From NCBI RefSeq assembly GCF_009912395.1, contig NZ_WNDO01000012.1:62001-126000 (forward strand): a DNA stretch of 64,000 nt, read 5' to 3'. Both the position numbers and the translations under genes were made by a program. Positions 1-64,000 of the stretch are shown here, piece after piece; the stretch's first letter is position 1; every line of letters starts with the position of its first letter. Origin of the DNA: Luteibacter sp. Its GTDB lineage: Bacteria; Pseudomonadota; Gammaproteobacteria; Xanthomonadales; Rhodanobacteraceae. The notes below the pieces were generated by a model. It was not told the DNA's origin. It saw nothing but the letters and a program-made list of their open reading frames with translations, and did not search any database.

Positions 1-291
1 GACGCCACCTTGACGCTGCTCGTGCGAATGCTGCGCGGTGCGCGCTGGTACACTCCGCATCGCGAGCATCTCTATCAGTGGCTCGTGAGACGAGGATCGT
101 CACACCGGCGGGTGGCCCTGGGCTACCTGGCATGGAACGTTCTGGTCTGCGTTCCCATCGCATGGATCGCGTTCCGCCTCCCTCAGGCGGCACCCTGGTG
201 CTTCGTGGCAACGTATGTGGTAGGGGCAGCGGTCTGGCGTACTGGCAAGCGATATGGCTTGCGTCGAAGGGAGCGACATGTTTCTCCGTAA
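1..291 (+). CDS. WbpL/WecA-type glycosyltransferase family 4, C-terminal part
   Basis: The reading frame is open from the first base, so only the last 96 or so codons are present and the gene starts outside the window. The visible part (ATLTLLVRMLRGARWYTPHR, then a SSHRRVALGYLAWN stretch and two hydrophobic helices) looks like the C-terminal cytoplasmic loop and final membrane helices of polyprenyl-phosphate HexNAc-1-phosphate transferases of the WecA/WbpL family. These inner-membrane enzymes start O-antigen repeat synthesis by moving a sugar phosphate onto undecaprenyl phosphate. The end overlaps the next gene by 14 bases, which suggests translational coupling with the WbpM-like dehydratase, a classic partner in O-antigen loci. 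Family assignment is from motif memory. The exact sugar cannot be told. Confidence 0.75.
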   Translation, partial: DATLTLLVRMLRGARWYTPHREHLYQWLVRRGSSHRRVALGYLAWNVLVCVPIAWIAFRLPQAAPWCFVATYVVGAAVWRTGKRYGLRRRERHVSP

Positions 292-2176
292 GTTCATCGG
301 CATCATCCATCCTCGTACGGCCGTGGTCGCTCACGACCTGGCCATGGCGGCGCTCGCCTGGTGGATCGCCAAATCCCTGCGCTACGCGCTGATGCCCGAA
401 CTGGCCCCGGTCACCTACCTGCCGATGGAGTTCCCCATCGTGCTGTTGGTGCAGGGCGCCGTCTTCAACTGGACCGGCCTGTACAAGGGCGTCTGGCGCT
501 TCGCGAGCCTGCCCGACCTGTGGAACATCATCCGTGCGACGGTGATCGGTTCCCTGATCATCGGCTTGGCGATGGTCATGTACTCGCGGCTCGATGGCGT
601 GCCGCGCTCGGTGTTGCTGGTCTACCCGGTGGTGCTGGTCGTCCTGCTCGGCCTGCCGCGACTCAGCTATCGCTTCTGGAAGGACAGCCGCATCGACCTG
701 TTCCAGTCGGTGCCAAGCAAGCGCGTGCTGATCGTCGGTGCGGATCGTGCGGGCGATGCGCTGGCGCGCGACCTGCGTCGCGACAGCCGCTACAGCGTGA
801 TCGGCTTCGTCGACGACAACACGGCCCTGCGCGGCGCGCAGATCGGTGGCGTGCCGGTGCTCGGCACCATCGACCAACTGGCTGAGTTGTCGCGTGCCGT
901 GGCCGTGCAGATGCTGCTGATCGCCGTACCGGGCGCGAGCACGGCACAGATGCGCCGCATCGTGTCCTATTGCGAAAGCACGGGCCTGCCGTTCCGCACC
1001 GTTCCCCGCCTCGAGGACGTCGTGGCGGGGCGTGCCCAGTTCAACGAGATCAAGGAAGTCGCCATCGAGGATCTCCTCGGGCGCGACGCCGTGGAGCTGG
1101 ATTGGACCGCCATCCGCGAGAACGTCAGCGGACGTCGTGTGCTGGTCACCGGCGGTGGCGGATCGATCGGTTCGGAACTGTGCCGCCAGGTCGCGCGACT
1201 GGGTGCCCAGTCGCTCACCGTCGTGGAAATGTCCGAATACAACCTCTACCGGATCGGCCAAGAACTGACCTCGGCGTATCCGGAGCTGATCTTCAACGGC
1301 GTGCTGGCGGATGCCCGCGAGGCCGTGGCGATTAATCGCCTGTTCGAGGAAACCCAGCCGCAGATCGTGTTCCACGCTTCGGCCTACAAGCATGTGCCGA
1401 TGTTGCAGGGTCAGTTGCGCGAGGCCTTCCGCAACAACGTGATGGGAACGCGCGTGGTGGCCAGTGCGGCCGTGCGCTGCGGTGTCGAGTCGTTTGTGCT
1501 GATCTCCACCGACAAGGCGGTGAACCCGACCTCCGTCATGGGTGCCTGCAAGCGCATGGCCGAGATCTGGTGCCAGAACCTCGCCGCACACACCTCTACA
1601 CGTTTCATTACCGTCCGCTTCGGTAACGTGCTGGACTCGGCCGGCTCGGTGGTTCCGCTGTTCCGCAGGCAGATCCGCCAGGGCGGTCCGGTGACGATCA
1701 CGCATCCGGAGATTTCGCGCTACTTCATGACGATTCCCGAAGCCTGCCAGCTCATCCTGCAGGCGGCGAGCCTCGGAAAGGGCGGCGAGATCTTCGCGCT
1801 CGACATGGGCGACCCGGTCAAGATCCACGACCTCGCCGAGCAGATGATCCGTCTTGCCGGCAAACGGCCGGGCTCGGATATCCAGATCGTGTATACCGGC
1901 CTGCGTTCCGGCGAAAAATTGTTCGAAGAGCTGTTCCACCCCCTGGAGAACTACAAGAGCACGACCCACGCCAAGATTTTCCAGGCCCAGCACCGACAGG
2001 TGTCCTGGGAGCTGCTGCAAACCCAGCTGGCCCGGGCCGAAGAGGCCGTGGCGCAGTTCGATGAAGAAACCCTGCGCCGCTGCGTGTCGCAACTGCTGCC
2101 GTCCTTTCGCTGGACCGAGTCGCAGACCGACAACGTCGTGCCGCTACGACGCAACGAGAACGGAGACAACGCATGA
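278..2176 (+). CDS. WbpM/CapD-type nucleotide-sugar 4,6-dehydratase, membrane bound
   Basis: This 632-residue inner-membrane enzyme probably converts UDP-GlcNAc to a 4-keto-6-deoxy sugar for surface polysaccharide. About four membrane helices fill residues 15-135. A first Rossmann-like segment (RVLIVGADRAGDALARDL) lies near residue 150 and a second, catalytic one (RVLVTGGGGSIGSEL) near 290. The active-site stretch STDKAVNPTSVMGACKRMAE has Met in place of the usual Tyr of the YxxxK motif, which is typical of the WbpM/PglF/CapD subgroup. I chose ATG 278 because GAAGGGA sits just upstream and the protein then begins MFLRKF. The in-frame start 24 bases earlier has no such site. The gene overlaps galU by ATGA. 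The neighbouring lipid-linked transferase and GalU support a role in O-antigen or exopolysaccharide. Confidence 0.88.
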   Translation: MFLRKFIGIIHPRTAVVAHDLAMAALAWWIAKSLRYALMPELAPVTYLPMEFPIVLLVQGAVFNWTGLYKGVWRFASLPDLWNIIRATVIGSLIIGLAMVMYSRLDGVPRSVLLVYPVVLVVLLGLPRLSYRFWKDSRIDLFQSVPSKRVLIVGADRAGDALARDLRRDSRYSVIGFVDDNTALRGAQIGGVPVLGTIDQLAELSRAVAVQMLLIAVPGASTAQMRRIVSYCESTGLPFRTVPRLEDVVAGRAQFNEIKEVAIEDLLGRDAVELDWTAIRENVSGRRVLVTGGGGSIGSELCRQVARLGAQSLTVVEMSEYNLYRIGQELTSAYPELIFNGVLADAREAVAINRLFEETQPQIVFHASAYKHVPMLQGQLREAFRNNVMGTRVVASAAVRCGVESFVLISTDKAVNPTSVMGACKRMAEIWCQNLAAHTSTRFITVRFGNVLDSAGSVVPLFRRQIRQGGPVTITHPEISRYFMTIPEACQLILQAASLGKGGEIFALDMGDPVKIHDLAEQMIRLAGKRPGSDIQIVYTGLRSGEKLFEELFHPLENYKSTTHAKIFQAQHRQVSWELLQTQLARAEEAVAQFDEETLRRCVSQLLPSFRWTESQTDNVVPLRRNENGDNA

Positions 2177-3048
2177 CCCAACCCCTGCGCACGGTCGTAT
2201 TTCCGGTGGCTGGCCTCGGTACGCGATTCTTGCCCGCGACCAAGGTGGTAGCCAAGGAAATGCTCCCGGTACTCGACCGCCCGCTGATCCAGTACGCCGT
2301 GGACGAGGCCGTCGATGCCGGTGCCGACACGCTGGTGTTCGTCACCAACCGCTACAAGCACGCGATCGCCGACTACTTCGACAAGGCCTACGAACTCGAG
2401 GCCAAGCTGGCGGAGAAGCACAAGGAAGAACTGCTCAAGATCCTCCGCGACATCCTGCCGAGCCACGTGCGCTGCATCTTCGTCACCCAGCCCGAAGCCC
2501 TTGGCCTCGGCGACGCGGTGCGCCGTGCCTCGTCGGTGGTGCAGGGCGAGCGCTTCGGCGTGATGCTGCCGGACGACCTGATCTGGAACAAAGGCAAGGG
2601 CGCGCTGCGCCAGATGGCCGAAGCCGCCGCCGCTCATGGCGCTGGCGTGATCGCCGTCGAGGAAGTGCCGGAGAAGGACACCGACAAGTACGGCATCGTC
2701 GACGCCACCCAGAAGCTGGACGACCGCTCGTCGGTCATCAAGCACATGGTCGAGAAGCCCAAGCCGGCCGATGCGCCGTCGAATCTCGCCGTGGTCGGTC
2801 GCTACGTGCTGCCCACCGCGATCTTCGACTATCTGGAGAAGACCACGCCGGGTGCGGGCGGCGAGATCCAGCTGACCGACGCCATCGAAAACCTGCTCAA
2901 GGACGGCGGCAAGGTGCTCGCCTACCGTTTCGAGGGCACGCGTTTCGACTGCGGCAACAAGGCGGGACTGGTCCGCGCCACCATGGCGATGGCCCTGGAA
3001 GACCCCAAGCTGGCGCCGATCGTGCGCGAGTTCGCCAACAAGGCCTGA
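2173..3048 (+). CDS. galU: UTP-glucose-1-phosphate uridylyltransferase
   Basis: GalU makes UDP-glucose from UTP and glucose-1-phosphate in the cytoplasm, feeding surface polysaccharide and LPS core synthesis. The 291-residue length is normal for the family. The N-terminus FPVAGLGTRFLPATKVVAKEM carries the nucleotide-binding GxGTRxLPxTK signature. VEKPKPADAPSN and the late RFDCGNKAG stretch are also GalU-typical. The start ATG overlaps the dehydratase stop (ATGA), so the two are likely co-translated. A strong intrinsic terminator 33 bases after the stop closes the operon. Confidence 0.96.
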   Translation: MTQPLRTVVFPVAGLGTRFLPATKVVAKEMLPVLDRPLIQYAVDEAVDAGADTLVFVTNRYKHAIADYFDKAYELEAKLAEKHKEELLKILRDILPSHVRCIFVTQPEALGLGDAVRRASSVVQGERFGVMLPDDLIWNKGKGALRQMAEAAAAHGAGVIAVEEVPEKDTDKYGIVDATQKLDDRSSVIKHMVEKPKPADAPSNLAVVGRYVLPTAIFDYLEKTTPGAGGEIQLTDAIENLLKDGGKVLAYRFEGTRFDCGNKAGLVRATMAMALEDPKLAPIVREFANKA

Positions 3049-3080
3049 CGCGGTCGACATCGTCGCGAAAGCGTCCATTC

Positions 3081-3113
3081 GGAAGGCCCGCATCTTGCGG
3101 GCCTTCCGTTTTT
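3081..3113 (+). terminator. Intrinsic terminator after galU
   Basis: A perfect 12-bp stem (GGAAGGCCCGCA pairing with TGCGGGCCTTCC) has a 3-base loop and is followed by GTTTTT. It lies 32 bases after the galU stop and ends the polysaccharide operon. Confidence 0.93.
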
Positions 3114-3141
3114 GCGGACGGGTTCTCCGAAAAAACGGACC

Positions 3142-3156
3142 CGTAACACAGTTACG
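3142..3156. promoter_or_regulatory. Small perfect palindrome upstream of the DUF2628 gene
   Basis: CGTAAC-ACA-GTTACG is a perfect 6-bp inverted repeat with a 3-base centre, 39 bases before the start codon of the DUF2628 gene and after the galU terminator. It could be an operator. No regulator is encoded nearby, and the arms are short enough to occur by chance. Confidence 0.3.
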
Positions 3157-3194
3157 TGGGTATGATCCGGGAGTCTTTCACCAGGAGTTTGACC

Positions 3195-3599
3195 ATGGCA
3201 GATGCCGATACGTTCAATAATCCGGGTCTCAATGCGAAGTGGCAGGCCCGTTTCAGCTTCTTCGATCGCTTCGGCGGTCCCAGCTCCCCGGAATACAAGG
3301 CGGAGCTCAAGAAGCTCCCCTTCAAGGAAAAATTGATCGTCAACGCGAATATCTTCGCGTTCTTTTTCGGCCCGATTTACTTCTTCATCCTGGGCTTGTG
3401 GAAGAAGGCGCTGGTGCTGATCGGCCTTGTCATCGCGGTGAGCATCCTCCTGTCGATCGTCGGCGCGCCGGATGCGGTGTACCGCGGCGTGGGCGCGGCG
3501 TTCAGCGTGATCTACATGCTGACGGCGAACTATTCGTATTACCTCAAGCGTGCCAAGGGCCAGGACAACTGGAACCCGTTCGAAGGCATGCGTTTCTGA
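3195..3599 (+). CDS. DUF2628 family small membrane protein
   Basis: This 134-residue protein has the DUF2628 pattern. A short polar N-terminus (NPGLNAKWQARFSFFDRFG) is followed by an amphipathic stretch, then the hallmark FFGPIYFFILGLWKKALVL and a second hydrophobic segment (GLVIAVSILLSIVG). The tail NWNPFEGMRF is polar. It is probably an inner-membrane protein with two to three helices; the family has no established biochemical function. ATG 3195 is chosen because CAGGAG lies 7 bases upstream. A start at 3156 would add 13 residues and lacks a ribosome site. It stands alone between the galU terminator and the convergent amidase gene. Confidence 0.85.
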   Translation: MADADTFNNPGLNAKWQARFSFFDRFGGPSSPEYKAELKKLPFKEKLIVNANIFAFFFGPIYFFILGLWKKALVLIGLVIAVSILLSIVGAPDAVYRGVGAAFSVIYMLTANYSYYLKRAKGQDNWNPFEGMRF

Positions 3600-3660
3600 T
3601 AATTGCTGCAGCGTCGCAGGATTGCCGTCGAGGCGATGCCTGCGACAGCGAAGCCATTTG

Positions 3661-5235
3661 CTACATCGGCAGGGTCGGCAGGAAGGTCGGCCGGCGGAAT
3701 GCGTGAACCTGGCGTTCCAGCCCATAAGCGATCTCGATCAGGGTCGGCTCGCTCCATTTCGTTCCGAAGAACACCACGCCCACGGGCATGCCGTAAGCGA
3801 CGCCCACGGGTAGCGTGATCGACGGATAGCCCGCGATGGCGGCCGGTGCCGAGACGCCGCCGACGGTGGGATCGCCGCTCACCACATGATCGCCAAGGAC
3901 GAGGTCGCTGGTGAATGCCGGCCCCCAACTGGGCGCAAGCAAAGCGTCCAGGTGATCCTTCTTCAGTGCAGCGTCGATACCCTCGGGCCCGGCGAGTCGA
4001 CGATTGGTGTCGCGTTTTTCGATGAATGCGGGGTCGTCGATACTGCCTTTCGCCTGCGCGGCGATAAACAGGTCCTGGCCGAACCACGGCATCTCCTTCG
4101 ACGCCTCCTTGTCATTGAAGGCGATCAGGTCGGCAAGCGTCTTCATCGGCTGGTCGGGGCGCGTGGCCAGATAGGCGGCCATATCGTGTTTCAGGTCGGT
4201 GAGCATCACGTCGATCTCGCGATCGCTCAACTCGTGCAGGTGGGGGATGTCCACCGGATCGACGACGATCGCTCCCTGTGCTTTCAGCACGGCGATGGTC
4301 TTCTCCAATGCGCGATCCGCGTTTGGTTCGATGCCCGCCAATTGCCGTACCACGCCGATGCGTTTGCCGCGAAGACCGTTGGGGTCGAGGTGACGCGTGT
4401 AGTCCGTGACGTGTCGATCGGCTTCCGCGGTTGCTGGATCACGCGGGTCGCTGCCAGCGATGACACCGAGCACGATCGCGGCATCGGTGACATCGCGTGC
4501 GATCGGGCCGGCGGTGTCCTGGGTGGTGGATATGGGGATGATGCCTGCGCGGCTGACGAGGCCTACCGTAGGCTTGATGCCGACAAGACCGTTCATCGAT
4601 GCAGGGCAGATGATGGAGCCATCCGTTTCCGTGCCAATGGACACCGTGGCGAATCCAGCGGCGACGGCTGCCGCCGAGCCCGCGCTTGAGCCGCATGCGT
4701 TGCGATCCAGGATGTACGGATTACGGGTGAGGCCACCACGCGCACTCCATCCGCTGGTGGAATGCGCGGAGCGGATACTTGCCCACTCGCTCAGGTTGGC
4801 CTTGCCCAGGATGATCGCGCCGGCCTTGCGAAGCTTTGCCGTGACCGTCGCGTCGCGTGGCGAGGGTTTTCCGGCGAGGGCCAGCGAACCCGCCGTGGTC
4901 TGCATGCGATCGCCGGTGTCGATATTGTCCTTGAGCACGATGGGAATGCCAGCGAGCGCTGCGTTGGAGCGTGGTTTGCCTGCGATATCCAGTGCATCGG
5001 GGTTTGTCTCGATGATCGAGCGTATCGTCGGGCCGGCACGATCCAGATGCGCGATGCGATCAAGAAAGAATTGCGTGAGATTCCGCGGCGTCAGTTCGCC
5101 CGAGGCAAAGGCCTTGCGCAACGTCGCGATGGAGGCGAAGGCATCGTCCTCACTGGCATCGCGTGCGATCCCTACATTCGCCATACAAGCGAGTGCGAAT
5201 CCCAGCCCAACGGTCTTCATGGAGCGTGCGTGCAT
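3661..5235 (-). CDS. Exported amidase-signature hydrolase, peptide-amidase-like
   Basis: This 524-residue amidase-signature enzyme hydrolyses a C-N amide bond with a Ser-cisSer-Lys triad. A signal peptide is visible (residues 1-24, ending near NVGIA). The catalytic Lys is in IVLKDNIDTG, the cis-Ser in ACGSSAGSAAAV, and the nucleophile Ser in TETDGSIICPASMNG. TETDGSI in place of the common DTGGSI, together with LVGIKPTVGLVSR, is what I remember from the secreted peptide amidase of Stenotrophomonas. C-terminal peptide deamidation is therefore a plausible activity, but the substrate is inferred only. The start at 5235 is supported by TTGGGGA upstream. The gene is divergent from the cytochrome pair. 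Confidence 0.85.
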   Translation of the reverse strand: MHARSMKTVGLGFALACMANVGIARDASEDDAFASIATLRKAFASGELTPRNLTQFFLDRIAHLDRAGPTIRSIIETNPDALDIAGKPRSNAALAGIPIVLKDNIDTGDRMQTTAGSLALAGKPSPRDATVTAKLRKAGAIILGKANLSEWASIRSAHSTSGWSARGGLTRNPYILDRNACGSSAGSAAAVAAGFATVSIGTETDGSIICPASMNGLVGIKPTVGLVSRAGIIPISTTQDTAGPIARDVTDAAIVLGVIAGSDPRDPATAEADRHVTDYTRHLDPNGLRGKRIGVVRQLAGIEPNADRALEKTIAVLKAQGAIVVDPVDIPHLHELSDREIDVMLTDLKHDMAAYLATRPDQPMKTLADLIAFNDKEASKEMPWFGQDLFIAAQAKGSIDDPAFIEKRDTNRRLAGPEGIDAALKKDHLDALLAPSWGPAFTSDLVLGDHVVSGDPTVGGVSAPAAIAGYPSITLPVGVAYGMPVGVVFFGTKWSEPTLIEIAYGLERQVHAFRRPTFLPTLPM

Positions 5236-5356
5236 GGCGTTTCCCCAAGATGGTGTGCAACAGGCGACCGCCGACGCGGCCCATGGCTATACTGCCCTGA
5301 CGCCACGTCCGTGCGCGAGTGGACGGACGCCCAAGGTATCGCCCAGGGAGAGCCAC

Positions 5357-6058
5357 ATGCGATCGATCCGCCGTTGGTTGGCCGTGATGGCCATCCTGTC
5401 CTGTATCGGTTCCGCCACGGCCACGGATGCCTCCGTGCCGGACACGCTGGTCCAGCGCATCGCCGCGTGCACCAGTTGCCATGGCGAACATGGCGAGGGT
5501 GGCGACAACGGATTCAATCCGCGACTCGCCGGCAAGCCGGCGGCCTATCTCGCGCGACAGATGCAGGACTTCCAGCGAGGGTTGCGGCATTACCCGCTGA
5601 TGGAACACCAGGTGATGAACCTCAGCGAGCCGTACATGCGCGAGATCGCCGAGTACTTCGCCGCACAAGAGGTGCCTTATGCGACGCATCCCGCACCGTC
5701 CGTGACGGCGGAAGCCAAGGCCCGAGGCGAGCGTCTGGCGACGCAGGGCGATCCGGCACGGGGTATACCTGCCTGCATGGCCTGTCACGGCCCGCAGCTC
5801 ACGGGTGTCCAGCCCGATATTCCCGGTCTGGTCGGACTGCCTTACGACTACCTCAGCGCGCAGCTAGGTTCATGGCGCACGAACACACGCCATACCGTGG
5901 AACCCGACTGCATGGCGACCATCGTCAGTCGGTTGACCGACGCGGACATCAGCGCAATTTCCGCATGGCTGGCGACACGCCCCGTGCCTGCCGACGCACA
6001 CGCCGCGCCTGCGGGTAGCGTGACGCCTCCGCTTCGTTGCGGCGTGCTGGGAGGCTGA
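5357..6058 (+). CDS. Diheme cytochrome c (c4-like), periplasmic
   Basis: This 233-residue exported protein has a Sec signal peptide (residues 1-23) and two c-type heme sites: CTSCH at residues 38-42 and CMACH near residue 140. Each is followed by a class-I cytochrome fold segment (NPRLAGKPAAYLARQMQDF; PDIPGLVGLPYDYLSAQL), the two-domain layout of cytochrome c4. It probably passes electrons between periplasmic donors and a terminal oxidase. ATG 5357 follows AGGGAGAG. A much longer open frame upstream runs across the divergent amidase gene and is not coding. The triheme cytochrome gene begins 4 bases after the stop, so the two form an operon. Confidence 0.9.
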   Translation: MRSIRRWLAVMAILSCIGSATATDASVPDTLVQRIAACTSCHGEHGEGGDNGFNPRLAGKPAAYLARQMQDFQRGLRHYPLMEHQVMNLSEPYMREIAEYFAAQEVPYATHPAPSVTAEAKARGERLATQGDPARGIPACMACHGPQLTGVQPDIPGLVGLPYDYLSAQLGSWRTNTRHTVEPDCMATIVSRLTDADISAISAWLATRPVPADAHAAPAGSVTPPLRCGVLGG

Positions 6059-6062
6059 AGCG

Positions 6063-7277
6063 ATGCGAATGATGAAAGCCTTCCTGTTCGCATGCCTGGG
6101 CATCACAACCATCGCGCACGCGGACGATATCGTCGAGCGAGGTCGTTACCTTGCCACGGCGGGCGATTGTGCGTCCTGCCATACCGCGCGCAACGGCAAG
6201 CCGTTCGCGGGCGGTCGTGTGATCGCCACACCCTTCGGCCCCATCCCAGCGCCCAACCTCACCCCTGATGCGGAGACGGGCATCGGCGGATGGAGCGCCG
6301 ACGATTTCTTCCACGCATTGCACGAAGGCAAGGGGCGCGATGGCACCTCGTTGTATCCGGCGTTTCCGTTCACCTCCTACACCAAGGTGACACGCGCGGA
6401 CTGCGATGCAATCTTCGCGTGGTTGAAGACTTTGCCCGCGGTTCGCCAACCGGCACTGCCGGACACCTTGCGCTTTCCCTATCGCATGCGCTGGCTCATG
6501 GGACCCTGGCGTACGATTTTCTTCGATGCCGGTGAGTACGTCGCGGACGCGTCGCGACCGGCATCGTGGAATCGCGGTGCCTACCTCGTGCAGGGGCTGG
6601 GTCATTGCAACGAATGCCATGCGCGCCGAAACAGCTTCGGCGCACCCGTGACGGAGCCTTTCCTCGCCGGGGGCATTATCCCGGTGCAAAACTGGTACGC
6701 CCCCGACCTGTCGATGGGTGTGAATGGTGGCCTTGCCGGTTGGAGCGAGGCGGACGTGGTCACGTTGCTCAAGACCGGGCGTTCGTCGCGCGGCACGGCG
6801 CTCGGTCCGATGGCGGACGTGGTCATGAAAAGCACCCGTCACCTGACCGACGATGACCTGGCCGCCATCGCGACCTACCTGAAGTCGTTGCCGGACCCGG
6901 AGCCGCGCAAGCCGGGTGAATCCATCGCCGGCGCGAAGGATCTGGTCGCCAACGGACGCGGCACCTATGAGCGCCAGTGTGCCGCCTGCCACGGTGACGA
7001 TGGGCGAGGGAAGGGTGATGCCTATCCTCCGCTGGATCGCAATCCGACGGTCACGGATCCGACCGGCATCAACGTCATCCGTGCGGTGCTTTCGGGCGGG
7101 TTCTCTCCCGCGACGGAAGGCAACCCGCGCCCCTATTCGATGCCGCCGTTCTCGCAGCGACTCGATGACGACGAGGTGGCCGGGGTGGTCAGCTATATCC
7201 GCCAGGCCTGGTCGAACAAGGCCTCGGCGGTGTCGCCCGGCGATGTGCGTGCCTACCGCTCGGTGCCGGGGGAATGA
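6063..7277 (+). CDS. Triheme cytochrome c, membrane-dehydrogenase subunit type
   Basis: This 404-residue exported protein has a signal peptide (residues 1-20) and three CxxCH heme sites: CASCH near residue 37, CNECH near 182 and CAACH near 309. The spacing and segments such as GPIPAPNLTPDAETGIGGWS and PVQNWYAPDLS match the cytochrome subunit of membrane-bound alcohol, gluconate or sorbose dehydrogenases, which relays electrons from a periplasmic flavo- or quinoprotein to ubiquinone. No such dehydrogenase lies in the window: the only upstream gene on this strand is the diheme cytochrome. The electron donor is therefore encoded elsewhere, or the pair serves another reductase. The 3' end overlaps the convergent glycosylase gene by 25 bases. 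Confidence 0.9.
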   Translation: MRMMKAFLFACLGITTIAHADDIVERGRYLATAGDCASCHTARNGKPFAGGRVIATPFGPIPAPNLTPDAETGIGGWSADDFFHALHEGKGRDGTSLYPAFPFTSYTKVTRADCDAIFAWLKTLPAVRQPALPDTLRFPYRMRWLMGPWRTIFFDAGEYVADASRPASWNRGAYLVQGLGHCNECHARRNSFGAPVTEPFLAGGIIPVQNWYAPDLSMGVNGGLAGWSEADVVTLLKTGRSSRGTALGPMADVVMKSTRHLTDDDLAAIATYLKSLPDPEPRKPGESIAGAKDLVANGRGTYERQCAACHGDDGRGKGDAYPPLDRNPTVTDPTGINVIRAVLSGGFSPATEGNPRPYSMPPFSQRLDDDEVAGVVSYIRQAWSNKASAVSPGDVRAYRSVPGE

Positions 7278-7768
7278 GCGAGCACGGCATCCGCGAGGGC
7301 CTGCCACATCGCGATGTTCCACGAGCGTCGCGCCTGGCCCGAGGGTGAGGGCAGCACGAACAGGCGTGTGCCCTCCCATGTGATGTCCTGCCACCCGTAA
7401 TCGGCTGCCGCTCCTAGTGCGGAGCGACCGGCGTGCTTGCTGGTGAAGGCCAGGATACCGGGGCGGAAGCGCTCGATCTTTTCGCGCAGGCCGGCCACGT
7501 CAAAGGCACCGACGGGCAATTCGTTGTCGTTACCGAAGTGGTGTTTCGACAGGTCGGTCAATCCGAAGCCGAGGCTGGGAGCCAGCGGGAACTCGGCGGG
7601 CGCGAGCAGGCGCGGGGTGAGGCCCGTGCCGTGCAGCGTACGCCAGAACATGTTGCCCGGATGCGCGTAGTACGCCCCCTCGCGTGCGGAGCGGGTGCCC
7701 GCCGCGGTGCCGCAGAACACCACGGCGAGGCCTGGGGCGAGCACATCCGGAAGGATGGCGTCAGTCAC
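7253..7768 (-). CDS. Mug/TDG-family mismatch-specific DNA glycosylase
   Basis: A protein of about 171 residues of the uracil-DNA glycosylase superfamily (Mug/TDG branch), expected to excise U or T from G-mismatches or damaged bases. Motif 1 reads VVFCGTAAG and the C-terminal intercalation motif reads LPSPSGQAR, both in family positions. Escherichia coli Mug has GINPG with a catalytic Asn in motif 1; here that position is Ala, so chemistry or substrate may differ. The GTG start at 7768 overlaps the upstream glycosyltransferase stop by 8 bases. An in-frame ATG at 7840 would add 24 low-complexity residues inside that gene. The start remains uncertain, the family fairly sure. Confidence 0.8.
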   Translation of the reverse strand: MTDAILPDVLAPGLAVVFCGTAAGTRSAREGAYYAHPGNMFWRTLHGTGLTPRLLAPAEFPLAPSLGFGLTDLSKHHFGNDNELPVGAFDVAGLREKIERFRPGILAFTSKHAGRSALGAAADYGWQDITWEGTRLFVLPSPSGQARRSWNIAMWQALADAVLAHSPGTER

Positions 7769-8720
7769 GCGGCGGCGGTTCGCGGACGTCGCCCCGCCGG
7801 TCCTCGATGTAGTACAGGGGGCGTCGCTTCGTTTCGGCATAGGTGCGCCCGACGTATTCGCCGATCAGGCCGATAGCCAGCAACTGGGCGCCCCCGAGGA
7901 AGAGGATCACCACCATCAGGGTCGGGTAACCCCGCACGGGGTCGCCCCATAGCAACGCTTTCAGGAAGACCCAGGCGGCATAGACGAAGGCGAGCATGGC
8001 GGCGGCGAAGCCCAGCCAGGAAGCAACCCGAAGTGGCGCCGATGAAAACGAGGTGACGCCCTCGATGGCGAGATTGGTCAGCCGCCAATAGTTCCACTTC
8101 GTGGTGCCCGCGTTGCGGGCGTCGCGATCGTAGACGAGCGAGCTTTGCCGGTAGCCGATCCAGGCGAACAGGCCCTTCATGAACCGCTGTCGTTCGCGCA
8201 GGGCGTTCACCGCCTCCACCGCGCGACGGTTCATGAGGCGGAAGTCGCCGGTATCGCGCGGCACGGGGGTGTGCGACAGGCGCTCCATGGTCCGGTAGAA
8301 CGCCGCGGAGGTGAAGCGCTTGAACCAGGTTTCGCCGTCGCGGCGGGCTCGCGTGGCATAGACCACGTCGTAGCCCTGCGCCGCGCGCTCCAGCAGGGCG
8401 GGGATCAGCTCGGGTGGATCCTGGAGATCGGCGTCGATGACGACCACGGCATCGGCGTCGATGTGGTCGAGACCGGCCGTCATGGCCGCCTCCTTGCCGA
8501 AGTTGCGGGACAGGCGCAGGGCCTGGACGCGCTCGTCGGTGCGAGACAAGGCATCGACGAGATCCCAGGTGGCGTCGCGGCTTCCGTCGTCGACGTAGAG
8601 CACATGGCAGCGCATGGGGAGCGTGTCGAGCACGGCCGCGAGGCGGCGATGGAATTCGCCGATGACCTCGGCCTCGTTGTAGGCCGGGACGAGGACAGCC
8701 AGGGAGCCGGGGGGCGTCAA
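7761..8720 (-). CDS. GT2 polyprenyl-phosphate glycosyltransferase (ArnC/GtrB/DPM1-like)
   Basis: This 319-residue enzyme has an N-terminal GT-A domain and two C-terminal membrane helices. The N-terminus LAVLVPAYNEAEVIGEFHRR, the metal-binding region VVVIDADLQDPPELIP and the RDTGDFRLMNRRAVEAV stretch are diagnostic of DPM1/GtrB/ArnC transferases, which load a sugar from a nucleotide donor onto undecaprenyl phosphate. The start is TTG 8720: CAGGAG lies 7 bases upstream and the protein then begins LTPPGSLAVLVPAYNE. A longer frame to 8957 would run into the divergent gene. The divergent YfhO-like membrane protein is a candidate acceptor-side partner for lipid-linked sugar transfer. Confidence 0.9.
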   Translation of the reverse strand: MTPPGSLAVLVPAYNEAEVIGEFHRRLAAVLDTLPMRCHVLYVDDGSRDATWDLVDALSRTDERVQALRLSRNFGKEAAMTAGLDHIDADAVVVIDADLQDPPELIPALLERAAQGYDVVYATRARRDGETWFKRFTSAAFYRTMERLSHTPVPRDTGDFRLMNRRAVEAVNALRERQRFMKGLFAWIGYRQSSLVYDRDARNAGTTKWNYWRLTNLAIEGVTSFSSAPLRVASWLGFAAAMLAFVYAAWVFLKALLWGDPVRGYPTLMVVILFLGGAQLLAIGLIGEYVGRTYAETKRRPLYYIEDRRGDVREPPPRD

Positions 8721-8813
8721 GCGGAAGCTCCTGGCAGGCGACGATGTCCGGGTCGCCCGGCTAGAATGCCGGTCCGACCGCTTGGTTGGCGGCAATTCAT
8801 TCGACGGATCCTC

Positions 8814-11048
8814 ATGTCCCGATTTTCGCTCTCGCGTGGACTGGCGGTGTTGGCGCTGGTCTGGACCGCGCTGCACCTGCCGTTGTTGCTCGGCTTCAGG
8901 GTGATGCCGGGCGACGCGATGAGCGAGTTTTATCCCGTGGTGTATTTCAACAGCCACAGTTTAAGGGAGGGGCTGGCGCCTTGGTGGAATCCGTTGCTGT
9001 TTTCTGGGTATCCACAGGTCGCCGACCCCCAGGGGATGCTGTTCTCACCCCTGTTGATGGCCTGGATGCTGCTCCGTGTCTCTCCAGGTTCCACCTGGTT
9101 CGTCTGGGGCGCCCTCCTGCACCTGCTGCTCGGTGCGTTCGCCATGTTTGCCCTGCTGCGCCGCCTCCGCGTGGCGTGGCTGGGCGCGCTACTGGGGGCG
9201 ACGGTGTTCATGGCCGGTGGCGTGGCGTCCTCGCGCATGCAGTACACGCCCATCCTGATCGTCTACTGCCTGCTGCCCCTGGCGCTGCTGACGCTGGGGT
9301 GGCTGCTCGAACGTCCTGGTCTTGGCAAGGGACTGGTACTGGGCCTGGTCATCGCCTGGATCCTCGTCCAGCCGGTCCAGCTGACGTATTTCGCGGGCCT
9401 GATGCTGTCGGTGTTCGCCCTTGCATCGATCGTGCGTCGCTGGAGCGACTGGGAACCCGCCACGCGATGGCGACTCGCCGGCGCGCTGATCCTGGCGGGG
9501 GTGGTGGGTATCGGGCTCGCATTACCCCAGTTGCTGTTCAGCTACGCCTTCGTACAGGTATCCAATCGCCCGTCGCTACCGCTCACGGATGCGCTCGAGC
9601 GTGCGCTCGACTGGCGGACCCTGCTCACCCTGTTCGACCCGAACGCATTGCACAGCCTGCGTGGTCGTTACCAGGGGCCGGCCGATCCGATCGAAACCTT
9701 CTTCTATGCCGGTGCGCTGCCGATGTTGTGCATCGCGTTCGGCGCGCGGGGGATGTGGACCGAGCCGACGTGGCGGCGACACCTGATTTTCTTCGGCGCC
9801 GCCGCGCTCGTGGCGGTGATCTACATGGTCGGCGACCATACGCCGATCTACGGATGGCTCTACGAGTGGTTCCCCGGTGTGAAGCAGTTCCGCCGTCCTT
9901 CGGACAGCGCCTACATGATCAACCTGTTGCTCGCCTTCGCCACGGCATTCGGGTTGTCGCGCGTGGACCTGTCGTCGCGACGGCAGCTCTCCTGGCTGTT
10001 CGGGTTGGCGGCCGCATGGCTGCTGCTGGCCAGCCTGCACATGCGTGGCGAGGGTGAGCCCTGGCAGGCGGCGAGCATTCTTGCCGCACTGGTCGCGGGT
10101 GTCGCCTGGGTGCATGTACGGAAGGATCGTCGCATCGGCGTCGTCGCGTTCTGGATGCTGGCGCTGGTCGTCGTGGACTACCGTTGCTTCAACCTCAATG
10201 GCGTATTCAACCAGCGTGGCGATCCCGCGCGGCGCTTCCATCGCGAGGCATCCGTCCACATGCTTGAAGGGCGCTTTCGAGCCTATGCGCCTGGCGGACT
10301 CGCGCCGCGCACCGAGACCCACGGCCTTGGCGCGGGATGGCGCAACAATGTCGTGCTCGACGACATCCCGGCGACGCATGGTTACGGTCCGCTGCGCTGG
10401 GCGATCTACGATCGCTGGTACGGTGCGGATGTCTACACGAGTGGCGATGGTGCGCGACCGTATACGCCCTACAACAACGATCCGGGTAGCCCTTTGAACC
10501 GGTTGCTCGGCGTGCGTTACATCGTGCAACCCGCCGGGCAGGGCAGCGCACACTGGCTGACGCCCCTCGGCGAGGATGCCACGGTCTACGCCGACGCGAA
10601 GGTAGAGGTCATCGAAAACACCGCTGCCTACGCACGCGTACTCGCGCCGACCGACATCCGCCGCCTTCCTGTCGGGCAGGCACTTTCTCCGGAGTTCTTC
10701 GCGACCACGGATTTCTCAACCACGCTCTGGCTCACGCCAAGGGATGCGGTGGATGCCCATGATGTTCCCGCAGGATGCGATGGCCAGCGGCACATCGACG
10801 CCACGACGGCGACCAACATCCATATTGGCGTGCGTTCATCCGGTGAGCGCGCCGGCTGGATCGTCGTGACCGACCAGGATTTCCCGGGCTGGGTCGCACG
10901 CATCGATGGTGCTGAAGTGGCGACCCATCGGGCCGATGGCCTTTTGCGCGCGGTCTGCGTGCCGATGGGAACGCATGAACTGACCTTCACGTTCCAGCCG
11001 TGGCGCATGGTCACCGAGGTGTTGCGTCGTCCCAATAGTTGGCGGTGA
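8814..11048 (+). CDS. YfhO-like multi-spanning membrane protein (putative GT-C)
   Basis: This 744-residue inner-membrane protein has roughly ten to twelve hydrophobic helices in its first 480 residues and a soluble C-terminal domain. The first periplasmic loop holds FRVMPGDAMSEFYPVVYF followed by WWNPLLFSGYP, the acidic-loop pattern of the YfhO family. That family resembles GT-C glycosyltransferases that use lipid-linked donors. The C-terminus contains VVTDQDFPGWVARIDG, a common end domain in this family (often YPGWxAxVDG). I chose ATG 8814 because the protein then starts with a short basic segment and a first helix; the ribosome site is weak (GGATCC). It is probably a sugar transferase for LPS or protein decoration using the divergent GT2's product; that link is inference. 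Confidence 0.78.
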   Translation: MSRFSLSRGLAVLALVWTALHLPLLLGFRVMPGDAMSEFYPVVYFNSHSLREGLAPWWNPLLFSGYPQVADPQGMLFSPLLMAWMLLRVSPGSTWFVWGALLHLLLGAFAMFALLRRLRVAWLGALLGATVFMAGGVASSRMQYTPILIVYCLLPLALLTLGWLLERPGLGKGLVLGLVIAWILVQPVQLTYFAGLMLSVFALASIVRRWSDWEPATRWRLAGALILAGVVGIGLALPQLLFSYAFVQVSNRPSLPLTDALERALDWRTLLTLFDPNALHSLRGRYQGPADPIETFFYAGALPMLCIAFGARGMWTEPTWRRHLIFFGAAALVAVIYMVGDHTPIYGWLYEWFPGVKQFRRPSDSAYMINLLLAFATAFGLSRVDLSSRRQLSWLFGLAAAWLLLASLHMRGEGEPWQAASILAALVAGVAWVHVRKDRRIGVVAFWMLALVVVDYRCFNLNGVFNQRGDPARRFHREASVHMLEGRFRAYAPGGLAPRTETHGLGAGWRNNVVLDDIPATHGYGPLRWAIYDRWYGADVYTSGDGARPYTPYNNDPGSPLNRLLGVRYIVQPAGQGSAHWLTPLGEDATVYADAKVEVIENTAAYARVLAPTDIRRLPVGQALSPEFFATTDFSTTLWLTPRDAVDAHDVPAGCDGQRHIDATTATNIHIGVRSSGERAGWIVVTDQDFPGWVARIDGAEVATHRADGLLRAVCVPMGTHELTFTFQPWRMVTEVLRRPNSWR

Positions 11049-11100
11049 CGTCTCCCGTCGCGACATGCCGTGGACATTCCGTTCGCTAGGCTAGGGAGTC

Positions 11101-12213
11101 ATGAGCCTTTCCGATTGGGTGCCAGACATCAGGCATCCGTGGACGCGCTTCGCGCTGATCGTCGTGATCGCGCTGGTGGCCGCGGGTATCCTCCGCCGGG
11201 TGGTCCACGCCTTGCTGCGTCGCCTCGCGGTGCATCATCCGATGAGCGCGACGATCCTCCGGCGGGCGAATGCCCCGCTTGAGTCGATCGTGCCGTTGAC
11301 GATGCTGTTGCTCTCGTTCCGGGCCGCGCCCGATGAACCCGCGGGACTGATCTCGGGAGCCGAGCACTTCCTCGGCATCGCCCTGATCGCCGCTGTCACC
11401 TGGTTCCTCGTGCGCTGCGTCGGCGCCCTGGACGCCGCGGTATCGCGCTTCAATCCCATCGACCTTGAAGACAACCTGCGTGCCAGGCGCGTGCAGACAC
11501 AGGCGCGCGTGCTCAGTCGCACCGCGATGGTGGTGATCGTCGTACTAGGCATGGGCGTCGCGCTGATGACCTTCCCCGCGGTCCGGCAGTTCGGCGCGAG
11601 TCTGCTGGCCTCGGCGGGACTGGCGGGCCTGGCCGTCGGCCTGGCCGCGAAGCCTGTACTAGGCAATCTCATCGCGGGCATCCAGATCGCCCTGACGCAA
11701 CCCATCCGGATCGACGACGTGGTGATCGTGGAAGGCGAGTGGGGGCGCGTGGAAGAAATCACCAGCACGTATGTCGTGGTGAAGATCTGGGACGAGCGCC
11801 GCATGGTCGTGCCCCTGCAGTACTTCATCGAGCATCCGTTCCAGAACTGGACGCGGCGCAGTTCGCAGATCCTGGGTTCGGCGATGCTGTGGTTCGATTA
11901 CGGGCTGCCACTGGACCCACTGAGGGACGAACTCCAGCGTATTTGCCGTGATGCGCCTGAGTGGGATGGCCGCGTGTGCGTCCTTCAGGTCGTGGATACC
12001 AACGACAAGGCGATGCAGTTGCGTGCGCTTGTCAGTTCATCCAATTCGGGCAAATCGTGGGATCTTCGCTGCAAGGTGCGCGAGGGGCTGATCGGCTTTG
12101 TCCGGCGCGAGTTTCCGGCCTACCTTCCACGCCTGCGCGCGGGTGTCGAGGTCGCCGCCGACATGGCGACCCCGACGGAATCCCCAGGGGATTTGACTCA
12201 GACCAGCCCGTGA
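11101..12213 (+). CDS. MscS-family mechanosensitive channel
   Basis: This 370-residue inner-membrane protein has four or so N-terminal helices, then the MscS pore and vestibule core. The pore-lining helix is ASAGLAGLAVGLAAKPVLGN. The beta domain starts at PIRIDDVVIVEGEWGRVEEI, and the region TYVVVKIWDERRMVVPLQYF is strongly typical. It should act as a low-threshold osmotic safety valve. It is somewhat larger than E. coli MscS (286 residues), nearer the YnaI/YbdG size class. The last 16 bases overlap the convergent response-regulator gene. Confidence 0.93.
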   Translation: MSLSDWVPDIRHPWTRFALIVVIALVAAGILRRVVHALLRRLAVHHPMSATILRRANAPLESIVPLTMLLLSFRAAPDEPAGLISGAEHFLGIALIAAVTWFLVRCVGALDAAVSRFNPIDLEDNLRARRVQTQARVLSRTAMVVIVVLGMGVALMTFPAVRQFGASLLASAGLAGLAVGLAAKPVLGNLIAGIQIALTQPIRIDDVVIVEGEWGRVEEITSTYVVVKIWDERRMVVPLQYFIEHPFQNWTRRSSQILGSAMLWFDYGLPLDPLRDELQRICRDAPEWDGRVCVLQVVDTNDKAMQLRALVSSSNSGKSWDLRCKVREGLIGFVRREFPAYLPRLRAGVEVAADMATPTESPGDLTQTSP

Positions 12214-12833
12214 TCGCGCACGTAGTCGCCGAGCAGGCTATCGTGGTCCACGCCCAGCTTGCGCATGGCATCGCGTTTCTGTCGGCTGATGGTCTTCACC
12301 GACTTGCCTTCGCGATCGGCAATCTGCTGTAGCGACATGCCATTGACGAACGCCTTGATGACCTCTTTCTCGCGCGGGGATAGAGGGGCGCCAGGCATCG
12401 CCACCGACGACTCGTCGGCTTCGTTGAGGATGTCCAGCAGGGTTTCGCTCAGGTAGGTTTCGCCGTCGTGGATCGCCTTCGCGGCAGTGGCGAGTTCGTC
12501 CATCGGCGCGCGCTTGTCGATGACGCCGCGAGCGCCACGGTTGAGCATCGAATTGAGCGCCGCGGGCCGGTTTATCATGGTGAGCACGATCACCGCGAGG
12601 TGGGGATGTTTCTCCTTCAGGGTATCGAGCAGGACGAAACCGTCGTCCTGTTCGTCCGCGGGCATGAGAAAATCCGTAATCACCACGTCGCAGGGCGTGG
12701 TCTCAAGCAGGGCGAGAAGCTCCTTTGCGCTCTTTGCTTCGCCGACGACGTCGATATGCGCATTCCTTAGCGCCAGGGCACCTCCGACGAGAACGAGCGG
12801 GTGATCGTCCGCCAGAATGACTTTCAGTGGCAT
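12198..12833 (-). CDS. NarL/RcsB-type response regulator
   Basis: This 211-residue DNA-binding regulator has an N-terminal receiver domain with the acidic pair ADDHP, phospho-acceptor Asp54 in VVITDFLMP and conserved Lys in GVIDKRAP. A LuxR-type helix-turn-helix follows (LSPREKEVIKAFVNGMSLQQIADREGKS split over two helices, then TISRQKRDAMRKLGV). The HTH resembles RcsB/EvgA. ATG 12833 is chosen because AAGGAGAA lies 9 bases upstream. It is divergent from the hybrid histidine kinase gene 88 bases away, so the two are very likely a cognate pair, with the kinase HPt domain phosphorylating Asp54. Target genes cannot be told from the sequence. Confidence 0.92.
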   Translation of the reverse strand: MPLKVILADDHPLVLVGGALALRNAHIDVVGEAKSAKELLALLETTPCDVVITDFLMPADEQDDGFVLLDTLKEKHPHLAVIVLTMINRPAALNSMLNRGARGVIDKRAPMDELATAAKAIHDGETYLSETLLDILNEADESSVAMPGAPLSPREKEVIKAFVNGMSLQQIADREGKSVKTISRQKRDAMRKLGVDHDSLLGDYVRDHGLV

Positions 12834-12921
12834 GCCTTGATTTCTCCTTAAACTTGCATTGCGACACAACGTGTATCGGACTGATTATGCCCATTAAGGT
12901 TCCCCTTACGAAGACCAGGCA

Positions 12922-15900
12922 GTGACCCGAGCCATCCTTCTGTTAATCCTGCTCGTGCTAGCGCCACTGGCCCGGGCTGTCCCGGAAGCCGCCCTGTCGG
13001 CGCAGGACGCCGACTGGCTGCGGAAACACCCTGTCTGGACGGTCGGTGCCTATCGCGAGGGGTATCCCCCCTTCGAGGAGCTGCGCGGTGGCGAACTGGA
13101 AGGCCTGGGCCCCGACTACCTGAAGGAAATCGCACGTCAGCTGGGCGTCACCCTGCAGACCCGCGTCTACCCCACCTGGCCGGCGCTTCTGGCCGCGCTG
13201 GCGCGTGGCGAGATCGACGTGGCCACCTCGGTGACCCCTCTTGAGCAGGGGATGCCCGGCATCCGTATCGGGGCGACCTACTTCGAATCCCTGCCTGCAC
13301 TGGTGGAGCGGCTCGACGGACCGCCGATCCATCGGCCCGGCGAGCTGATTGGTAAACGTCTGGCCGTCCATACGGGATACTTCGACGTCGAGGCATTGCG
13401 CCGCGAACTGCCGGAAACGACCCTGGTGGAGACGGAATCCACCGCGGATGCCTTGTCGCGCGTACGTTCGGGAGAAGTCGCCGCCTACATCGACAACCCG
13501 TATTCCGCGCGCGAGTTCGTCAGCCGCCTGAAGATGGACCACGAACTGGGCGTCGGCATGCCGCTGGCGCTGCCCATCAGTTCACTGGCGTTTGCCGTGC
13601 CGGAAACGCGCGCACCCATTGGTCGCGCCATCGACCTGGCCCTCGGCGACCTCACTGCGGCCGACCACGGGCGCCTGCGGGCGCGCTGGGTGGGGCGCGA
13701 TATCGCGCCCCGGCCGCAACTCGGTGGCATTCCCCTCAGCGAGAAGGAAAAGGCCTGGCTGCACGACCTGCCGCCTTTACGCCTGGGCGTGGACCCCAGC
13801 TACGTGCCTTTCAGCCTCATCACGGGGCAGGGCGAGGCGGAAGGGCTTGCGCTGGACTACGTGCGCGAGATCGCCGCCGAACTGGGCGTGCGCGTGACAC
13901 AGGTGCCCAGCGAGGATTGGGCGGGCACCGTGGACAAGGTCCGTCATGGCCAGGTGGACCTGGTGGCCGCGATCAATCCGCAAAGTGCGACCTCGCCCGA
14001 CCTCGAGGCGAGCGTTTCGTACCTGGATTTCCCGATCATGATCGTCACCCGCGAGGGGGCGCCGACCATTGCGGGCCTTGAAGACCTCGCCGGTAAGCGG
14101 GTCATCGGCAACGTGACGCGCGAACCCATCCGCCGCCTGTTGTCCCGCATTCCCAACGCGGAGATCGTGGCCGCGCCCACCGAAGCCGAGGGCCTGCGTC
14201 GTCTCGCAGCGGGCGGTGGTGACGCGTTCGTGGGCAACCTGGCGTCGATCGATTACCTGATTCGTGAGAATTTTCTTGGTCAGTTGAAGGTCGCCGCGCC
14301 GACGGGCGAAAACGAGCCGATCGCCATCGGCGTGCGCCGCGAGTTGGCGGATCAACTGTTGCCCTTGGTCAATCGCGTGCTGATGAACCTGCCCACGCAC
14401 CGGCAGCAGGAGATCCGCAACACCTGGTTCGCCTCGCATTACGTGGTCGGTCCTACCTGGAAGGAGTTCGCGGGACGGGTGCTGCCGTTTGCCGTGCTGC
14501 TGCTGGCCTCGCTGATCGCGATCAGCTACGCCTATATCAACTTGCGCCGGGAAACGCGTCGTCGCGAGCGGACCGAGCGCCGGCTCGCGGAGGTGACGGC
14601 CCATGTGCCCGCCGTGGTCTACGAGGCCGTGCGCGGCACGGATGGGGCATACAGCATGACCTACGTGGGCGGCGATCCGCAGTCCATTCTCGGCATGGAG
14701 CCCGCGCAGATGCTCGCGGGCGGCGAGAGCATGCTGGTGCCCGTGGCGACCGAGGAGCGCGCCGCGATGCGCGAAGCTTTCGAACGGTCCGCGCGCGACC
14801 TGCGTCCCCTGCATGTCACGGTTCGCGCACAGGTCGGTGGACGCGTGCGTTACCTGAGTTCCGACGCGGTGCCCCTGGCCGCTGCCGACGGCACGGTGCG
14901 CTGGAACGGTTACTGGGTCGATGTCACCGCGCAGGAGTTGGCGTCGCGTCATCTCGCCCATGCACGCGACGAAGCGGAAGCGGCGACACGTGCGAAGAGC
15001 GACTTTCTGGCGACGATCAGTCATGAAATACGCACGCCGATGAATGGCGTGATCGGCCTGCTCGACGTGCTGGAGCGGACGCGCCTGGACGATACGCAGC
15101 GACGCATGGTCGCCACGATTGAGCATTCCGCCGAAGCCTTGTTGCACATCCTCGACGACGTACTCGATTTTTCGAAGATCGAAGCCGGGCACCTAACCCT
15201 CGATCCGCGTCCATCGGATCCACGCGCGATCGTCGAAGGCGCATTGGCGATCATGGCTGGGCAGGCCGAAGGCAAGGGGCTGCATCTGGTCTCCCGGATG
15301 GATGGGGCATTGGCCCTTGCGGTGCTTGTCGATGACGGACGCCTGCGCCAGGTCCTGCTCAACCTGTTGGGCAATGCGATCAAGTTCACCGCCGAAGGCG
15401 AAGTGGCGATCGACGTCGTCGTGGCGGAGCAGGTCGGCGCACGCCAGCGCCTCGTGATCACGGTGACGGATACCGGTATCGGCATTCACGCGGCGAAGCT
15501 GCGTCATGTCTTCGCACCTTTCAGCCAGGCGGAGTCGTCCACGACGCGTCGTTTCGGCGGTACCGGCCTCGGCTTGAGCATCTCGCGTCGCCTGATCGAG
15601 CGCATGGGGGGGCACATCGCCATTGATAGCGAACCTGGCCAGGGCACGCGGATGGTCGTCACGCTGGAGCTGCAGGTAGTGGACGTGCCGTTTTCGCCCG
15701 AGATCGCCGGCAACCCGGACATCGCGCCGATCAACCGGCATCCCGGCATGCGGATACTGCTGGCGGAAGACCACCCTGTGAACCAGGAGCTGGTGCGCGT
15801 GCAACTGGGCATGCATGGCTATGCCTGCGACGTGGTGGACGACGGCCAGGCTGCATTGGATGCGCTGGAAAGATCGTCCTACGACCTGCTATTGGTCGAT

Positions 15901-16473
15901 TGCCATATGCCACGGGTGGATGGCTATGCCGTGGCACGCGAAGTGCGCCGTAGGGAAGCCGGGGGAAATACGCGCCTGCCGATCGTCGCCATGACCGCCG
16001 ATGCCCGCGCGGACCAGCGCGATCTCTGCCTGGCCGCGGGCATGGACGACCTCTTGCGCAAGCCTATCCGGCTGGAGGCATTCCACGAGGCGGTGGAGCG
16101 CTGGCTGGGACATGCCGAAGCGCCGTTGCCGTCGGTCGACATGCCGCGGATGCGTCGTGCTTTTGGTTCCGACGAGAACGTGGCCAAGGTGATAAGGGCC
16201 GGCGTGACCACCACACGCGACGCGCTCGACCGCCTGGCACCTGTGCTGGAACGTGCCGAGCGCGAGGAGGTGGCCGGCTGGATCCACCACGTGCTCGGCG
16301 GCGTCAACGTGTTCGGCGCATCGGAGATCGGTCTGTCGGGTGAGCGCCTTGAACTGGCCTTGCGCAACGGTGCCGCTCCGGATATCGCGGCGGTCCGCGT
16401 TTTTGCGGAAGCTGTGCGCGAATTCAGCGATGGGCTTGAACGATTCGCGGAGCGATTGGTACCGACGGTGTAG
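12922..16473 (+). CDS. EvgS/BvgS-like hybrid sensor histidine kinase
   Basis: This 1183-residue inner-membrane phosphorelay kinase has a signal peptide (1-19), two tandem periplasmic solute-binding (Venus flytrap, SBP_bac_3) domains at about 35-265 and 280-500, and one membrane helix near 517-540 (VLPFAVLLLASLIAISYAY). A PAS-like domain lies around 570-670. The dimerisation/phospho-His domain has His701 in SHEIRTPMNGV, followed by an ATPase domain ending with FGGTGLGLSISRRL. A receiver carries Asp993 in LLLVDCHMP. A C-terminal HPt domain carries His1123 in HHVLGG, where the usual Lys after the His is Gly. The layout equals EvgS/BvgS. The GTG start has only a weak ribosome site. Confidence 0.94.
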   Translation: MTRAILLLILLVLAPLARAVPEAALSAQDADWLRKHPVWTVGAYREGYPPFEELRGGELEGLGPDYLKEIARQLGVTLQTRVYPTWPALLAALARGEIDVATSVTPLEQGMPGIRIGATYFESLPALVERLDGPPIHRPGELIGKRLAVHTGYFDVEALRRELPETTLVETESTADALSRVRSGEVAAYIDNPYSAREFVSRLKMDHELGVGMPLALPISSLAFAVPETRAPIGRAIDLALGDLTAADHGRLRARWVGRDIAPRPQLGGIPLSEKEKAWLHDLPPLRLGVDPSYVPFSLITGQGEAEGLALDYVREIAAELGVRVTQVPSEDWAGTVDKVRHGQVDLVAAINPQSATSPDLEASVSYLDFPIMIVTREGAPTIAGLEDLAGKRVIGNVTREPIRRLLSRIPNAEIVAAPTEAEGLRRLAAGGGDAFVGNLASIDYLIRENFLGQLKVAAPTGENEPIAIGVRRELADQLLPLVNRVLMNLPTHRQQEIRNTWFASHYVVGPTWKEFAGRVLPFAVLLLASLIAISYAYINLRRETRRRERTERRLAEVTAHVPAVVYEAVRGTDGAYSMTYVGGDPQSILGMEPAQMLAGGESMLVPVATEERAAMREAFERSARDLRPLHVTVRAQVGGRVRYLSSDAVPLAAADGTVRWNGYWVDVTAQELASRHLAHARDEAEAATRAKSDFLATISHEIRTPMNGVIGLLDVLERTRLDDTQRRMVATIEHSAEALLHILDDVLDFSKIEAGHLTLDPRPSDPRAIVEGALAIMAGQAEGKGLHLVSRMDGALALAVLVDDGRLRQVLLNLLGNAIKFTAEGEVAIDVVVAEQVGARQRLVITVTDTGIGIHAAKLRHVFAPFSQAESSTTRRFGGTGLGLSISRRLIERMGGHIAIDSEPGQGTRMVVTLELQVVDVPFSPEIAGNPDIAPINRHPGMRILLAEDHPVNQELVRVQLGMHGYACDVVDDGQAALDALERSSYDLLLVDCHMPRVDGYAVAREVRRREAGGNTRLPIVAMTADARADQRDLCLAAGMDDLLRKPIRLEAFHEAVERWLGHAEAPLPSVDMPRMRRAFGSDENVAKVIRAGVTTTRDALDRLAPVLERAEREEVAGWIHHVLGGVNVFGASEIGLSGERLELALRNGAAPDIAAVRVFAEAVREFSDGLERFAERLVPTV

Positions 16474-16479
16474 CCGATA

Positions 16480-16980
16480 TCAGTCGTAGTCGACGGCGAG
16501 GATGGCGAAGCGTGTCTTTCCGCCGGGCAGTTCCGCCTCGAATTCGTCGTCCACGCGCTTCTTGAGCACGGCGCGCGCCAACGGCGAGTCCACGCTGATC
16601 CAGCCTTGTCGCGCGTCGGTCTCGTCGGGGCCGACGATGCGATAACGCACGGTGTCGCCGGTTTCCACGTTCTCCAGCTCCATGGTGGCGCCGAAGAACA
16701 CGGCATCGCGCTGCGATGGCGCGGTCTCCACGACCTTGAGCGATGGGATGCGTTTGCTGAGGTAACGCGCACGCCGGTCAATCTCGCCGAGTTGCTTCTT
16801 GCGGTAGATGTACTCCGCGTTTTCCGAGCGATCGCCCTCGGCCGCCGCGGCAGCAAGTGCCTTGACGACCTCGGGGCGCACCGTGTGCCACAGGTGGTCG
16901 AGTTCGCTCTTGAGTCGTTCGAAACCCTCGCGGGTGATGATCGCGGTGGATGACGGCGAAGGCGGACGCCAGCGACTCAT
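16480..16980 (-). CDS. greB: Transcription elongation factor GreB
   Basis: GreB rescues backtracked RNA polymerase by stimulating cleavage of the nascent RNA through the secondary channel. The 166-residue length is right. The N-terminal coiled coil has the expected acidic tip ([20 protein letters not shown] with the D/E pair), preceded by [17 protein letters not shown]. The C-terminal FKBP-like domain shows [11 protein letters not shown] and [12 protein letters not shown]. It starts at ATG 16980, overlapping the upstream gene's stop by ATGA, so it is the last gene of the HerA-like ATPase, membrane protein, greB run. The ORF could extend upstream, but only through low-complexity Arg/Pro sequence. 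Confidence 0.95.
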
Positions 16981-18224
16981 GGCAATGTACCGGTGGCGAG
17001 GTGGTCGAGCAGATCGGCGATATCGGGCACCAGGGGATGTTCCGGGTAATCGTGGAGGAGGGCGCGAGCAAGGGCGAGGGCATCGTCGACGCGGTCGAGG
17101 CGTTCGAGCAGCCGCGCCGCGAGCAGGCCGTAATGAGGCGCGCCTGCGTCGCCGGGCCAGGTTCGCAGGTAGCCGGCCGACAGGTGCGCGGCCAGCCGGA
17201 TCATGCCGCCATGGGCTGCGGCCTCGGCCAATGGACCGCATGTCGTGGGCGCATCAGGGAGGAAAGCCGGGTCGATGTCGAGCGTGTCCTGCACGACACC
17301 CAGTGCGCGACGGTTCTCGCGCGCTACGACGAGCGCGGCGATCCATATCTGCGCATGGACCAGCAGTTCCTGCTGTCGTTGCTGGCTGCGCAGCAGCTCG
17401 CGGTAACGCAGATGAATGGGCGCGGGGGCGATGCCGTCGCGAATGCGATCGGTGAGGATGTCGGTGGCGGCGGGAATATCGTCGCGTGCCACGTCGTTCA
17501 CGTGCTTCAGCAGCGCCGTGTCATCGTCCTGATGGAAGGCCTCCACCAACTCCTCCGACTCGGGGCGATAACCCAGCGTTTCGTGACGATGGTGGATGAG
17601 CGCGCCCATGAGGTGGAAGTTGTAGACGGTGAGGTAGTTGGCGATGGCGAAATAAGCAAGCATGCCGAGGAAGCTCGGGCCGCGGTCATTCATGGCGTAT
17701 TGGGCGCCACTTTGCAGCAGGCTGGTAAATGCCACCACGCCGAACAAGGCCATGTAATGGCTGCCAAGCCGGCCGATCACCGCGATCCAGGTCGCTGGAT
17801 TCAACGCCGTCAGCACGCCGTCGAACGTAAGCGACATCGTGATGGCCGGCAACACGAAGGCGAACGCGATCGACACCAGAAGGCCGGGGATGCCCAGCAG
17901 GATGGGAGCGAGCACGGCGATGGCGTTGCCGGTGACCTGGATGACCACCAGTGCGAAGCCAGTCCTGTCCTGTGATTCGAGGGCCACTTCCGGCGGATCT
18001 GCGTAGCCGTCGGCCGAGCGTCGCAGGCATTCGAAAGCGTAGGCATAGATCGCCACCCAGCCCAGTCCCGTGATCAGCAGGCGCGCGCCGGGAAAGAAGG
18101 CGAGGATCTCGAATAGCGTGATCGCGACGATCGCAAGTGGCGCGGAGCCGCGCAAGGGGTAGCGAAACCCCGTGCGGATGCGTTCACCAAACGGTGTTGC
18201 GGCATCGACCAGTTCAAGGCGCAT
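16977..18224 (-). CDS. Multi-spanning membrane protein with helical C-terminal domain, function unknown
   Basis: This 415-residue protein is not assigned to a named family. The first 230 residues hold about six hydrophobic helices in pairs ([60 protein letters not shown]). Residues 240-415 are soluble, helical and TPR/SEL-like in feel ([20 protein letters not shown], with a similar block earlier). It sits 2 bases after the HerA-like ATPase stop and overlaps greB by 4 bases, so it is co-translated with both. The start at 18224 is fixed by that junction. It may use the C-terminal helical domain to bind a partner at the cytoplasmic face. Confidence 0.7.
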
Positions 18225-18226
18225 GG

Positions 18227-19729
18227 TCAGCGCTTGCCGCCGAAGATGCTGCCGAGAATGCCACGCACGATCTGCTGGCCAGCGCGCGTGCCTGCCGCGC
18301 GAACCATCGACTTGGCCATGCTTTCCAGCATGCCCTGGCGTCGCGACGTACCCAGCACCGCATCGCGCAACGCGCCACCCCATCCGGCTTCCGCGCCGGC
18401 GGCGGCCCTGCCGGGGCCTTTCACGGGAGGTGCGTCGTCGGCGCTCTTCTCGCTGGCGCGCGCGGCGAGCAATTCCTCGGCGGATTCCCGGTTCACCGGG
18501 GTGTCGTACTTGGCACCGACCGGCGAACGCGAGCGAACGGTGGCGCGCTCCTCGACGGTGATGGCGCCGATGCGGCATTCCGGCGTGGCGACCAGGATCT
18601 TTTCGACGGGGGAGGGCACGCCGCCCTCGCCAAGCGTGGAAGCGAGTGCTTCGCCGGTGCCGAGCGTGCCGATGACGTCGGCGACGTTGAGCTTCGGATT
18701 GCGGGTGAACGTTTCCGCCGCGGCCCTCACCGCCTTCTGGTCGCGTGGCGTGAACGCGCGCAGCGCGTGCTGCACGCGATTGCCGAGCTGGCCGAGGATC
18801 TCGCCGGGGACGTCGTCCGGATTCTGCGAGCAGAAGTACACGCCGACGCCCTTGCTGCGAATCAGGCGCACCACCTGTTCGACACGCTGGCGCAGCGCGG
18901 CAGGGGCATCATCGAACAACAAGTGGGCCTCATCGAAGAAGAACACCAGCTTGGGTACGTCGAGGTCGCCTACTTCAGGCAACTGCTCGAACAGCTCCGA
19001 CAGCAGCCAGAGCAGGAACGTGGAGTACAGGCGTGGCTTGAGGATCAGCGTCTCGGCGGCCAGCACGTTGATGACGCCGCGCCCGCTCATGTCCTGGCGC
19101 ATCAGGTCGGCCAGCTCCAGCGCGGGCTCGCCGAAGAAGGCGTTGGCGCCGTCCTGCTCCAGCTTGAGCAGCGCACGCTGGATGGCGGCGACGCTCTGCG
19201 CACTGATGAGGCCGTAACGGGCGGAGATGTCCTTCGCATGTTCGGAGGCGAAGCCCAGCATGGCACGCAGGTCGCCGAGGTCGAGCAGCAGGAGGCCCTC
19301 GTCGTCCGCCACGCGGAACACCACCTCGAGCACGCCCTCCTGCGTATCGTTCAGGTCGAGGATGCGGGCGAGCAGGGTGGGGCCCATCTCGCTGATGGTG
19401 GCGCGGACCGGATGGCCGAGCTTGCCGTAGATGTCCCAGAACACCACCGGATTGGCCTGGGGCTTCCAGGCGGACAGGCCGAGTTTCGCGAGCCGGGCCT
19501 GGAGTTTGTCGCCCGGTGCGGCGGCCGCCTGGGACAGGCCCGCCAGGTCGCCCTTGGCGTCGGCCAGGAAGCAGGGCACGCCAAGGCGGGAGAATCCTTC
19601 GGCGAGCAGCATCAGCGACACCGACTTACCGGTGCCCGTGGCACCGGCGATCATGCCGTGGCGATTGCCGTAGCGGGAGTCCAGCTCGACGGAGGCGTCG
19701 TCGTTGCGGCCGATGAGGATCCTGGGCAT
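18227..19729 (-). CDS. DUF853/HerA-like P-loop ATPase (YjgR type)
   Basis: This 500-residue cytoplasmic ATPase of the HerA/FtsK superfamily has Walker A GATGTGKS near residue 30, ADAKGDLAGLS just after, Walker B KLVFFFDEAHLLF near 285 and a sensor-like YFCSQNPDDVPGEIL. The layout matches the DUF853 (YjgR) family, whose cellular role is not established; HerA relatives pump or resect DNA. The C-terminal 100 residues are Arg/Lys/Gly-rich and end in FGGKR. ATG 19729 follows AAGGAA at 8 bases. It heads the three-gene run with the unknown membrane protein and greB, and is divergent from the lytic transglycosylase gene. Confidence 0.88.
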   Translation of the reverse strand: MPRILIGRNDDASVELDSRYGNRHGMIAGATGTGKSVSLMLLAEGFSRLGVPCFLADAKGDLAGLSQAAAAPGDKLQARLAKLGLSAWKPQANPVVFWDIYGKLGHPVRATISEMGPTLLARILDLNDTQEGVLEVVFRVADDEGLLLLDLGDLRAMLGFASEHAKDISARYGLISAQSVAAIQRALLKLEQDGANAFFGEPALELADLMRQDMSGRGVINVLAAETLILKPRLYSTFLLWLLSELFEQLPEVGDLDVPKLVFFFDEAHLLFDDAPAALRQRVEQVVRLIRSKGVGVYFCSQNPDDVPGEILGQLGNRVQHALRAFTPRDQKAVRAAAETFTRNPKLNVADVIGTLGTGEALASTLGEGGVPSPVEKILVATPECRIGAITVEERATVRSRSPVGAKYDTPVNRESAEELLAARASEKSADDAPPVKGPGRAAAGAEAGWGGALRDAVLGTSRRQGMLESMAKSMVRAAGTRAGQQIVRGILGSIFGGKR

Positions 19730-19860
19730 GGCGCTATTCCTTAAGAAAATACTGAACAAGTCTACGCAACGGTATGCCGCTACGGGAAAAAATCGTCCGG
19801 GGCCCCCTTGAGTTGAGAGGGGTCCGGGATTAACGTTGCGGGCATTGTCGTACCCGAGCC

Positions 19861-21402
19861 ATGAGAATGCCTCTTCGTTTCCCTCGTTCCGCCATGTTCC
19901 TGCCTATCGCCCTGCTCGTCGGTTGCGCCTCCAGTGGCGGCCCGCGTCCCGGCAAGGCCGTGCCGCAGGTCAATGCGTTGTACGACCGGATGAACCAGGC
20001 AAGCAAGGCCTACGAGGCGTCGATCGACCAGGCGCGCCGTGGTGACACCCCTAACGCAGAGAAGACCCGCAAGCAGGCGCTCGACCAGCTTAAGGATGCC
20101 TCGGCCCGTTGCGGCCTCACCCCGGGTTGCGATCCGCAGCGTTTCGCCGCGGTGTTCGATCGCCTGTTGCGCCTGAAGGACGGCAGCTTCATCGAGGGCG
20201 AGGACGCCGACGACACGCCGCAGGGCGCCGAGGTCGGCGTGCAGCCGGGCGACGCGGCTGGCTCGCCCGTGGCCCTGGGTGCCTTGCCGCAGGCCGAGCG
20301 CAGCGTCACATTGCTCAAGGGCCAGAAGTTCGCCGACATGATGGTCATGAATGGCCCGGTGAAGGCGTCGCTGGAGATGTGGCTCACCCAGCTGCGTCCC
20401 AACCTGATGGACGCCTACGTCAATTACCAGATGATGCGCTACAAGATGTCGCCGGCCTACAAGTCCGCTGACCTGCCCGAGGCGCTGCTGTTCGGCATCA
20501 TGGCGAAGGAGTCCGGCGGCAAGGTGCATGCAGTGTCGCGTTCCGGCGCGTCCGGTCCCTTGCAGTTCATGTACGCCACCGGCTTGCGTTTTGGACTGTC
20601 CAACGACAGTGGTTTCGACCAGCGCTTCGACCCGACGATGGCTGCGCAGGCCAATGCGCAGTACATCAACGAGCAGCTTGCCACGTTCAACAACAACCTC
20701 GAGCTGACGCTGGCCGCGTACAACGGCGGCGAAGGGCGCATGCGTCGCATCGCCCAGGCCAACCCCGGCGCGGGCTTCTACGATCCGCAGATCTACGGCC
20801 AGATGTCCGCGGAAACCCGCGACTACGTGCCGATGGTGCTTGCCGCCGCGTGGCTTTACCTGCATGCGGACAGCTACCACCTGCGCTGGCCGAAGATCGA
20901 CGGCGAACCTGGTCAGATCGTGCTCAAGCGCCCGGCGTCCATTTCCGAGCTGACCATCTGCCTGGGTTCGGCCGAGGGCATGAACGACGGCTGGTTCCGC
21001 ACGCTGCGCAACCTCAATCCGCGCCTGGATCCGCAAGTCAGCCAGCCGGTCGGTACCCGTCTGGACGTACCCAAGCAGCTGGAAAAGGCCTATGCGTCGA
21101 CCTGTGCCGATGGCCCGTGGCCGATCCTTGCCAGCGACCTGCACAACGCGGTGAAGATCATCGCGCCACCTCCGCCGGCCGCCACCTCGGCCGCGCTCGC
21201 CAACGGCCCGGCTCCGTCCTCGACCTCATCCCGGCCGTCGTCCAGCGCGTCGAAGAGCTACACGGTGCGCCGCGGCGATACGCTCGTCAGCATCGCGCGC
21301 AAGAGCAGCTGCGCCGACGTGGAGTCGATCGCGAAGATGAATGGCCTCAAGGGCCACCAGTTGCAGGTGGGGCAATCGCTGCGACTGCCGGTCTGTCGCT
21401 GA
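19861..21402 (+). CDS. Lytic transglycosylase lipoprotein with LysM domain (MltD-like)
   Basis: This 513-residue lipoprotein should cleave peptidoglycan to anhydro-muropeptides at the outer membrane. The signal peptide ends in the lipobox LLVGC. An N-terminal helical domain precedes the SLT catalytic domain with Glu217 in GIMAKESGG, followed by GASGPLQFMYATG and LAAYNGGEGRM. One LysM domain (YTVRRGDTLVSIARKSSC to the end) anchors the enzyme to glycan after a Pro/Ser/Ala-rich linker. MltD normally carries two or more LysM repeats, so this is a shorter form. The last residues VC are unusual for LysM and might form a disulphide with the Cys in KSSC. The ribosome site is weak. Confidence 0.9.
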   Translation: MRMPLRFPRSAMFLPIALLVGCASSGGPRPGKAVPQVNALYDRMNQASKAYEASIDQARRGDTPNAEKTRKQALDQLKDASARCGLTPGCDPQRFAAVFDRLLRLKDGSFIEGEDADDTPQGAEVGVQPGDAAGSPVALGALPQAERSVTLLKGQKFADMMVMNGPVKASLEMWLTQLRPNLMDAYVNYQMMRYKMSPAYKSADLPEALLFGIMAKESGGKVHAVSRSGASGPLQFMYATGLRFGLSNDSGFDQRFDPTMAAQANAQYINEQLATFNNNLELTLAAYNGGEGRMRRIAQANPGAGFYDPQIYGQMSAETRDYVPMVLAAAWLYLHADSYHLRWPKIDGEPGQIVLKRPASISELTICLGSAEGMNDGWFRTLRNLNPRLDPQVSQPVGTRLDVPKQLEKAYASTCADGPWPILASDLHNAVKIIAPPPPAATSAALANGPAPSSTSSRPSSSASKSYTVRRGDTLVSIARKSSCADVESIAKMNGLKGHQLQVGQSLRLPVCR

Positions 21403-21408
21403 CGCGAC

Positions 21409-21852
21409 TCAGGTCGCCGCGCGGGGCTCCATCCATTCCGAGGCGACATCGCGTCGCTCGGAGGCGGACAATTCCTTGATCTGGCGCATCAGCCGGAGGA
21501 TCTGGCGGTGCAGTTCCTCCATGCCCGGCCGGTGCGAGTCCAGCGTCTCGTGATAGACCGAGGCGATCCATAGGGTTACGCCGCGCGTGGCGATCAGCGG
21601 GTTTTCGGAGCGCGCCTTGGTCAGCCCGATATCCGGGCCGTGCCCATAGGTGCTGTAACGCTCTTCCGGCGGGGTACCGTACAGGTGCGGGAAATCGCAG
21701 GCGGCGGCCTGCTCCATCTCCCGGCGTACCAGTTGCTGGAGATCGGCATGCGTACGCACGGGCAGGTCGAGAACGACACGCTCGATATCGGCTAGCTGGC
21801 GACGAAGACGGATTTCGCGGTTCAGCGCGATGAGGTGGGTGACCAGACGCAT
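21409..21852 (-). CDS. Hypothetical protein, 147 aa, soluble
   Basis: I do not recognise a family. The protein is highly charged and has no signal peptide or membrane segment. It begins with a helix (LIALNREIRLRRQLADIERV) and has a central part with HLYGTPPEERYSTYGHGPDIG, followed by two more helices (ETLDSHRPGMEELHRQILRLMRQIKEL). AGGGGAAG 6 bases before ATG 21852 is a good ribosome site, and codon use matches the neighbours, so the gene is real. It follows psd on the same strand after a 129-base gap holding a palindrome and converges with the lytic transglycosylase gene 6 bases away. Confidence 0.7.
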   Translation of the reverse strand: MRLVTHLIALNREIRLRRQLADIERVVLDLPVRTHADLQQLVRREMEQAAACDFPHLYGTPPEERYSTYGHGPDIGLTKARSENPLIATRGVTLWIASVYHETLDSHRPGMEELHRQILRLMRQIKELSASERRDVASEWMEPRAAT

Positions 21853-21959
21853 GGACGACTTCCCCTAGTACGGATGCTTCTTGGCTTCGACGCCTCCCTC
21901 GAAAGGGGTATCGAAGGCCCGAAGCATACCGCCGGCCCAAGTCAAATGTAAGTCGTTCT

Positions 21960-21974
21960 CGTCACATTGTGACG
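21960..21974. promoter_or_regulatory. Perfect palindrome between psd and the hypothetical gene
   Basis: CGTCACA-T-TGTGACG is a perfect 7-bp inverted repeat around one base, 108 bases upstream of the hypothetical gene start and 8 bases after the psd stop. There is no T-tract, so it is not a normal terminator. It could be an operator. Confidence 0.35.
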
Positions 21975-21981
21975 CGGTGGG

Positions 21982-22830
21982 TCACGCCGTGGTGCCGGCC
22001 CAGCGACCGAGGCGCTGCCCCATCTGCACCACCTGCTGTGGCGCCAGCGAGTCGAGTTCGTAGCCCTCGGGCAGCAGCAGGATCACGGTGGAACCCATGT
22101 TGAAGCGGGCCATTTCCGCGAAACGCTCGAGGGTGACGCCACGGGCACGGCAGTCCACCTTGCGGATATCCGACGCGTAGGGCGGGATGGTCAGGCCGTC
22201 CCACACGGTGGCGACGCTGGAGACCAGGATCGCGCCGACCATGACGGAGACGAAAGGACCGTGCTCGCCGTCGAAGTGGCAGACCAGGCGTTCGTTGCGG
22301 GCGAACAGGCGGGGGATGGCCTCCACGGCGAATGGCGCCACGCTGAAGATGCGTCCCGGGACATGGGTGGTGCCCAGCAGCTTGCCATCCAGCGGCATGT
22401 GGACGCGATGGTAGTCGCGCGGTGACAGGTAGATCGTCACGAAACTGCCGTTGCGGTAGGCGGCTGCGGTGGCCTCGTCGCCGAGCAGTTCGGCGGCGGT
22501 GTATTCCTGGCCCTTGGCCTGGAAGATCCGGCCGTCACGGATGCGGCCCGATTGGCTGATGCGACCGTCGGCGGGGCACAGGATCGCCTGCGGATCCGGG
22601 TCGGCCCGGCGCGCGTCCGGCTTCAGCTTGCGGGTGAAAAAGGCATTGAAATGCTGGTAGGCCAGCGGGTCGGGCTGGGCCGCCTGGCTCATGTCCACGT
22701 CATAGCGACGGACGATCTGCCCGATCAGGAAGTTCTTCCACGGAGCCCACTCCCAGCGCGTGGCGTGGTAGACGATCCGCGAAAGGAAGCGATGCGGGAG
22801 GATGTATTGAAGCAGGACGTTGGGCTTCAT
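21982..22830 (-). CDS. psd: Phosphatidylserine decarboxylase
   Basis: Psd converts phosphatidylserine to phosphatidylethanolamine at the inner membrane using a pyruvoyl group made by self-cleavage. The cleavage motif here is MGST (Ser247) rather than the common LGST, followed by VILLLPEG. Other family marks are the N-terminus LLQYILPHRFLSRIVY, FNAFFTRKLKPDARR, CPADGRISQSG and YLSPRDYHRVHMP with its conserved His. I placed the start at 22830 because the protein then begins like E. coli Psd. An ATG 39 bases upstream (22869) has a slightly better purine stretch and cannot be excluded. The mature enzyme would be two chains cut before Ser247. Confidence 0.94.
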   Translation of the reverse strand: MKPNVLLQYILPHRFLSRIVYHATRWEWAPWKNFLIGQIVRRYDVDMSQAAQPDPLAYQHFNAFFTRKLKPDARRADPDPQAILCPADGRISQSGRIRDGRIFQAKGQEYTAAELLGDEATAAAYRNGSFVTIYLSPRDYHRVHMPLDGKLLGTTHVPGRIFSVAPFAVEAIPRLFARNERLVCHFDGEHGPFVSVMVGAILVSSVATVWDGLTIPPYASDIRKVDCRARGVTLERFAEMARFNMGSTVILLLPEGYELDSLAPQQVVQMGQRLGRWAGTTA

Positions 22831-23050
22831 CGGCGGGAGTATAGGGGACTCTGCCGCCGGGGCCAGCATGACCGACCGCCTGCCTTGGAGGGGCTTCTAC
22901 ACATTTCCTTCATGTAAGCGGACTTATAGCGTGACCCCGAACGGTCCCGTCTCCGGACGGATGGGACCCTGAGTCGTGGCAGGCAGGCGTGGAAGGACGC
23001 CAGCCCGCTACGTTGGTGGCCGCCATGGCGGCACTACCCGGGGTCTCGAC

Positions 23051-26000
23051 ATGAGCAAGCGCATCGGCGTTTCCGGCCGCCCGCAAGGGGCGCGCCGTCT
23101 GGTAGGGTTGACGCGGCATATCCTGGTGGCTTCCATCGCGGCAAGCCTGCCCGTGGCGGCGCAACAGGCGACTTTGCAACCGTACGATCCGGTCAACAAT
23201 AGCGCCGAGAACGGCGCGGTGATCGTCAATGGCGGCGCCACGCTCACCTTGAACGGTCCACAGCAGTTCGCGCCCGGCGACAGTGGCGACCGGCAGACGA
23301 CGATTGCGGACCTCAAGAATTCCGGTGGTCGGCTCGACGTGAGCGGGTTGCAGTGGCTGAGCGCCGCACGACTGAATCCGGGCCCGCAGAATTTCGGCGT
23401 GAGCGTTCCCGATCCGATCACGGGCGGTCGACGCGTAGCTTCCGCCTACAACACGGCGAACCTCGTCGACCTAGCTCCGCTCCCCGACACCACGTCTGTG
23501 CCGGACATCGCCAACGTGGGCCAGAACCAGTACATCGACGCTCGCATCGGCACGGTGCAATCGACGGGTGGCACGCTCGATGTCGCCATAGGAGTGCCGG
23601 GTGCCTTGTCTACGGCGGCGACCAACGGCTGGACCATGGCGGCGAAGCAGACCTCGCTCGTCTACGTGGATGGCACCGGTACGGCGGCGAGCATCGGGAA
23701 CTGGACATCGTCCAACCGCATTACGTTCGACGGCGCGGTGGCGAGCCCCGACGAGACGCAGAACTTCAGCGTGCCCTTCGTTTCGCACTACGCGGGAACC
23801 GTCAACGTAACCATCGGCGGAACGGCCTACACGTTCCCTGTGACCAACTCGACCCAATTGCGCTCATACAACGATTTCCTGATCCAGCGCATGCAGGACG
23901 GCAGTCTCGATCCGGCCCAGTACAGCGTGTATTTCGCCCTGGCCTACACGTATACGACCGAGGTGGTGGCCTACAAGCTCTCCGCGACGGCGCCTGCGGG
24001 CGACAAGATCGCGCAGCCGATCGGCGATCGCATCGTCCTGCACGCCGTCGGTGCGAACGCGTCGGGTAATGTCGCTCCGGGGGCGGCCCTGGAGGTAGTG
24101 AATGCCAACCACGGCGCGGTGCGCGCCGAGCAAGGGGCGAACGTCACCATCGCGTCGGGCGGCACACTGGCGACGACGCACAGTTCCGGTGACGGTTCCG
24201 CTGTTGTGCTGGCTTCGGCAAGTCACGGAACGAACGACGGCGTGATCAATGGCAACTTCTTCCGGGCCGCCAATGGTGCCATTACGGACAGCCCTTTCGG
24301 CTCCAATGTGGTCGAAGTGCAGGACGGCAGCGATTTCACCAATAACGGCATCCTCAACCTGGCAACCGGCACGGCCAACGGCGCGGGCAAATCCACGGGC
24401 ATCCGCCTGGGCACGGGCGCTGTCGGCACCAACAACGGCATCGTCAACGTGGGCATCAGTGGCTCCCGCTCGAACGGATCGATGGATGGCGTCTACCTCA
24501 ACGATCCCACCGCGAGCTTCACCAACGCGGGCACGATCTATATCGGCCGCGGTCCCCAGGTCGATGCCAATGCAGCCCCCGATGTGGCGATCAACCAGAC
24601 CACGATCACGACCGGCATCAACGTCGCCAACGGTGGCACCGTCAAGAATGCCGCCAACGGCACGATTACCATTGGTTCGCTCACGCAGAACGCCGCCGCC
24701 ATCTATGTCGCCTCGCCCACGGCGAACGTGGACAACGCAGGCACCATCGACATCAACGGCAAGGCATCCGCGGTGCCACGGGAGAACGACGGCATCCTCG
24801 TGCAGAACGCAGGCGCGTCGGGCGCTGTCGTGAACAGCGGCACGATCAACGTGAACGGCGTCAACGGCACGGGCATCAAGGCGCTCTCGACGGCAGGGAC
24901 CGCGTCCCTCGTCAGCTCCACCGGCACCATCAACGTGGCCGGCGGTGCCGATCCATCCAGCGGAGCGCGCAATTTCGGCGTATGGGCCGAAGGGCAGGGA
25001 AGCGCCACCGCGCGGGCCGACGTGCGGGGTGCCGTCAACCTGCTAGGCGATGGCGCGATCGGCATCCACGCCCGTGGCCGCGCCACCGTGGACGTCGCGG
25101 CGGGCGCGGCGCCCAGCTTCACGAGTGGCACGAAGCAGATCGGCTTCTTCGCATTCGGCGATAACGCTCACATCAACGTCAATGGCGGTTCGGTACTGGA
25201 TGTGTCGACCGCACAGTCGACGTTGTTTCGCCTCGACTCGGGCGCCGACTTCGACGGCACCGGCTTGACGATGAGCGTGTCCGGCGCCCAGGCCACGGGC
25301 GTGCTGGGTAGTGGTACGGGTTCGGTGCTCAACACGCGCGATGCGTCCATTGCGGTATCCGGGAGCGGCGCGCAAGGAGTGGTGGCGGAGGGAGGCGCCA
25401 CCGCAACCATTGATGCCGCGACGACCATGAGCCTTACCGGCAATGGTGCCATCGCAGGCATCGCGGATGGCCAGAAGCACAGCCTGACCGGGGCAAACAC
25501 GGGTTCCGTCGTGCGTTCGACGGCGTTGACGAGCAACGCGACGCTGGCATCGTCACAGGCTGGCGTGATCGGTTTCATCGCGCGTAATGGCGCATCGCTT
25601 TCCAATACGGGAAACATCGCCTTCACCGGTACGAACACCATCGGCTTCATCGTGGAAACCAACGCGTCGGCGACTAATGCCGCCAACGTCGATCTCTCCG
25701 GTCCCGGCGCTACCGGCGCGTTGCTTCGGTCAGGTGGCACCTTCGCCAACAACGGTACGATCCATGTCGGCAACGGCACGGGCGTGCGGGTAGAAGGCGC
25801 CGGCACGCAGCGACTGAACCCGGCCGGCACAATCTCCGTCGACGACGGCATCGCGGGCGTGCAGCTGACCAGCGGCGCTGGGCTGGTGCTGGGCAACGGC
25901 GACTCGGCCATCGTCACGCAGGGCAGTGCGCATGGCATCCTCCTGGATACGGGGGCAATCTCGCTGGTGGCCAACGGCACCACGATCACCACGCTCGGCA

Positions 26001-28429
26001 CGGGCAACGCCATCGAGAATGCCGCTGAAGTGGCGGCGATCACGCTCAACGGCGCGACCTTGCGGGTTGGCGGTGGCGCGGGCCTGCGTACCGCCACCGC
26101 CATCGATCCGGCATCGACGGCGACGATCGACGTGCAAGGACCCGGCGTTGGCTATGCGTTCCGGCATGCCGACGGCAGCCCCGCTACGGCGGACCTCGTC
26201 GTTGGACCAGGGATTATCGTGAATGGCACCGCCGCCGGCAGCCGTGGTATCCAGGCGCTCACGACCGGTGCGGTAACCTCGGCGGCGACCGTGAATATCC
26301 TCGATGCCGCTGGAGGCGCCGCGTTGATCGCCGGCACCGCGTCGTCCGTGACGAACAGTGGCCAGCTCACCTCGGCCAGTCTGACGGCGCCCGTCGTCGA
26401 TATCTCGAACGGGCAGGGCACCTCGTTTACGAATACGGGACTCATCAGTGCGGCATCGCCGCAAGCGGTGGCCATCCAGGGCACGGGTCACAGCGTCGTC
26501 AATCTCGTCGGCGGAAGCGTGACGGGCGATGTCGTGACCTCTGGCGGTAGCAGCGCGCTTCGCTGGACGGGCGGCACGCTCGACGGTGGTGCGACGATGG
26601 GTGGTGGCGGCAATACCGCCTATCTAAGCAAGGCGAACACGATCCTTGTCGATCATTTTGTCGCCGACGGTGGGCAAGGCAACGTGCTCACGTTCGACGC
26701 CACGCAAGCCCGTGGTGGTTCGTTCGCGGTCGACAACTTGTCCAAGGGCATGCGTGTCATCGGTTGGAATACCTTCGCCTTGTCGAACATCTCGACATTC
26801 GAGTTGACCGACAACCTACGGATGGCCGGTAGCGAGGTGGATATCGATGCCACGTCGACACTGTACGCAGGCAATGGCGTCCACCCGGTGATTTCGGCCG
26901 ATGCCGATCCGGTTGTCGTCAACAACGCAGGCACGATCGACCTGACCAACGGTGCCGGTTCGCCGGGTAATACGCTCACTATCGACGGCAACTATGCGGC
27001 CAGCCAGGGGCGGCTCAAGCTGGTGACCACGCTCAATGCAGGAGGCGCGTTGTCAAACCAGTCCACGGACCGGCTACTCGTTCAAGGGGATGCCAGTGGC
27101 ACGACCACCCTCCATCTCACGCCGTCGGCGACCAGCACGGGCGCATTGACCGACCTGGATCGCAATGGCTATGTCGGCCCCGCCGAAGGTATTTCCCTGG
27201 TCCAGGTCGGGGGTGCCTCGACGGGCGACGCGTTCCAGGTCGCTGGCGGGTATGTCGCCTTCGGTCCGTGGCAATACGGCCTGTATGCCTTTGCGCCCGG
27301 TGCGAGCGATGCCGGTCAGCGAGTGGTCCCCGGCAGCGGCAATGGATTCTGGGATTATCGCCTCGCCAACGTGCTCGTCTGCGATGGAGGCCCCTGTCCG
27401 CAACCCCGCGTCATCCTCCCCGAGACGCCGCCACCCGTGCCGGTCGATGCGCGTCCGGCGGTGGTCCCGCAGGTGCCGGCGTATGTCGTGTCACCGTCGG
27501 CGTTGGCACTCTATGGCTATCGCACCATCGACAACCTGCATCGCCGCCTCGGCGAAGTGCGGCAGATGGACGACATGGATCCAGGGCTCGGTGGCGAACC
27601 CTTCGTCCGCGTCATGGGGGGCGATTACGCATATACGTCGAACCGGTCGTTCAGGGACTTCGGCTTCGATGCCGACCTGGACATGCGTGCGGTCCAGGTC
27701 GGCACGGACATCCTCGATCTCCAGTCCGACCGGAACACCTTGCGTGCCGGTATCGCGTACACCCACGGCACCACGCGGATCGATCCGAAAACGCCGGACG
27801 GCTACAGCCACGCGAAGATCGATAGCAACTCCATCGCCATGACCCTGACCTGGCAGCACGCCAGTGGTTTCTATGTCGATGCCATCGTATCCGGCGACCG
27901 TCACGCTGGCGATGTCGACACCGCGCGAACGAAGGGTACGGCTCGGCTGAACGGCTCCGGTTGGGACGCCTCGCTGGAATCCGGGTATCCGTTCTCACTG
28001 GGGCGCGGTTGGGAACTCGAACCGCAGTTGCAGGTGGTGCGACAGCATATCGGCCTGCGCGACCAGGTGGACAGCGATGGCGTAAGCACGCGCTACCAGC
28101 CCTTCGACCAGACGATCGGCCGGGCGGGGCTGCGGCTGGACCGCACCTGGCGTACCGACACGGATGCCCTGTTCACGCCCTATGCCAGGCTCAACTACAT
28201 CCGCGGGTGGGGTGGCGCGCCCAGGCTGGTCGTTGGCGAACAAGGCTACGACCTCGCACAGGGTTTCACGGGAGGAAACGTCGGGCGCATGTGGGAATTG
28301 GGATTGGGAGGCACCTGGCAGTGGCGCAACCGTGTGTCGATCTACGGCGAGGGCGACTGGCAGGGGCGGGCCGGGAGCAGCGGCGCCCAGGGCTGGAGCG
28401 CAAACCTGGGGGTGTGCTGGAATTTCTGA
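23051..28429 (+). CDS. Giant type Va autotransporter, beta-helix passenger
   Basis: This 1792-residue secreted protein has a long signal peptide (1-38, ending LPVAAQQ). The passenger of about 1450 residues is made of degenerate repeats rich in Asn, Gly, Thr and Val, with turns such as NNGTIHVGNGTGV, VNSGTINVNG and FTNTGLISAASPQ, the pattern of a right-handed beta-helix. A Pro-rich linker near 1470 (LPETPPPVPVD) precedes a C-terminal barrel domain of about 280 residues ending GVCWNF with the terminal Phe expected for outer-membrane insertion. There is no protease triad visible in the passenger, so an adhesin-like role is more likely than an enzyme. ATG 23051 precedes MSKRIGV; an upstream GTG frame adds 25 residues without a signal-like start. 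The hemA gene follows on the same strand. Confidence 0.92.
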   Translation: MSKRIGVSGRPQGARRLVGLTRHILVASIAASLPVAAQQATLQPYDPVNNSAENGAVIVNGGATLTLNGPQQFAPGDSGDRQTTIADLKNSGGRLDVSGLQWLSAARLNPGPQNFGVSVPDPITGGRRVASAYNTANLVDLAPLPDTTSVPDIANVGQNQYIDARIGTVQSTGGTLDVAIGVPGALSTAATNGWTMAAKQTSLVYVDGTGTAASIGNWTSSNRITFDGAVASPDETQNFSVPFVSHYAGTVNVTIGGTAYTFPVTNSTQLRSYNDFLIQRMQDGSLDPAQYSVYFALAYTYTTEVVAYKLSATAPAGDKIAQPIGDRIVLHAVGANASGNVAPGAALEVVNANHGAVRAEQGANVTIASGGTLATTHSSGDGSAVVLASASHGTNDGVINGNFFRAANGAITDSPFGSNVVEVQDGSDFTNNGILNLATGTANGAGKSTGIRLGTGAVGTNNGIVNVGISGSRSNGSMDGVYLNDPTASFTNAGTIYIGRGPQVDANAAPDVAINQTTITTGINVANGGTVKNAANGTITIGSLTQNAAAIYVASPTANVDNAGTIDINGKASAVPRENDGILVQNAGASGAVVNSGTINVNGVNGTGIKALSTAGTASLVSSTGTINVAGGADPSSGARNFGVWAEGQGSATARADVRGAVNLLGDGAIGIHARGRATVDVAAGAAPSFTSGTKQIGFFAFGDNAHINVNGGSVLDVSTAQSTLFRLDSGADFDGTGLTMSVSGAQATGVLGSGTGSVLNTRDASIAVSGSGAQGVVAEGGATATIDAATTMSLTGNGAIAGIADGQKHSLTGANTGSVVRSTALTSNATLASSQAGVIGFIARNGASLSNTGNIAFTGTNTIGFIVETNASATNAANVDLSGPGATGALLRSGGTFANNGTIHVGNGTGVRVEGAGTQRLNPAGTISVDDGIAGVQLTSGAGLVLGNGDSAIVTQGSAHGILLDTGAISLVANGTTITTLGTGNAIENAAEVAAITLNGATLRVGGGAGLRTATAIDPASTATIDVQGPGVGYAFRHADGSPATADLVVGPGIIVNGTAAGSRGIQALTTGAVTSAATVNILDAAGGAALIAGTASSVTNSGQLTSASLTAPVVDISNGQGTSFTNTGLISAASPQAVAIQGTGHSVVNLVGGSVTGDVVTSGGSSALRWTGGTLDGGATMGGGGNTAYLSKANTILVDHFVADGGQGNVLTFDATQARGGSFAVDNLSKGMRVIGWNTFALSNISTFELTDNLRMAGSEVDIDATSTLYAGNGVHPVISADADPVVVNNAGTIDLTNGAGSPGNTLTIDGNYAASQGRLKLVTTLNAGGALSNQSTDRLLVQGDASGTTTLHLTPSATSTGALTDLDRNGYVGPAEGISLVQVGGASTGDAFQVAGGYVAFGPWQYGLYAFAPGASDAGQRVVPGSGNGFWDYRLANVLVCDGGPCPQPRVILPETPPPVPVDARPAVVPQVPAYVVSPSALALYGYRTIDNLHRRLGEVRQMDDMDPGLGGEPFVRVMGGDYAYTSNRSFRDFGFDADLDMRAVQVGTDILDLQSDRNTLRAGIAYTHGTTRIDPKTPDGYSHAKIDSNSIAMTLTWQHASGFYVDAIVSGDRHAGDVDTARTKGTARLNGSGWDASLESGYPFSLGRGWELEPQLQVVRQHIGLRDQVDSDGVSTRYQPFDQTIGRAGLRLDRTWRTDTDALFTPYARLNYIRGWGGAPRLVVGEQGYDLAQGFTGGNVGRMWELGLGGTWQWRNRVSIYGEGDWQGRAGSSGAQGWSANLGVCWNF

Positions 28430-28505
28430 GTACGACCCAGTCCATAGCTTGAACCTATCGGGGCGAAAACAAAAATGAATTTCCCTGATTGATTCATGGC
28501 CTCTA

Positions 28506-28529
28506 TCGTGACTCACACCCGAGTCACGA
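28506..28529 (+). promoter_or_regulatory. 24-bp inverted repeat just before the ALAS start codon
   Basis: TCGTGACTC and GAGTCACGA are perfect 9-bp arms around the 6-base centre ACACCC. The element ends 8 bases before the chosen ATG 28538. As RNA it would fold into a hairpin masking the ribosome-binding region, which has no good Shine-Dalgarno sequence of its own. As DNA it has the shape of a dimeric-repressor operator. Either would give control of heme precursor synthesis. Confidence 0.55.
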
Positions 28530-28537
28530 GCCGAGCC

Positions 28538-29797
28538 ATGGTCGATTACCTGCAGCATTTCGAGCGAAGCATCGACGCCCTCAAGCAGGAGCGCCGGTAC
28601 CGGGTTTTCGCCGATCTCGAGCGGCACGTGGGTCGTTTTCCCCATGCGCGCCTGCATGACGGGGAGGGCGGCCGGGATGTCGTCGTATGGTGCTCCAACG
28701 ACTACCTTGGCATGGGCCAGCACCCCGCCGTGATCGATGCGATGGCGTTGGCGGCCCGTACGATGGGCGCAGGTGCGGGTGGCACTCGCAATATCTCCGG
28801 CACTCATCACGCCATCGTGGAGCTGGAAGACGAACTGGCCGACTTGCATGACAAGGAGGCATCCCTGGTCTTCACCTCGGGCTACGTCTCCAACCTGGCA
28901 GGTATCGCGACCATCGCACGCCTTCTTCCGGACTGCGTGATCCTTTCCGATGCGCTGAACCACAACTCGATGATCGAGGGCGTGCGCGCTTCGGGTGCCG
29001 ACAAGCGGATCTGGCGCCACAACGACCTGGCCCACCTGGAAGAGCATCTCGTTCGTGCCGGCGATCGGCCGAAGCTGATCGCCTTCGAAAGCGTTTATTC
29101 CATGGATGGCGACATCGCGCCGATCGCTGCGATCTGCGACCTCGCGGAGCGCTACGGCGCGATGACGTACATCGATGAAGTCCACGCTGTCGGGATGTAT
29201 GGCCTGCGTGGCGGTGGCATCGCGCAGCGCGAAGGGCTTGCGCATCGTATCGATGTCATCGAGGGCACCCTCGCCAAAGGCTATGGGGTGCTGGGCGGAT
29301 ATATCGCCGGCCGAAAGGCGGTGATCGACGCCGTTCGCTCGCATGCGCCGGGTTTCATCTTCACCACGACCCTACCGCCGCCGGTCGCGGCGGCGGCCGC
29401 CGCGTCCGTGCGGCACCTGAAGTCCTCGCAGGACGAACGTGTCCGCCACCAGGCCGCCGTGCGCACCACGAAGCAGGCGTTGCGCGAGGCAGGCTTGCCC
29501 GTCATGCCTGGCGAAACCCATATCGTGCCGGTGCGGGTGGGCGACGCGGACGTATGCAAGCGTGCTAGCGATCTGCTTCTGGATCGCCACGGCATCTACA
29601 TTCAGCCGATCAACTATCCGACGGTACCTCGTGGGGGCGAACGCCTGCGCATCACGCCGACGCCGTTCCATGACGAGACGATGATTGCTGCGCTCCGGGA
29701 TGCGCTGCTCGACGTGTGGCAGACGCTCGGGCTGCCTCTCGGCGAGGCCCCCGACGAACCCTGCCGCGCCGCCGTCACCGTCGCGGCCGGAGGTTGA
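28538..29797 (+). CDS. hemA: 5-aminolevulinate synthase (Shemin pathway)
   Basis: This PLP enzyme condenses glycine and succinyl-CoA to 5-aminolevulinate, the first heme precursor. The 419-residue protein shows the ALAS-type N-terminus ([18 protein letters not shown], with the substrate Arg in RYR), [13 protein letters not shown], the family-diagnostic [15 protein letters not shown] (Thr and Asn positions that bind succinyl-CoA), [22 protein letters not shown] and Lys247 in GTLAKGYG. With the start at 28538 the PLP lysine falls at 247, next to the position known for Rhodobacter ALAS (248), which supports this start over the upstream ATG 28496. Relatives KBL and BioF lack the GGTRNISG pattern. 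Most gammaproteobacteria use the glutamate C5 route, so this is unusual. It is coupled to hemH 1 base downstream. Confidence 0.93.
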
Positions 29798-29798
29798 G

Positions 29799-30848
29799 AT
29801 GAACACGTGGCGAGGCTCCGTGTCCGTGTCCCGTATCGATCCCGCTTCCACACGCGGCAAGGTTGGCATCCTGTTGTCCAACCTCGGCACGCCAGACGGG
29901 ACCGACTATGCCTCGGTCCGTCGATACCTTTCCGAATTCCTGTCCGACCCGCGTGTCGTCGAACTGCCGAAACTCGTCTGGCAGCCCTTGCTGCAAGGCG
30001 TGGTGCTGCTCAGGCGGCCAGCCCTGAAGGGGCGGGACTATGCGCGCATCTGGAATCACGAGCGCGACGAAAGCCCCCTGAAGACCATTACCCGGGCCCA
30101 GGCGATGAAGCTCGCGTCCTGGGCGAGCGAGGTCTTCTGCGAAGAGCGCGTGGCGGTAGCCTGGGGCATGCGCTACGGCAACCCATCCATCGACGAGGCC
30201 GTGGCCGAGCTTACCGCCAAGGGCTGCGACCGCATCCTCATGCTTCCGTTGTATCCCCAGTATTCCGCTACCACCACGGCCACGGCCAACGATCGCTTCT
30301 TCGCCGCGCTGCGTCGTCTTCGCGACCAGCCCGCGTCACGCACCGCACCCGCGTGGTACGACGAACCGGTTTATATCGATGCGCTGGCTCGTTCGGTTCG
30401 TCGGCAACTCGCGATGCTGCCATGGGAGCCGGAGGTGGTCGTCGCCTCCTTTCATGGCATTCCGCTGCGCAATGTGGAGCAGGGGGATCCGTACTTCGTG
30501 CAATGCCAGCGCACGGGCGAGCTGCTGCGCAAGGCGCTGGATCGGTCGCCGACCGCGTTCCGCATCACCTATCAATCGCGCTTTGGCTACGCGGACTGGT
30601 TGCAGCCATACACGGACGCGACACTGCGCCAGTTGGCGAGCGAGGGCGTCCGACGGGTGGCGGTGCTTTCGCCGGGCTTCGTAGCGGACTGCATCGAAAC
30701 CCTCGATGAAATCGGTCGCGAAAACGCCGAGGTGTTCCTGGCGGCTGGCGGTGAGCGATTCAGCGCGCTGGCCTGCCTCAACGACAGCGACGAGGGTATG
30801 GACGTGCTTCGTGACCTGGTCTGTCGGGAAAGTCGCGGCTGGTTGTGA
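29799..30848 (+). CDS. hemH: Ferrochelatase
   Basis: HemH inserts Fe2+ into protoporphyrin IX, the last step of protoheme synthesis, at the cytoplasmic membrane face. The 349-residue protein has the N-terminal KVGILLSNLGTPDGTDYASVRR, LPLYPQYSATTTATANDR, catalytic His219 in VVASFHGIP and the second active-site segment LSPGFVADCIETLDEI with its conserved Glu. ATG 29799 lies one base after the hemA stop, with GGAGG inside the hemA end, so the two are translationally coupled. An upstream in-frame start at 29685 is within hemA. First and last committed heme enzymes in one operon point to regulated heme output rather than secondary-metabolite use of 5-aminolevulinate. Confidence 0.96.
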   Translation: MNTWRGSVSVSRIDPASTRGKVGILLSNLGTPDGTDYASVRRYLSEFLSDPRVVELPKLVWQPLLQGVVLLRRPALKGRDYARIWNHERDESPLKTITRAQAMKLASWASEVFCEERVAVAWGMRYGNPSIDEAVAELTAKGCDRILMLPLYPQYSATTTATANDRFFAALRRLRDQPASRTAPAWYDEPVYIDALARSVRRQLAMLPWEPEVVVASFHGIPLRNVEQGDPYFVQCQRTGELLRKALDRSPTAFRITYQSRFGYADWLQPYTDATLRQLASEGVRRVAVLSPGFVADCIETLDEIGRENAEVFLAAGGERFSALACLNDSDEGMDVLRDLVCRESRGWL

Positions 30849-30915
30849 CGGCTATCGTCAGCGGCGCCGGAAAGCCCGACAATCTGCCGTTCAACGCCGG
30901 GAATCGCAGGTAACC

Positions 30916-31794
30916 ATGAAGCGGATAGCGGCCATCGGCCTTGTTCTTTGCCTGAGTGCATGCGCCGTACGTCCACCGGAGACGGGGCGGCAGGCGCTGG
31001 CGGACGTGCGTCGCTGGTACGCCGATACCAGCGACCGGTGCCCGGGGGGAGCGGATCGTCCCGCCGCGCTGTGTAGTGGCGTCCTGTTGCGGGCGACGGA
31101 AAACAATCCCGCCTTCCTGCCATGGAATCCCAGTCCCGCCTCCATCACCCGGGGTGCGGTCTCGTTTTCCTACCTGCGCGCCGATGTGAACTACACCAAC
31201 CTGGTGTTCACCTATCGCAACGGCTACATCCTCTATCCCTCGGACAAGCGGCCGAAAGGCAGCCTCGATGTCGCGGTGCTCTGTGCCTTTCCCATGGATG
31301 CCGACACCTATAACCGGCCCACGGAACAGGGATGTGGCGAGAACACCGTGGACCGGTCACCGTCGGCGACTCGTGCCTGCGACGCGCAGGGTATCGAGAG
31401 CTTGGCTCAGTGGAAGCTGCTCTTCGCTGCGATGGAGAACACCTATTCGGGGCAGTGCGGATGGAATGTCCGCGAAGGACAGCCCGGCGCGGCGGCTCGT
31501 TTCCTGTTGAGCCTGCGTGCGCATGAGGCGATGCCGGATGCGCAGCGCGCACTGGCGAACGAATTGCGTCTCGCGACCTGGCCGAAGGATAGTGGCACGC
31601 GGTTGCCGATACGCGCCTTCTTCTACGTGCCCGCCGCCGATGGCGCGCTGGCGAAGGCACAGGATGACCAGCGCCGCTATCGCGCCGCCTACGGCGTGTC
31701 CATGCCTATCCTGCGCCTTAACCTGCCCGTGGTGGTGGGCGCCAGGGCCACGTTCGACTACGAAGCGGCCGATCAATCGCCCGTGCCGCCGTGA
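30916..31794 (+). CDS. Halovibrin HvnA-like exported lipoprotein
   Basis: This 292-residue lipoprotein has lipobox LSAC at residues 12-15. The features WYADTSDRCPGG, CSGVLLRATENN, WNPSPASITRGAVSFSYLR, CAFPMDADTYNRP and NELRLATWPKDSGTRLPIRAFFYV match my memory of proteins annotated halovibrin HvnA in Pseudomonas and Vibrio. The Vibrio fischeri founder is reported to be a secreted NAD-glycohydrolase. Several Cys residues (RCPGG, LCSG, LCAF, GCGE, ACDA, QCGW) suggest disulphides in the periplasm or outside the cell. It follows hemH by 67 bases on the same strand, so co-transcription is possible. Enzyme activity is inferred from the name only; the family call is moderate. Confidence 0.55.
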   Translation: MKRIAAIGLVLCLSACAVRPPETGRQALADVRRWYADTSDRCPGGADRPAALCSGVLLRATENNPAFLPWNPSPASITRGAVSFSYLRADVNYTNLVFTYRNGYILYPSDKRPKGSLDVAVLCAFPMDADTYNRPTEQGCGENTVDRSPSATRACDAQGIESLAQWKLLFAAMENTYSGQCGWNVREGQPGAAARFLLSLRAHEAMPDAQRALANELRLATWPKDSGTRLPIRAFFYVPAADGALAKAQDDQRRYRAAYGVSMPILRLNLPVVVGARATFDYEAADQSPVPP

Positions 31795-31822
31795 TGGCAG
31801 CATGGGCTGTTCCTGTCTATCG

Positions 31823-33766
31823 TCACTTCACGACGGGAAGCGACACGTAGGTTCCGGCGTCACCATCCCGAAGTACCGTCTGCGTCGCCTTTCGGTAATC
31901 CCCCGGCTTGGCGTTGAAGATATTCGGCACGAAGGTTTGCGGATTGCGGTCGTACAGCGGGAACCAGCTCGACTGGATCTGCACCATCACGCGATGGCCC
32001 GGCTGGAAGACATGGTTCACCGTGGGTAGCGGGAAGTCGTAGGCCAACGGCTTGTCCGCGGCGATCGCCTTGGGCTTGTCGTAGCCCTCGCGATAGCGGC
32101 CGCGGAAGATCTCCATCGCGATCGGCAACTGGTAACCGCCCATCGAGGGTTTTTCTTCCACCTCGTCCGGATACACGTCGATCAGCTTCACCACCCAGTC
32201 GCTGTCCGTGCCGCTGGTCGACGCCAGCAGGTGGACCAGCGGCTCGCCGGCCACGCCCATCGGGGTGTCCAACACCGGCGAGACATAGGTCAGCACGTCG
32301 GTGCGTGTCGCGAACTGGCGCTGGTCGTCCACCAGCCATTCGGGCCAGCTGTCCTGGCGGTCCGCCACGCCGTGCGACCAGGATTGGATGGGTCGCACGC
32401 GATAGGGCACCGGCTTGGCCGGGTCGGAGACATAGGCGTCGTCGCCCTTGCCGGGCACCTGCGTACCGAAGCCGCCATGGGCCTCGACGTACCAGCGCTG
32501 CATGGTCGGGGCGCAGCCCTGCGCGCAGGACGACGGCCAGGTGTCGAGCCGGCGCCAGGTGTTCTCGCCGGTCACGAAGGCATTCACCGGGGCGACGTCC
32601 GCCTTCGGTGCATCGTCCTTCAGGTACTGGGCGAGGAAGGGACGCAACATCGTCTGGCGGAAGGTGCGGCCCGTATCGCTACCCAGTTCGAGGGCGCCGA
32701 TGGTGCTGGCGTTCTCCCAGGTCTTGGCATGACGCCATGGGCCCAGCACGAGCCAGAGCTTCTGGTGCTCGGGGTCACGCGGGGCCAGTGCGCGATACAC
32801 CGCCATGTCGCCGTAATTGTCCTCCTGGTCCCACAGGCTGTGGACCAGCATGGTGGGCACCGTCATCGGTTCCTTCGCGGCGATGCGATCAAGCGCCTGC
32901 TCGGACCAGAAGCTGTCGTACGCAGGATGGGCGAGGATCTTCTTCCAGAAGCCCAGTGCCTCCATGCCCTGGGCACGGCCGATGTCGCCCGCGGAGCCAC
33001 CCTGGAGGTAGAGGTCGTAGTCGTCGCGGTAGCCGGTCGTCCAGGGGATGTCGCTGCCGCGCGAGTTCGCCATGCCGTAGATGTACGGAATCATCTGCTG
33101 GCGGAACGCGCCCCGGTGGAACCAGTCGTCACCCATCCAGCCGTCGATCATCGGGTTGATCGGCACAGCGACCTTGAGCGCCGGGTGCGGGCGTATGGTG
33201 GCGATCATCGCCTCGAAGCCGTCGTACGAGATGCCGATGATGCCGACCTTGCCGTTGGATTCCGGCACGTGCTTCACCAGCCAGTCGATGCTGTCGTAGA
33301 TGTCGCTGGACTCGTCGATGGCGGTGGGATTGCCGTGGCCGATGGGCGGACGGTTCATCACGAAGTCGCCCTCGGAGCCGTGCTTGCCACGGATGTCCTG
33401 GATCACCCGGATGTAGCCGTCCTGCACGACGATGTCGGCGGGATTGTCGTAGCCGCGCAGGGTAGGCCCCAGATGCGGGCTGTCTGCCCGGTTGCCCATG
33501 CCGTCGGCGCCGTAGGGCGTGCGGGTGAGCAGGATGCCCGCGTGTGTCGCCCCCTTGGGCACGAGGATGACGGTGTGAAGCTTCACGCCGTCGCGCATGG
33601 GGATGTCCACCGTGCGTCGCTCGTAGTCGTAGCCGGCACGGGTGGGTTCGAAATGGGCCGGCGTTTCCGTCGGCAGGTCCTTGTAGGTCTTTTCGCCGCC
33701 GATCGCCGGGGCCGCGAGGGCCCCGGCGACGAGCGCGACGATGGACAGTCGCATGAACGGATGCAT
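31823..33766 (-). CDS. CocE/NonD (S15) family alpha/beta hydrolase, exported
   Basis: This 647-residue periplasmic or secreted hydrolase has a signal peptide at 1-23 (ending PAIGG). The alpha/beta domain has nucleophile Ser180 in GIISYDG-type context (VGIIGISYDGFEA), an early VQDGYIRVIQDIRGKHGSEG, and later WDQEDNYGD with a likely catalytic Asp. A beta-jelly-roll C-terminal domain (from about 440) carries FQPGHRVMVQIQSSWFPLYDRN, standard for X-Pro dipeptidyl peptidase S15, cocaine esterase and alpha-amino-acid ester hydrolase relatives. The substrate is probably a small amino-acid ester or amide or a peptide. GGAGAAGC precedes the start, and the TonB receptor gene ends 10 bases upstream, so uptake and cleavage of one substrate is likely. 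Confidence 0.88.
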   Translation of the reverse strand: MHPFMRLSIVALVAGALAAPAIGGEKTYKDLPTETPAHFEPTRAGYDYERRTVDIPMRDGVKLHTVILVPKGATHAGILLTRTPYGADGMGNRADSPHLGPTLRGYDNPADIVVQDGYIRVIQDIRGKHGSEGDFVMNRPPIGHGNPTAIDESSDIYDSIDWLVKHVPESNGKVGIIGISYDGFEAMIATIRPHPALKVAVPINPMIDGWMGDDWFHRGAFRQQMIPYIYGMANSRGSDIPWTTGYRDDYDLYLQGGSAGDIGRAQGMEALGFWKKILAHPAYDSFWSEQALDRIAAKEPMTVPTMLVHSLWDQEDNYGDMAVYRALAPRDPEHQKLWLVLGPWRHAKTWENASTIGALELGSDTGRTFRQTMLRPFLAQYLKDDAPKADVAPVNAFVTGENTWRRLDTWPSSCAQGCAPTMQRWYVEAHGGFGTQVPGKGDDAYVSDPAKPVPYRVRPIQSWSHGVADRQDSWPEWLVDDQRQFATRTDVLTYVSPVLDTPMGVAGEPLVHLLASTSGTDSDWVVKLIDVYPDEVEEKPSMGGYQLPIAMEIFRGRYREGYDKPKAIAADKPLAYDFPLPTVNHVFQPGHRVMVQIQSSWFPLYDRNPQTFVPNIFNAKPGDYRKATQTVLRDGDAGTYVSLPVVK

Positions 33767-33776
33767 TGCTTCTCCG

Positions 33777-36700
33777 TCAGAAGTCGTAGGTGATACCGAA
33801 GCGGGCGTAACGCGGCGGCGTGTAGCTGATCACGCGCTGGTAGGCGTCGTTGATCGAGTTCTTGCTGCCGGAAACGGGTTCGCTCTGGTCCGGACGCTGC
33901 TGGTTGAGCAGATTGAACACCGAGGCGCTGAAGGCCAGCTTGCGGTCGGCCCACAACGGACGATACTCCAGGCTCACGTCGAGCAGTTCCTGCCAGGGCT
34001 GCCGGCCGGCGTCGCCCGGACGCGACGGCACGCCGAAGCAGAAGTGGTAGTAGCTGCCGTAGCCCGCCGGATCGCCCTCGTCCGCACCATAGCGACCCAG
34101 GCATTCCTTCGGACGCCCGGATTGCACGGTGAGGTTGGCCGAGACCATCCACTCAGGCGCGATCTGGTACGAGCCGTAGAGCTTGATCTGGTGCTTGCGA
34201 TCGTTCGACAGATAGCCGTTGGCGTAGTCCATCAGCGTCGCGTAGTCCCAGTCGCGGGATGCTGCGACGGAGCCCTGGCTCACGTCGGAGCGCATCTGGC
34301 CTTCGGTGTTGCCGTAGCTGCGCGAATACAGGTAGTCGATCTTGCCCGACCACTTGCCGTCGAACGGATGCGACAGGTAGACGTCCAGGCCGTAGTAGTT
34401 GCGCTTGAGCTGGGTGAAGCCGAAGTCGTCGTTGGTCACCGTCACGTTGGTGTAGCCGCCGTTGGCGTTTTTCAGCTGGTAGACGTTCGCGCGTCCCGGA
34501 TTGGACAGGTAGCAGCTGCCGATGGCGACCGACTGCAGGTCGGCGCCCTGGGCCGCCGCGGCACGGGAGATCGCACCATGATCGCAGACGTCATCGAGCG
34601 CGGTGCGCAGCTTGCGTACCGTGGCCTTCGCACCCCATACCCAGGCCGGATCGAACTGGTGGTCGAAACCGAGGATGAATTCATCCTGGTATTCCGACTT
34701 GAGGTTCTTCGAGCTGACGGTCTTGGGATCGGGCGGCTGGCCGTATTCGCCGTTGGGCGACACCGCACCACCCGTAGCCGACTTGATATAGGTGATGCCG
34801 GTGGGCAGGCCGTTCGCGTCGATGCCGGTATAGGTGAAGTACTGGTTGGTCGCCAGCGAGCCGGCCGACGTGCGCAGCGCCACCGATGCGGGCATGGCGA
34901 GGTAGTAACGACCGGCATTGCCGTAGATCTTCAGCGAAGCATCGCCCTTGACGTCGTAGCTGAAGCCCAGGCGCGGCGCCCACTGCGGCTTGCCCAGGCG
35001 CAGGTACGCCTGGCCGGACGGGTTATAGTTGGTGAACTGGTCGTTGCGCACGCCGAGCGAGAGCAGCAGCTTGTCGTTGACCTGCCAGTCGTCCATCACG
35101 TACTGGGCGCGTTGCCGGACGCGTACCGTGGCCAGCGTGTTGTAGTGGCGGTAGTACCCGTAGTAGCCGGTTTCACCACCGGGATAATTGCCCGGTTCGT
35201 CCACAAAGGGATTGTCGCTGATGTTGAGCTTGGGGTCGGTCTTGCCGTACCACAACTCGTAGCCGACGCCGCCGATGGTGGTGCCGTCCTCGTAGTCCTT
35301 GGTGTCCTGGTTGTCGATACCGGCCGTGATCGAATGCGAGCCGATCTTGTAGTTCAGGTCGATGCGCAGGTTGCGCGCGTTCGACTCGTGCCCCGGGTTG
35401 TCGACGGTGTCGAGCGTCTGGTGGTTCGTGATGCCCTTGCCGCCGTTGAGGGCGGGATTCTGCTGGTCGAGGCCACCAATGAACGGACCGACGACACCCG
35501 TCTGCGCCGGCTCGTTGTAGTAGGTGAGCTTCGACTTGCCGTACAGCGCGGTCAGGGTCAGGTTGTCGGTGATGTAGCTGGTGAACTTGCCGATATAGAC
35601 ACGGGCCTGGGTCTTGTCGGTCTCGTCGATGTTGCTGAAGCTGCCGCGGGTCAGCGTGCCGTAGTCGTAGTTGTACTTGTCGCCGGTGGTGCGGTGCGAC
35701 TGACCGACGCTGGTCAGTTCGAGGATGTTGTTATCGGTGATGTTCCAATCGAGCTTGCCGTACCACTTCGGATCCTTGTACGTGTACTTGGTGTCGTACG
35801 AGTGGTTCAGGTCGCCGACCGAGTTGCCCTCGGTGCGCGCGGCCTCCACCGCAGCGAACACGTACAGCTTGTTCTCCACCAGGGGGCCGCCAGCGTAGCC
35901 GCTGATGGTGCTGGTCCACGAGTGGTTGTCCTGGTTGCGCAGGAAGATGCTGCCCTGGGTCTGGGCGTTGCCATGCACGTAGCGGATGTCGCGACCTTCC
36001 GAGCGTGCGAAGTCGGGCTCCCACAGCACCTGGGCACCGAAGTGCCATTCATTGGTGCCGCGCTTGCCCACCTGGCTGATCACGCCGCCGTCCGATCGGC
36101 CGTACATGGCGGAGTAGCCGCCACTGAGCACTTCCTGCTGGTCGATGGCGCCGTAGGGCAGGCTGACGCCACCGAAACCGCTCAGCGGATCGGTCGTGTT
36201 GAAGCCGTTGATGTAGTAAGCGTTCTCGCTGACCGACGAACCGGCGAAGGAGACCAGCGAACCGCCGAAGGCGCCCTTGAAGTTGGCGATGCCGCGCGAC
36301 GCGCCGGGAGCGAGCAGGGCGATGCCCTCGGCCGAGCGCTGCAGGGGAAGGCGGGCGAGGTCCGCGGAGGTGATCACGGTGCTCGAGGCCACGGTGGCGA
36401 CGTCGATCTTCGGCATCTGGTTCGCCGAAACGGTCAGGCCTTCGAGCTGCTGGGTGCCGCCGCTGGCAGTGTCGAACGACACATCGGTGGAGGCGCCGAC
36501 GCGCAGGGTGACGTTGTCACGCGATTCGACGATCGCGCCGTTCTTCTTCAGGGATACCTTGTACGTGGCGAGCGGCAGCGATTCGGCGGCGTAACGGCCG
36601 CGGCTGTCGACACCCACTTCGCGCGTGAGGCCATTGCTGCCCTCGATGAGCACCGTCTCGCCATCGGCGATGGGTGCCTGGCCGGCGATGCGACCGGTGG

Positions 36701-36785
36701 TGGCCTGGCCGTGGGCGAGGCCGGAAAGCGACGCGGCGACCGCGGCGCAGATCAAGGTCCGTCTTAGGGAAGGTCGGGGTTGCAT
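33777..36785 (-). CDS. TonB-dependent receptor, Oar/CarbopepD-like N-terminus
   Basis: This 1002-residue outer-membrane receptor has a signal peptide at 1-26. A carboxypeptidase-regulatory-like beta-sandwich (about 30-105; GRYAAESLPLATYKVSLKKNG) precedes a plug domain (LEGLTVSANQMPKIDV as TonB-box region, INGFNTTDPLSG, YSAMYGRSDGGVISQVGKRG). The 22-strand barrel ends ARFGITYDF with the expected terminal Phe. This Oar-like class in Xanthomonadales commonly imports peptides or protein fragments. The S15-type hydrolase gene is 10 bases downstream, making a receptor-hydrolase pair. It lies 97 bases downstream of the DeoR gene with its own likely promoter in that gap. Confidence 0.93.
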   Translation of the reverse strand: MQPRPSLRRTLICAAVAASLSGLAHGQATTGRIAGQAPIADGETVLIEGSNGLTREVGVDSRGRYAAESLPLATYKVSLKKNGAIVESRDNVTLRVGASTDVSFDTASGGTQQLEGLTVSANQMPKIDVATVASSTVITSADLARLPLQRSAEGIALLAPGASRGIANFKGAFGGSLVSFAGSSVSENAYYINGFNTTDPLSGFGGVSLPYGAIDQQEVLSGGYSAMYGRSDGGVISQVGKRGTNEWHFGAQVLWEPDFARSEGRDIRYVHGNAQTQGSIFLRNQDNHSWTSTISGYAGGPLVENKLYVFAAVEAARTEGNSVGDLNHSYDTKYTYKDPKWYGKLDWNITDNNILELTSVGQSHRTTGDKYNYDYGTLTRGSFSNIDETDKTQARVYIGKFTSYITDNLTLTALYGKSKLTYYNEPAQTGVVGPFIGGLDQQNPALNGGKGITNHQTLDTVDNPGHESNARNLRIDLNYKIGSHSITAGIDNQDTKDYEDGTTIGGVGYELWYGKTDPKLNISDNPFVDEPGNYPGGETGYYGYYRHYNTLATVRVRQRAQYVMDDWQVNDKLLLSLGVRNDQFTNYNPSGQAYLRLGKPQWAPRLGFSYDVKGDASLKIYGNAGRYYLAMPASVALRTSAGSLATNQYFTYTGIDANGLPTGITYIKSATGGAVSPNGEYGQPPDPKTVSSKNLKSEYQDEFILGFDHQFDPAWVWGAKATVRKLRTALDDVCDHGAISRAAAAQGADLQSVAIGSCYLSNPGRANVYQLKNANGGYTNVTVTNDDFGFTQLKRNYYGLDVYLSHPFDGKWSGKIDYLYSRSYGNTEGQMRSDVSQGSVAASRDWDYATLMDYANGYLSNDRKHQIKLYGSYQIAPEWMVSANLTVQSGRPKECLGRYGADEGDPAGYGSYYHFCFGVPSRPGDAGRQPWQELLDVSLEYRPLWADRKLAFSASVFNLLNQQRPDQSEPVSGSKNSINDAYQRVISYTPPRYARFGITYDF

Positions 36786-36805
36786 GGGGAAGCTCCGGAA
36801 GGCTT

Positions 36806-36842
36806 TCGATCTATGTGTATGGATATGGATTCAATCGATCTA
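36806..36842 (-). repeat. Pair of 8-bp direct repeats before the TonB receptor gene
   Basis: TAGATCGA (minus strand) occurs at 36806-36813 and 36835-36842, starts 29 bp apart, in the AT-richer leader of the TonB receptor gene. This spacing is close to three helical turns and could be two regulator half-sites. The repeats are short, so chance is possible. Confidence 0.25.
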
Positions 36843-36882
36843 AAGTTGAGTTAAGGAGCGGCCTTCCTGGCACGTCGTTTTC

Positions 36883-37638
36883 TTAGGCGTATTCGATGGT
36901 GCTGACGATCTCGCCGATGGCGGCGATGGCACGGGATTTTTCGGCACGGCGGTCGGTCACCAGCACGTCGATGCGGTCGGCCGGGCACCAGGCCACGCGG
37001 CTGCGTACACCGATCTTCGCGTGATCGGCGGCGATCATGATCGAGCGGGCATTCGCGCACATGGCACGGGCGATTTCCGCTTCCTCCAGTTCGAAGCTGC
37101 TGGCGCCAGCGGCGGCGTCGATGCCGACCGGCGAGAGAATGGCCAGGTGCGCCTGGTAGCGGGCGATCTCGGCAATGGTGGCGGAGCCGTGCGTGCAGCC
37201 GATCCGCGCGTCGAAGCGACCGCCGAGCAGGCGTACTTCGTTGTCGGTACGGGCGGCGAATCGCGTCGCGACGTCCACGGAGTTGGTGACGATGGTGAGC
37301 CCGCTACGTGCGGACAAGGCCTCTGCGACCAGGGTCATGGTGCTGCCGGCGTCCATGAAGACGGTCTGGCCGCTTTCCACCAGTGACGAAACCTTGCGAG
37401 CGATGGCGCGTTTTTCGCGCACGCGGGTGGCATGGCGCACGTCGATCGGCGGCTCGTCGTCGGCCAGCACCGCGCCGCCGTGGACGCGACGGATCTCGCC
37501 ACGCTCGGCCAGTTCGACGAGGTCGCGGCGGATCGTCTCGCGGGACACGCCCAGTTCGCTCACGATGCGTTCCACGGACACCTTGCCGCTGGCGCGAAGC
37601 AGGTCGCGGATGCGGGTGTGTCGTTCTTCATGCCACAT
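36883..37638 (-). CDS. DeoR/GlpR-family transcriptional regulator
   Basis: This 251-residue repressor-type protein has an N-terminal winged helix (RHTRIRDLLRASGKVSVERI, VSRETIRRDLVELAERGEIRRVHGGAVL) and a C-terminal sugar-phosphate-sensing domain (VFMDAGSTMTLVAEAL, LTIVTNSVDVATRF, LLGGRFD). DeoR proteins usually respond to phosphorylated sugars or glycerol-3-phosphate. The gene overlaps the upstream ABC permease by 11 bases, so it belongs to the importer operon and probably controls it and the divergent phosphatase-phospholipase genes. This is one reason to suspect a phosphorylated substrate. Confidence 0.93.
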   Translation of the reverse strand: MWHEERHTRIRDLLRASGKVSVERIVSELGVSRETIRRDLVELAERGEIRRVHGGAVLADDEPPIDVRHATRVREKRAIARKVSSLVESGQTVFMDAGSTMTLVAEALSARSGLTIVTNSVDVATRFAARTDNEVRLLGGRFDARIGCTHGSATIAEIARYQAHLAILSPVGIDAAAGASSFELEEAEIARAMCANARSIMIAADHAKIGVRSRVAWCPADRIDVLVTDRRAEKSRAIAAIGEIVSTIEYA

Positions 37639-39283
37639 GGCGGCGGTCCTTCAATACGTACAGGGCAAGGCGCATCGCGCCGAGTGCGAGCGCGCCGGCC
37701 AGCACGACACACATGGCGTATGCGGCGGCCTGCGCGAGGAATCCGTTCTCATCCAGGCGCATCACGCTCACGGAGGCGAGTCCGAGGTCGGGGGTGACGA
37801 GGAAGATCACGCCTGACAGGGTAACCATCGAGCGCATGAACAGGTAGAAGAAGCCGGCGATCGTGGCCGGTGCGGCGAAAGGCAGGATCGCATCGCGAAG
37901 CACATGCCGGGTGCGGCCGCCAAGACTGGATACCACGTCCTCCAGTGCGCCGGGCACCTGGCGCATGCCGGCCTGCATCGTGAGGAAGGCCTGGGCGTGG
38001 TAGTGGTAGAAACTGCATGCCGCGACGATCGCGGCGCTGCCATAAAGCCACGTGGACAACGGGCCATGGTTGAAGGCGAGCACGTAGCCCAGGCCGAGCA
38101 CCATGCCGGGCACGGCGGCGGGCAGCGTGGCGAGGAATTGCAACGGACGTGCCCAGTGCGGCGGCAGCGAGCGCAGCCCGGCCGCCAGGGCGAAGACCAG
38201 CGCGATACCGCCGAGGGCTGCCGCGAACGACACGCCCAGGGATGTGGCGACGGGGCCATAGCCTTCCGGCATGTCGAGGTAATGCGCGATGGTGAGCGTC
38301 GGGTCGTAAGGCCACAGGCGAACGAGGCTCACGTAGGCCACCGTCGCCACCACGGCCAGCATGGGCAGCAAGGCGATGACGCTCGCGGCGCCCAGTGCGA
38401 TGTCGCGTGCGGGCTGCTTCGCCGGCACCAGCGGTTGCCCGACCACGCCTTCACCGGCGTCCTGGCGGCGGCGCGCCATGCGTCCCAGCGCGACGGAAAG
38501 CAAGGCGGGCAGCAGCAGGAGCACGCCGAGCGTCGCGCCCATGCCGAAGTCCATCTGGCCCACGACTTCGCTGTAGATCTCCATGGCCAGTACACGGTAG
38601 TTGCCGCCCACCACGACCGCGCTGCCGAAATCGGTGAGCGTTTCGGTGAACACGAGAAAGGCGGCGGCCACCATCGCGAAGCGCAGGCGAGGTAGCGTGA
38701 CGTCGAGGAACTGCCGGAACGCGCCTGCGCCGAGCGAGGCGGCGGCGTCGTAATGACGCGAAGGCGTGCGTTCAAGCGCCGCGGAGAGCACGATCACCAC
38801 CTGCGGCAGGCTGTAAATCGTATTCGCGATCAACAGGCCCCAGAAACCGTAGATATCGGTCGGCAGGCCCGTCAGGCGGTGGATGAGGCCGTTGCGTCCC
38901 AGCAGGCAGACCAAGCCGAGACCGATCACCAGGGACGGTGCGAGCATGGGCAGCAGCAGGACACCACGGATTAGCGGCTTGCCTGGCAGGCGCGAGCGAT
39001 GCAGCGCCATGGCGAGGCACAGGCCGAACGCCACGGTGACCAGCGTGGTGCCCAGTCCGATGGACAGGCTGTGCAGCGCGGCGCGCGGCAGTCCCGGGTC
39101 GTCGAACAGGCGCAGGTAGTTCGCCGCGGTGACATGTCCGTGCGCGTCGGTGACGCTACGCCAGAGCACGGTCGCGAGGGGGTGCAGGAAAAATAGGCAA
39201 AGCGCTGCGATCGGCAGGCCGACGAGCAGCCACGTACCGATGCGCGGCCGTGACAAAGGGCGTGCGATTGCCGCGACGTTCAT
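37628..39283 (-). CDS. ABC importer permease, two fused permease halves
   Basis: This 551-residue inner-membrane protein contains two BPD_transp_1 units in tandem, about 12 helices. EAA-loop-like segments are seen in both halves (around AASLGAGAFRQFLDVTLPRLR and VVSSLGGRTRHVLRDAILPF). Fused permeases of this size are typical of the ferric/2-aminoethylphosphonate/hexose-phosphate (FbpB, PhnV-like, AfuB) group. The start at 39283 overlaps the ATPase stop by ATGA. The longer frame to 39487 lies inside the ATPase gene. Works with the ATPase and binding protein encoded just upstream. Confidence 0.92.
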   Translation of the reverse strand: MNVAAIARPLSRPRIGTWLLVGLPIAALCLFFLHPLATVLWRSVTDAHGHVTAANYLRLFDDPGLPRAALHSLSIGLGTTLVTVAFGLCLAMALHRSRLPGKPLIRGVLLLPMLAPSLVIGLGLVCLLGRNGLIHRLTGLPTDIYGFWGLLIANTIYSLPQVVIVLSAALERTPSRHYDAAASLGAGAFRQFLDVTLPRLRFAMVAAAFLVFTETLTDFGSAVVVGGNYRVLAMEIYSEVVGQMDFGMGATLGVLLLLPALLSVALGRMARRRQDAGEGVVGQPLVPAKQPARDIALGAASVIALLPMLAVVATVAYVSLVRLWPYDPTLTIAHYLDMPEGYGPVATSLGVSFAAALGGIALVFALAAGLRSLPPHWARPLQFLATLPAAVPGMVLGLGYVLAFNHGPLSTWLYGSAAIVAACSFYHYHAQAFLTMQAGMRQVPGALEDVVSSLGGRTRHVLRDAILPFAAPATIAGFFYLFMRSMVTLSGVIFLVTPDLGLASVSVMRLDENGFLAQAAAYAMCVVLAGALALGAMRLALYVLKDRRHVA

Positions 39284-40281
39284 GCGCAGACCCACGCGCC
39301 GCGCGTGGCGTCGATCGCGACGGTCTCGCCGCGCGAAAGCGTGCAGTGGCCCGGCAGCTCGGCGATCAGCCGCCGGCCACGCCAGGCCAATGCGGCCCGC
39401 GCATGGTTGCCCAGGAAGGTCACGTCTTCGATAGTGGCCTCGCCGCGCGGGTCGGCGTGAATGACGAGATCTTCGGGACGAAGACACAGTTCGAACGTGC
39501 CGTCGCCGCCGGGCGGTCGACGTTCCAGGAAACCGGGTAGCGCGTCGCGGACGAAGCTCGTCGGCAGCAGGTTGGCGCGACCGATGAAATCCGCGACGAA
39601 GCGCGAACGTGGACGCTCGTAAAGGTCGCGCGGCGTGCCGGCTTGCTCGATGCGGCCTTCGCGTAGGCAGATGATCGTGTCGGCCATCGACAGGGCTTCA
39701 TTGCGATCGTGCGTGACCATGATCGTCGGAATACCCAGCGAGCGCTGCAATGCGCGGATATCGGTGCGCAGCTGGGAGCGCAGACCGGGATCCAGTGCCG
39801 ATAGCGGCTCGTCAAGCAGGAGCAGTTCGGGCTCGGTGGCGAGGGCGCGGGCCAGCGCCACGCGCTGCTGCTGTCCGCCGGAGAGTTCGCCCGGATACTT
39901 CGTGCCCTGATCCGCGAGACCTACGAGATCGAGCAGTTCACCGACGCGGCGGGTAACCTCGGCGCCGCGACGACCCTTGAGGCGTAGCGGATAGGCCACG
40001 TTGGCGGCGGCGTCGCGATCGGGAAACAGGGAGTACGACTGGAACACCAGGCCCATGCGTCGTTCGCTGGCAGGCAGCGCGCCGATGTCGCGCCCATCGA
40101 GCCAGACGGTGCCCGTATCGGCCGGCGTCAGGCCGGCGACGATGCGCAGCAGGGTCGTCTTGCCGCAGCCGCTGGGGCCGAGCAGGCAGACGAAGTCGCT
40201 CGCACCGGCGGCGAAGGTCACGCCGTCGAGGACGGGCTGCCCGTTCCAGCGCTTGCCCAGTTTGTCGATACGAAGGTGCAT
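39280..40281 (-). CDS. ABC importer ATP-binding protein
   Basis: This 333-residue ATPase has Walker A GPSGCGKTT, signature LSGGQQQR, Walker B ELLLLDEPLSALD and the switch His in VTHDRNEAL. A C-terminal TOBE-like regulatory domain follows from about 240 (ELCLRPEDLVIHADPRG, DVTFLGNHARAAL). It powers the importer encoded by its neighbours. FRLRIDK-like N-terminus (MHLRIDKLGKRWNGQPVLDG) is standard. It sits 28 bases after the binding-protein gene and overlaps the permease by 4 bases. Confidence 0.95.
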   Translation of the reverse strand: MHLRIDKLGKRWNGQPVLDGVTFAAGASDFVCLLGPSGCGKTTLLRIVAGLTPADTGTVWLDGRDIGALPASERRMGLVFQSYSLFPDRDAAANVAYPLRLKGRRGAEVTRRVGELLDLVGLADQGTKYPGELSGGQQQRVALARALATEPELLLLDEPLSALDPGLRSQLRTDIRALQRSLGIPTIMVTHDRNEALSMADTIICLREGRIEQAGTPRDLYERPRSRFVADFIGRANLLPTSFVRDALPGFLERRPPGGDGTFELCLRPEDLVIHADPRGEATIEDVTFLGNHARAALAWRGRRLIAELPGHCTLSRGETVAIDATRGAWVCA

Positions 40282-40309
40282 GCTCGCGTTGTTCCCCTGG
40301 ACCGGCGCG

Positions 40310-41314
40310 TCAGCGCGTCAGCCGTTTGTACCTGGCGATGAGCGAGGTCCGTTCGCGGGCCGCCGCGGCAAAATCGCGGACGGGCAGGGTAGCGACAAGA
40401 TCGGCCGGCAGTCCCGCGCGACGCTGTTCGTCGGTGGGCAGGCTTCCCGGCGCGGCGACGATTTCCTTGTAGCCGCGGTACAGCGCGGCCGCTTGGGCGG
40501 ACGCCGTCCAATCGAGGAAGCGTCGCGCATCGTCTGCATGGGTGCTTGCCTTCATCAGGCCGGAACCTTCCAGTTCGTAGCCGCGACCGTCCTCGGGCAA
40601 CACCATGTCGATGGGATAGCCCTGGCGAATCGACTGCATCGCCGAGAAGGCGAACGAGATGCCGATGGGAAATTCGCCGATGCGTGCGAGCTTGCACGGA
40701 GCGGAGCCGGAGAGCGTCACCTGCCCGATGTTGCGCGACAGCGCCACCATGCGTCGTATGGCCGCGTCGTCGCTGCCGTTGGCCGTGAGCGACGAGAGCA
40801 CCATGTAGCCCGTACCGGACGATGCCGGATCGGGCATGGCGATCTGTCCGCGATACACCGGATTGCCCAGGTCGCTCCAGCGCCGTGGCATTGGCAGGCC
40901 TCGTTCGGCGAGTGCCTGCCGATTCACGCAAAGCGCAGCGAGGTAACCGGTGGGCGCGAACCAGCGGGCATCGGGTGCGCGGAACGCGGCGGGCATGGCG
41001 TCGATGTCCTTGCCATGCACGGGCGTGAGCAACGCTGCGATGCGCGGCTCCTGCATGTCGGTGACCGCCATGCCCCAGACGACATCGTTACGTGGTTGCG
41101 CCGATTCCGCGATCAGTCGCGCGGCAAGATCGCCGCTGGAAAGACGCAGTACGTGGATGTCGATATCCGGGAGCGCCTTGCGTGCGGCATCGAGATAGGT
41201 GGCTATCTCGTCGCTCTCGAGCGCGGAATACACCGTGATCGATCCAGCGTGGGCGACACCCTGCGCCACGGCGAAGCCGAGGAGGAAGGTGACGATGTGG
41301 CGGTATGGACGCAT
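40310..41314 (-). CDS. Periplasmic binding protein, AfuA/2-aminoethylphosphonate/ferric-type
   Basis: This 334-residue protein has a signal peptide (1-23, ending GVAHA) and an SBP_bac_6-type fold (SITVYSALESDEIATYLDAA, DVVWGMAVTDMQ, PRRWSDLGNPVYRGQIAMPD, SSGTGYMVLSSL). This group includes ferric-binding proteins, putative 2-aminoethylphosphonate binders and the hexose-phosphate binder AfuA. The paired tyrosines of a classical ferric binder are not evident near the C-terminus; the ASSGTGYM segment would suit a phosphate-type ligand. With a DeoR regulator, a phosphatase and a phospholipase C around it, a phosphorylated organic ligand is my preferred reading. No good ribosome site precedes ATG 41314. 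Confidence 0.85.
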   Translation of the reverse strand: MRPYRHIVTFLLGFAVAQGVAHAGSITVYSALESDEIATYLDAARKALPDIDIHVLRLSSGDLAARLIAESAQPRNDVVWGMAVTDMQEPRIAALLTPVHGKDIDAMPAAFRAPDARWFAPTGYLAALCVNRQALAERGLPMPRRWSDLGNPVYRGQIAMPDPASSGTGYMVLSSLTANGSDDAAIRRMVALSRNIGQVTLSGSAPCKLARIGEFPIGISFAFSAMQSIRQGYPIDMVLPEDGRGYELEGSGLMKASTHADDARRFLDWTASAQAAALYRGYKEIVAAPGSLPTDEQRRAGLPADLVATLPVRDFAAAARERTSLIARYKRLTR

Positions 41315-41359
41315 GAAAGGATGTTCGTGCCGCGGATCGTTGAAACGTGGTGTTATCGT

Positions 41360-41405
41360 GCCACACCTTGTGTGGCGTTTTGGGTATATTTGCCAACGTG
41401 TGGCG
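41360..41405. promoter_or_regulatory. Repeated GTGTGGCG sites in the divergent promoter
   Basis: A perfect inverted repeat GCCACAC-CTT-GTGTGGC fills 41360-41376. The half-site GTGTGGCG recurs at 41398-41405 within a weaker dyad GCCA...TGGC (41392-41404), 28 bp from the first. Both lie between the importer operon start and the phosphatase gene start, where a shared regulator would bind; the DeoR protein of the locus is the obvious candidate. Confidence 0.5.
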
Positions 41406-41495
41406 TCACCGTCCACAGGAAAATTTTCGTTTTTGTCATCAACCCGCAACGTGCATTCGCTAGTCCGCGCACGTGCTTTTCGCGAGGAGTGTCGC

Positions 41496-42290
41496 TTGAA
41501 GGAGCCGTTGTCCGCCGCGAGGCGGAAGGAATTCGAAGACTTCGCCGCCGCCATCGCCGATGGTGCCAGAACCTTGTCTCTGCCGCGTTTCCGTCGGCCG
41601 GTGAATGTCAGTCTCAAGGGCGACGCGAGTCCGGTGACCGAAGTGGATCGTGGCGTCGAGGCCATGCTGCGCGAACGCATCGAGGCCGCATGGCCGATGC
41701 ATGGCGTGCTGGGCGAGGAATACGGCGCTGAGCATACGGATGCCGAATACGTCTGGTCGATCGATCCCATCGACGGCACGCGCAGCTTTATCTCGGGCTG
41801 GCCGCTGTGGGGCACCTTGATCGCCTTGCTGCGGCACGGGCGCCCGGTGCTGGGTGTGCTCGACATGCCGGCATTGAACGAGCGCTGGATCGGCCATGTC
41901 GGGGTGGGTACCACGATGAACGAGGAGTCCTGCCGTACCAGCGATTGCACGTCGCTCGACCGGGCCACGCTGTACACCACCACGCCGGACATGTTCACGC
42001 CCGACGAGTGGGCCCGCTTCGATCGCACCAGCAAGGCGGCCTATGCGCGCCGGTTCGGTGGCGATTGCTATGGCTACGGCATGCTGGCCTCGGGTCACAT
42101 CGATGCCGTGATCGAGTCCAACCTGATGCCTTACGACTACTTGGCCATCGCGCCGGTGGTGGAAGCCGCCGGCGGTGTCATGACCGACTGGGAAGGTCGT
42201 CCGCTCGACCTGCACAGTGGCAGCCGCGTGGTGGCCGCCGCCACGGCGGACCTGCATGCCGCCCTGATCCATTCGCTCGCCTCGGACTGA
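41496..42290 (+). CDS. Inositol-monophosphatase-family phosphatase (HisN-like)
   Basis: This 264-residue Mg-dependent phosphatase has GDASPVTEVDRGVE, GEEYGAEH (first metal Glu), WSIDPIDGTRSFISGWPLWG (metal Asp/Asp core) and PYDYLAIAPVVEAAGG (last metal Asp). The DPIDGTRSF..GWPLWGTLIAL form is close to HisN-type histidinol phosphatases, which share the fold with sugar and inositol phosphatases. TTG 41496 is chosen: GAGGAG lies 6 bases upstream, whereas the longer frame reaches back over the divergent promoter. It starts the two-gene run with the phospholipase C and is divergent from the importer. It could remove phosphate from phosphocholine-type or sugar-phosphate products; histidine synthesis is less likely in this context. 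Confidence 0.85.
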   Translation: MKEPLSAARRKEFEDFAAAIADGARTLSLPRFRRPVNVSLKGDASPVTEVDRGVEAMLRERIEAAWPMHGVLGEEYGAEHTDAEYVWSIDPIDGTRSFISGWPLWGTLIALLRHGRPVLGVLDMPALNERWIGHVGVGTTMNEESCRTSDCTSLDRATLYTTTPDMFTPDEWARFDRTSKAAYARRFGGDCYGYGMLASGHIDAVIESNLMPYDYLAIAPVVEAAGGVMTDWEGRPLDLHSGSRVVAAATADLHAALIHSLASD

Positions 42291-42296
42291 TACCTC

Positions 42297-44429
42297 ATGT
42301 TCTCGCCCGATCGTCGTCGTTTCCTGCAGGCCACCGGTGCCACCGTCGCTGCCTCGCTCATCGCGCAGGGCTTTCCCGCGTCCATCGCCCGCGCGCTCGC
42401 CACCGCTCCCGATCGTCGCACCGGCACCATCGCGGATGTGGGCCACGTGGTGATCCTGATGCAGGAGAACCGCTCGTTCGACCACTACTTCGGTAGCCTG
42501 CGCGGCGTGCGCGGCTTCGGCGATCCACGCGTGCTGGAATTGTCCAACGGCGATCCGGTGTGGAAGCAGCCCGTCGCCACCACGCATACGAAGTACTGGA
42601 AATCGCGGGGCGTCGGCGACGACAAGGGCTGGGTCTATCCCTTCCACCTGGACACCCACGCCAGCGGTGATCATCACGAAGGCACCGATCACGGCTGGAG
42701 CACGGGTCACGGCTCGTGGAACCTCGGCCGCAACGACCGCTGGATCGAGCAGAAGCAGGACGTGCTCACCATGGCCTACCTGCGCCGCGAGGACGCCGCG
42801 TTCCATTACGCGCTGGCCGACGCCTTCACCATTTGCGACGCGTACCACGCCTCCGCCCTGGCGGACACGGCGATCAATCGCATCTTCCTGTGGAGCGGTA
42901 CGGCCGATCCCTCGGGGCGCCTGGGCACGAAGGACAACGGCCCCGGTACCGAGGAGCGCGCCCACGTCAACGGCTACACCTGGACCACGTATCCCGAGCG
43001 CCTGGAGAAGGCGGGTGTGACGTGGCGGGTTTACCAGGGCGGCACGGGCGACCCGGGCTCGCCGACCGACAACTACACGGACAATTCGCTGGAGTTCTTC
43101 GCCGCCTACCAGGTCAAGGAAGGCGCGGATCCGCAAGGCAGCCTGGTTCGCAACGGCGTCTCGAACCACACACTGCGCGATCTTCGTGACGACGTGCTCC
43201 ACGACCGCCTGCCGCAGGTCAGCTGGATCGTCGCGCCGTACGACTACTCGGAACATCCGAAGGCATCGCCGGCGGACGGCGCCTTCTATATCCGCCGGGT
43301 GCTCGACGCGCTGACCTCAAACGCCAAGGTCTGGAGCCGCACCGTCCTGTTCCTCAATTACGACGAGAACGATGGCTTCTTCGATCACGTCGTGCCCCCG
43401 GCGCCCCCGTTGGCGGACGGGCAGGGTGGCAAGCTCTCGGCGGATATCGCGAGCGGCCTGCGTGACGAGATCATGGATCTCGACGCTCATCCGCGTATCA
43501 GTGGGCCGTTGGTGGCCGGCAGCGACCCCCTGGGGCGCCAGCCAATCGGCCTGGGCAACCGTGTGCCCATGATCGTGGTTTCCCCGTGGACGCGCGGTGG
43601 CTGGGTCTGCTCGGAGACCTTCGACCACACCTCCGTGCTGCGTTTCCTCGAAAAACGCTTCGACGTCGAAGAGCCAAACATCGGCGCATGGCGCCGTGCG
43701 GTTTGCGGCGACCTCACCAGTTGCTTCGATTTCGCTGGCACGACCGACGCTTCCATGCCCACGCTCGGCGTACCACACGGGTCGGACGGCAAGGCGCCCA
43801 TCGTGGTGCCCTCGTCACAGGCCATGCCGACGCAGGAGCCGGGTACGCGCCCGGCCCGTGCGCTGGCCTATCGCTGGCATCTGGAGCATCGGCTTGACGC
43901 ATCGGACAGCCGGATTGCCTTCGTCAACGAAGGGCCGCTCGGTGTCGCCTTCCTCGTCTACGACGGCCTCGATCGCGACGCTCCGCCTCGCCGCTATACG
44001 GTAAGCGCGAATGGGCGACTCGACGACGCCTGGTCGCTGGCACCTCGCGGCGACGCCTACGACAGGCGTATCCATGGCCCCAATGGCTATCTCTGTGCGC
44101 TGCGCGGTTTCGCGAGCGACCGCATCGAGGCGACAGTGCGCGGCATGCCGGGCAAGCGCCAGGTCCAGGTGACGCTGACGAACGCCGGTGTGTCGCGAGC
44201 AAGCTGCCGTGTCGCCAATGCCTACGATACGGCGGACCCGCAGCACGTCGCGCTCGCGCCTGGGGCGGAAGAAACCCTGTTGCTCGATCTTTCGGGCAGT
44301 GCGGGCTGGTACGACATTTCGGTCACCACGCCGGAGATCCCGCGCTATCTGCGCCGGTTCGCCGGGCATCACGAGGATGGCCGTCCCGCGACGAGCGATC
44401 CGGAGCCGCGCATCCTGTCCGAACGCTGA
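42297..44429 (+). CDS. Phospholipase C, phosphocholine-specific type, Tat-exported
   Basis: This 710-residue exported enzyme of the PlcN/PlcH/AcpA phosphoesterase superfamily begins with a Tat signal (SPDRRRFLQATGATVAASLIAQ). Catalytic-type segments are VILMQENRSFDHYFGSLRGVRGF (split E-N-R-S-F-D-H-Y-F core near residue 56) and FLNYDENDGFFDHVVPP near 365. Two C-terminal DUF756-like beta domains follow (from about 530; SRIAFVNEGPLGVAFLVYD). It hydrolyses phosphatidylcholine-type lipids to diacylglycerol and phosphocholine. The C-terminal domain plus KAPIVVPSSQAMPTQEPGTRP linker is normal for PlcN-like enzymes. It lies 6 bases after the phosphatase gene, so the enzymes probably act in sequence on lipid-derived phosphate esters. 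Confidence 0.92.
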   Translation: MFSPDRRRFLQATGATVAASLIAQGFPASIARALATAPDRRTGTIADVGHVVILMQENRSFDHYFGSLRGVRGFGDPRVLELSNGDPVWKQPVATTHTKYWKSRGVGDDKGWVYPFHLDTHASGDHHEGTDHGWSTGHGSWNLGRNDRWIEQKQDVLTMAYLRREDAAFHYALADAFTICDAYHASALADTAINRIFLWSGTADPSGRLGTKDNGPGTEERAHVNGYTWTTYPERLEKAGVTWRVYQGGTGDPGSPTDNYTDNSLEFFAAYQVKEGADPQGSLVRNGVSNHTLRDLRDDVLHDRLPQVSWIVAPYDYSEHPKASPADGAFYIRRVLDALTSNAKVWSRTVLFLNYDENDGFFDHVVPPAPPLADGQGGKLSADIASGLRDEIMDLDAHPRISGPLVAGSDPLGRQPIGLGNRVPMIVVSPWTRGGWVCSETFDHTSVLRFLEKRFDVEEPNIGAWRRAVCGDLTSCFDFAGTTDASMPTLGVPHGSDGKAPIVVPSSQAMPTQEPGTRPARALAYRWHLEHRLDASDSRIAFVNEGPLGVAFLVYDGLDRDAPPRRYTVSANGRLDDAWSLAPRGDAYDRRIHGPNGYLCALRGFASDRIEATVRGMPGKRQVQVTLTNAGVSRASCRVANAYDTADPQHVALAPGAEETLLLDLSGSAGWYDISVTTPEIPRYLRRFAGHHEDGRPATSDPEPRILSER

Positions 44430-44435
44430 TGGCCC

Positions 44436-44459
44436 GGGCGCCGGCGCAGGCCGGCGCCC
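44436..44459 (+). terminator. Hairpin after the phospholipase gene
   Basis: A perfect 9-bp GC stem (GGGCGCCGG pairing with CCGGCGCCC) with a 6-base loop is followed by CTTTC, a weak T-tract. It lies 6 bases after the stop and is probably a terminator of modest strength. Confidence 0.6.
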
Positions 44460-44526
44460 CTTTCGGGGGTCCGATGATGGCGATGGACGGCTATACTCAC
44501 CCGTCAGCCCCATCGAAAGCCCCGAC

Positions 44527-45447
44527 GTGACCAGCGAACTGTCCTCCATCATCGATTTCATCCGCTACGGCGCCAGCCGTTTCTCGGCCGCCGGCCTGAC
44601 CTTCGGGCACAGCCACGACAATCCGATCGACGAGGCCACTCACTTGGTGCTGGCGGCACTGCATCTGCCGCCCGACCTGCCGCCGGCCTACGGCGCGGGC
44701 AAGCTGGTGGGCGAGGAAAAGGAGAAAATCCTGGCCCTCATCGAGAAGCGCATCGTCGAGCGCGTGCCGGTGGCCTACCTTGTGGGCGAGACTTGGTTCG
44801 CCGGCCTCAAGTTCAAGAGCGACCGCCGCGCCCTCGTGCCGCGCTCGCCCATCGCCGAGCTGATCGAGGGCGGCTTCACCCCGTGGCTCGACGACCGCCA
44901 CGTCGAGCGCGCGCTCGACCTGTGCACCGGCTCCGGCTGCATCGGCATCGCCATGGCCGAGTACAACCCCGACTGGCAGGTCGATATCGTCGATGTCAGC
45001 GACGATGCCCTGTCGCTGGCCAATGAGAACATCGTCTACCAGCACGTCGAAGGCCGCGTACGGGCTGTGAAATCCGACCTGTTCGCGGGCGTGAAGGGCG
45101 AGGTCTACGACCTCATCGTGTCCAACCCGCCTTACGTCACCAATGACGAATACGCGGCCATGCCGGCCGAATACAGCCATGAACCGGTCCTCGGATTGAC
45201 ATCCGGCGATGATGGACTGGACATCACCCTGCGCATCCTCGACGAGGCCGCCGACCATCTCTCCGAAGATGGCCTGCTGATCGTCGAGGTGGGTGACAGC
45301 GAACACGCGCTGGGCCGTCTTCTGCCCCGCGTGCCGTTCGTCTGGCTCGAATTCAAGGTGGGCCCGATGGGCATCTTCGCCCTCGAACGCCGCGACCTCA
45401 TCGCTCATGCCGCCGATATCTCGGCAGCACGGGCCGCAAGAAACTGA
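44527..45447 (+). CDS. prmB: Ribosomal protein L3 glutamine methyltransferase
   Basis: PrmB N5-methylates a glutamine of ribosomal protein L3 with S-adenosylmethionine. The 306-residue protein has a helical N-terminal substrate domain ([20 protein letters not shown], then [15 protein letters not shown]) and a Rossmann methyltransferase domain with [18 protein letters not shown] and the glutamine-binding [12 protein letters not shown]. The LxFGHG-like N-terminal motif (LTFGHSHDN) is what separates PrmB from PrmC. The GTG start at 44527 follows GAAAG only, so it is supported mainly by the family N-terminus. It starts a compact housekeeping run with aroC 17 bases on. Confidence 0.94.
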
Positions 45448-45464
45448 TACCCAGCGGAAGTACC

Positions 45465-46577
45465 GTGTCCTCCAATACGTTCGGCAAGCTCCTCTCCGTC
45501 ACCACCTTCGGCGAAAGCCACGGCCCGGCGATCGGGTGCGTGGTCGACGGTTGCCCTCCCGGCCTCCCCCTGGAGGCCGACGAATTCCGCACCGACCTCG
45601 AGCGCCGCGCCACCGGGCGCTCCCGGCATACGTCGCAGCGCCGTGAGACCGACGACATCGAGATCCTCTCGGGTGTCTACGACGGCGTGACCACCGGTAC
45701 GCCCATCGCGCTGCTGATCCGCAACACCGATGCCCGTTCCAAGGACTACGGCAACATCCTCGACACGTTCCGCCCCGGCCATGCCGACTACACCTATTGG
45801 CAGAAGTACGGCATCCGCGATCCGCGCGGGGGCGGGCGTTCGTCCGCGCGCGAAACCACCATGCGCGTGGCGGCGGGCGTCATCGCCAAGAAGTGGCTGA
45901 AGCAGCGCTATGGCGTCGAGGTGCGGGCCCATGTCAGTCAGATCGGCGACCTCGTGCCGCGTGGCTTCGACACCGCGGCCATCGAGACGAGCCCGTTCTT
46001 CTGGCCCTGGGCGGAGCAGATTCCCGAGCTGGAGTCCTACATGGATGCCCTGCGCAAGTCCGGCGATTCGGTCGGTGCGCGGGTGACCGTGGTGGCCGAC
46101 AACGTCCCCGCTGGCTGGGGTGAGCCGATCTACGGCAAGCTCGACGGCGAGATCGCCGCCGCGATGATGTCGATCAACGCCGTGAAGGGCGTGGAGATCG
46201 GCGACGGCTTTGGCGCCGTCGCGCAGCGCGGCACCGCGCATCGCGACGAGATCACGGCGGACGGTTTTCTCTCCAACCATGCGGGCGGCATCCTCGGCGG
46301 CATCGCCACGGGTCAGCCAGTAGTGGTGTCCATGGCCTTCAAGCCCACCTCCAGCATCCTGGTGCCGGGTCGCAGTGTCGACCGGGCAGGGCAGCCGACC
46401 GAGGTGGTCACCAAGGGGCGCCACGACCCCTGCGTGGGCATCCGCGCCGTGCCCATCGCCGAGGCCATGCTGGCCCTCGTGCTGATGGACCAGGCCTTGC
46501 GCCACCGTGCGCAGTGTGGCGATGTGGGCGATGTGCCGCCGCGCATCCCGGGCACCGTCGACGGAGCGAATCGATGA
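45465..46577 (+). CDS. aroC: Chorismate synthase
   Basis: AroC converts 5-enolpyruvylshikimate-3-phosphate to chorismate using reduced FMN, the last common step to aromatic amino acids. The 370-residue length fits. It shows [19 protein letters not shown] at the start, [36 protein letters not shown] and [16 protein letters not shown]. The GTG start at 45465 has GGAAG 4-8 bases upstream. The end overlaps the hydroxyacid dehydrogenase by ATGA. Confidence 0.98.
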
Positions 46578-47572
46578 GCAAGCCAAAAATCTGGGTTTCC
46601 CGGCCGTTCTTCCCGGATATCGTCGACCGTCTCCGTGAGCACTTCGAGGTGCGCGCCGAGGCGGAAGATCGTCCCTTTAGCGGCGCCGAACTGGCGGAGC
46701 GCCTGGCCGATGCCGACGCCGCCATCGTGGGTCTTGTCGACCGCATCGATGCTGACGTACTGAAGACCGCGCCGAAGCTGCGCTTCGTCGCCAATCTGGG
46801 CGTGGGCTACAACAACCTCGACCTCGACGCCCTCACGGCGGCGAAGGTCGGCGCCTCCAACACGCCCGACGTGCTCAACGAGACCGTGGCCGACTACGCC
46901 TGGGCCCTGATGCTCGCCGCCGCCCGCCGGGTGAGCGAGGCCGAACGCTGGCTGCGCGACGGCCAGTGGAAGGGCTCGCGCTTCGAGGGCTGGCTGGGCG
47001 CCGATATCCACGGCAAGGCCATCGCCATCCTCGGCATGGGGCGCATCGGCCAGGCGATTGCCCGCCGGGCCTCCGGTTTCCGGTCGAAGGTGATCTACCA
47101 CAACCGCTCGCGACTCGACGCGGCCATCGAGCGGGAGTGCGGCGCGTCCTACGTGGACAAGGCGACGCTGCTCGCCGAAGCCGATCACCTGATCCTGGTG
47201 CTGCCGTTCACCCCGGCCAATCGCCATACCATCGGCGAGGCGGAGCTGAAGGCCATGAAGCCGACGGCCACGCTCACCAATATCGCCCGCGGCGGCATCG
47301 TCGACGACGCCGCGCTGGCTCGTGCGCTGGCCGACGGCACGATCGCCTCGGCCGCCCTCGACGTGTTCGAAGGCGAGCCGCAGGTCCATCCGGACCTGCT
47401 GAAACTCGGAAATATCGTCCTCAGTCCGCATATCGCAAGCGCAAGTCGCGACACACGTCGCGATATGGCTTCGCTGGCTGTGGACAATGTGCTGGCGGCG
47501 TTCGGGCATGGTCCTCACGCCGGTCGGCCACCCACGATTCTCAACCCGGGTGCGCTGGCCGACGCCAGCTGA
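46574..47572 (+). CDS. D-isomer 2-hydroxyacid dehydrogenase (glyoxylate/hydroxypyruvate reductase-like)
   Basis: This 332-residue NAD(P)-dependent enzyme reduces a 2-keto acid to the D-hydroxy acid. The dinucleotide fold is [20 protein letters not shown]. The active-site trio is Arg in [10 protein letters not shown], Glu in VFEGEPQVH and His in [26 protein letters not shown] and [18 protein letters not shown] resemble GhrB/GyaR glyoxylate or hydroxypyruvate reductases. It is coupled to aroC by ATGA with GGAG 5 bases upstream; the metabolic link to chorismate or aspartate pathways is not evident. Confidence 0.92.
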
Positions 47573-47600
47573 CCCTCTACCCACGCCAACAAGAGCGAAA

Positions 47601-48629
47601 ATGAGCAAGAAGACGAGTTACAAGGTGGCCATGGTGGGCGCGACCGGCGCAGTCGGCGAAACCCTCCTCTCGATCCTCGCCGAGCGGGATTTCCCGATCA
47701 GCGAACTGATTCCCCTGGCGAGCGAGCGCTCGGCGGGCGGCACGGTTGAGTTCGGCGGAAAACCTTGTGTCGTCAAAGACCTGGCCAAATTCGACTTCGC
47801 GGACGTGGACATCGCCTTCTTCTCAGCCGGTGGCTCGGTCAGCCGCGAACACGCGCCGCGCGCGGCGGCGGCGGGCGCGGTGGTCATCGACAACACGTCC
47901 GAGTACCGCTACCAGGACGACATCCCGCTGGTGGTGTCCGAGGTGAACCCGCACGCCATCGCCGATTACACGGTGCGCGGCATCATCGCCAACCCCAACT
48001 GCTCCACGATGCAGATGCTGGTGGCGCTGGCCCCGATCCATCGTGAGGTGGGCATCGAGCGGATCAACGTCGCCACGTACCAGTCGGTGTCGGGCGCAGG
48101 CCGTAGCGGCCTGGAGGAACTGGGCAAGCAGACGGCCCAGATGCTCAACTTCCAGGACGTCGAATCCTCGAAATTCCCGAAGCAGATCGCCTTCAACGTG
48201 ATCCCGCACATCGACGAGTTCCAGGCCAACGGCTACACCAAGGAAGAAATGAAGATGGTCTGGGAGACCCGGAAGATCCTGGAGGACGCGTCCATCCAGG
48301 TGAATCCGACGGCGGTCCGCGTGCCGGTGTTCTACGGCCACGCCGAGGCGGTGCATATCGAGACCCGTGACAAGATCAGCGCCGAGCGCGCCCGCGAGCT
48401 GCTGGAGCAGGCCGAGGGCGTGGTGGTGGTCGACGATCGCAAGCCGGGTGGCTACCCGACCCCGGTCACCGATGCCGCCGGCAAGGATCCCGTGTTCGTG
48501 GGCCGCATCCGCGAGGACATCTCCCACGACAAGGGCCTCGATCTCTGGGTGGTTTCGGACAACATCCGCAAGGGCGCGGCGCTCAACGCCGTGCAGATCG
48601 CCGAAATCCTGATCCGGGATTACCTGTAA
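47601..48629 (+). CDS. asd: Aspartate-semialdehyde dehydrogenase
   Basis: Asd reduces aspartyl phosphate to aspartate semialdehyde, feeding lysine, diaminopimelate, threonine and methionine. The 342-residue protein starts VAMVGATGAVGETLLSILAE (NADP site), has catalytic Cys134 in NPNCSTMQM, VSGAGRSGLEEL, NVIPHIDEF and the His in VPVFYGHAEAVHIE. This is the shorter, Gram-positive/Xanthomonas/Pseudomonas-type form. It ends with TAA sharing its last A with the next start codon, so the 97-residue mini-protein is translationally coupled. Confidence 0.97.
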   Translation: MSKKTSYKVAMVGATGAVGETLLSILAERDFPISELIPLASERSAGGTVEFGGKPCVVKDLAKFDFADVDIAFFSAGGSVSREHAPRAAAAGAVVIDNTSEYRYQDDIPLVVSEVNPHAIADYTVRGIIANPNCSTMQMLVALAPIHREVGIERINVATYQSVSGAGRSGLEELGKQTAQMLNFQDVESSKFPKQIAFNVIPHIDEFQANGYTKEEMKMVWETRKILEDASIQVNPTAVRVPVFYGHAEAVHIETRDKISAERARELLEQAEGVVVVDDRKPGGYPTPVTDAAGKDPVFVGRIREDISHDKGLDLWVVSDNIRKGAALNAVQIAEILIRDYL

Positions 48630-48922
48630 TGACACCTCGCGCCACCTTTGCCGGTTTCTTCCTGCTCGCCCTCGTCCCCGTGGCGGGTGCGAAGCAGGCG
48701 GCGCCGGCCAAGGCGGCGCACGCCGAAGCGCCGGCCGCCACCCACGCGAAGCTCGACGCTTCCCGTGGCCAGGCGACCGCCGAAGGGGCCCGGGTGGAAA
48801 AACTGAAAGCGCGCGTCGACGCGCTGGAGGCCGACTCCCATGCGGCCAGCAAGCAGTTGGACGAGCGCGACCGGAAGATCGCCGAACTCCAGCGCGAGCT
48901 GAACGCAGGAGGGCATCCATGA
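48629..48922 (+). CDS. Small exported coiled-coil protein between asd and fimV
   Basis: This 97-residue protein has a signal peptide (FAGFFLLALVPVAGA), an Ala/Lys-rich linker, then a coiled coil (residues 50-92) ending DRKIAELQRELNAGGHP. That end closely resembles FimV's own coiled coil (DAEIAELQRKLAE then NKAGGQP) encoded 1.3 kb downstream. It overlaps the asd stop codon by one base and leads towards fimV. It might bind FimV in the periplasm by coiled-coil pairing, or be a partial copy of that module. I do not know a named family. Confidence 0.72.
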   Translation: MTPRATFAGFFLLALVPVAGAKQAAPAKAAHAEAPAATHAKLDASRGQATAEGARVEKLKARVDALEADSHAASKQLDERDRKIAELQRELNAGGHP

Positions 48923-49115
48923 AGGTCCCCGCGCCATCCCGGCCGGGCATGTCAGGGGGCGTGTACGGGCCTCGCGAACGACTTAACATTGTCGCGTAAC
49001 TGCCCGTGGCCGCTATTGTTAGTTGTTGCTGGGGTGCGTACAGTGGCGCCTTCGCGGTGACCCGCCCGAAGAAGGCGAGCCGCCAGCACGGGTTTTTGTT
49101 CGGGGGAAGCGATTA

Positions 49116-51656
49116 ATGAACCGCACACTCAAGCTGTCCATCATGCTGGCGCTGGCTACCGGCGGTGGTCACGTATTGGCGCAGAACCTCGGGCCCGCGC
49201 AATTGCGCTCGACCATGGAGCAGCCGCTGGTCGCCGAGATTCCGTTGACCGGCGTTTCCGGCAACACCGACGACATCCACGTCGCGCTGGCCTCCGAAGA
49301 AGCCTTCTCCCGCGCCGGTCTCAATCGCGACGGCCTGCCCGTGGCCTTGAGCTTCACGGTGGCCAAGAACGCCTCAGGACAGCCGGTCGTCCGCGTCACC
49401 AGCAGCGCGCCGGTGCGCGATACCTACCTGGATTTCCTGGTCGAGGTGAATAGCGGCGGCAACAAGGTGGTCCGTGAGGTCACCATGCTGCTCGACCCGC
49501 CGGGCACCACGCCGGGCAGCTCCCCCGCCACGCCGACCGCTAGCGTCGCCCCCGGTCCGCGGCCCTCGCGCACGTCCGAGGTGCCGTCGCGCGTGCCGGA
49601 TCGTGCTCAGGCGCAGCCGAAGCGCGCCGAGGCTCCGCAACGTACGGAAGCCGTCGCGACGCCGAAGCCCCGCGCAGCCGCACCGAAGGCGCCGACCGCC
49701 GCGAGTGAGGCAGGGGATCGGATCGGTCCGGTGCAGCGTGGACAAACCCTGTCGTCCATCGCGCGCGATCACGCCAGCGGCTCCGATTTCAACCAGATGA
49801 TGGTGGCCTTGCAGAAGGCCAACCCGGACGCGTTCTATCGCGACAACATCAATGCGCTGAAAACCGGCGCGGTGTTGCGCATGCCGTCCCCCGACGACAT
49901 GAAGGCCCAGTCGGCGGCTGCCGCGCTGGCCGAAGTGCGTCGCCAGAACGATGCCTGGCGCGCGGGCACGGCGCGCGCGCCGGCGGTGGTTGCCGACGGC
50001 GCCGCCACCGGTGCGGCACAGGGCAAGGGTAAGCCTGCGTCCTCCAACGATCGCCTGGCCCTGGTGCCGGCGAAAGAGGGCGGCGACGCCGCGTCCACGC
50101 GTGCTGGCACAAAGGGTGGCACCGGCGACGCGCAGGTCGCGGGCCTCAAGCAGGACCTGGCCTCGTCCCAGGAAACCGTCGCCTCGCTGCGCCAGCAGGG
50201 CGAGGAGTTGAAATCCCGCGTGGCCGATCTCGAGGCGATCAAGGGCAAGAACGACCGCCTGATCAGCCTGAAGGACGCCGAGATCGCCGAACTCCAGCGC
50301 AAGCTGGCCGAATCGAACAAGGCTGGCGGTCAGCCGTCGCCAGCAACGCCGACCACTCCGGCGCCTGCGGCCACCCCGGCCGCGGTGGCCAGCGCCTCGA
50401 CCGCCGGTAAGCCTGCCGCGTCGACCGTGCCGCCGGCTCTGGCCGCCACGGTCGCCACGGCTCCGGTGAAGGAGTCCGCCCCGGCTTCCGCTCCGGCAGC
50501 GACGCCGGTCGCCGTCAAACCGGCCTCTCCGGCCAAGCCGACGCCGCCCGCCGCGCCGACTCCGGTGGAAGAAGATCCCTGGTTCATGCAGCCCTGGGCC
50601 TGGGGTGGCGGTGGCGTTGCCGTGCTGCTGCTTCTGCTGGCAGCCGTGTTCGGTCGCCGCAAGAAGGCGGAAGCACCTGCCGCGGCGGCCACCGGTTTCG
50701 CCGGCAGCTCCCTGGCGGATCGCTTCGGTGATGAGCCGGGCATCGACAGCCTCGACGGCATCGATCCGGACCAGCGCGAGATCCTCGACGCGTTGGCCGA
50801 GCATCCGGACGATATCGGCCTGCATCTCGAGCTGGTAAACCTCTACTACGGTCGTCGTGACGTCGAGCACTTCGAGGGCGCGGCGGAAGCTATGTACGCC
50901 CACGTTTCCGACCCCGAGCAGCACGAGTGGCAGGACGTGGTCGCCATGGGCAAGGAGCTGGCGCCCACGCATCCGCTGTTCGGCGGCCAGCCGGTCGACG
51001 AGATCGACGATCCGTACGATCGCGACACCTACAGCGCATCGACGCCGACCCATCCGGACGAACTGGCCGCGCTGGAAGAATTCGACCTCGGCAACTACGT
51101 CACCGGCCCCGACGAGGGTGAGGCGCCGCCGCCGCAGAAGCACAGCGAGTACCACTTCAATTTCGACCTGTCGCCCGTACAGCGCGCCGAGGCGGAACAT
51201 CGCCCGCACGCGCCGGAGGTGTTCGACGTGGATGCCCCGGAATCGCCGTACGCCGAACCGAGTGCCGAGCCGCACGTGCCGGCCGATACGAGCTTTGGCG
51301 AACTCCTGGCCGAAGAAACCCATCGCGACGACGCACGCCCGACCTGGTCCTTCGACGAGGAAGAGCTGCCCGCGACGCCAACCCATCACGATGAGCCGCT
51401 CCTGGCCAGCAGCGATTCGGTGAGCCTGGGTGAGCCGACCTTCGACGAGCCGAAGTTCGACGAACCGTCGTTCCACGAATCGCATGTGCCGGAGACCTTC
51501 AGCGACGATCCGGTCGACACCAAGCTCGACCTGGCTCGCGCCTACCTCGATATGGGCGACGCCGAAGGGGCTCGCCTGATGCTTGAGGAAGTGCTCGCCG
51601 AGGGCTCGCAGATGCAGAAGGACACAGCCCGGCAGATCCTCGGCGACATCGTCTGA
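49116..51656 (+). CDS. fimV: FimV, polar/pilus assembly hub protein
   Basis: FimV organises the cell pole for type IV pilus and twitching function through peptidoglycan binding and a cytoplasmic TPR domain. This 846-residue protein has a signal peptide (1-23), the conserved N-terminal domain (LGPAQLRSTMEQPLVAEIPL), Pro/Ala/Arg-rich linker, a LysM-like domain near 205-265 (VQRGQTLSSIARDHASGSDF), a coiled coil near 340-390, one membrane helix near 500 (GGGVAVLLLLLAAVFGRRKK), an acidic cytoplasmic region and the FimV C-terminal motif (TKLDLARAYLDMGDAEGARL). ATG 49116 is preceded by GGGGGAAG. The position after asd is conserved in Pseudomonas and Xanthomonads. Confidence 0.95.
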   Translation: MNRTLKLSIMLALATGGGHVLAQNLGPAQLRSTMEQPLVAEIPLTGVSGNTDDIHVALASEEAFSRAGLNRDGLPVALSFTVAKNASGQPVVRVTSSAPVRDTYLDFLVEVNSGGNKVVREVTMLLDPPGTTPGSSPATPTASVAPGPRPSRTSEVPSRVPDRAQAQPKRAEAPQRTEAVATPKPRAAAPKAPTAASEAGDRIGPVQRGQTLSSIARDHASGSDFNQMMVALQKANPDAFYRDNINALKTGAVLRMPSPDDMKAQSAAAALAEVRRQNDAWRAGTARAPAVVADGAATGAAQGKGKPASSNDRLALVPAKEGGDAASTRAGTKGGTGDAQVAGLKQDLASSQETVASLRQQGEELKSRVADLEAIKGKNDRLISLKDAEIAELQRKLAESNKAGGQPSPATPTTPAPAATPAAVASASTAGKPAASTVPPALAATVATAPVKESAPASAPAATPVAVKPASPAKPTPPAAPTPVEEDPWFMQPWAWGGGGVAVLLLLLAAVFGRRKKAEAPAAAATGFAGSSLADRFGDEPGIDSLDGIDPDQREILDALAEHPDDIGLHLELVNLYYGRRDVEHFEGAAEAMYAHVSDPEQHEWQDVVAMGKELAPTHPLFGGQPVDEIDDPYDRDTYSASTPTHPDELAALEEFDLGNYVTGPDEGEAPPPQKHSEYHFNFDLSPVQRAEAEHRPHAPEVFDVDAPESPYAEPSAEPHVPADTSFGELLAEETHRDDARPTWSFDEEELPATPTHHDEPLLASSDSVSLGEPTFDEPKFDEPSFHESHVPETFSDDPVDTKLDLARAYLDMGDAEGARLMLEEVLAEGSQMQKDTARQILGDIV

Positions 51657-51680
51657 TTTCCCGAGCCCGTCCACGAAAAA

Positions 51681-51702
51681 CCCCGCGAAACGCGGGGTTT
51701 TT
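51681..51702. terminator. Intrinsic terminator after fimV
   Basis: Perfect 7-bp stem CCCCGCG/CGCGGGG with AAA loop, AAAAA before and TTTTT after; it lies 25 bases after the fimV stop and could work in both directions. Confidence 0.93.
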
Positions 51703-51760
51703 CGTTTTTAGCGGTAGCCAGAGGGGCAGGGCGCGCGCACGGATGATGACCTGGGCACTA

Positions 51761-51784
51761 CTCATTGCGAACGGTTCGCATTAT
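51761..51784 (+). promoter_or_regulatory. Fur-like palindrome before the siderophore receptor gene
   Basis: TGCGAAC-G-GTTCGCA (51766-51780) is a perfect 7-bp inverted repeat, inside CATTGCGAA...TTCGCATTATC. Iron-regulated TonB receptor genes of Xanthomonads and Pseudomonads often carry a palindrome of the form ATTGCGAAT..CGCATT. Ending 39 bases before the ATG, it would overlap a promoter and allow Fur repression when iron is plentiful. Confidence 0.6.
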
Positions 51785-51822
51785 CGTATGCGTTATCCAA
51801 TCGCTCCCCAGGGACACCATCC

Positions 51823-53925
51823 ATGCACACCCTGCCAGCACGGCGCCATCTTGGCGTCGCCTTGGCCCTCGCGCTTTGCGCCGGCCACGCCCACGCCGAA
51901 GACGACCAGGACAAGAGCCGCACGCTCGACGCCGTCGTGGTGAAAGGCACCGTCCTCGGCGCGTCGCGCAGCGAAGACGTGCAGCATTACGCGGGCAGCC
52001 GCCAGGTGATCGCGCGCGAAACGCTCGACACCGGTGCGAACCGTTCGCTCGACGACGCCTTGCAGCGTGTCCCGGGCGTCAAGATCTTCGACGAGACCGG
52101 CACCGGTGCGTTGCCGCAGATCGCGCTGCGCGGCCTGTACGAGAGCCGCAGCGGTCGCGTCCAGGCCTTACTCGACGGCATTCCGCTGTCGCTGGCGCCG
52201 TACGGGCAGACCAGCCTTTCGCTGTTCCCCGTCACGCTGAACCAGATCGACCGTATCGATATCGTCCGCGGCGGCGCGGCCGTGCAGTACGGCCCCAACA
52301 ACGTCGGCGGCGTGATCAACCTCGTCAGTAAGCCGATCCCCGAGCGCTGGACCTCCATCCTGGGCGAACGCATCACGGCCTACGGTCGCGGCCAGATGCT
52401 GAAGGACACCTCGTTTTCCACCGGTGGCTACCTCAGCCCGAACTTCGGCCTCCAGGTGGATGCCGACTGGCAGAAGGGCGAGTACTTCCGCGAGCACAGT
52501 GGCACCAACGTGAAGAACGTCCGCCTGCGCAGCGAGTGGTGGCTGGGCGACGACAAGGTCATCAAGGCCGACGTGCAGCGCTACGTGGCCCACATGGAGC
52601 TGGCCGGGGCGCTCTCCGTGCCCGATTACCTGCGCGATCCGCGCCAGGCCACGCGCCCGCTGGACCGCTTCAAGGGCACGACGACCCGCGCGTCGTTCAC
52701 CTACGAGCAGGACCTGGGTAACTGGTGGATCTTCGATAGCTCGCAGTTCACCTGGACCAACTTCAGTGCCGACAGCGAGCGTAACTTCATCGTGGGCATG
52801 CGCCGTTCGTCGGCGGAAACCTGGCGCGACGACCTGCTGCCGCAGTTGCTGCAGAGCGCGCCGCGTGGGTTCAAGGTGTATGGCACCCAGCCGCAATTCA
52901 ACCTGCACATCGACAGCGGCGGCGTGACCCAGCAATGGACCGTCGGTGCCCGCGCCGTCCGTGAGGACATCGATTTCGTCGTCGGCAACACCGGCCTGGA
53001 TAACGGCGTCTACACGCTCGTTCGCGACTGGGGTTTCAAGGACCGGGCCTGGGCGGCGTACATCAGCAATGCCATCGGCTTCATGGACGACCGTTTCACC
53101 GTGACGCCCGGCGTGCGTTACGAGCACCTCGACGCAACCTATCGCAACCGCGCCAACGGCGTGTCGTTCGAAAACAACGTGCGCAACTGGTTGCCGGGCC
53201 TCACCCTCGGCTTCAAGGCCTCGGACAAGTGGTACGTATACGCCGATGCCCAGCGCTCGCTTCGCGCGCCGCAGGTCACGCAGATCGTCTTCGGCGACAA
53301 CCTCGATTCCGAACTGGCTTGGAACTACGAGCTGGGTGCGCGCTTCACGCCGACCTCGCGCACGATGATCCACGCGGACGTCTATCGCATCGACTTCGAC
53401 AAGCAGATCCAGCTCGACAACACCACGCGTACCTACGGCAACATCGGCAAGACGATCCACCAGGGTCTCGAAGCCGACATCGAGTGGTCGCCGGAAGCAC
53501 TTGATGGCCTGAAGCTCAACCTGGGCTACGCCTATCTCGATGCTGCGCAGAAGTCGGGCCAATTCGACGGCAAGCGCGTGCCCTACACCTCGCGCAACCA
53601 GGTGACCCTGGGCGCCTCGTACACCGCGGGACCCACGGTTTATGCCCTGTCGGGCTACTACTTCAGCAAGTCCTACAGCGACACGGCCAACACCAAGGCC
53701 GAAAACGCCATCGCTTCCATCGGACAGTTGCCGTCGTATGCGGTGTGGAACGCCCAGGTCACGCACACCTTCGCCACCTGGGGCACTTCGTCGCTGAAGG
53801 GCTCGCTGGCGCTAAATAATATGTTCGACAAGAAGTACTGGTTCCGCGGCATCGACACCAGCCCCTGGGGCCGCCAACCCGCCCCCAGCCGCAGTGTCAC
53901 CCTGGGCGCAGAACTCACTTTCTAA
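51823..53925 (+). CDS. TonB-dependent siderophore/ferric-dicitrate-type receptor (FecA-like)
   Basis: This 700-residue outer-membrane receptor has a signal peptide at 1-25. The TonB-box region (LDAVVVKGTVLGAS) is followed by a plug domain (NRSLDDALQRVPGVKIFDE, LPQIALRGLYESRSGRVQALLDG, IDIVRGGAAVQYGPNNVGGVINLVS) and a 22-strand barrel ending SVTLGAELTF. The plug is like FecA/ferric-siderophore receptors. No N-terminal sigma-signalling domain precedes the plug, so there is no FecIR-type cascade. The Fur-like palindrome upstream supports iron uptake. It is a single-gene unit flanked by a terminator upstream and a REP-like element downstream. Confidence 0.93.
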   Translation: MHTLPARRHLGVALALALCAGHAHAEDDQDKSRTLDAVVVKGTVLGASRSEDVQHYAGSRQVIARETLDTGANRSLDDALQRVPGVKIFDETGTGALPQIALRGLYESRSGRVQALLDGIPLSLAPYGQTSLSLFPVTLNQIDRIDIVRGGAAVQYGPNNVGGVINLVSKPIPERWTSILGERITAYGRGQMLKDTSFSTGGYLSPNFGLQVDADWQKGEYFREHSGTNVKNVRLRSEWWLGDDKVIKADVQRYVAHMELAGALSVPDYLRDPRQATRPLDRFKGTTTRASFTYEQDLGNWWIFDSSQFTWTNFSADSERNFIVGMRRSSAETWRDDLLPQLLQSAPRGFKVYGTQPQFNLHIDSGGVTQQWTVGARAVREDIDFVVGNTGLDNGVYTLVRDWGFKDRAWAAYISNAIGFMDDRFTVTPGVRYEHLDATYRNRANGVSFENNVRNWLPGLTLGFKASDKWYVYADAQRSLRAPQVTQIVFGDNLDSELAWNYELGARFTPTSRTMIHADVYRIDFDKQIQLDNTTRTYGNIGKTIHQGLEADIEWSPEALDGLKLNLGYAYLDAAQKSGQFDGKRVPYTSRNQVTLGASYTAGPTVYALSGYYFSKSYSDTANTKAENAIASIGQLPSYAVWNAQVTHTFATWGTSSLKGSLALNNMFDKKYWFRGIDTSPWGRQPAPSRSVTLGAELTF

Positions 53926-53935
53926 CCCCACTCCC

Positions 53936-53984
53936 TGTAGGAGCGCGCCTGAGCGCGACCGGTCACCGCGAAACCCGGTCGCGC
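53936..53984. repeat. REP-like element after the siderophore receptor gene
   Basis: The sequence starts TGTAGGAGCGCGC, the same head as the large inverted repeat at 58611-58694. It has a 10-bp stem (GCGCGACCGG at 53953-53962 with CCGGTCGCGC at 53975-53984) and a 12-base loop. This is a REP-type palindrome and may also help end transcription. It borders the low-GC Rhs cassette. Confidence 0.7.
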
Positions 53985-54051
53985 GCAGCAGCTGCGAAGA
54001 TGCACAACAGGAAAAGGCACGCTTTAGCAGGATCGCCTGCGGACGTCACCA

Positions 54052-54519
54052 CTACTCACCCTCGGGCCCCTTCTTTGTCGGCCATGGCTGGCCTTCCGCT
54101 TGCCCCAATCCCTTGATGGCAGTGAGCGCTCCAGCACTTCGGAACGAACCGTACCCGGTCACATCCAGTGGTTCTGCAATATATCGTCCTTCAAGGTAGA
54201 CATAATGACCCTCGTACGGCTTGAGAGCCTTGGCCACGTCCTCGGATATCGCGCCCATGACGAGGATTCCGGCCGAAGCATCGCGCATTTCGTAAGCGTC
54301 TCGGGACGCGAACAACATGGGGCGCACGCCGCCTACATAGAAGCCCCTCACAAACACGGGCTTTCGATCAAATAGTTCGCTTCGCGCGATCAGTGTGGTG
54401 AACGCGACGGGGCATATCTCACCCCCACCCGAGCCCCTTTTGAAGCACGCATCTGCAGGGCTGCTTGCGATGGAGGCGGCAGAACAAAGCGCGCAGATCC
54501 AGAAGGCAAGTAGTCTCAT
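54052..54519 (-). CDS. Small exported protein coupled to the Rhs gene, putative immunity protein
   Basis: This 155-residue protein has a signal peptide (1-25, ending SPADA), so it acts in the periplasm or beyond. A compact beta-rich body follows (FDRKPVFVRGFYVGGVRPML, FASRDAYEMRD, YEGHYVYLEGRYI) and a charged tail. The start overlaps the Rhs-core gene stop by ATGA, the usual coupling of toxin and immunity genes, and it shares that gene's lower GC. No family is recognised. Immunity function is inferred from position alone. Its periplasmic location would suit a toxin domain acting in that compartment or arriving from outside. Confidence 0.6.
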   Translation of the reverse strand: MRLLAFWICALCSAASIASSPADACFKRGSGGGEICPVAFTTLIARSELFDRKPVFVRGFYVGGVRPMLFASRDAYEMRDASAGILVMGAISEDVAKALKPYEGHYVYLEGRYIAEPLDVTGYGSFRSAGALTAIKGLGQAEGQPWPTKKGPEGE

Positions 54520-55538
54520 CTGGCCTCTCCTCGAATGGTTGTGATGCCATCCCCAAGCTGTCGTTGTCCGTGCCTGTCTACATCCGATTTAAATGACCGG
54601 TAATCCCACCCGTAAATAGTCCCATTGGGTAGGGATACGTAACCGTTGATTCCATTGTTGAAGTAGCGCACGAGGTCTCCGTGACCGTAATCACCACTTC
54701 TGACTGCAGCACTCTGTAGCGGAAGGGCTACGGCCGTTCTTCCGGAGAAACTATTGTTATCCGGGTGAGTGTGGATCTCCCCCTGCTTTCTATCGGGATC
54801 CAGCACGTTACGCAACATGAGTATGTCGATCGTGTTGCGGTCGCCGGTGCTGTACGAATTCGACGAAGAGTAGCCCGTACCATTTCTGAATAGAATGTCC
54901 GCGCCAATCTCGACCTTGAGCCTGTTTGTTATGGGTTGAACTACATCGGACCAAGCAATCGACAGTGCGCCTGCGGATCCATAGGATGAACCAAGGACGC
55001 CGGCGGATATCAGGGCTTTGTCCGCGAGCTTGCTGGCCCGCAGTCCTTGAGTGAACCTTTCGCCGTCTCCAGGGCCGATGTTTTCGCAGCGGTAAATTTC
55101 GCAGTTGATCTGCTCGCCGCTCATTCCCTCTGCATAGAGGCCTGTGTAATCAGCGAGAGTCGCAGGGCTGTTTGCGGCGTACGTGAAACGATTAAAAGTG
55201 AATCCCCGCCCCGCGGCAAGATCGAGAGGGTCGGGACTTAAGAATCTTCCCATAGAGGGGTCGTAGTAGCGAGCCTGCATGTAAACGTAATCCGATTCCG
55301 CATCAGTTACGTGACCAACAAATCCCGCTTGATTCGCCCGAGAGTCCATGGCTTCACGGCCAAATGGTGTGTATTCAGCTTTGGATCGAAGATTTCCATT
55401 TGCATCAGTAGTTGCAAGCACATTTCCTTGAGGGTCAGTGTAGTAATAAGTGACCTCTTCGGTAGCTAATGCTGGCTGAGTGGCTACCAGTGCTAATAAA
55501 TAGGCCGATAGAAAACTTGCACGTCTTTGGATGTCCAA
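54516..55538 (-). CDS. Short exported Rhs-core protein with JAB/DUF4329-like C-terminus
   Basis: This 340-residue protein has a signal peptide (IQRRASFLSAYLLALVATQP, cut after ALA). Only one Rhs/YD repeat is present (YYYTDPQGNVLATTDANG) before the Rhs-associated core (QARYYDPSMGRFLSPDPLDL, then YAANSPATLADYTGLYAE). From about residue 200 a variable C-terminal domain follows with GEIHTHPDNN and YGHGDLVRYFNNGINGYVSLPNGTIYGWDY. It fits JAB/DUF4329-type deubiquitinase-peptidase-like domains: His-x-His plus a downstream Asp, with the Ser of the motif absent. TTG 55538 is chosen: AGGGGG lies 6 bases upstream; the longer frame begins inside a terminator hairpin. Lower GC than the neighbours marks it as acquired. 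It is likely a polymorphic-toxin cassette or remnant. Confidence 0.8.
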   Translation of the reverse strand: MDIQRRASFLSAYLLALVATQPALATEEVTYYYTDPQGNVLATTDANGNLRSKAEYTPFGREAMDSRANQAGFVGHVTDAESDYVYMQARYYDPSMGRFLSPDPLDLAAGRGFTFNRFTYAANSPATLADYTGLYAEGMSGEQINCEIYRCENIGPGDGERFTQGLRASKLADKALISAGVLGSSYGSAGALSIAWSDVVQPITNRLKVEIGADILFRNGTGYSSSNSYSTGDRNTIDILMLRNVLDPDRKQGEIHTHPDNNSFSGRTAVALPLQSAAVRSGDYGHGDLVRYFNNGINGYVSLPNGTIYGWDYRSFKSDVDRHGQRQLGDGITTIRGEAR

Positions 55539-55626
55539 TTCCAGCCCCCTGTTGATGACTCCTCGTTGATCACGATAAAGGACGTCACGAGTGATGGGCA
55601 AGAGTGCCCGTGGCGAGGGGGCGGGC

Positions 55627-55666
55627 AAAAAAAAGACACTAGCCACAGGGCTAGTGTCTTTTTTTT
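55627..55666. terminator. Bidirectional terminator between the ABC operon and the Rhs cassette
   Basis: Perfect 10-bp stem GACACTAGCC/GGCTAGTGTC at 55635-55658 with a 4-base loop, flanked by eight A and eight T. It ends the ABC-transporter operon (minus strand) 15 bases after the permease stop and insulates the Rhs gene downstream. Confidence 0.95.
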
Positions 55667-55680
55667 GGGTGTTGCGGGGC

Positions 55681-56625
55681 TCAGCTCTCGTCCCGCCACC
55701 GCCTGAACCAGATGGCCCCCGCGATCATCGCGATCCCTGCGATGGCACCGATCCACAGCGAGGGCTGGGCAAGGGTGCTGTAGTGGTAGGCGAGGTTGAC
55801 CTTGTCGAGCGCCGCAGCTGGATTGCTGGTGTCGAGGCCGGCGAGGGACGAGGCCTCGGTCAACCAGCCGCCGGGAATCAGTCCGCCAAGCAGGCGACCC
55901 GCCACGTAGTGCCAGTAGTTGCTGGAGATGCCGTGCACGCCACCCATCAGGCCCATCCAGGCGATGACCGCGCCGGTGCCCAGGGGTAGGGCGATGGCCC
56001 AGAGGAACGGCTTGCTGCGGGCCCAGGCAGAGCAGAGCATCAGCCAGCCGACGGTAGGCAGGGCCCAGATCGCATACAGCGGGATCAGCAGCACGAGGTT
56101 GACGATGACCTTGAGCGGGTGGGCCTGCATCAGCAGCGGCCAGATGGAGATGCCGTGGTACGTGCCGACCATGGCGAACATGATCGCCAGCATGAGGCCG
56201 GTGACGACACCTACAACCACCGCGACCGCTGGCGCCACAAGGATCGCGCTGGCGACCTTGGACAGCACCGTGTCGGTATCTGACAGCGGCAGCGACTTCC
56301 AGAACAGGATGCTGCGATCGCGCCGGTCGTCGTACAGGGCGCCCAGGCAGTAGAAGAACACCACGATGGCGGTGACGATCAGCACCAGGTAGGTCATGCC
56401 GTAGAGCAGGCCATCGATGACCGCGCCGGCCTGGACCAGGTCCGCGTCTTCATAGGCACGGGAGAAGTTACTGTGGAAGTTGCCCATGGCGGTATGGGCC
56501 TCGCCCACCGCGATGAGCATCGCATTGAGCACAAAGGCGATGGCGCCCGCCACGATCGGCGCGGTGATGAAGCCGCCCTTGTGCTCCCAGAATTCGCGCT
56601 TGACCAGCCAGTAGAAGGTTTTCAT
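55681..56625 (-). CDS. ABC-2-type transporter membrane protein
   Basis: This 314-residue inner-membrane protein has about six to seven helices (APIVAGAIAFVLNAMLIAVG; MTYLVLIVTAIVVFFYCLGAL; ATAILVAPAVAVVVGVV-like middle; IGAIAGIAMIAGAIWFRRW end) and a cytoplasmic-side DDRRDRSILFWKSLPLSDTDTVLSK, typical of ABC-2 permeases. Gene order behind a YtrA regulator and ATPase matches ytr-type operons (Bacillus YtrABCDEF and relatives), which are switched on by cell-envelope stress. It overlaps the ATPase gene by 4 bases and ends at the strong terminator. Confidence 0.9.
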   Translation of the reverse strand: MKTFYWLVKREFWEHKGGFITAPIVAGAIAFVLNAMLIAVGEAHTAMGNFHSNFSRAYEDADLVQAGAVIDGLLYGMTYLVLIVTAIVVFFYCLGALYDDRRDRSILFWKSLPLSDTDTVLSKVASAILVAPAVAVVVGVVTGLMLAIMFAMVGTYHGISIWPLLMQAHPLKVIVNLVLLIPLYAIWALPTVGWLMLCSAWARSKPFLWAIALPLGTGAVIAWMGLMGGVHGISSNYWHYVAGRLLGGLIPGGWLTEASSLAGLDTSNPAAALDKVNLAYHYSTLAQPSLWIGAIAGIAMIAGAIWFRRWRDES

Positions 56626-57479
56626 GCGTAGGTGCCCTTCATGGTGGCGACGAAGAGGTCGCCGATCGATGGGCGTCGTACCTCGCCCAGGCGTTCCAGC
56701 TCGGGCCGGCTGACGTTGTCGAACAGGAAGATGCTCTTGCCGAACACTTGGCGCTCGTCCAGCGGTTTCAGCTCGCGGGCGGCGGCGGCCATGTCAGCGC
56801 TGACCAGCACCTCGGCGAAGCGTTCGCCCACGGCCTCCATGTCGGCGTCGAGCACGATCTTGCCATCGCGGATGAACATCAGGTCGGTGAGGATATGTTC
56901 GATCTCCTCGACCTGGTGGGTGGTGACCAGGATCGTCTTGTCCTCGTCGAAGTAGTCTTCCAGGAGCGTCTGGTAAAACTGCTTGCGATAGAGGATATCG
57001 AGGCCGAGCGTCGGCTCGTCCAGCACCAGCAGTTTCGCGTCGATGGACATCACCAAGGCCAGGTGCAACTGCACGATCATGCCCTTGGAGAGCTGCTTCA
57101 CGCGCTGCTTCGGCTGCAGCTTGGTTCGCGCCAGGAAGCTTTCGCACTTGGCCCGGTCGAAACGGGGATGGGTGTTGGCGACAAAGTCGATCGCTTCGCC
57201 CACGCGCAGCCAGCGGGGCAGGACGGCCACGTCGGCGATGAAACAGACCTGCTCCATCAGTCGGTCGCGATCCTTGCGCGGGTCGAGTCCCAGGACGTCC
57301 AGGTGGCCGTCGAACGTAGTGAGACCGAGGATGGCCTTCAGTGCCGTGGTCTTGCCGGCGCCGTTCGGACCGATCAGGCCCACGATGCGCCCGGCGCCGA
57401 TCTGGAACGACGCGCCGTCCAGCGCCAGTTGCGACTTGTAGCGCTTGGTCAGGCCATTGGCGGTGACGACCGCGGTCAT
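56622..57479 (-). CDS. ABC transporter ATPase, YtrB-like
   Basis: This 285-residue ATPase has Walker A GLIGPNGAGKTTALKAILGL, signature QLSKGMIVQLHLALVM (QLSKGM, a degenerate LSGGQ typical of this subgroup), Walker B LLVLDEPTLGLD and the switch His in VTTHQVEEIEHIL. The C-terminal domain is short. ATG 57479 overlaps the regulator stop by ATGA and the frame upstream is non-coding. It should energise the permease encoded next. Confidence 0.93.
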   Translation of the reverse strand: MTAVVTANGLTKRYKSQLALDGASFQIGAGRIVGLIGPNGAGKTTALKAILGLTTFDGHLDVLGLDPRKDRDRLMEQVCFIADVAVLPRWLRVGEAIDFVANTHPRFDRAKCESFLARTKLQPKQRVKQLSKGMIVQLHLALVMSIDAKLLVLDEPTLGLDILYRKQFYQTLLEDYFDEDKTILVTTHQVEEIEHILTDLMFIRDGKIVLDADMEAVGERFAEVLVSADMAAAARELKPLDERQVFGKSIFLFDNVSRPELERLGEVRRPSIGDLFVATMKGTYA

Positions 57480-57850
57480 GACGCGTCCTCCGCGGGGCCA
57501 TCGGCCTCCCGCATAAGGGTTTTCAGGTCGAGGCCCATGCGCTGGAGGCGGGCGTACAGCGCCGGCCATTCTTCGCGCAGGAAGCGCTCCCTCTCACTCT
57601 TGAGCAGCGCGTCGCGCGCTCCATCGATCACGAACATGCCAAGACCCCTCCGTTTCTCAACCAATTGTTCGTCGACCAGCTCCTGGTACGCCTTGGACAC
57701 GGTGAGGGGGTTGATCTGGAAATCCCCCGCGACCTGGCGGACCGACGGCAGCGGATCGCCTTCGTTCAAGGCGCCATCCAGGATCATCGCCACGACGCGT
57801 TCGCGTAGCTGGCGGTAGATCGGGATGCTGTCGTTCCAGGTGATGGACAT
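57476..57850 (-). CDS. GntR-family regulator, YtrA subfamily
   Basis: This 124-residue protein has an N-terminal GntR winged helix (PIYRQLRERVVAMILDGALN, LPSVRQVAGDFQINPLTVSK, RRGLGMFVIDGAR) and only a short helical tail (RERFLREEWPALYARLQRMG), the hallmark of the YtrA subfamily, which usually represses its own ABC-transporter operon and lacks a large ligand domain. ATG 57850 follows GAAGGA; the next upstream TTG sits right after that site and is rejected. It overlaps the ATPase by 4 bases and lies 5 bases after the 111-residue mini-protein. A near-perfect palindrome at the operon promoter is its probable operator. Confidence 0.95.
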   Translation of the reverse strand: MSITWNDSIPIYRQLRERVVAMILDGALNEGDPLPSVRQVAGDFQINPLTVSKAYQELVDEQLVEKRRGLGMFVIDGARDALLKSERERFLREEWPALYARLQRMGLDLKTLMREADGPAEDAS

Positions 57851-57855
57851 GTAGT

Positions 57856-58191
57856 TCAATCCTTCGCCGAGTGGCGCAGTGCGTTCCCAAACGAATAGTA
57901 AGGCATGCTCAGCTGGGCACCGATGATGGCGGCGGCACGATCTTCGGCGCTGCGCTTGATGGCGTCGGCGGCCGAGCCGAGGGACGCCTCGGTGGCGAGC
58001 ATGGCCTGTCGTACATCGGCGTCCGTCGGGCGGACAGTCAGCGACGGCAGGTCGACAACCCGGACGCCGTTGATGAAATGCGGTTCGGCGGACATGAGGG
58101 CCGCGCGGTCATCGAAGGAGCGCAGGGCGAACACGCTGGTCCCGGCGATCAGGATGGACGCGGTAAGGGCGATGAAGTTCGGCGCTTTCAT
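57856..58191 (-). CDS. Small membrane-anchored protein, paralogue of the 62-aa protein
   Basis: This 111-residue protein has a single N-terminal hydrophobic segment (FIALTASILIAGTSVFAL) and a polar, helix-rich rest. Residues 1-55 match the 62-residue neighbour: M-x-x-PN-[FY]-[IL]-AL-x-AS, then FINGVRVVDLPSLTV against EINGTHVTDLAPVVV. It is therefore a duplicated gene with an extra C-terminal helical tail (ADAIKRSAEDRAAAIIGAQL). The hydrophobic segment ends without a clear cleavage site, so anchoring in the inner membrane facing the periplasm is likely. It is inside the YtrA operon, between its paralogue and the regulator gene. Function unknown; candidate sensor or partner of the ABC transporter. 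Confidence 0.75.
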   Translation of the reverse strand: MKAPNFIALTASILIAGTSVFALRSFDDRAALMSAEPHFINGVRVVDLPSLTVRPTDADVRQAMLATEASLGSAADAIKRSAEDRAAAIIGAQLSMPYYSFGNALRHSAKD

Positions 58192-58230
58192 GGTTCTACG
58201 ACTCCGATGACGTTCGGACGACTGTCCGGT

Positions 58231-58419
58231 TTAGAGAGCTGCGACGGTGTCGGCGTTGGCGTAGACGACAACCGGGGCCAGGTCGGTGACGTGGGTGCCG
58301 TTGATCTCGGTCAGCGGGGCGGTCTTGGTCGACGTGCTGCTGAACATGGCGAGCGAGGCGGCGGCGATGGCGAAAGAGGCGGCCAGGGCGAGGTAGTTGG
58401 GGCGGTTCATGGCGTTCAT
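58231..58419 (-). CDS. 62-aa membrane-anchored mini-protein, first gene of the YtrA operon
   Basis: This 62-residue protein has one hydrophobic N-terminal helix (YLALAASFAIAAASLAMF) and a short polar tail with the INGTHVTDLAPVVV motif shared with the 111-residue neighbour. GAGGAG lies 8 bases before ATG 58419, and a strong promoter plus palindromic operator sits 32-72 bases upstream, so the gene is real and first in the operon. It is too small for an enzyme. Paired with the paralogue, it looks like a periplasm-facing accessory of the ABC transporter. I know no named family. Confidence 0.75.
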   Translation of the reverse strand: MNAMNRPNYLALAASFAIAAASLAMFSSTSTKTAPLTEINGTHVTDLAPVVVYANADTVAAL

Positions 58420-58450
58420 GGTGCTTTCTCCTCTAGTGATCTGGGTGACC

Positions 58451-58491
58451 GGTGTTGTAGTGAACTATAACACCAGATTTGAGGCCGTCAA
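58451..58491 (-). promoter_or_regulatory. Promoter and YtrA-type operator of the ABC operon
   Basis: On the minus strand TTGACG (58486-58491) and TATAGT (58464-58469) are separated by 16 bases, a good sigma-70 promoter. Overlapping the -10 box, 58451-58474 is a 24-bp dyad with outer arms GGTGTT/AACACC and inner arms TAGT/ACTA; only one base pair of the dyad does not match. This is the layout of a self-repressing GntR/YtrA operon, and the 124-residue regulator encoded downstream is the likely ligand. Confidence 0.8.
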
Positions 58492-58610
58492 TCGAAATTT
58501 CGTGAATTTCCATATGACTTATGGCCTAGGCCCGGGCGGGGTGTGCTGGTGAGGTAGCGCTCCGGGCAGGCATGAGATGCACCGATTCCGGAAAGGGTTT
58601 ACATGCTGCT

Positions 58611-58694
58611 TTTGTAGGAGCGCGCTTGCGCGCGACCGGTACGGGTAGAAGCGTCCCGGCGATCCCGGGTTGCGCGCAAGCGCGCTCCTACAAA
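58611..58694. repeat. REPIN-like inverted pair of REP sequences
   Basis: Perfect 23-bp inverted arms (58611-58633 and 58672-58694) start TTTGTAGGAGCGCGC and enclose a 38-base centre. Each arm is itself a small palindrome (GCGCGC around CTTG). The head TGTAGGAGCGCGC is shared with the element at 53936. Such REPINs are mobilised by RAYT transposases encoded elsewhere. It fills the 330-base gene-free stretch between the ABC operon start and the broken TonB receptor, next to nothing else recognisable. Confidence 0.85.
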
Positions 58695-58750
58695 AGCGAA
58701 CGACCGGCTCCTTGCGGGGCCGGCCGTCGCTGGACTACCTGTGCTTCGCC

Positions 58751-61021
58751 TTACAGTTCGGCGCGGAACTCCACGCCGATGATGCGCGGGTCGTTCACGA
58801 AGGCCGTGCGGTTGTTGAAGTCGATGCCGCCGGTGATCACCTTCTTGTTGGTGATGTTGCGGCCATAAAGTGCGACCTCGCGCTTGCCGAAGTCCCAGTT
58901 GTAGCCCACGCGCACGCCGCCTTCGAGGAAGGGCTTGCTGCGGAACTCGGCCGAGTCATACAGGAAGAAGTTCACTTCGCTGCGGTAGTTCCAGTCGGTG
59001 TAGACGAAGAACTCGCCGCTCTCGCCGTACGGGATGCCGTAGCGGGCGGTCTAGGTACCGATCCACTTCGGTGCGTTCGGCAGCGGGTTGCCGTTGATGA
59101 GGGCGTTACCCGAAGCGTTGAGCGGATCGAACACGGTGCAGCCGCCACCGCACGGAGCCACCGCGAGGTTGCGGTCCTTCAGCTCGGTGTGGTTGTAGCT
59201 GCCGCCGGCGGTCATGTAGAAGTTGGGCGTCAGGTAGGCTTCGAGGTCGAACTCGGCACCGTAGCCTTCGGTCTTCTTCGCGTTGATCAGCTGCGTGACG
59301 TTGGTGGCACCACCCACAGCGGTGAGCTGCTGGTTGTGCATGTTGTACTTGTAGATGTCGGCGTTGAAACGCAGCTTGTTGTCTTCGGAGGTCGACTTGA
59401 AGCCGATCTCGTACGAGGTGATCGTCTCCGGCTTCGCCGTGGAGATGCTGTTGGCGAAGTTGATGCGGCCCTGCACGCTGGGCGCGCGGAAGCCGTTGGC
59501 GATGCGGGCATAGACGTTGGCGTTGGGCGAGAACTGCCAGGTGGCCGTCAGATCGCCGCTCCAGCGCGAGTCGGTCGGGTCGGAAGCGAGCGGACCCACC
59601 GGGCCGGTGAAGCCGAGGAATCGCTGCGCCTTGAAGTCACGCTTGTCGTGCGACCAGCGGGCGCCGGCGCGCACGTCGAAGGTGTCGGTGAAGTTGTAGT
59701 CGGCCGAACCGAACACCGCCCAGGCCTTGGTGCGCTGGCTCTGATTCACCCAACCGTTGAGGACGTGGTTGTTGAGCGTGTCGTACGAGTAGTTCGCGAT
59801 CGCGATGTCCTCGTCGAAATAGTACGTACCCACCTGCCACTTCAGGCGCTCGGCGGTGTCGTTCGATAGGCGGAATTCCTGCGTGATCTGGCGATCCTTG
59901 GGCAGGGCGTCGGCGGTCTCGGAATAGAACGGGGTGACGTAGCGATTGCCGAGGCCGGCCTTCGCGGGCGTCTCGGAGGCGTCGTAGCCGCCGTCCACGT
60001 CGCCCAGGCTGTACGTGGTGGCGCGCTCCAGGCCCGTGATGGACGCGAAGTTGAGGTCGCCGAAGTGCCAGTTCAGGTGCAGGTTGCTGCCCCAGGTGAA
60101 CAGGTGCTGCTTGTTGCGGCCGTCCTGCGCGACCTTATCGCGATCGAAGCCCGGCACGAACTGGTCGCTGCCGAGCGTGATGGCGTTGGCGCGGTTGACC
60201 ATCGCGCTGCCGTCGAGCCAGCGGGCATGCACGTTGATCAGGGCGTCGAAGTCTTCCGACGCCTTGTACAGCGCCTGTAGGCGCACGGCGCGATCGTTGT
60301 AGCCGCCGAGCGAATCCTTGCGGCCATTGTATTCGTTGTCGATCCACCCGTCGCGATGCTGGGCGATGGCCGACACGCGACCGGCCCAGTTGGAGCTGAG
60401 CTTGCCGCCCAGTGCCGCCTCGGCGTTAGCCGTGCCGTACGAGCCGTAGGACACGCGGGCATAGCCCTCGGTTTCCTGCGTGGGCTTGCGCGATTCGAAC
60501 TTGATCACGCCGGCGGGGGAGTTGCGGCCGAACAGCGTGCCCTGCGGGCCGCGAAGCACTTCCACCTGCTCGAGGTCGAACAGCGGGAAGCCCTTGAGGA
60601 TCGGGTTTTCCTGAACGATGTCGTCGTAGACCATCGAAACGGGCTGCGAGGCGTTGAGGTCGAAGTCGCTGTTGCCCAGGCCGCGGATGTAGAAGCGGGG
60701 GAACTCACGGCCGTACGAGGTTTCGGCGTAGACGCTCGGGGCGCGCGAGGCAAGCTGGAGCACGCCGTCGCCGGCCTGCCCGAAGGCCTCGAGCTTCTCG
60801 CTCGTCACCACGGTCATCGAGATGGGCACCTTCTGAAGATCTTCGGTGCGCTTTTCGGCCGTCACGGTGACGGTCTGCAGCGTGGCCGTCTTGGCCGGGG
60901 CGCTGGAGGGCTGCGCGGTGGACGTGGCGTCCTGGGCGATGGCAGCGCCAGCGGACAGGGCCGTGGCGATGGACAGGGCAATGACGAGACGTCGCGGCGA
61001 GCGCGAGCTTGCGAGGGACAT
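58751..61021 (-). pseudogene. TonB-dependent receptor interrupted by one in-frame amber codon
   Basis: The frame reads a TonB receptor from ATG 61021 (signal peptide MSLASSRS.. to AAIAQ; TonB-box region TLQTVTVTAEKRTEDLQKVP; plug with YIRGLGNSDFDLNASQP and LRGPQGTLFGRNSPAG) to PKWIGT, then TAG at 59051-59053, then continues in the same frame for 100 residues (TARYGIPYGESGEFF to VEFRAEL, stop at 58751). The last barrel strands and C-terminal signal lie after the stop, so the 656-residue product could not fold into the outer membrane. TAG probably replaced TGG (Trp). The rest of the frame is intact, so the mutation is recent, or is suppressed, or is a base error. The plug type resembles sphingomonad-like receptors for glycans or phytochemicals. 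Confidence 0.85.
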
Positions 61022-61187
61022 GGTTTTGGGTTCCGCCTGGGGGGTGCAGCCTGGGTGAGAGTGCCTCGCCAAATCGCGGTCGAGCCGATCCCCTGGCGAG
61101 GGCGCGTCTGCCGCACATTATCCCTGTGACAGGGTGATGACGAAAGTGCTGCATTGCGCAAACCTTTGATCGGAATCGTCATAAGCC

Positions 61188-61205
61188 CTGTCATGTCACT
61201 GCAAC
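61188..61205 (+). promoter_or_regulatory. Candidate Pho box before the porin gene
   Basis: CTGTCAT-GTCA-CTGCAAC has two heptamers 11 bp apart, matching the PhoB half-site CTGTCAT/C at 7/7 and 5/7. It lies 112 bases upstream of the phosphate-selective-type porin start, in the 296-base divergent spacer (61022-61317). A second palindrome CCCTGT-G-ACAGGG is at 61122-61134. Both need testing. Confidence 0.4.
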
Positions 61206-61317
61206 GGGTGGCCGATAACGTGCCCGCCCGTTGGTGGATTTTCGTCAATGTGGTGCCAATGACGACGTGATCACCGACGTTTGAGTATTTTCTCATGCAT
61301 ATCGGAGCGAGCGTCGT

Positions 61318-62718
61318 ATGAAGCGATTTCCCCTGGCCGCCGCCTTTTGGACCATGTGCGGCACCGCCGCGGCCGAAGGCGAGCCGCAGGCTGCGATCGA
61401 GTTGTATGTGGACACGACCACCCGGCAGATCTTCGCGGAGCCCGGTCCCGGTCGGCAGCGCCTGGGGCGCTTCGTGCAGGCGAGCGACACACCCGCTCCG
61501 GCAGTCGTGACGACGGCGCAGCCTGCCGTGTCCACGCAGCAGGTCGCCGTCGCGCCGCCGAGTGCGGTTTCGACATCGAAGGGCAAGGCCTGGTACGAAA
61601 AGCTCTCGATCCGTGGTTACGTCCAGATGCGCTACAACCAGGAAATCGGTGGCGGTGCAAAGGACTTGCGTTCCCCTGGCGATCGCTTCATTGGCCGGGA
61701 GCAGGGGTTCGGCGTGCGCCGTGCGCGCGTGGTCATCAGTGGTGACGTCAGCGACCGCATGTCGATTTACCTCCAGCCCGATCTTGCGAGCACCCCGTCG
61801 GGTTCGACCACGACGCATTTCGCACAATTGCGTGACGCATATGCCGATCTCTGGCTGGATGCCGACAAGGAGTGGCGCGTGCGTGCGGGCCAGTCGAAGA
61901 TTCCGTTCGGCTGGGAAGACCTGCAGTCGAGCCAGAACCGTATCGCGCTGGATCGCGCCGATGCGCTCAACTCCGCCGTGCGCGACGAGCGCGACCTTGG
62001 CCTGTTCCTTTACTGGTCGCCGAAGGAGATCAAGGAGCGTTTCGCCTACCTGCAGAAATCGGGCCTGAAGGGCTCGGGCGACTACGGCATGTTCGGCGTG
62101 GGCGTCTACAACGGGCAGGGCGCGAACCGTCCGGACCGTAACGACCAGTTGCACACCGTGGTGCACTTCTCCTATCCGTTCAAGTTCGCCAACGGGCAGT
62201 ACCTGGAAGTGGGTGCCGACGCGTACAGCGGTCGCTACAAGGTGTCCACGGCATCGGTGAGCGTCGATGGCCGCACGTTCACGCCAACGGTGGACGCGCC
62301 GCTAGCCGGTTCCACCGACCGTCGCGTCGCCGCGCACGTGGTGTATTACCCGCAGCCGTTCGGTTTTCAGGCGGAATGGACGGTGGGCAAGGGCCCCGAG
62401 CTTGATATCGCGCAGCGCAGGGTCCGCACGCGCTCGCTACGCGGCGGCTACGCGCAGGTGATGTACAAGTTCGACACCGCGCACGGCGGGTTCATTCCGT
62501 ACGCGAAGTGGCAGACCTATCGGGGCGGCGCCAAGTTCGACACCAACGCGCCGCGCATGTCGGTGGACGAGCTGGAGGCCGGCGTGGAGTGGCAGCCGTC
62601 CAGCGCGGTGGAGCTGGCAGTGGCCTTCGCCAACATGCGCCGCACCGACGTCGGCGCGGCGCCATATCGCAAGATCGACGGCAAGCTGCTGCGGATGCAA
62701 TTGCAGGTGAATTACTGA
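61318..62718 (+). CDS. Outer-membrane porin, OprP/OprO (phosphate-selective) family
   Basis: This 466-residue protein has a signal peptide at 1-19. A N-terminal variable and coiled region is followed, from about residue 95, by the porin O/P barrel: LSIRGYVQMRYNQEI, RARVVISGDVSDRMSIYLQPD, LRDAYADLWLDADKEWRVRAG and SKIPFGWEDLQSSQNRIALDRADAL are family-typical. It ends LRMQLQVNY, an aromatic C-terminus for barrel insertion. OprP relatives form phosphate or polyphosphate channels; the precise ligand cannot be told. A candidate Pho box is upstream. The start ATG 61318 follows CGGAGCGAG at distance 7-11. It converges with the M28 peptidase gene over a repeat cluster. Confidence 0.88.
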   Translation: MKRFPLAAAFWTMCGTAAAEGEPQAAIELYVDTTTRQIFAEPGPGRQRLGRFVQASDTPAPAVVTTAQPAVSTQQVAVAPPSAVSTSKGKAWYEKLSIRGYVQMRYNQEIGGGAKDLRSPGDRFIGREQGFGVRRARVVISGDVSDRMSIYLQPDLASTPSGSTTTHFAQLRDAYADLWLDADKEWRVRAGQSKIPFGWEDLQSSQNRIALDRADALNSAVRDERDLGLFLYWSPKEIKERFAYLQKSGLKGSGDYGMFGVGVYNGQGANRPDRNDQLHTVVHFSYPFKFANGQYLEVGADAYSGRYKVSTASVSVDGRTFTPTVDAPLAGSTDRRVAAHVVYYPQPFGFQAEWTVGKGPELDIAQRRVRTRSLRGGYAQVMYKFDTAHGGFIPYAKWQTYRGGAKFDTNAPRMSVDELEAGVEWQPSSAVELAVAFANMRRTDVGAAPYRKIDGKLLRMQLQVNY

Positions 62719-62732
62719 CGGGCAAGGGAATG

Positions 62733-62965
62733 CTCGTCGTTCCTGTGAAAACAGGAACCCAGCGCCTCGGTTTGTCAGCACCGCGAGGGCGTCGCATCGG
62801 CTTTTGCGTAGGAAGCCGCGAGGCGATAACCGATTACCTCGCGCTGGGTTCCAGCGTTCGCTGGAACGACGGATCGCCAGCCTCGTCGGTCCTGTGAAAA
62901 CAGGAACCTAGCGCCGAGCGTTCGGTTATCGCGTCGGGGTGGCCTACGAAAAAGCCACCCCGGCG
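62733..62965. repeat. Cluster of hairpin repeat units between the porin and peptidase genes
   Basis: Three copies of a head CGTCGTTCC..GGAACCCAGCGC lie here: plus strand at 62733-62770, minus strand at 62839-62872 and plus strand at 62882-62915. The head folds on itself (for example TTCCTG-TGAAAA-CAGGAA). Copies two and three share a longer body of about 80 bases, including TCGGTTATCGC and a second hairpin with CCTACG in the loop (62936-62961: GGGGTGGC/GCCACCCC). They point away from each other with heads 8 bases apart. The cluster fills the 258-base gap between convergent genes and may also end both transcripts. Family resemblance: dispersed ATTCCCGCGAAAGCGGGAAT-type repeats of Proteobacteria. 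Confidence 0.8.
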
Positions 62966-62976
62966 CACTCAACCTA

Positions 62977-64000
62977 TTACTTCTTCTTTTTCTGCGACCC
63001 CTTCGCCGCATCGGCGAGCGACTTCTCGCGCGCGGCCTTGAACTCGCTGCCGTCCTTCCATGCCGGCCACACGTCGCTATCCGCGAGCTTCTCGCCAAGC
63101 TTGTAGAAGGCGACCACGTTCTGCGTCACGCCGGTGAAATCCCAGCGCAGGTCGTATACGTCGGTGACCTGGTGGTAGTGGTTCTTGACGTAGTCTTCCG
63201 CCGCCGCCTCGCCGGCCGCCTTGCCGCCGTTCACCATGTCGCTGCCGCCATTGGCGGCCAGTGCCGGGACACCGGCCTTGGCGAAGTTGAAGTGGTCGGA
63301 GCGGAAGTAGTGGCCTTTCTCAGGGGTGGGGTCGGCGCTGACGACGCGGCCGTCGGCCTTGAGCACGTCGGCGAACATGTCTTCCAGGTCGTTCTGACCC
63401 TGACCAACCACTTCCATGTCCTTGGTCGGTCCAGTGACGGGCAGGGCATCCATGTTGATGTCGGCCACCGTCTTCGCCAGCGGGAAGGGCGGGTGGGCGA
63501 CGTAGTACTTCGAACCCAGAAGGCCCGATTCTTCCATGGTCACCGCGGCAAAGACGACGCTGCGCTTCGGCTTGTCCTGCGCGAACTTGCCGGCGATCTC
63601 CAGCAGCGCGGCGATACCGGTGCCGTTGTCGATCGCACCGTTGTAGATCTGGTGGCCCTTCAGCGACGGATCGTGGCCGAGGTGGTCCCAATGCGCGGTG
63701 TACACGATCGCCTCATCGGGCTTGTCCGTGCCCTTGACCATGCCGATCACGTTGTTGCTGAGCGAATGGGTGATGTTGCTGTGCAGGGCGATGTTCGCCT
63801 TGGCGTCGAGTGGCACGGCCTTGAAGCCGCGCACGTCGGCCTGCTTGGCTAGCTCGTCGAAGTTCTTGCCCGCCTTGGCGAACAGGCGCTGCGCGGCCTC
63901 GTGCGTGAGCCAGCCGGCTACCGGCAGACGCGGCGACGGGTCCTCGCTTTCCGGCAGGTCGAGGCGCGGCGTGCTCCAGCCGCTCTTGACCACGTTCCAG
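62977..64000 (-). CDS. M28-family zinc metallopeptidase, C-terminal part
   Basis: The frame runs off the window edge, so the N-terminus (signal peptide and part of a PA-like insert) is missing. The visible 340 residues carry all metal ligands of the di-zinc M28 fold: His in VYTAHWDHLGHD, bridging Asp in YNGAIDNGTGIAALLE, catalytic Glu and metal Glu in TMEESGLLGSKYY, Asp in DINMDALPVTG and His in KNHYHQVTD. The C-terminus is basic (KGSQKKKK). Relatives are exported aminopeptidases that trim peptides in the periplasm. It converges with the porin gene; the repeat cluster lies between. Confidence 0.92.
   Translation of the reverse strand, partial: WNVVKSGWSTPRLDLPESEDPSPRLPVAGWLTHEAAQRLFAKAGKNFDELAKQADVRGFKAVPLDAKANIALHSNITHSLSNNVIGMVKGTDKPDEAIVYTAHWDHLGHDPSLKGHQIYNGAIDNGTGIAALLEIAGKFAQDKPKRSVVFAAVTMEESGLLGSKYYVAHPPFPLAKTVADINMDALPVTGPTKDMEVVGQGQNDLEDMFADVLKADGRVVSADPTPEKGHYFRSDHFNFAKAGVPALAANGGSDMVNGGKAAGEAAAEDYVKNHYHQVTDVYDLRWDFTGVTQNVVAFYKLGEKLADSDVWPAWKDGSEFKAAREKSLADAAKGSQKKKK

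Follow-up and report, generated by a model that had tools for sequence, protein, structure and literature searches.

Why should a gammaproteobacterium of the genus Luteibacter carry a gene for a Shemin-type 5-aminolevulinate synthase (ALAS) directly in front of a ferrochelatase gene, when the textbook division, as given in PMC11480375, assigns the Shemin (C4) route to alphaproteobacteria and most eukaryotes and the C5 route to all other bacteria? The window, i.e. the whole stretch of 64,000 nucleotides analysed here, contains hemA at positions 28538 to 29797 of the plus strand (419 amino acids) and hemH at 29799 to 30848 of the same strand (349 amino acids, from the ATG at 29799 to a stop codon ending at 30848), the latter being the second ferrochelatase gene copy of the genome. 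The first-pass annotation had described the two as fused in one operon; they are adjacent genes and not a fusion, and the single base 29798 separates the TGA of hemA from the ATG of hemH, just as had been read before, together with a GGAGG at 29789-29793 within the end of hemA. The hemA frame is open up to 29797 from either of two in-frame ATG codons, at 28496 and 28538. The second one is probably the start codon and the upstream one not, the relative in genome G112 of the same genus opening at MVDYL.

The hemA product reached 639.6 bits with model TIGR01821 (cut-off 338.55) and stayed under the own cut-offs of the models for bioF, kbl and serine palmitoyltransferase. An identity as KBL, BioF or another alpha-oxoamine synthase, for which the common fold family and a score of 330.6 bits with the bioF model may be quoted, can practically be dismissed in view of these scores and of the 30–38% identity to the alpha-oxoamine-synthase-like proteins of the same genome, which are the next matches to its single ALAS and two of which serve as outgroup in the trees described below; family model and tree agree that the protein is an ALAS and not KBL or BioF. 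The motif GGTRNISG begins at residue 81 and the PLP-binding lysine is residue 247, both counted from the ATG at 28538, which bears out the first description of a complete ALAS. When aligned to 2bwn, the ALAS of R. capsulatus, the protein keeps the key residues R21, N54, T83, N85, I86, H142 and K248 of that enzyme (numbers counted by hand), and its top PDB match is 7x98. The residue following the PLP lysine is a glycine, as in one of 27 housekeeping ALAS rows, the other 26 having an alanine. We infer that the window protein forms 5-aminolevulinate (ALA) from glycine and succinyl-CoA. The heme ligands of the Caulobacter type, His340 and Cys398, are absent, their places being taken by Val and Leu (counted by hand via His342 and Cys400 of R. 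capsulatus), and most alphaproteobacterial ALAS are described in PMC6154995 as lacking this His/Cys motif. The idea that the gene module discussed below is special in having lost heme feedback was considered and rejected, the ligand positions appearing by eye to be unconserved in the housekeeping rows as well.

The hemH product scored 271.1 bits with TIGR00109 (cut-off 124.6) and 337.4 bits with PF00762, again above the cut-off. Comparison of the window with G112 by the NG86 method yielded dN/dS values of 0.099/1.317 (about 0.08) for hemA, 0.174/0.933 (about 0.19) for hemH and 0.082/0.836 for the flanking peptidase gene. By these ratios, both hemA and hemH are under purifying selection and the enzymes are constrained; the ratios are averages which span time before the loss of a catalase gene considered below and therefore cannot date this loss.

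The genome of 5.39 Mb (completeness 100, contamination 0.29) was searched for the enzymes of the C5 pathway, whose presence would give the cell two independent ALA routes according to the first-pass annotation. A stop-free gene for glutamyl-tRNA reductase (GluTR) was found on contig C1 (C1:363364-364599; 429 bits, above the TIGR01035 cut-off) and one for HemL on contig C24 (C24:63393-64652; 644 bits, above the TIGR00713 cut-off), so that genes for both entry routes, ALAS (C4) and GluTR/HemL (C5), are indeed present in one genome. The other ferrochelatase is encoded at C56:80803-81768 (314 bits, no internal stops). Because these three genes are present and free of stops, hemA-hemH adds to the C5 pathway and does not replace it, which settles the earlier alternative of replacing or supplementing in favour of the latter. 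One enzyme could in principle cover all ALA synthesis, as the phage AlaS does in C5-lacking E. coli according to PMC11480375, but with GluTR and HemL free of stops and above their model cut-offs, we regard a substitution of the C5 pathway by ALAS as very improbable. The nearest relatives of the GluTR, among the best 8 of 58 plasmid-collection records, are from Halomonas, Aeromonas and E. coli (50–52% identity). Contamination or a chimeric assembly was rejected, since flanks and module are syntenic yet diverged in two other genomes and the GC content resembles that of the surroundings.

At E<=1e-120, ALAS genes were detected in four of the family's 233 genomes, representing two of 26 genera: the window genome, G112 (85% identity) and G119 (83%), which make up 3 of the 23 genomes of the window genus, and G078 from another genus (76%). 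An even sample of the class contained four among 369 genomes at E<=1e-110, the window included; the other three proteins show 53% (G394), 51% (G335, with four stops) and 44% (G408) identity to that of G112. To place the window ALAS, we calculated a quick tree of 63 rows with two of the genome's own alpha-oxoamine-synthase-like proteins as outgroup, and a careful tree of 53 rows, from which ten of the 63 had been dropped (the outgroup pair, five rows that were long or divergent, two long housekeeping ones and a near-duplicate). A second quick tree of 106 rows omitted the two outgroup and the five long or divergent rows and added 50 unplaced loci, so that all 80 loci scanned for their neighbourhood were contained. 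The window ALAS is nested among alphaproteobacterial ALAS in these trees, which argues for an acquired operon, as had been proposed from the start. It falls into a clade of 21 rows in the careful tree (support 100/99), termed the module clade here, together with G112, G119, G078, the Bradyrhizobium erythrophlei locus L026 and the Bradyrhizobium loci found at E<=1e-195, while housekeeping ALAS of Bradyrhizobium (L129, L038, L042, L061) form a separate clade. The module clade was recovered with 22 rows in the quick tree of 63 rows (support 99), and the same 22 rows grouped in the tree of 106 rows (96), the other 77 scanned loci all lying outside. Within the clade, support is 100/99 for a group of window, G112 and G119 and 95/92 for a pairing of G078 with L026; because of this latter pairing, ALAS may have entered the family on more than one occasion.

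The hemH gene is likewise of alphaproteobacterial type: the window protein shows 52–57% identity to the compared alphaproteobacterial ferrochelatases (56% to that of L026, 57% to that of L085) vs. 46–48% to the other copy on C56, and its best 15 of 105 matches in the plasmid collection (52–56%) all come from alphaproteobacterial genera by name, namely Sinorhizobium, Shinella, Ensifer, Methylobacterium and Azospirillum.

The likely purpose of the pair emerges from its relatives. Of the 22 further genomes of the genus, two, G112 (locus L104) and G119 (L105), have the genes kat, hemA, hemH and oxyR in succession at the same chromosomal site, between an autotransporter gene and the genes for an S15 peptidase and a TonB receptor. 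B. erythrophlei GAS478, with eight genomic matches to ALAS at E<=1e-110, shows this order of the four genes in L026 as well, with 81, 78, 58 and 62% identity to the catalase, ALAS, ferrochelatase and OxyR of L104. The module catalase is close to solved catalases (832 bits to 1m85). The regulator is an OxyR-type LysR protein whose top NCBIfam model is OxyR (235.6 bits, under the equivalog cut-off of 329), whose nearest solved structures are OxyR, and which contains two cysteines nine residues apart in GHCLREQALAAC. The catalase of L026 belongs to a group of nine rows (support 99) with the catalases of the window genus and a Rhizobium plasmid catalase, apart from the other Bradyrhizobium module catalases, and this placement points to an exchange between the classes.

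The association recurs across the module clade. We found 18 ALAS loci at E<=1e-195 in 17 of 265 Bradyrhizobium genomes; 13 of them have a catalase gene immediately upstream, four a ferrochelatase gene downstream and five an OxyR-like gene nearby. The remaining five have an HD-domain gene (two loci) or a response-regulator-like gene (three) directly before the ALAS gene. Since sister loci have related genes in front of their catalase gene, these five have probably lost theirs, in one to three events (branches within the group are weakly supported). A catalase gene adjoins ALAS in 16 of the 21 rows of the module clade in the careful tree. Counted over the 22 module loci, catalase genes occur within 10 kb of ALAS in 17 and within about 1 kb in 16, vs. 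none of the 77 non-module loci within the sequence examined, where some contigs end early (the non-module part of the 80 scanned loci, which are the best 80 of 574 relatives). Fisher's test gives 5e-15 for 17/22 vs. 0/77, calculated over rows that are related and not independent, and the linkage of ALAS and catalase in these loci exceeds chance. G078 provides independent support, because its ALAS gene adjoins a catalase gene of another clade, with 46% identity to the module catalase and 79% to a catalase on contig C23 of the window genome. No catalase-ALAS pair was seen beside the plasmid matches to ALAS, catalase or hemH in annotated stretches from 9 of several hundred records; the plasmid stretches L020 and L228 are without annotation, and the PLSDB gene tables are incomplete.

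The window itself differs from these relatives, as neither a catalase nor an OxyR gene adjoins hemA-hemH at the site. Its left flank is an autotransporter gene (22976 to 28429, plus strand; an ORF of 1817 aa with 107.5 bits to PF03797 and a match to PF18883), which lies outside the module and has a counterpart on the same side in L104 and L105 (63–65% identity over the C-terminal part). On the right, hemH is followed by a gene for a 292-aa protein (30916 to 31794, plus strand) matching neither Pfam nor NCBIfam models. Relatives of this protein occur near the site in L203, L209 and L215 (45–78%); as genus members lacking hemA have such proteins too, it is probably part of the site itself. Next are an X-Pro dipeptidyl-peptidase (S15) family hydrolase gene (31823 to 33766, minus strand; PF02129, PF08530) and a TonB-dependent receptor gene (33777 to 36785, minus strand; PF07715 plus barrel domains). 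The S15 gene, present at >=75% identity in 21 of the 23 genus genomes, the window included, anchored the comparison of the site in these 21 genomes, all of which show the same order of the TonB receptor gene; no orthologous anchor was found in G114 and G118. ALAS is present at three of the sites (window, G112, G119), G116 (L212) has catalase, hemH and oxyR genes, four, G107 and G109 among them, have the catalase gene only and 13 have neither. Because L212 does without hemA, ALAS is dispensable in that module, and the window is the only one of the 21 sites with hemA-hemH and no catalase.

What became of the catalase gene is suggested by the 108 bp which separate the stop codon of the autotransporter gene from the hemA ATG. 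Positions 28441-28491 (plus strand), directly upstream of hemA, align without gaps to the sequence that precedes the catalase gene of G112 (L104) with 38 of 51 identical bases, a score reached by none of 1000 dinucleotide shuffles. Shorter matches were obtained to the kat upstream regions of G119 (L105), G116 (L212) and G107 (L209), their scores being reached by 1, 0 and 0 of 1000 shuffles, and the stretch does not match the kat-hemA gap of the relatives (585 and 805 of 1000 shuffles as good). We interpret it as the relic of a catalase promoter and 5' leader: a deletion has probably removed the catalase gene and left its promoter in front of hemA. The reverse order, insertion of a catalase gene behind an existing promoter, is less likely, because the promoter sequence precedes the catalase gene in catalase-only sites as well (L209, L217, L219).

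Within this relic, a predicted OxyR-type palindrome, ATAGCTTGAACCTAT, occupies positions 28444-28458 of the plus strand in the hemA promoter. It fits the OxyR consensus ATAGnTnnnAnCTAT without a mismatch, while L104 and L105 show two mismatches. Allowing up to one mismatch, the window yields a single match, this one, vs. 0.16 expected, with at least one match in 15 of 100 shuffles. The core ATAG-N7-CTAT is present in 26 of 220 loci. It precedes kat in six of seven catalase loci of the genus (L210 being the exception), both kat and oxyR in L026, and the OxyR-like gene in L158, L159, L166 and the C23 locus of the window genome; in G078, separate copies lie about 100 bp upstream of hemA and of kat. 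It also occurs at loci without a known link to the module (L006 on C15 of the window genome, L018, L020, L053, L102, L203). Of the 13 Bradyrhizobium loci with a linked catalase, nine lack the motif; a response-regulator-like gene is found upstream in five of these nine instead. An extended form, ATAG-N7-CTATCG, which was chosen after viewing the aligned promoters, occurs at three places of the 5.4-Mb genome, namely before hemA, before the pair of OxyR-like and catalase genes on C23, and on C28, where no redox gene is evident nearby; the reversed control motif matched once genome-wide. Candidate regulators are encoded elsewhere. Contig C35 codes for an OxyR with both cysteines, the core motif lying just before its start codon, and C23 for an OxyR-like protein with the first cysteine kept and an alanine at the second, adjoining a catalase gene; either of these proteins could act on the hemA site. 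C36 contains a further catalase-like gene.

From these data, we propose with a probability of about 60% that hemA-hemH represents the heme-supplying half of a peroxide-defence module which moves horizontally, comprises catalase, ALAS, ferrochelatase and OxyR in its full form, has lost its own catalase gene here and is probably induced by peroxide. Since the relatives join the pair with a catalase and a peroxide sensor, it probably supplies heme upon exposure to H2O2. The first-pass annotation had already assumed a way to raise heme output at both ends of the pathway, but it lacked the connection to catalase and OxyR that gives the likely purpose. H2O2 would oxidise an OxyR-type regulator, which would then activate the promoter with the ATAG-N7-CTAT motif. 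ALAS would form ALA from glycine and succinyl-CoA, past the controlled glutamyl-tRNA step, the housekeeping enzymes HemB to HemG would presumably take ALA to protoporphyrin, and the extra ferrochelatase would add capacity for iron insertion, so that one operon would bracket the pathway by providing the precursor and inserting the iron. The new heme would fill catalase and other heme enzymes; with catalase and OxyR genes gone from the site and the catalase promoter placed before hemA-hemH, the clients in the window genome would be catalases encoded elsewhere. A more specific version, which we hold tentatively and at somewhat less than even odds, sees a mobile "heme-on-demand" cassette whose ALAS paralogue has specialised in circumventing the C5 pathway under peroxide control so as to arm catalase. 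The parts of the cassette would be gained and lost separately at one chromosomal site, and the heme half left alone under the promoter of the deleted catalase gene would form a split regulon with the OxyR-like/catalase pair that it serves on another contig.

The absence of a catalase gene at the site means that the operator could itself be a relic. A full OxyR site has four elements, and the second adjacent palindrome was not evident at the hemA promoter by inspection of the aligned promoters. Together with the missing catalase and OxyR genes, this would suit a general heme booster that has escaped peroxide control and draws no more than a promoter from the relic. The palindrome is intact and matches the consensus better than those of L104 and L105, and two OxyR-like genes are left in the genome, so we consider this reading rather unlikely. 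The loss of module partners and the patchy presence in the genus might even suggest a functionless leftover in decay, but open frames, conserved key residues and the low dN/dS values of both genes speak against it and make it clearly improbable. Actinomycetes with an ALAS for C5N units also keep the C5 pathway for heme. A corresponding role of the window ALAS, feeding a C5N unit into a secondary metabolite as such copies do in actinomycetes (PMC4525017), is hardly credible for a gene next to those for a ferrochelatase, an autotransporter, a peptidase and a TonB receptor, whose relatives carry catalase and OxyR genes and whose ALAS clade is alphaproteobacterial.

The two ALA routes, usually shown as alternatives split between lineages, coexist here with a plausible division of labour, the C5 pathway serving housekeeping and the C4 pathway emergency heme. 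Sites of a single genus form a natural series (catalase only; catalase-hemH-oxyR; the full module; hemA-hemH only), and the question of what limits catalase under peroxide stress becomes testable by gene removal. Among the matches listed, judged by titles and the openings of abstracts, the open-access literature yielded no description of a catalase-ALAS-ferrochelatase(-OxyR) operon. In E. coli, over-expression of katE or katG alone with hemAB is described as giving negligible porphyrin (PMC11763182), a result that does not favour a role of catalase in helping ALAS.

Several known systems share parts of the proposed arrangement. In E. coli, the heme genes responding to peroxide are scattered and ALA is made by the C5 pathway only. 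As summarised in the review PMC8115020, which cites Mancini and Imlay (2015), the synthesis of heme for catalase comes under strain during peroxide stress, and E. coli OxyR induces hemH and hemF along with the catalase KatG, the peroxide-induced ferrochelatase sustaining catalase heme much as proposed here. E. coli differs in lacking an operon of catalase, ALAS, hemH and oxyR. The HemA of B. subtilis is of the GluTR type. PerR of this species controls katA and hemAXCDBL, as far as described in PMC8115020, and thus resembles the module as a peroxide sensor that co-controls catalase and early heme steps, but it is a repressor, the ferrochelatase lies outside the regulon, and katA and the hem operon are listed separately. 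The phage AlaS described in PMC11480375 is another horizontally moved ALAS able to work in hosts with the C5 pathway, yet it is phage-borne, has heme oxygenase and bilin reductase as partners in its cassette and shows about 55% identity to AlaS of Pelagibacteraceae. Alphaproteobacterial ALAS (R. capsulatus, 2bwn; 7x98) belong to the same enzyme family with the key residues aligned, whereas the window ALAS resides in a genome that has the C5 route as well and belongs to a clade of catalase-linked paralogues. The co-induction of catalase and heme synthesis is thus known already, and the enzymes are ordinary; it is their arrangement that is unusual.

At a site of the same genus as the window (locus L212), the catalase gene, hemH and oxyR are present and hemA is absent. 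Judged by gene content, this apparent loss pattern is the complement of that in the window, where hemA (28538-29797) and hemH (29799-30848) are kept and the catalase gene and oxyR are absent.

Elsewhere in the window's own genome, a gene for an OxyR-like protein adjoins a catalase on contig C23 (locus L114, 4716-5618), and its product has kept the first OxyR cysteine and lacks the second of the two. On contig C35 (locus L111), the palindrome ATAG-N7-CTAT (2402-2416) is located directly before the start codon of a two-cysteine OxyR gene, the placement expected for a regulator that controls its own gene.

In another part of the window, the GC content falls to 0.57 (54001-56000), and this low-GC stretch carries on the minus strand an Rhs-like ORF followed next by an ORF of 155 aa (54052-55646). 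The Rhs-like core was read by eye (...DPQGNVLATTDANGNLRSKAEYTPFG..., RYYDPSMGRFLSPDPL), and neither ORF gave a Pfam match at E 0.001. The first ORF has the appearance of an interbacterial Rhs-type protein fragment, and the second may be its partner gene.

In the genome of Bradyrhizobium erythrophlei GAS478, ALAS is matched at eight places (E<=1e-110), and a catalase adjoins two of them. At a Bradyrhizobium ALAS locus without a catalase (L160), another heme enzyme is encoded by a di-heme cytochrome c peroxidase/MauG-type gene (PF03150, 6445-7920) facing hemA. On a plasmid of Sinorhizobium chiapasense (L018), ALAS, a Dyp-type peroxidase and a c-type cytochrome all lie within one 21-kb stretch. 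A 1.2-Mb genome of the window's class (L170) has an ALAS at 44%, with a ferrochelatase gene about 4 kb away on the opposite strand.
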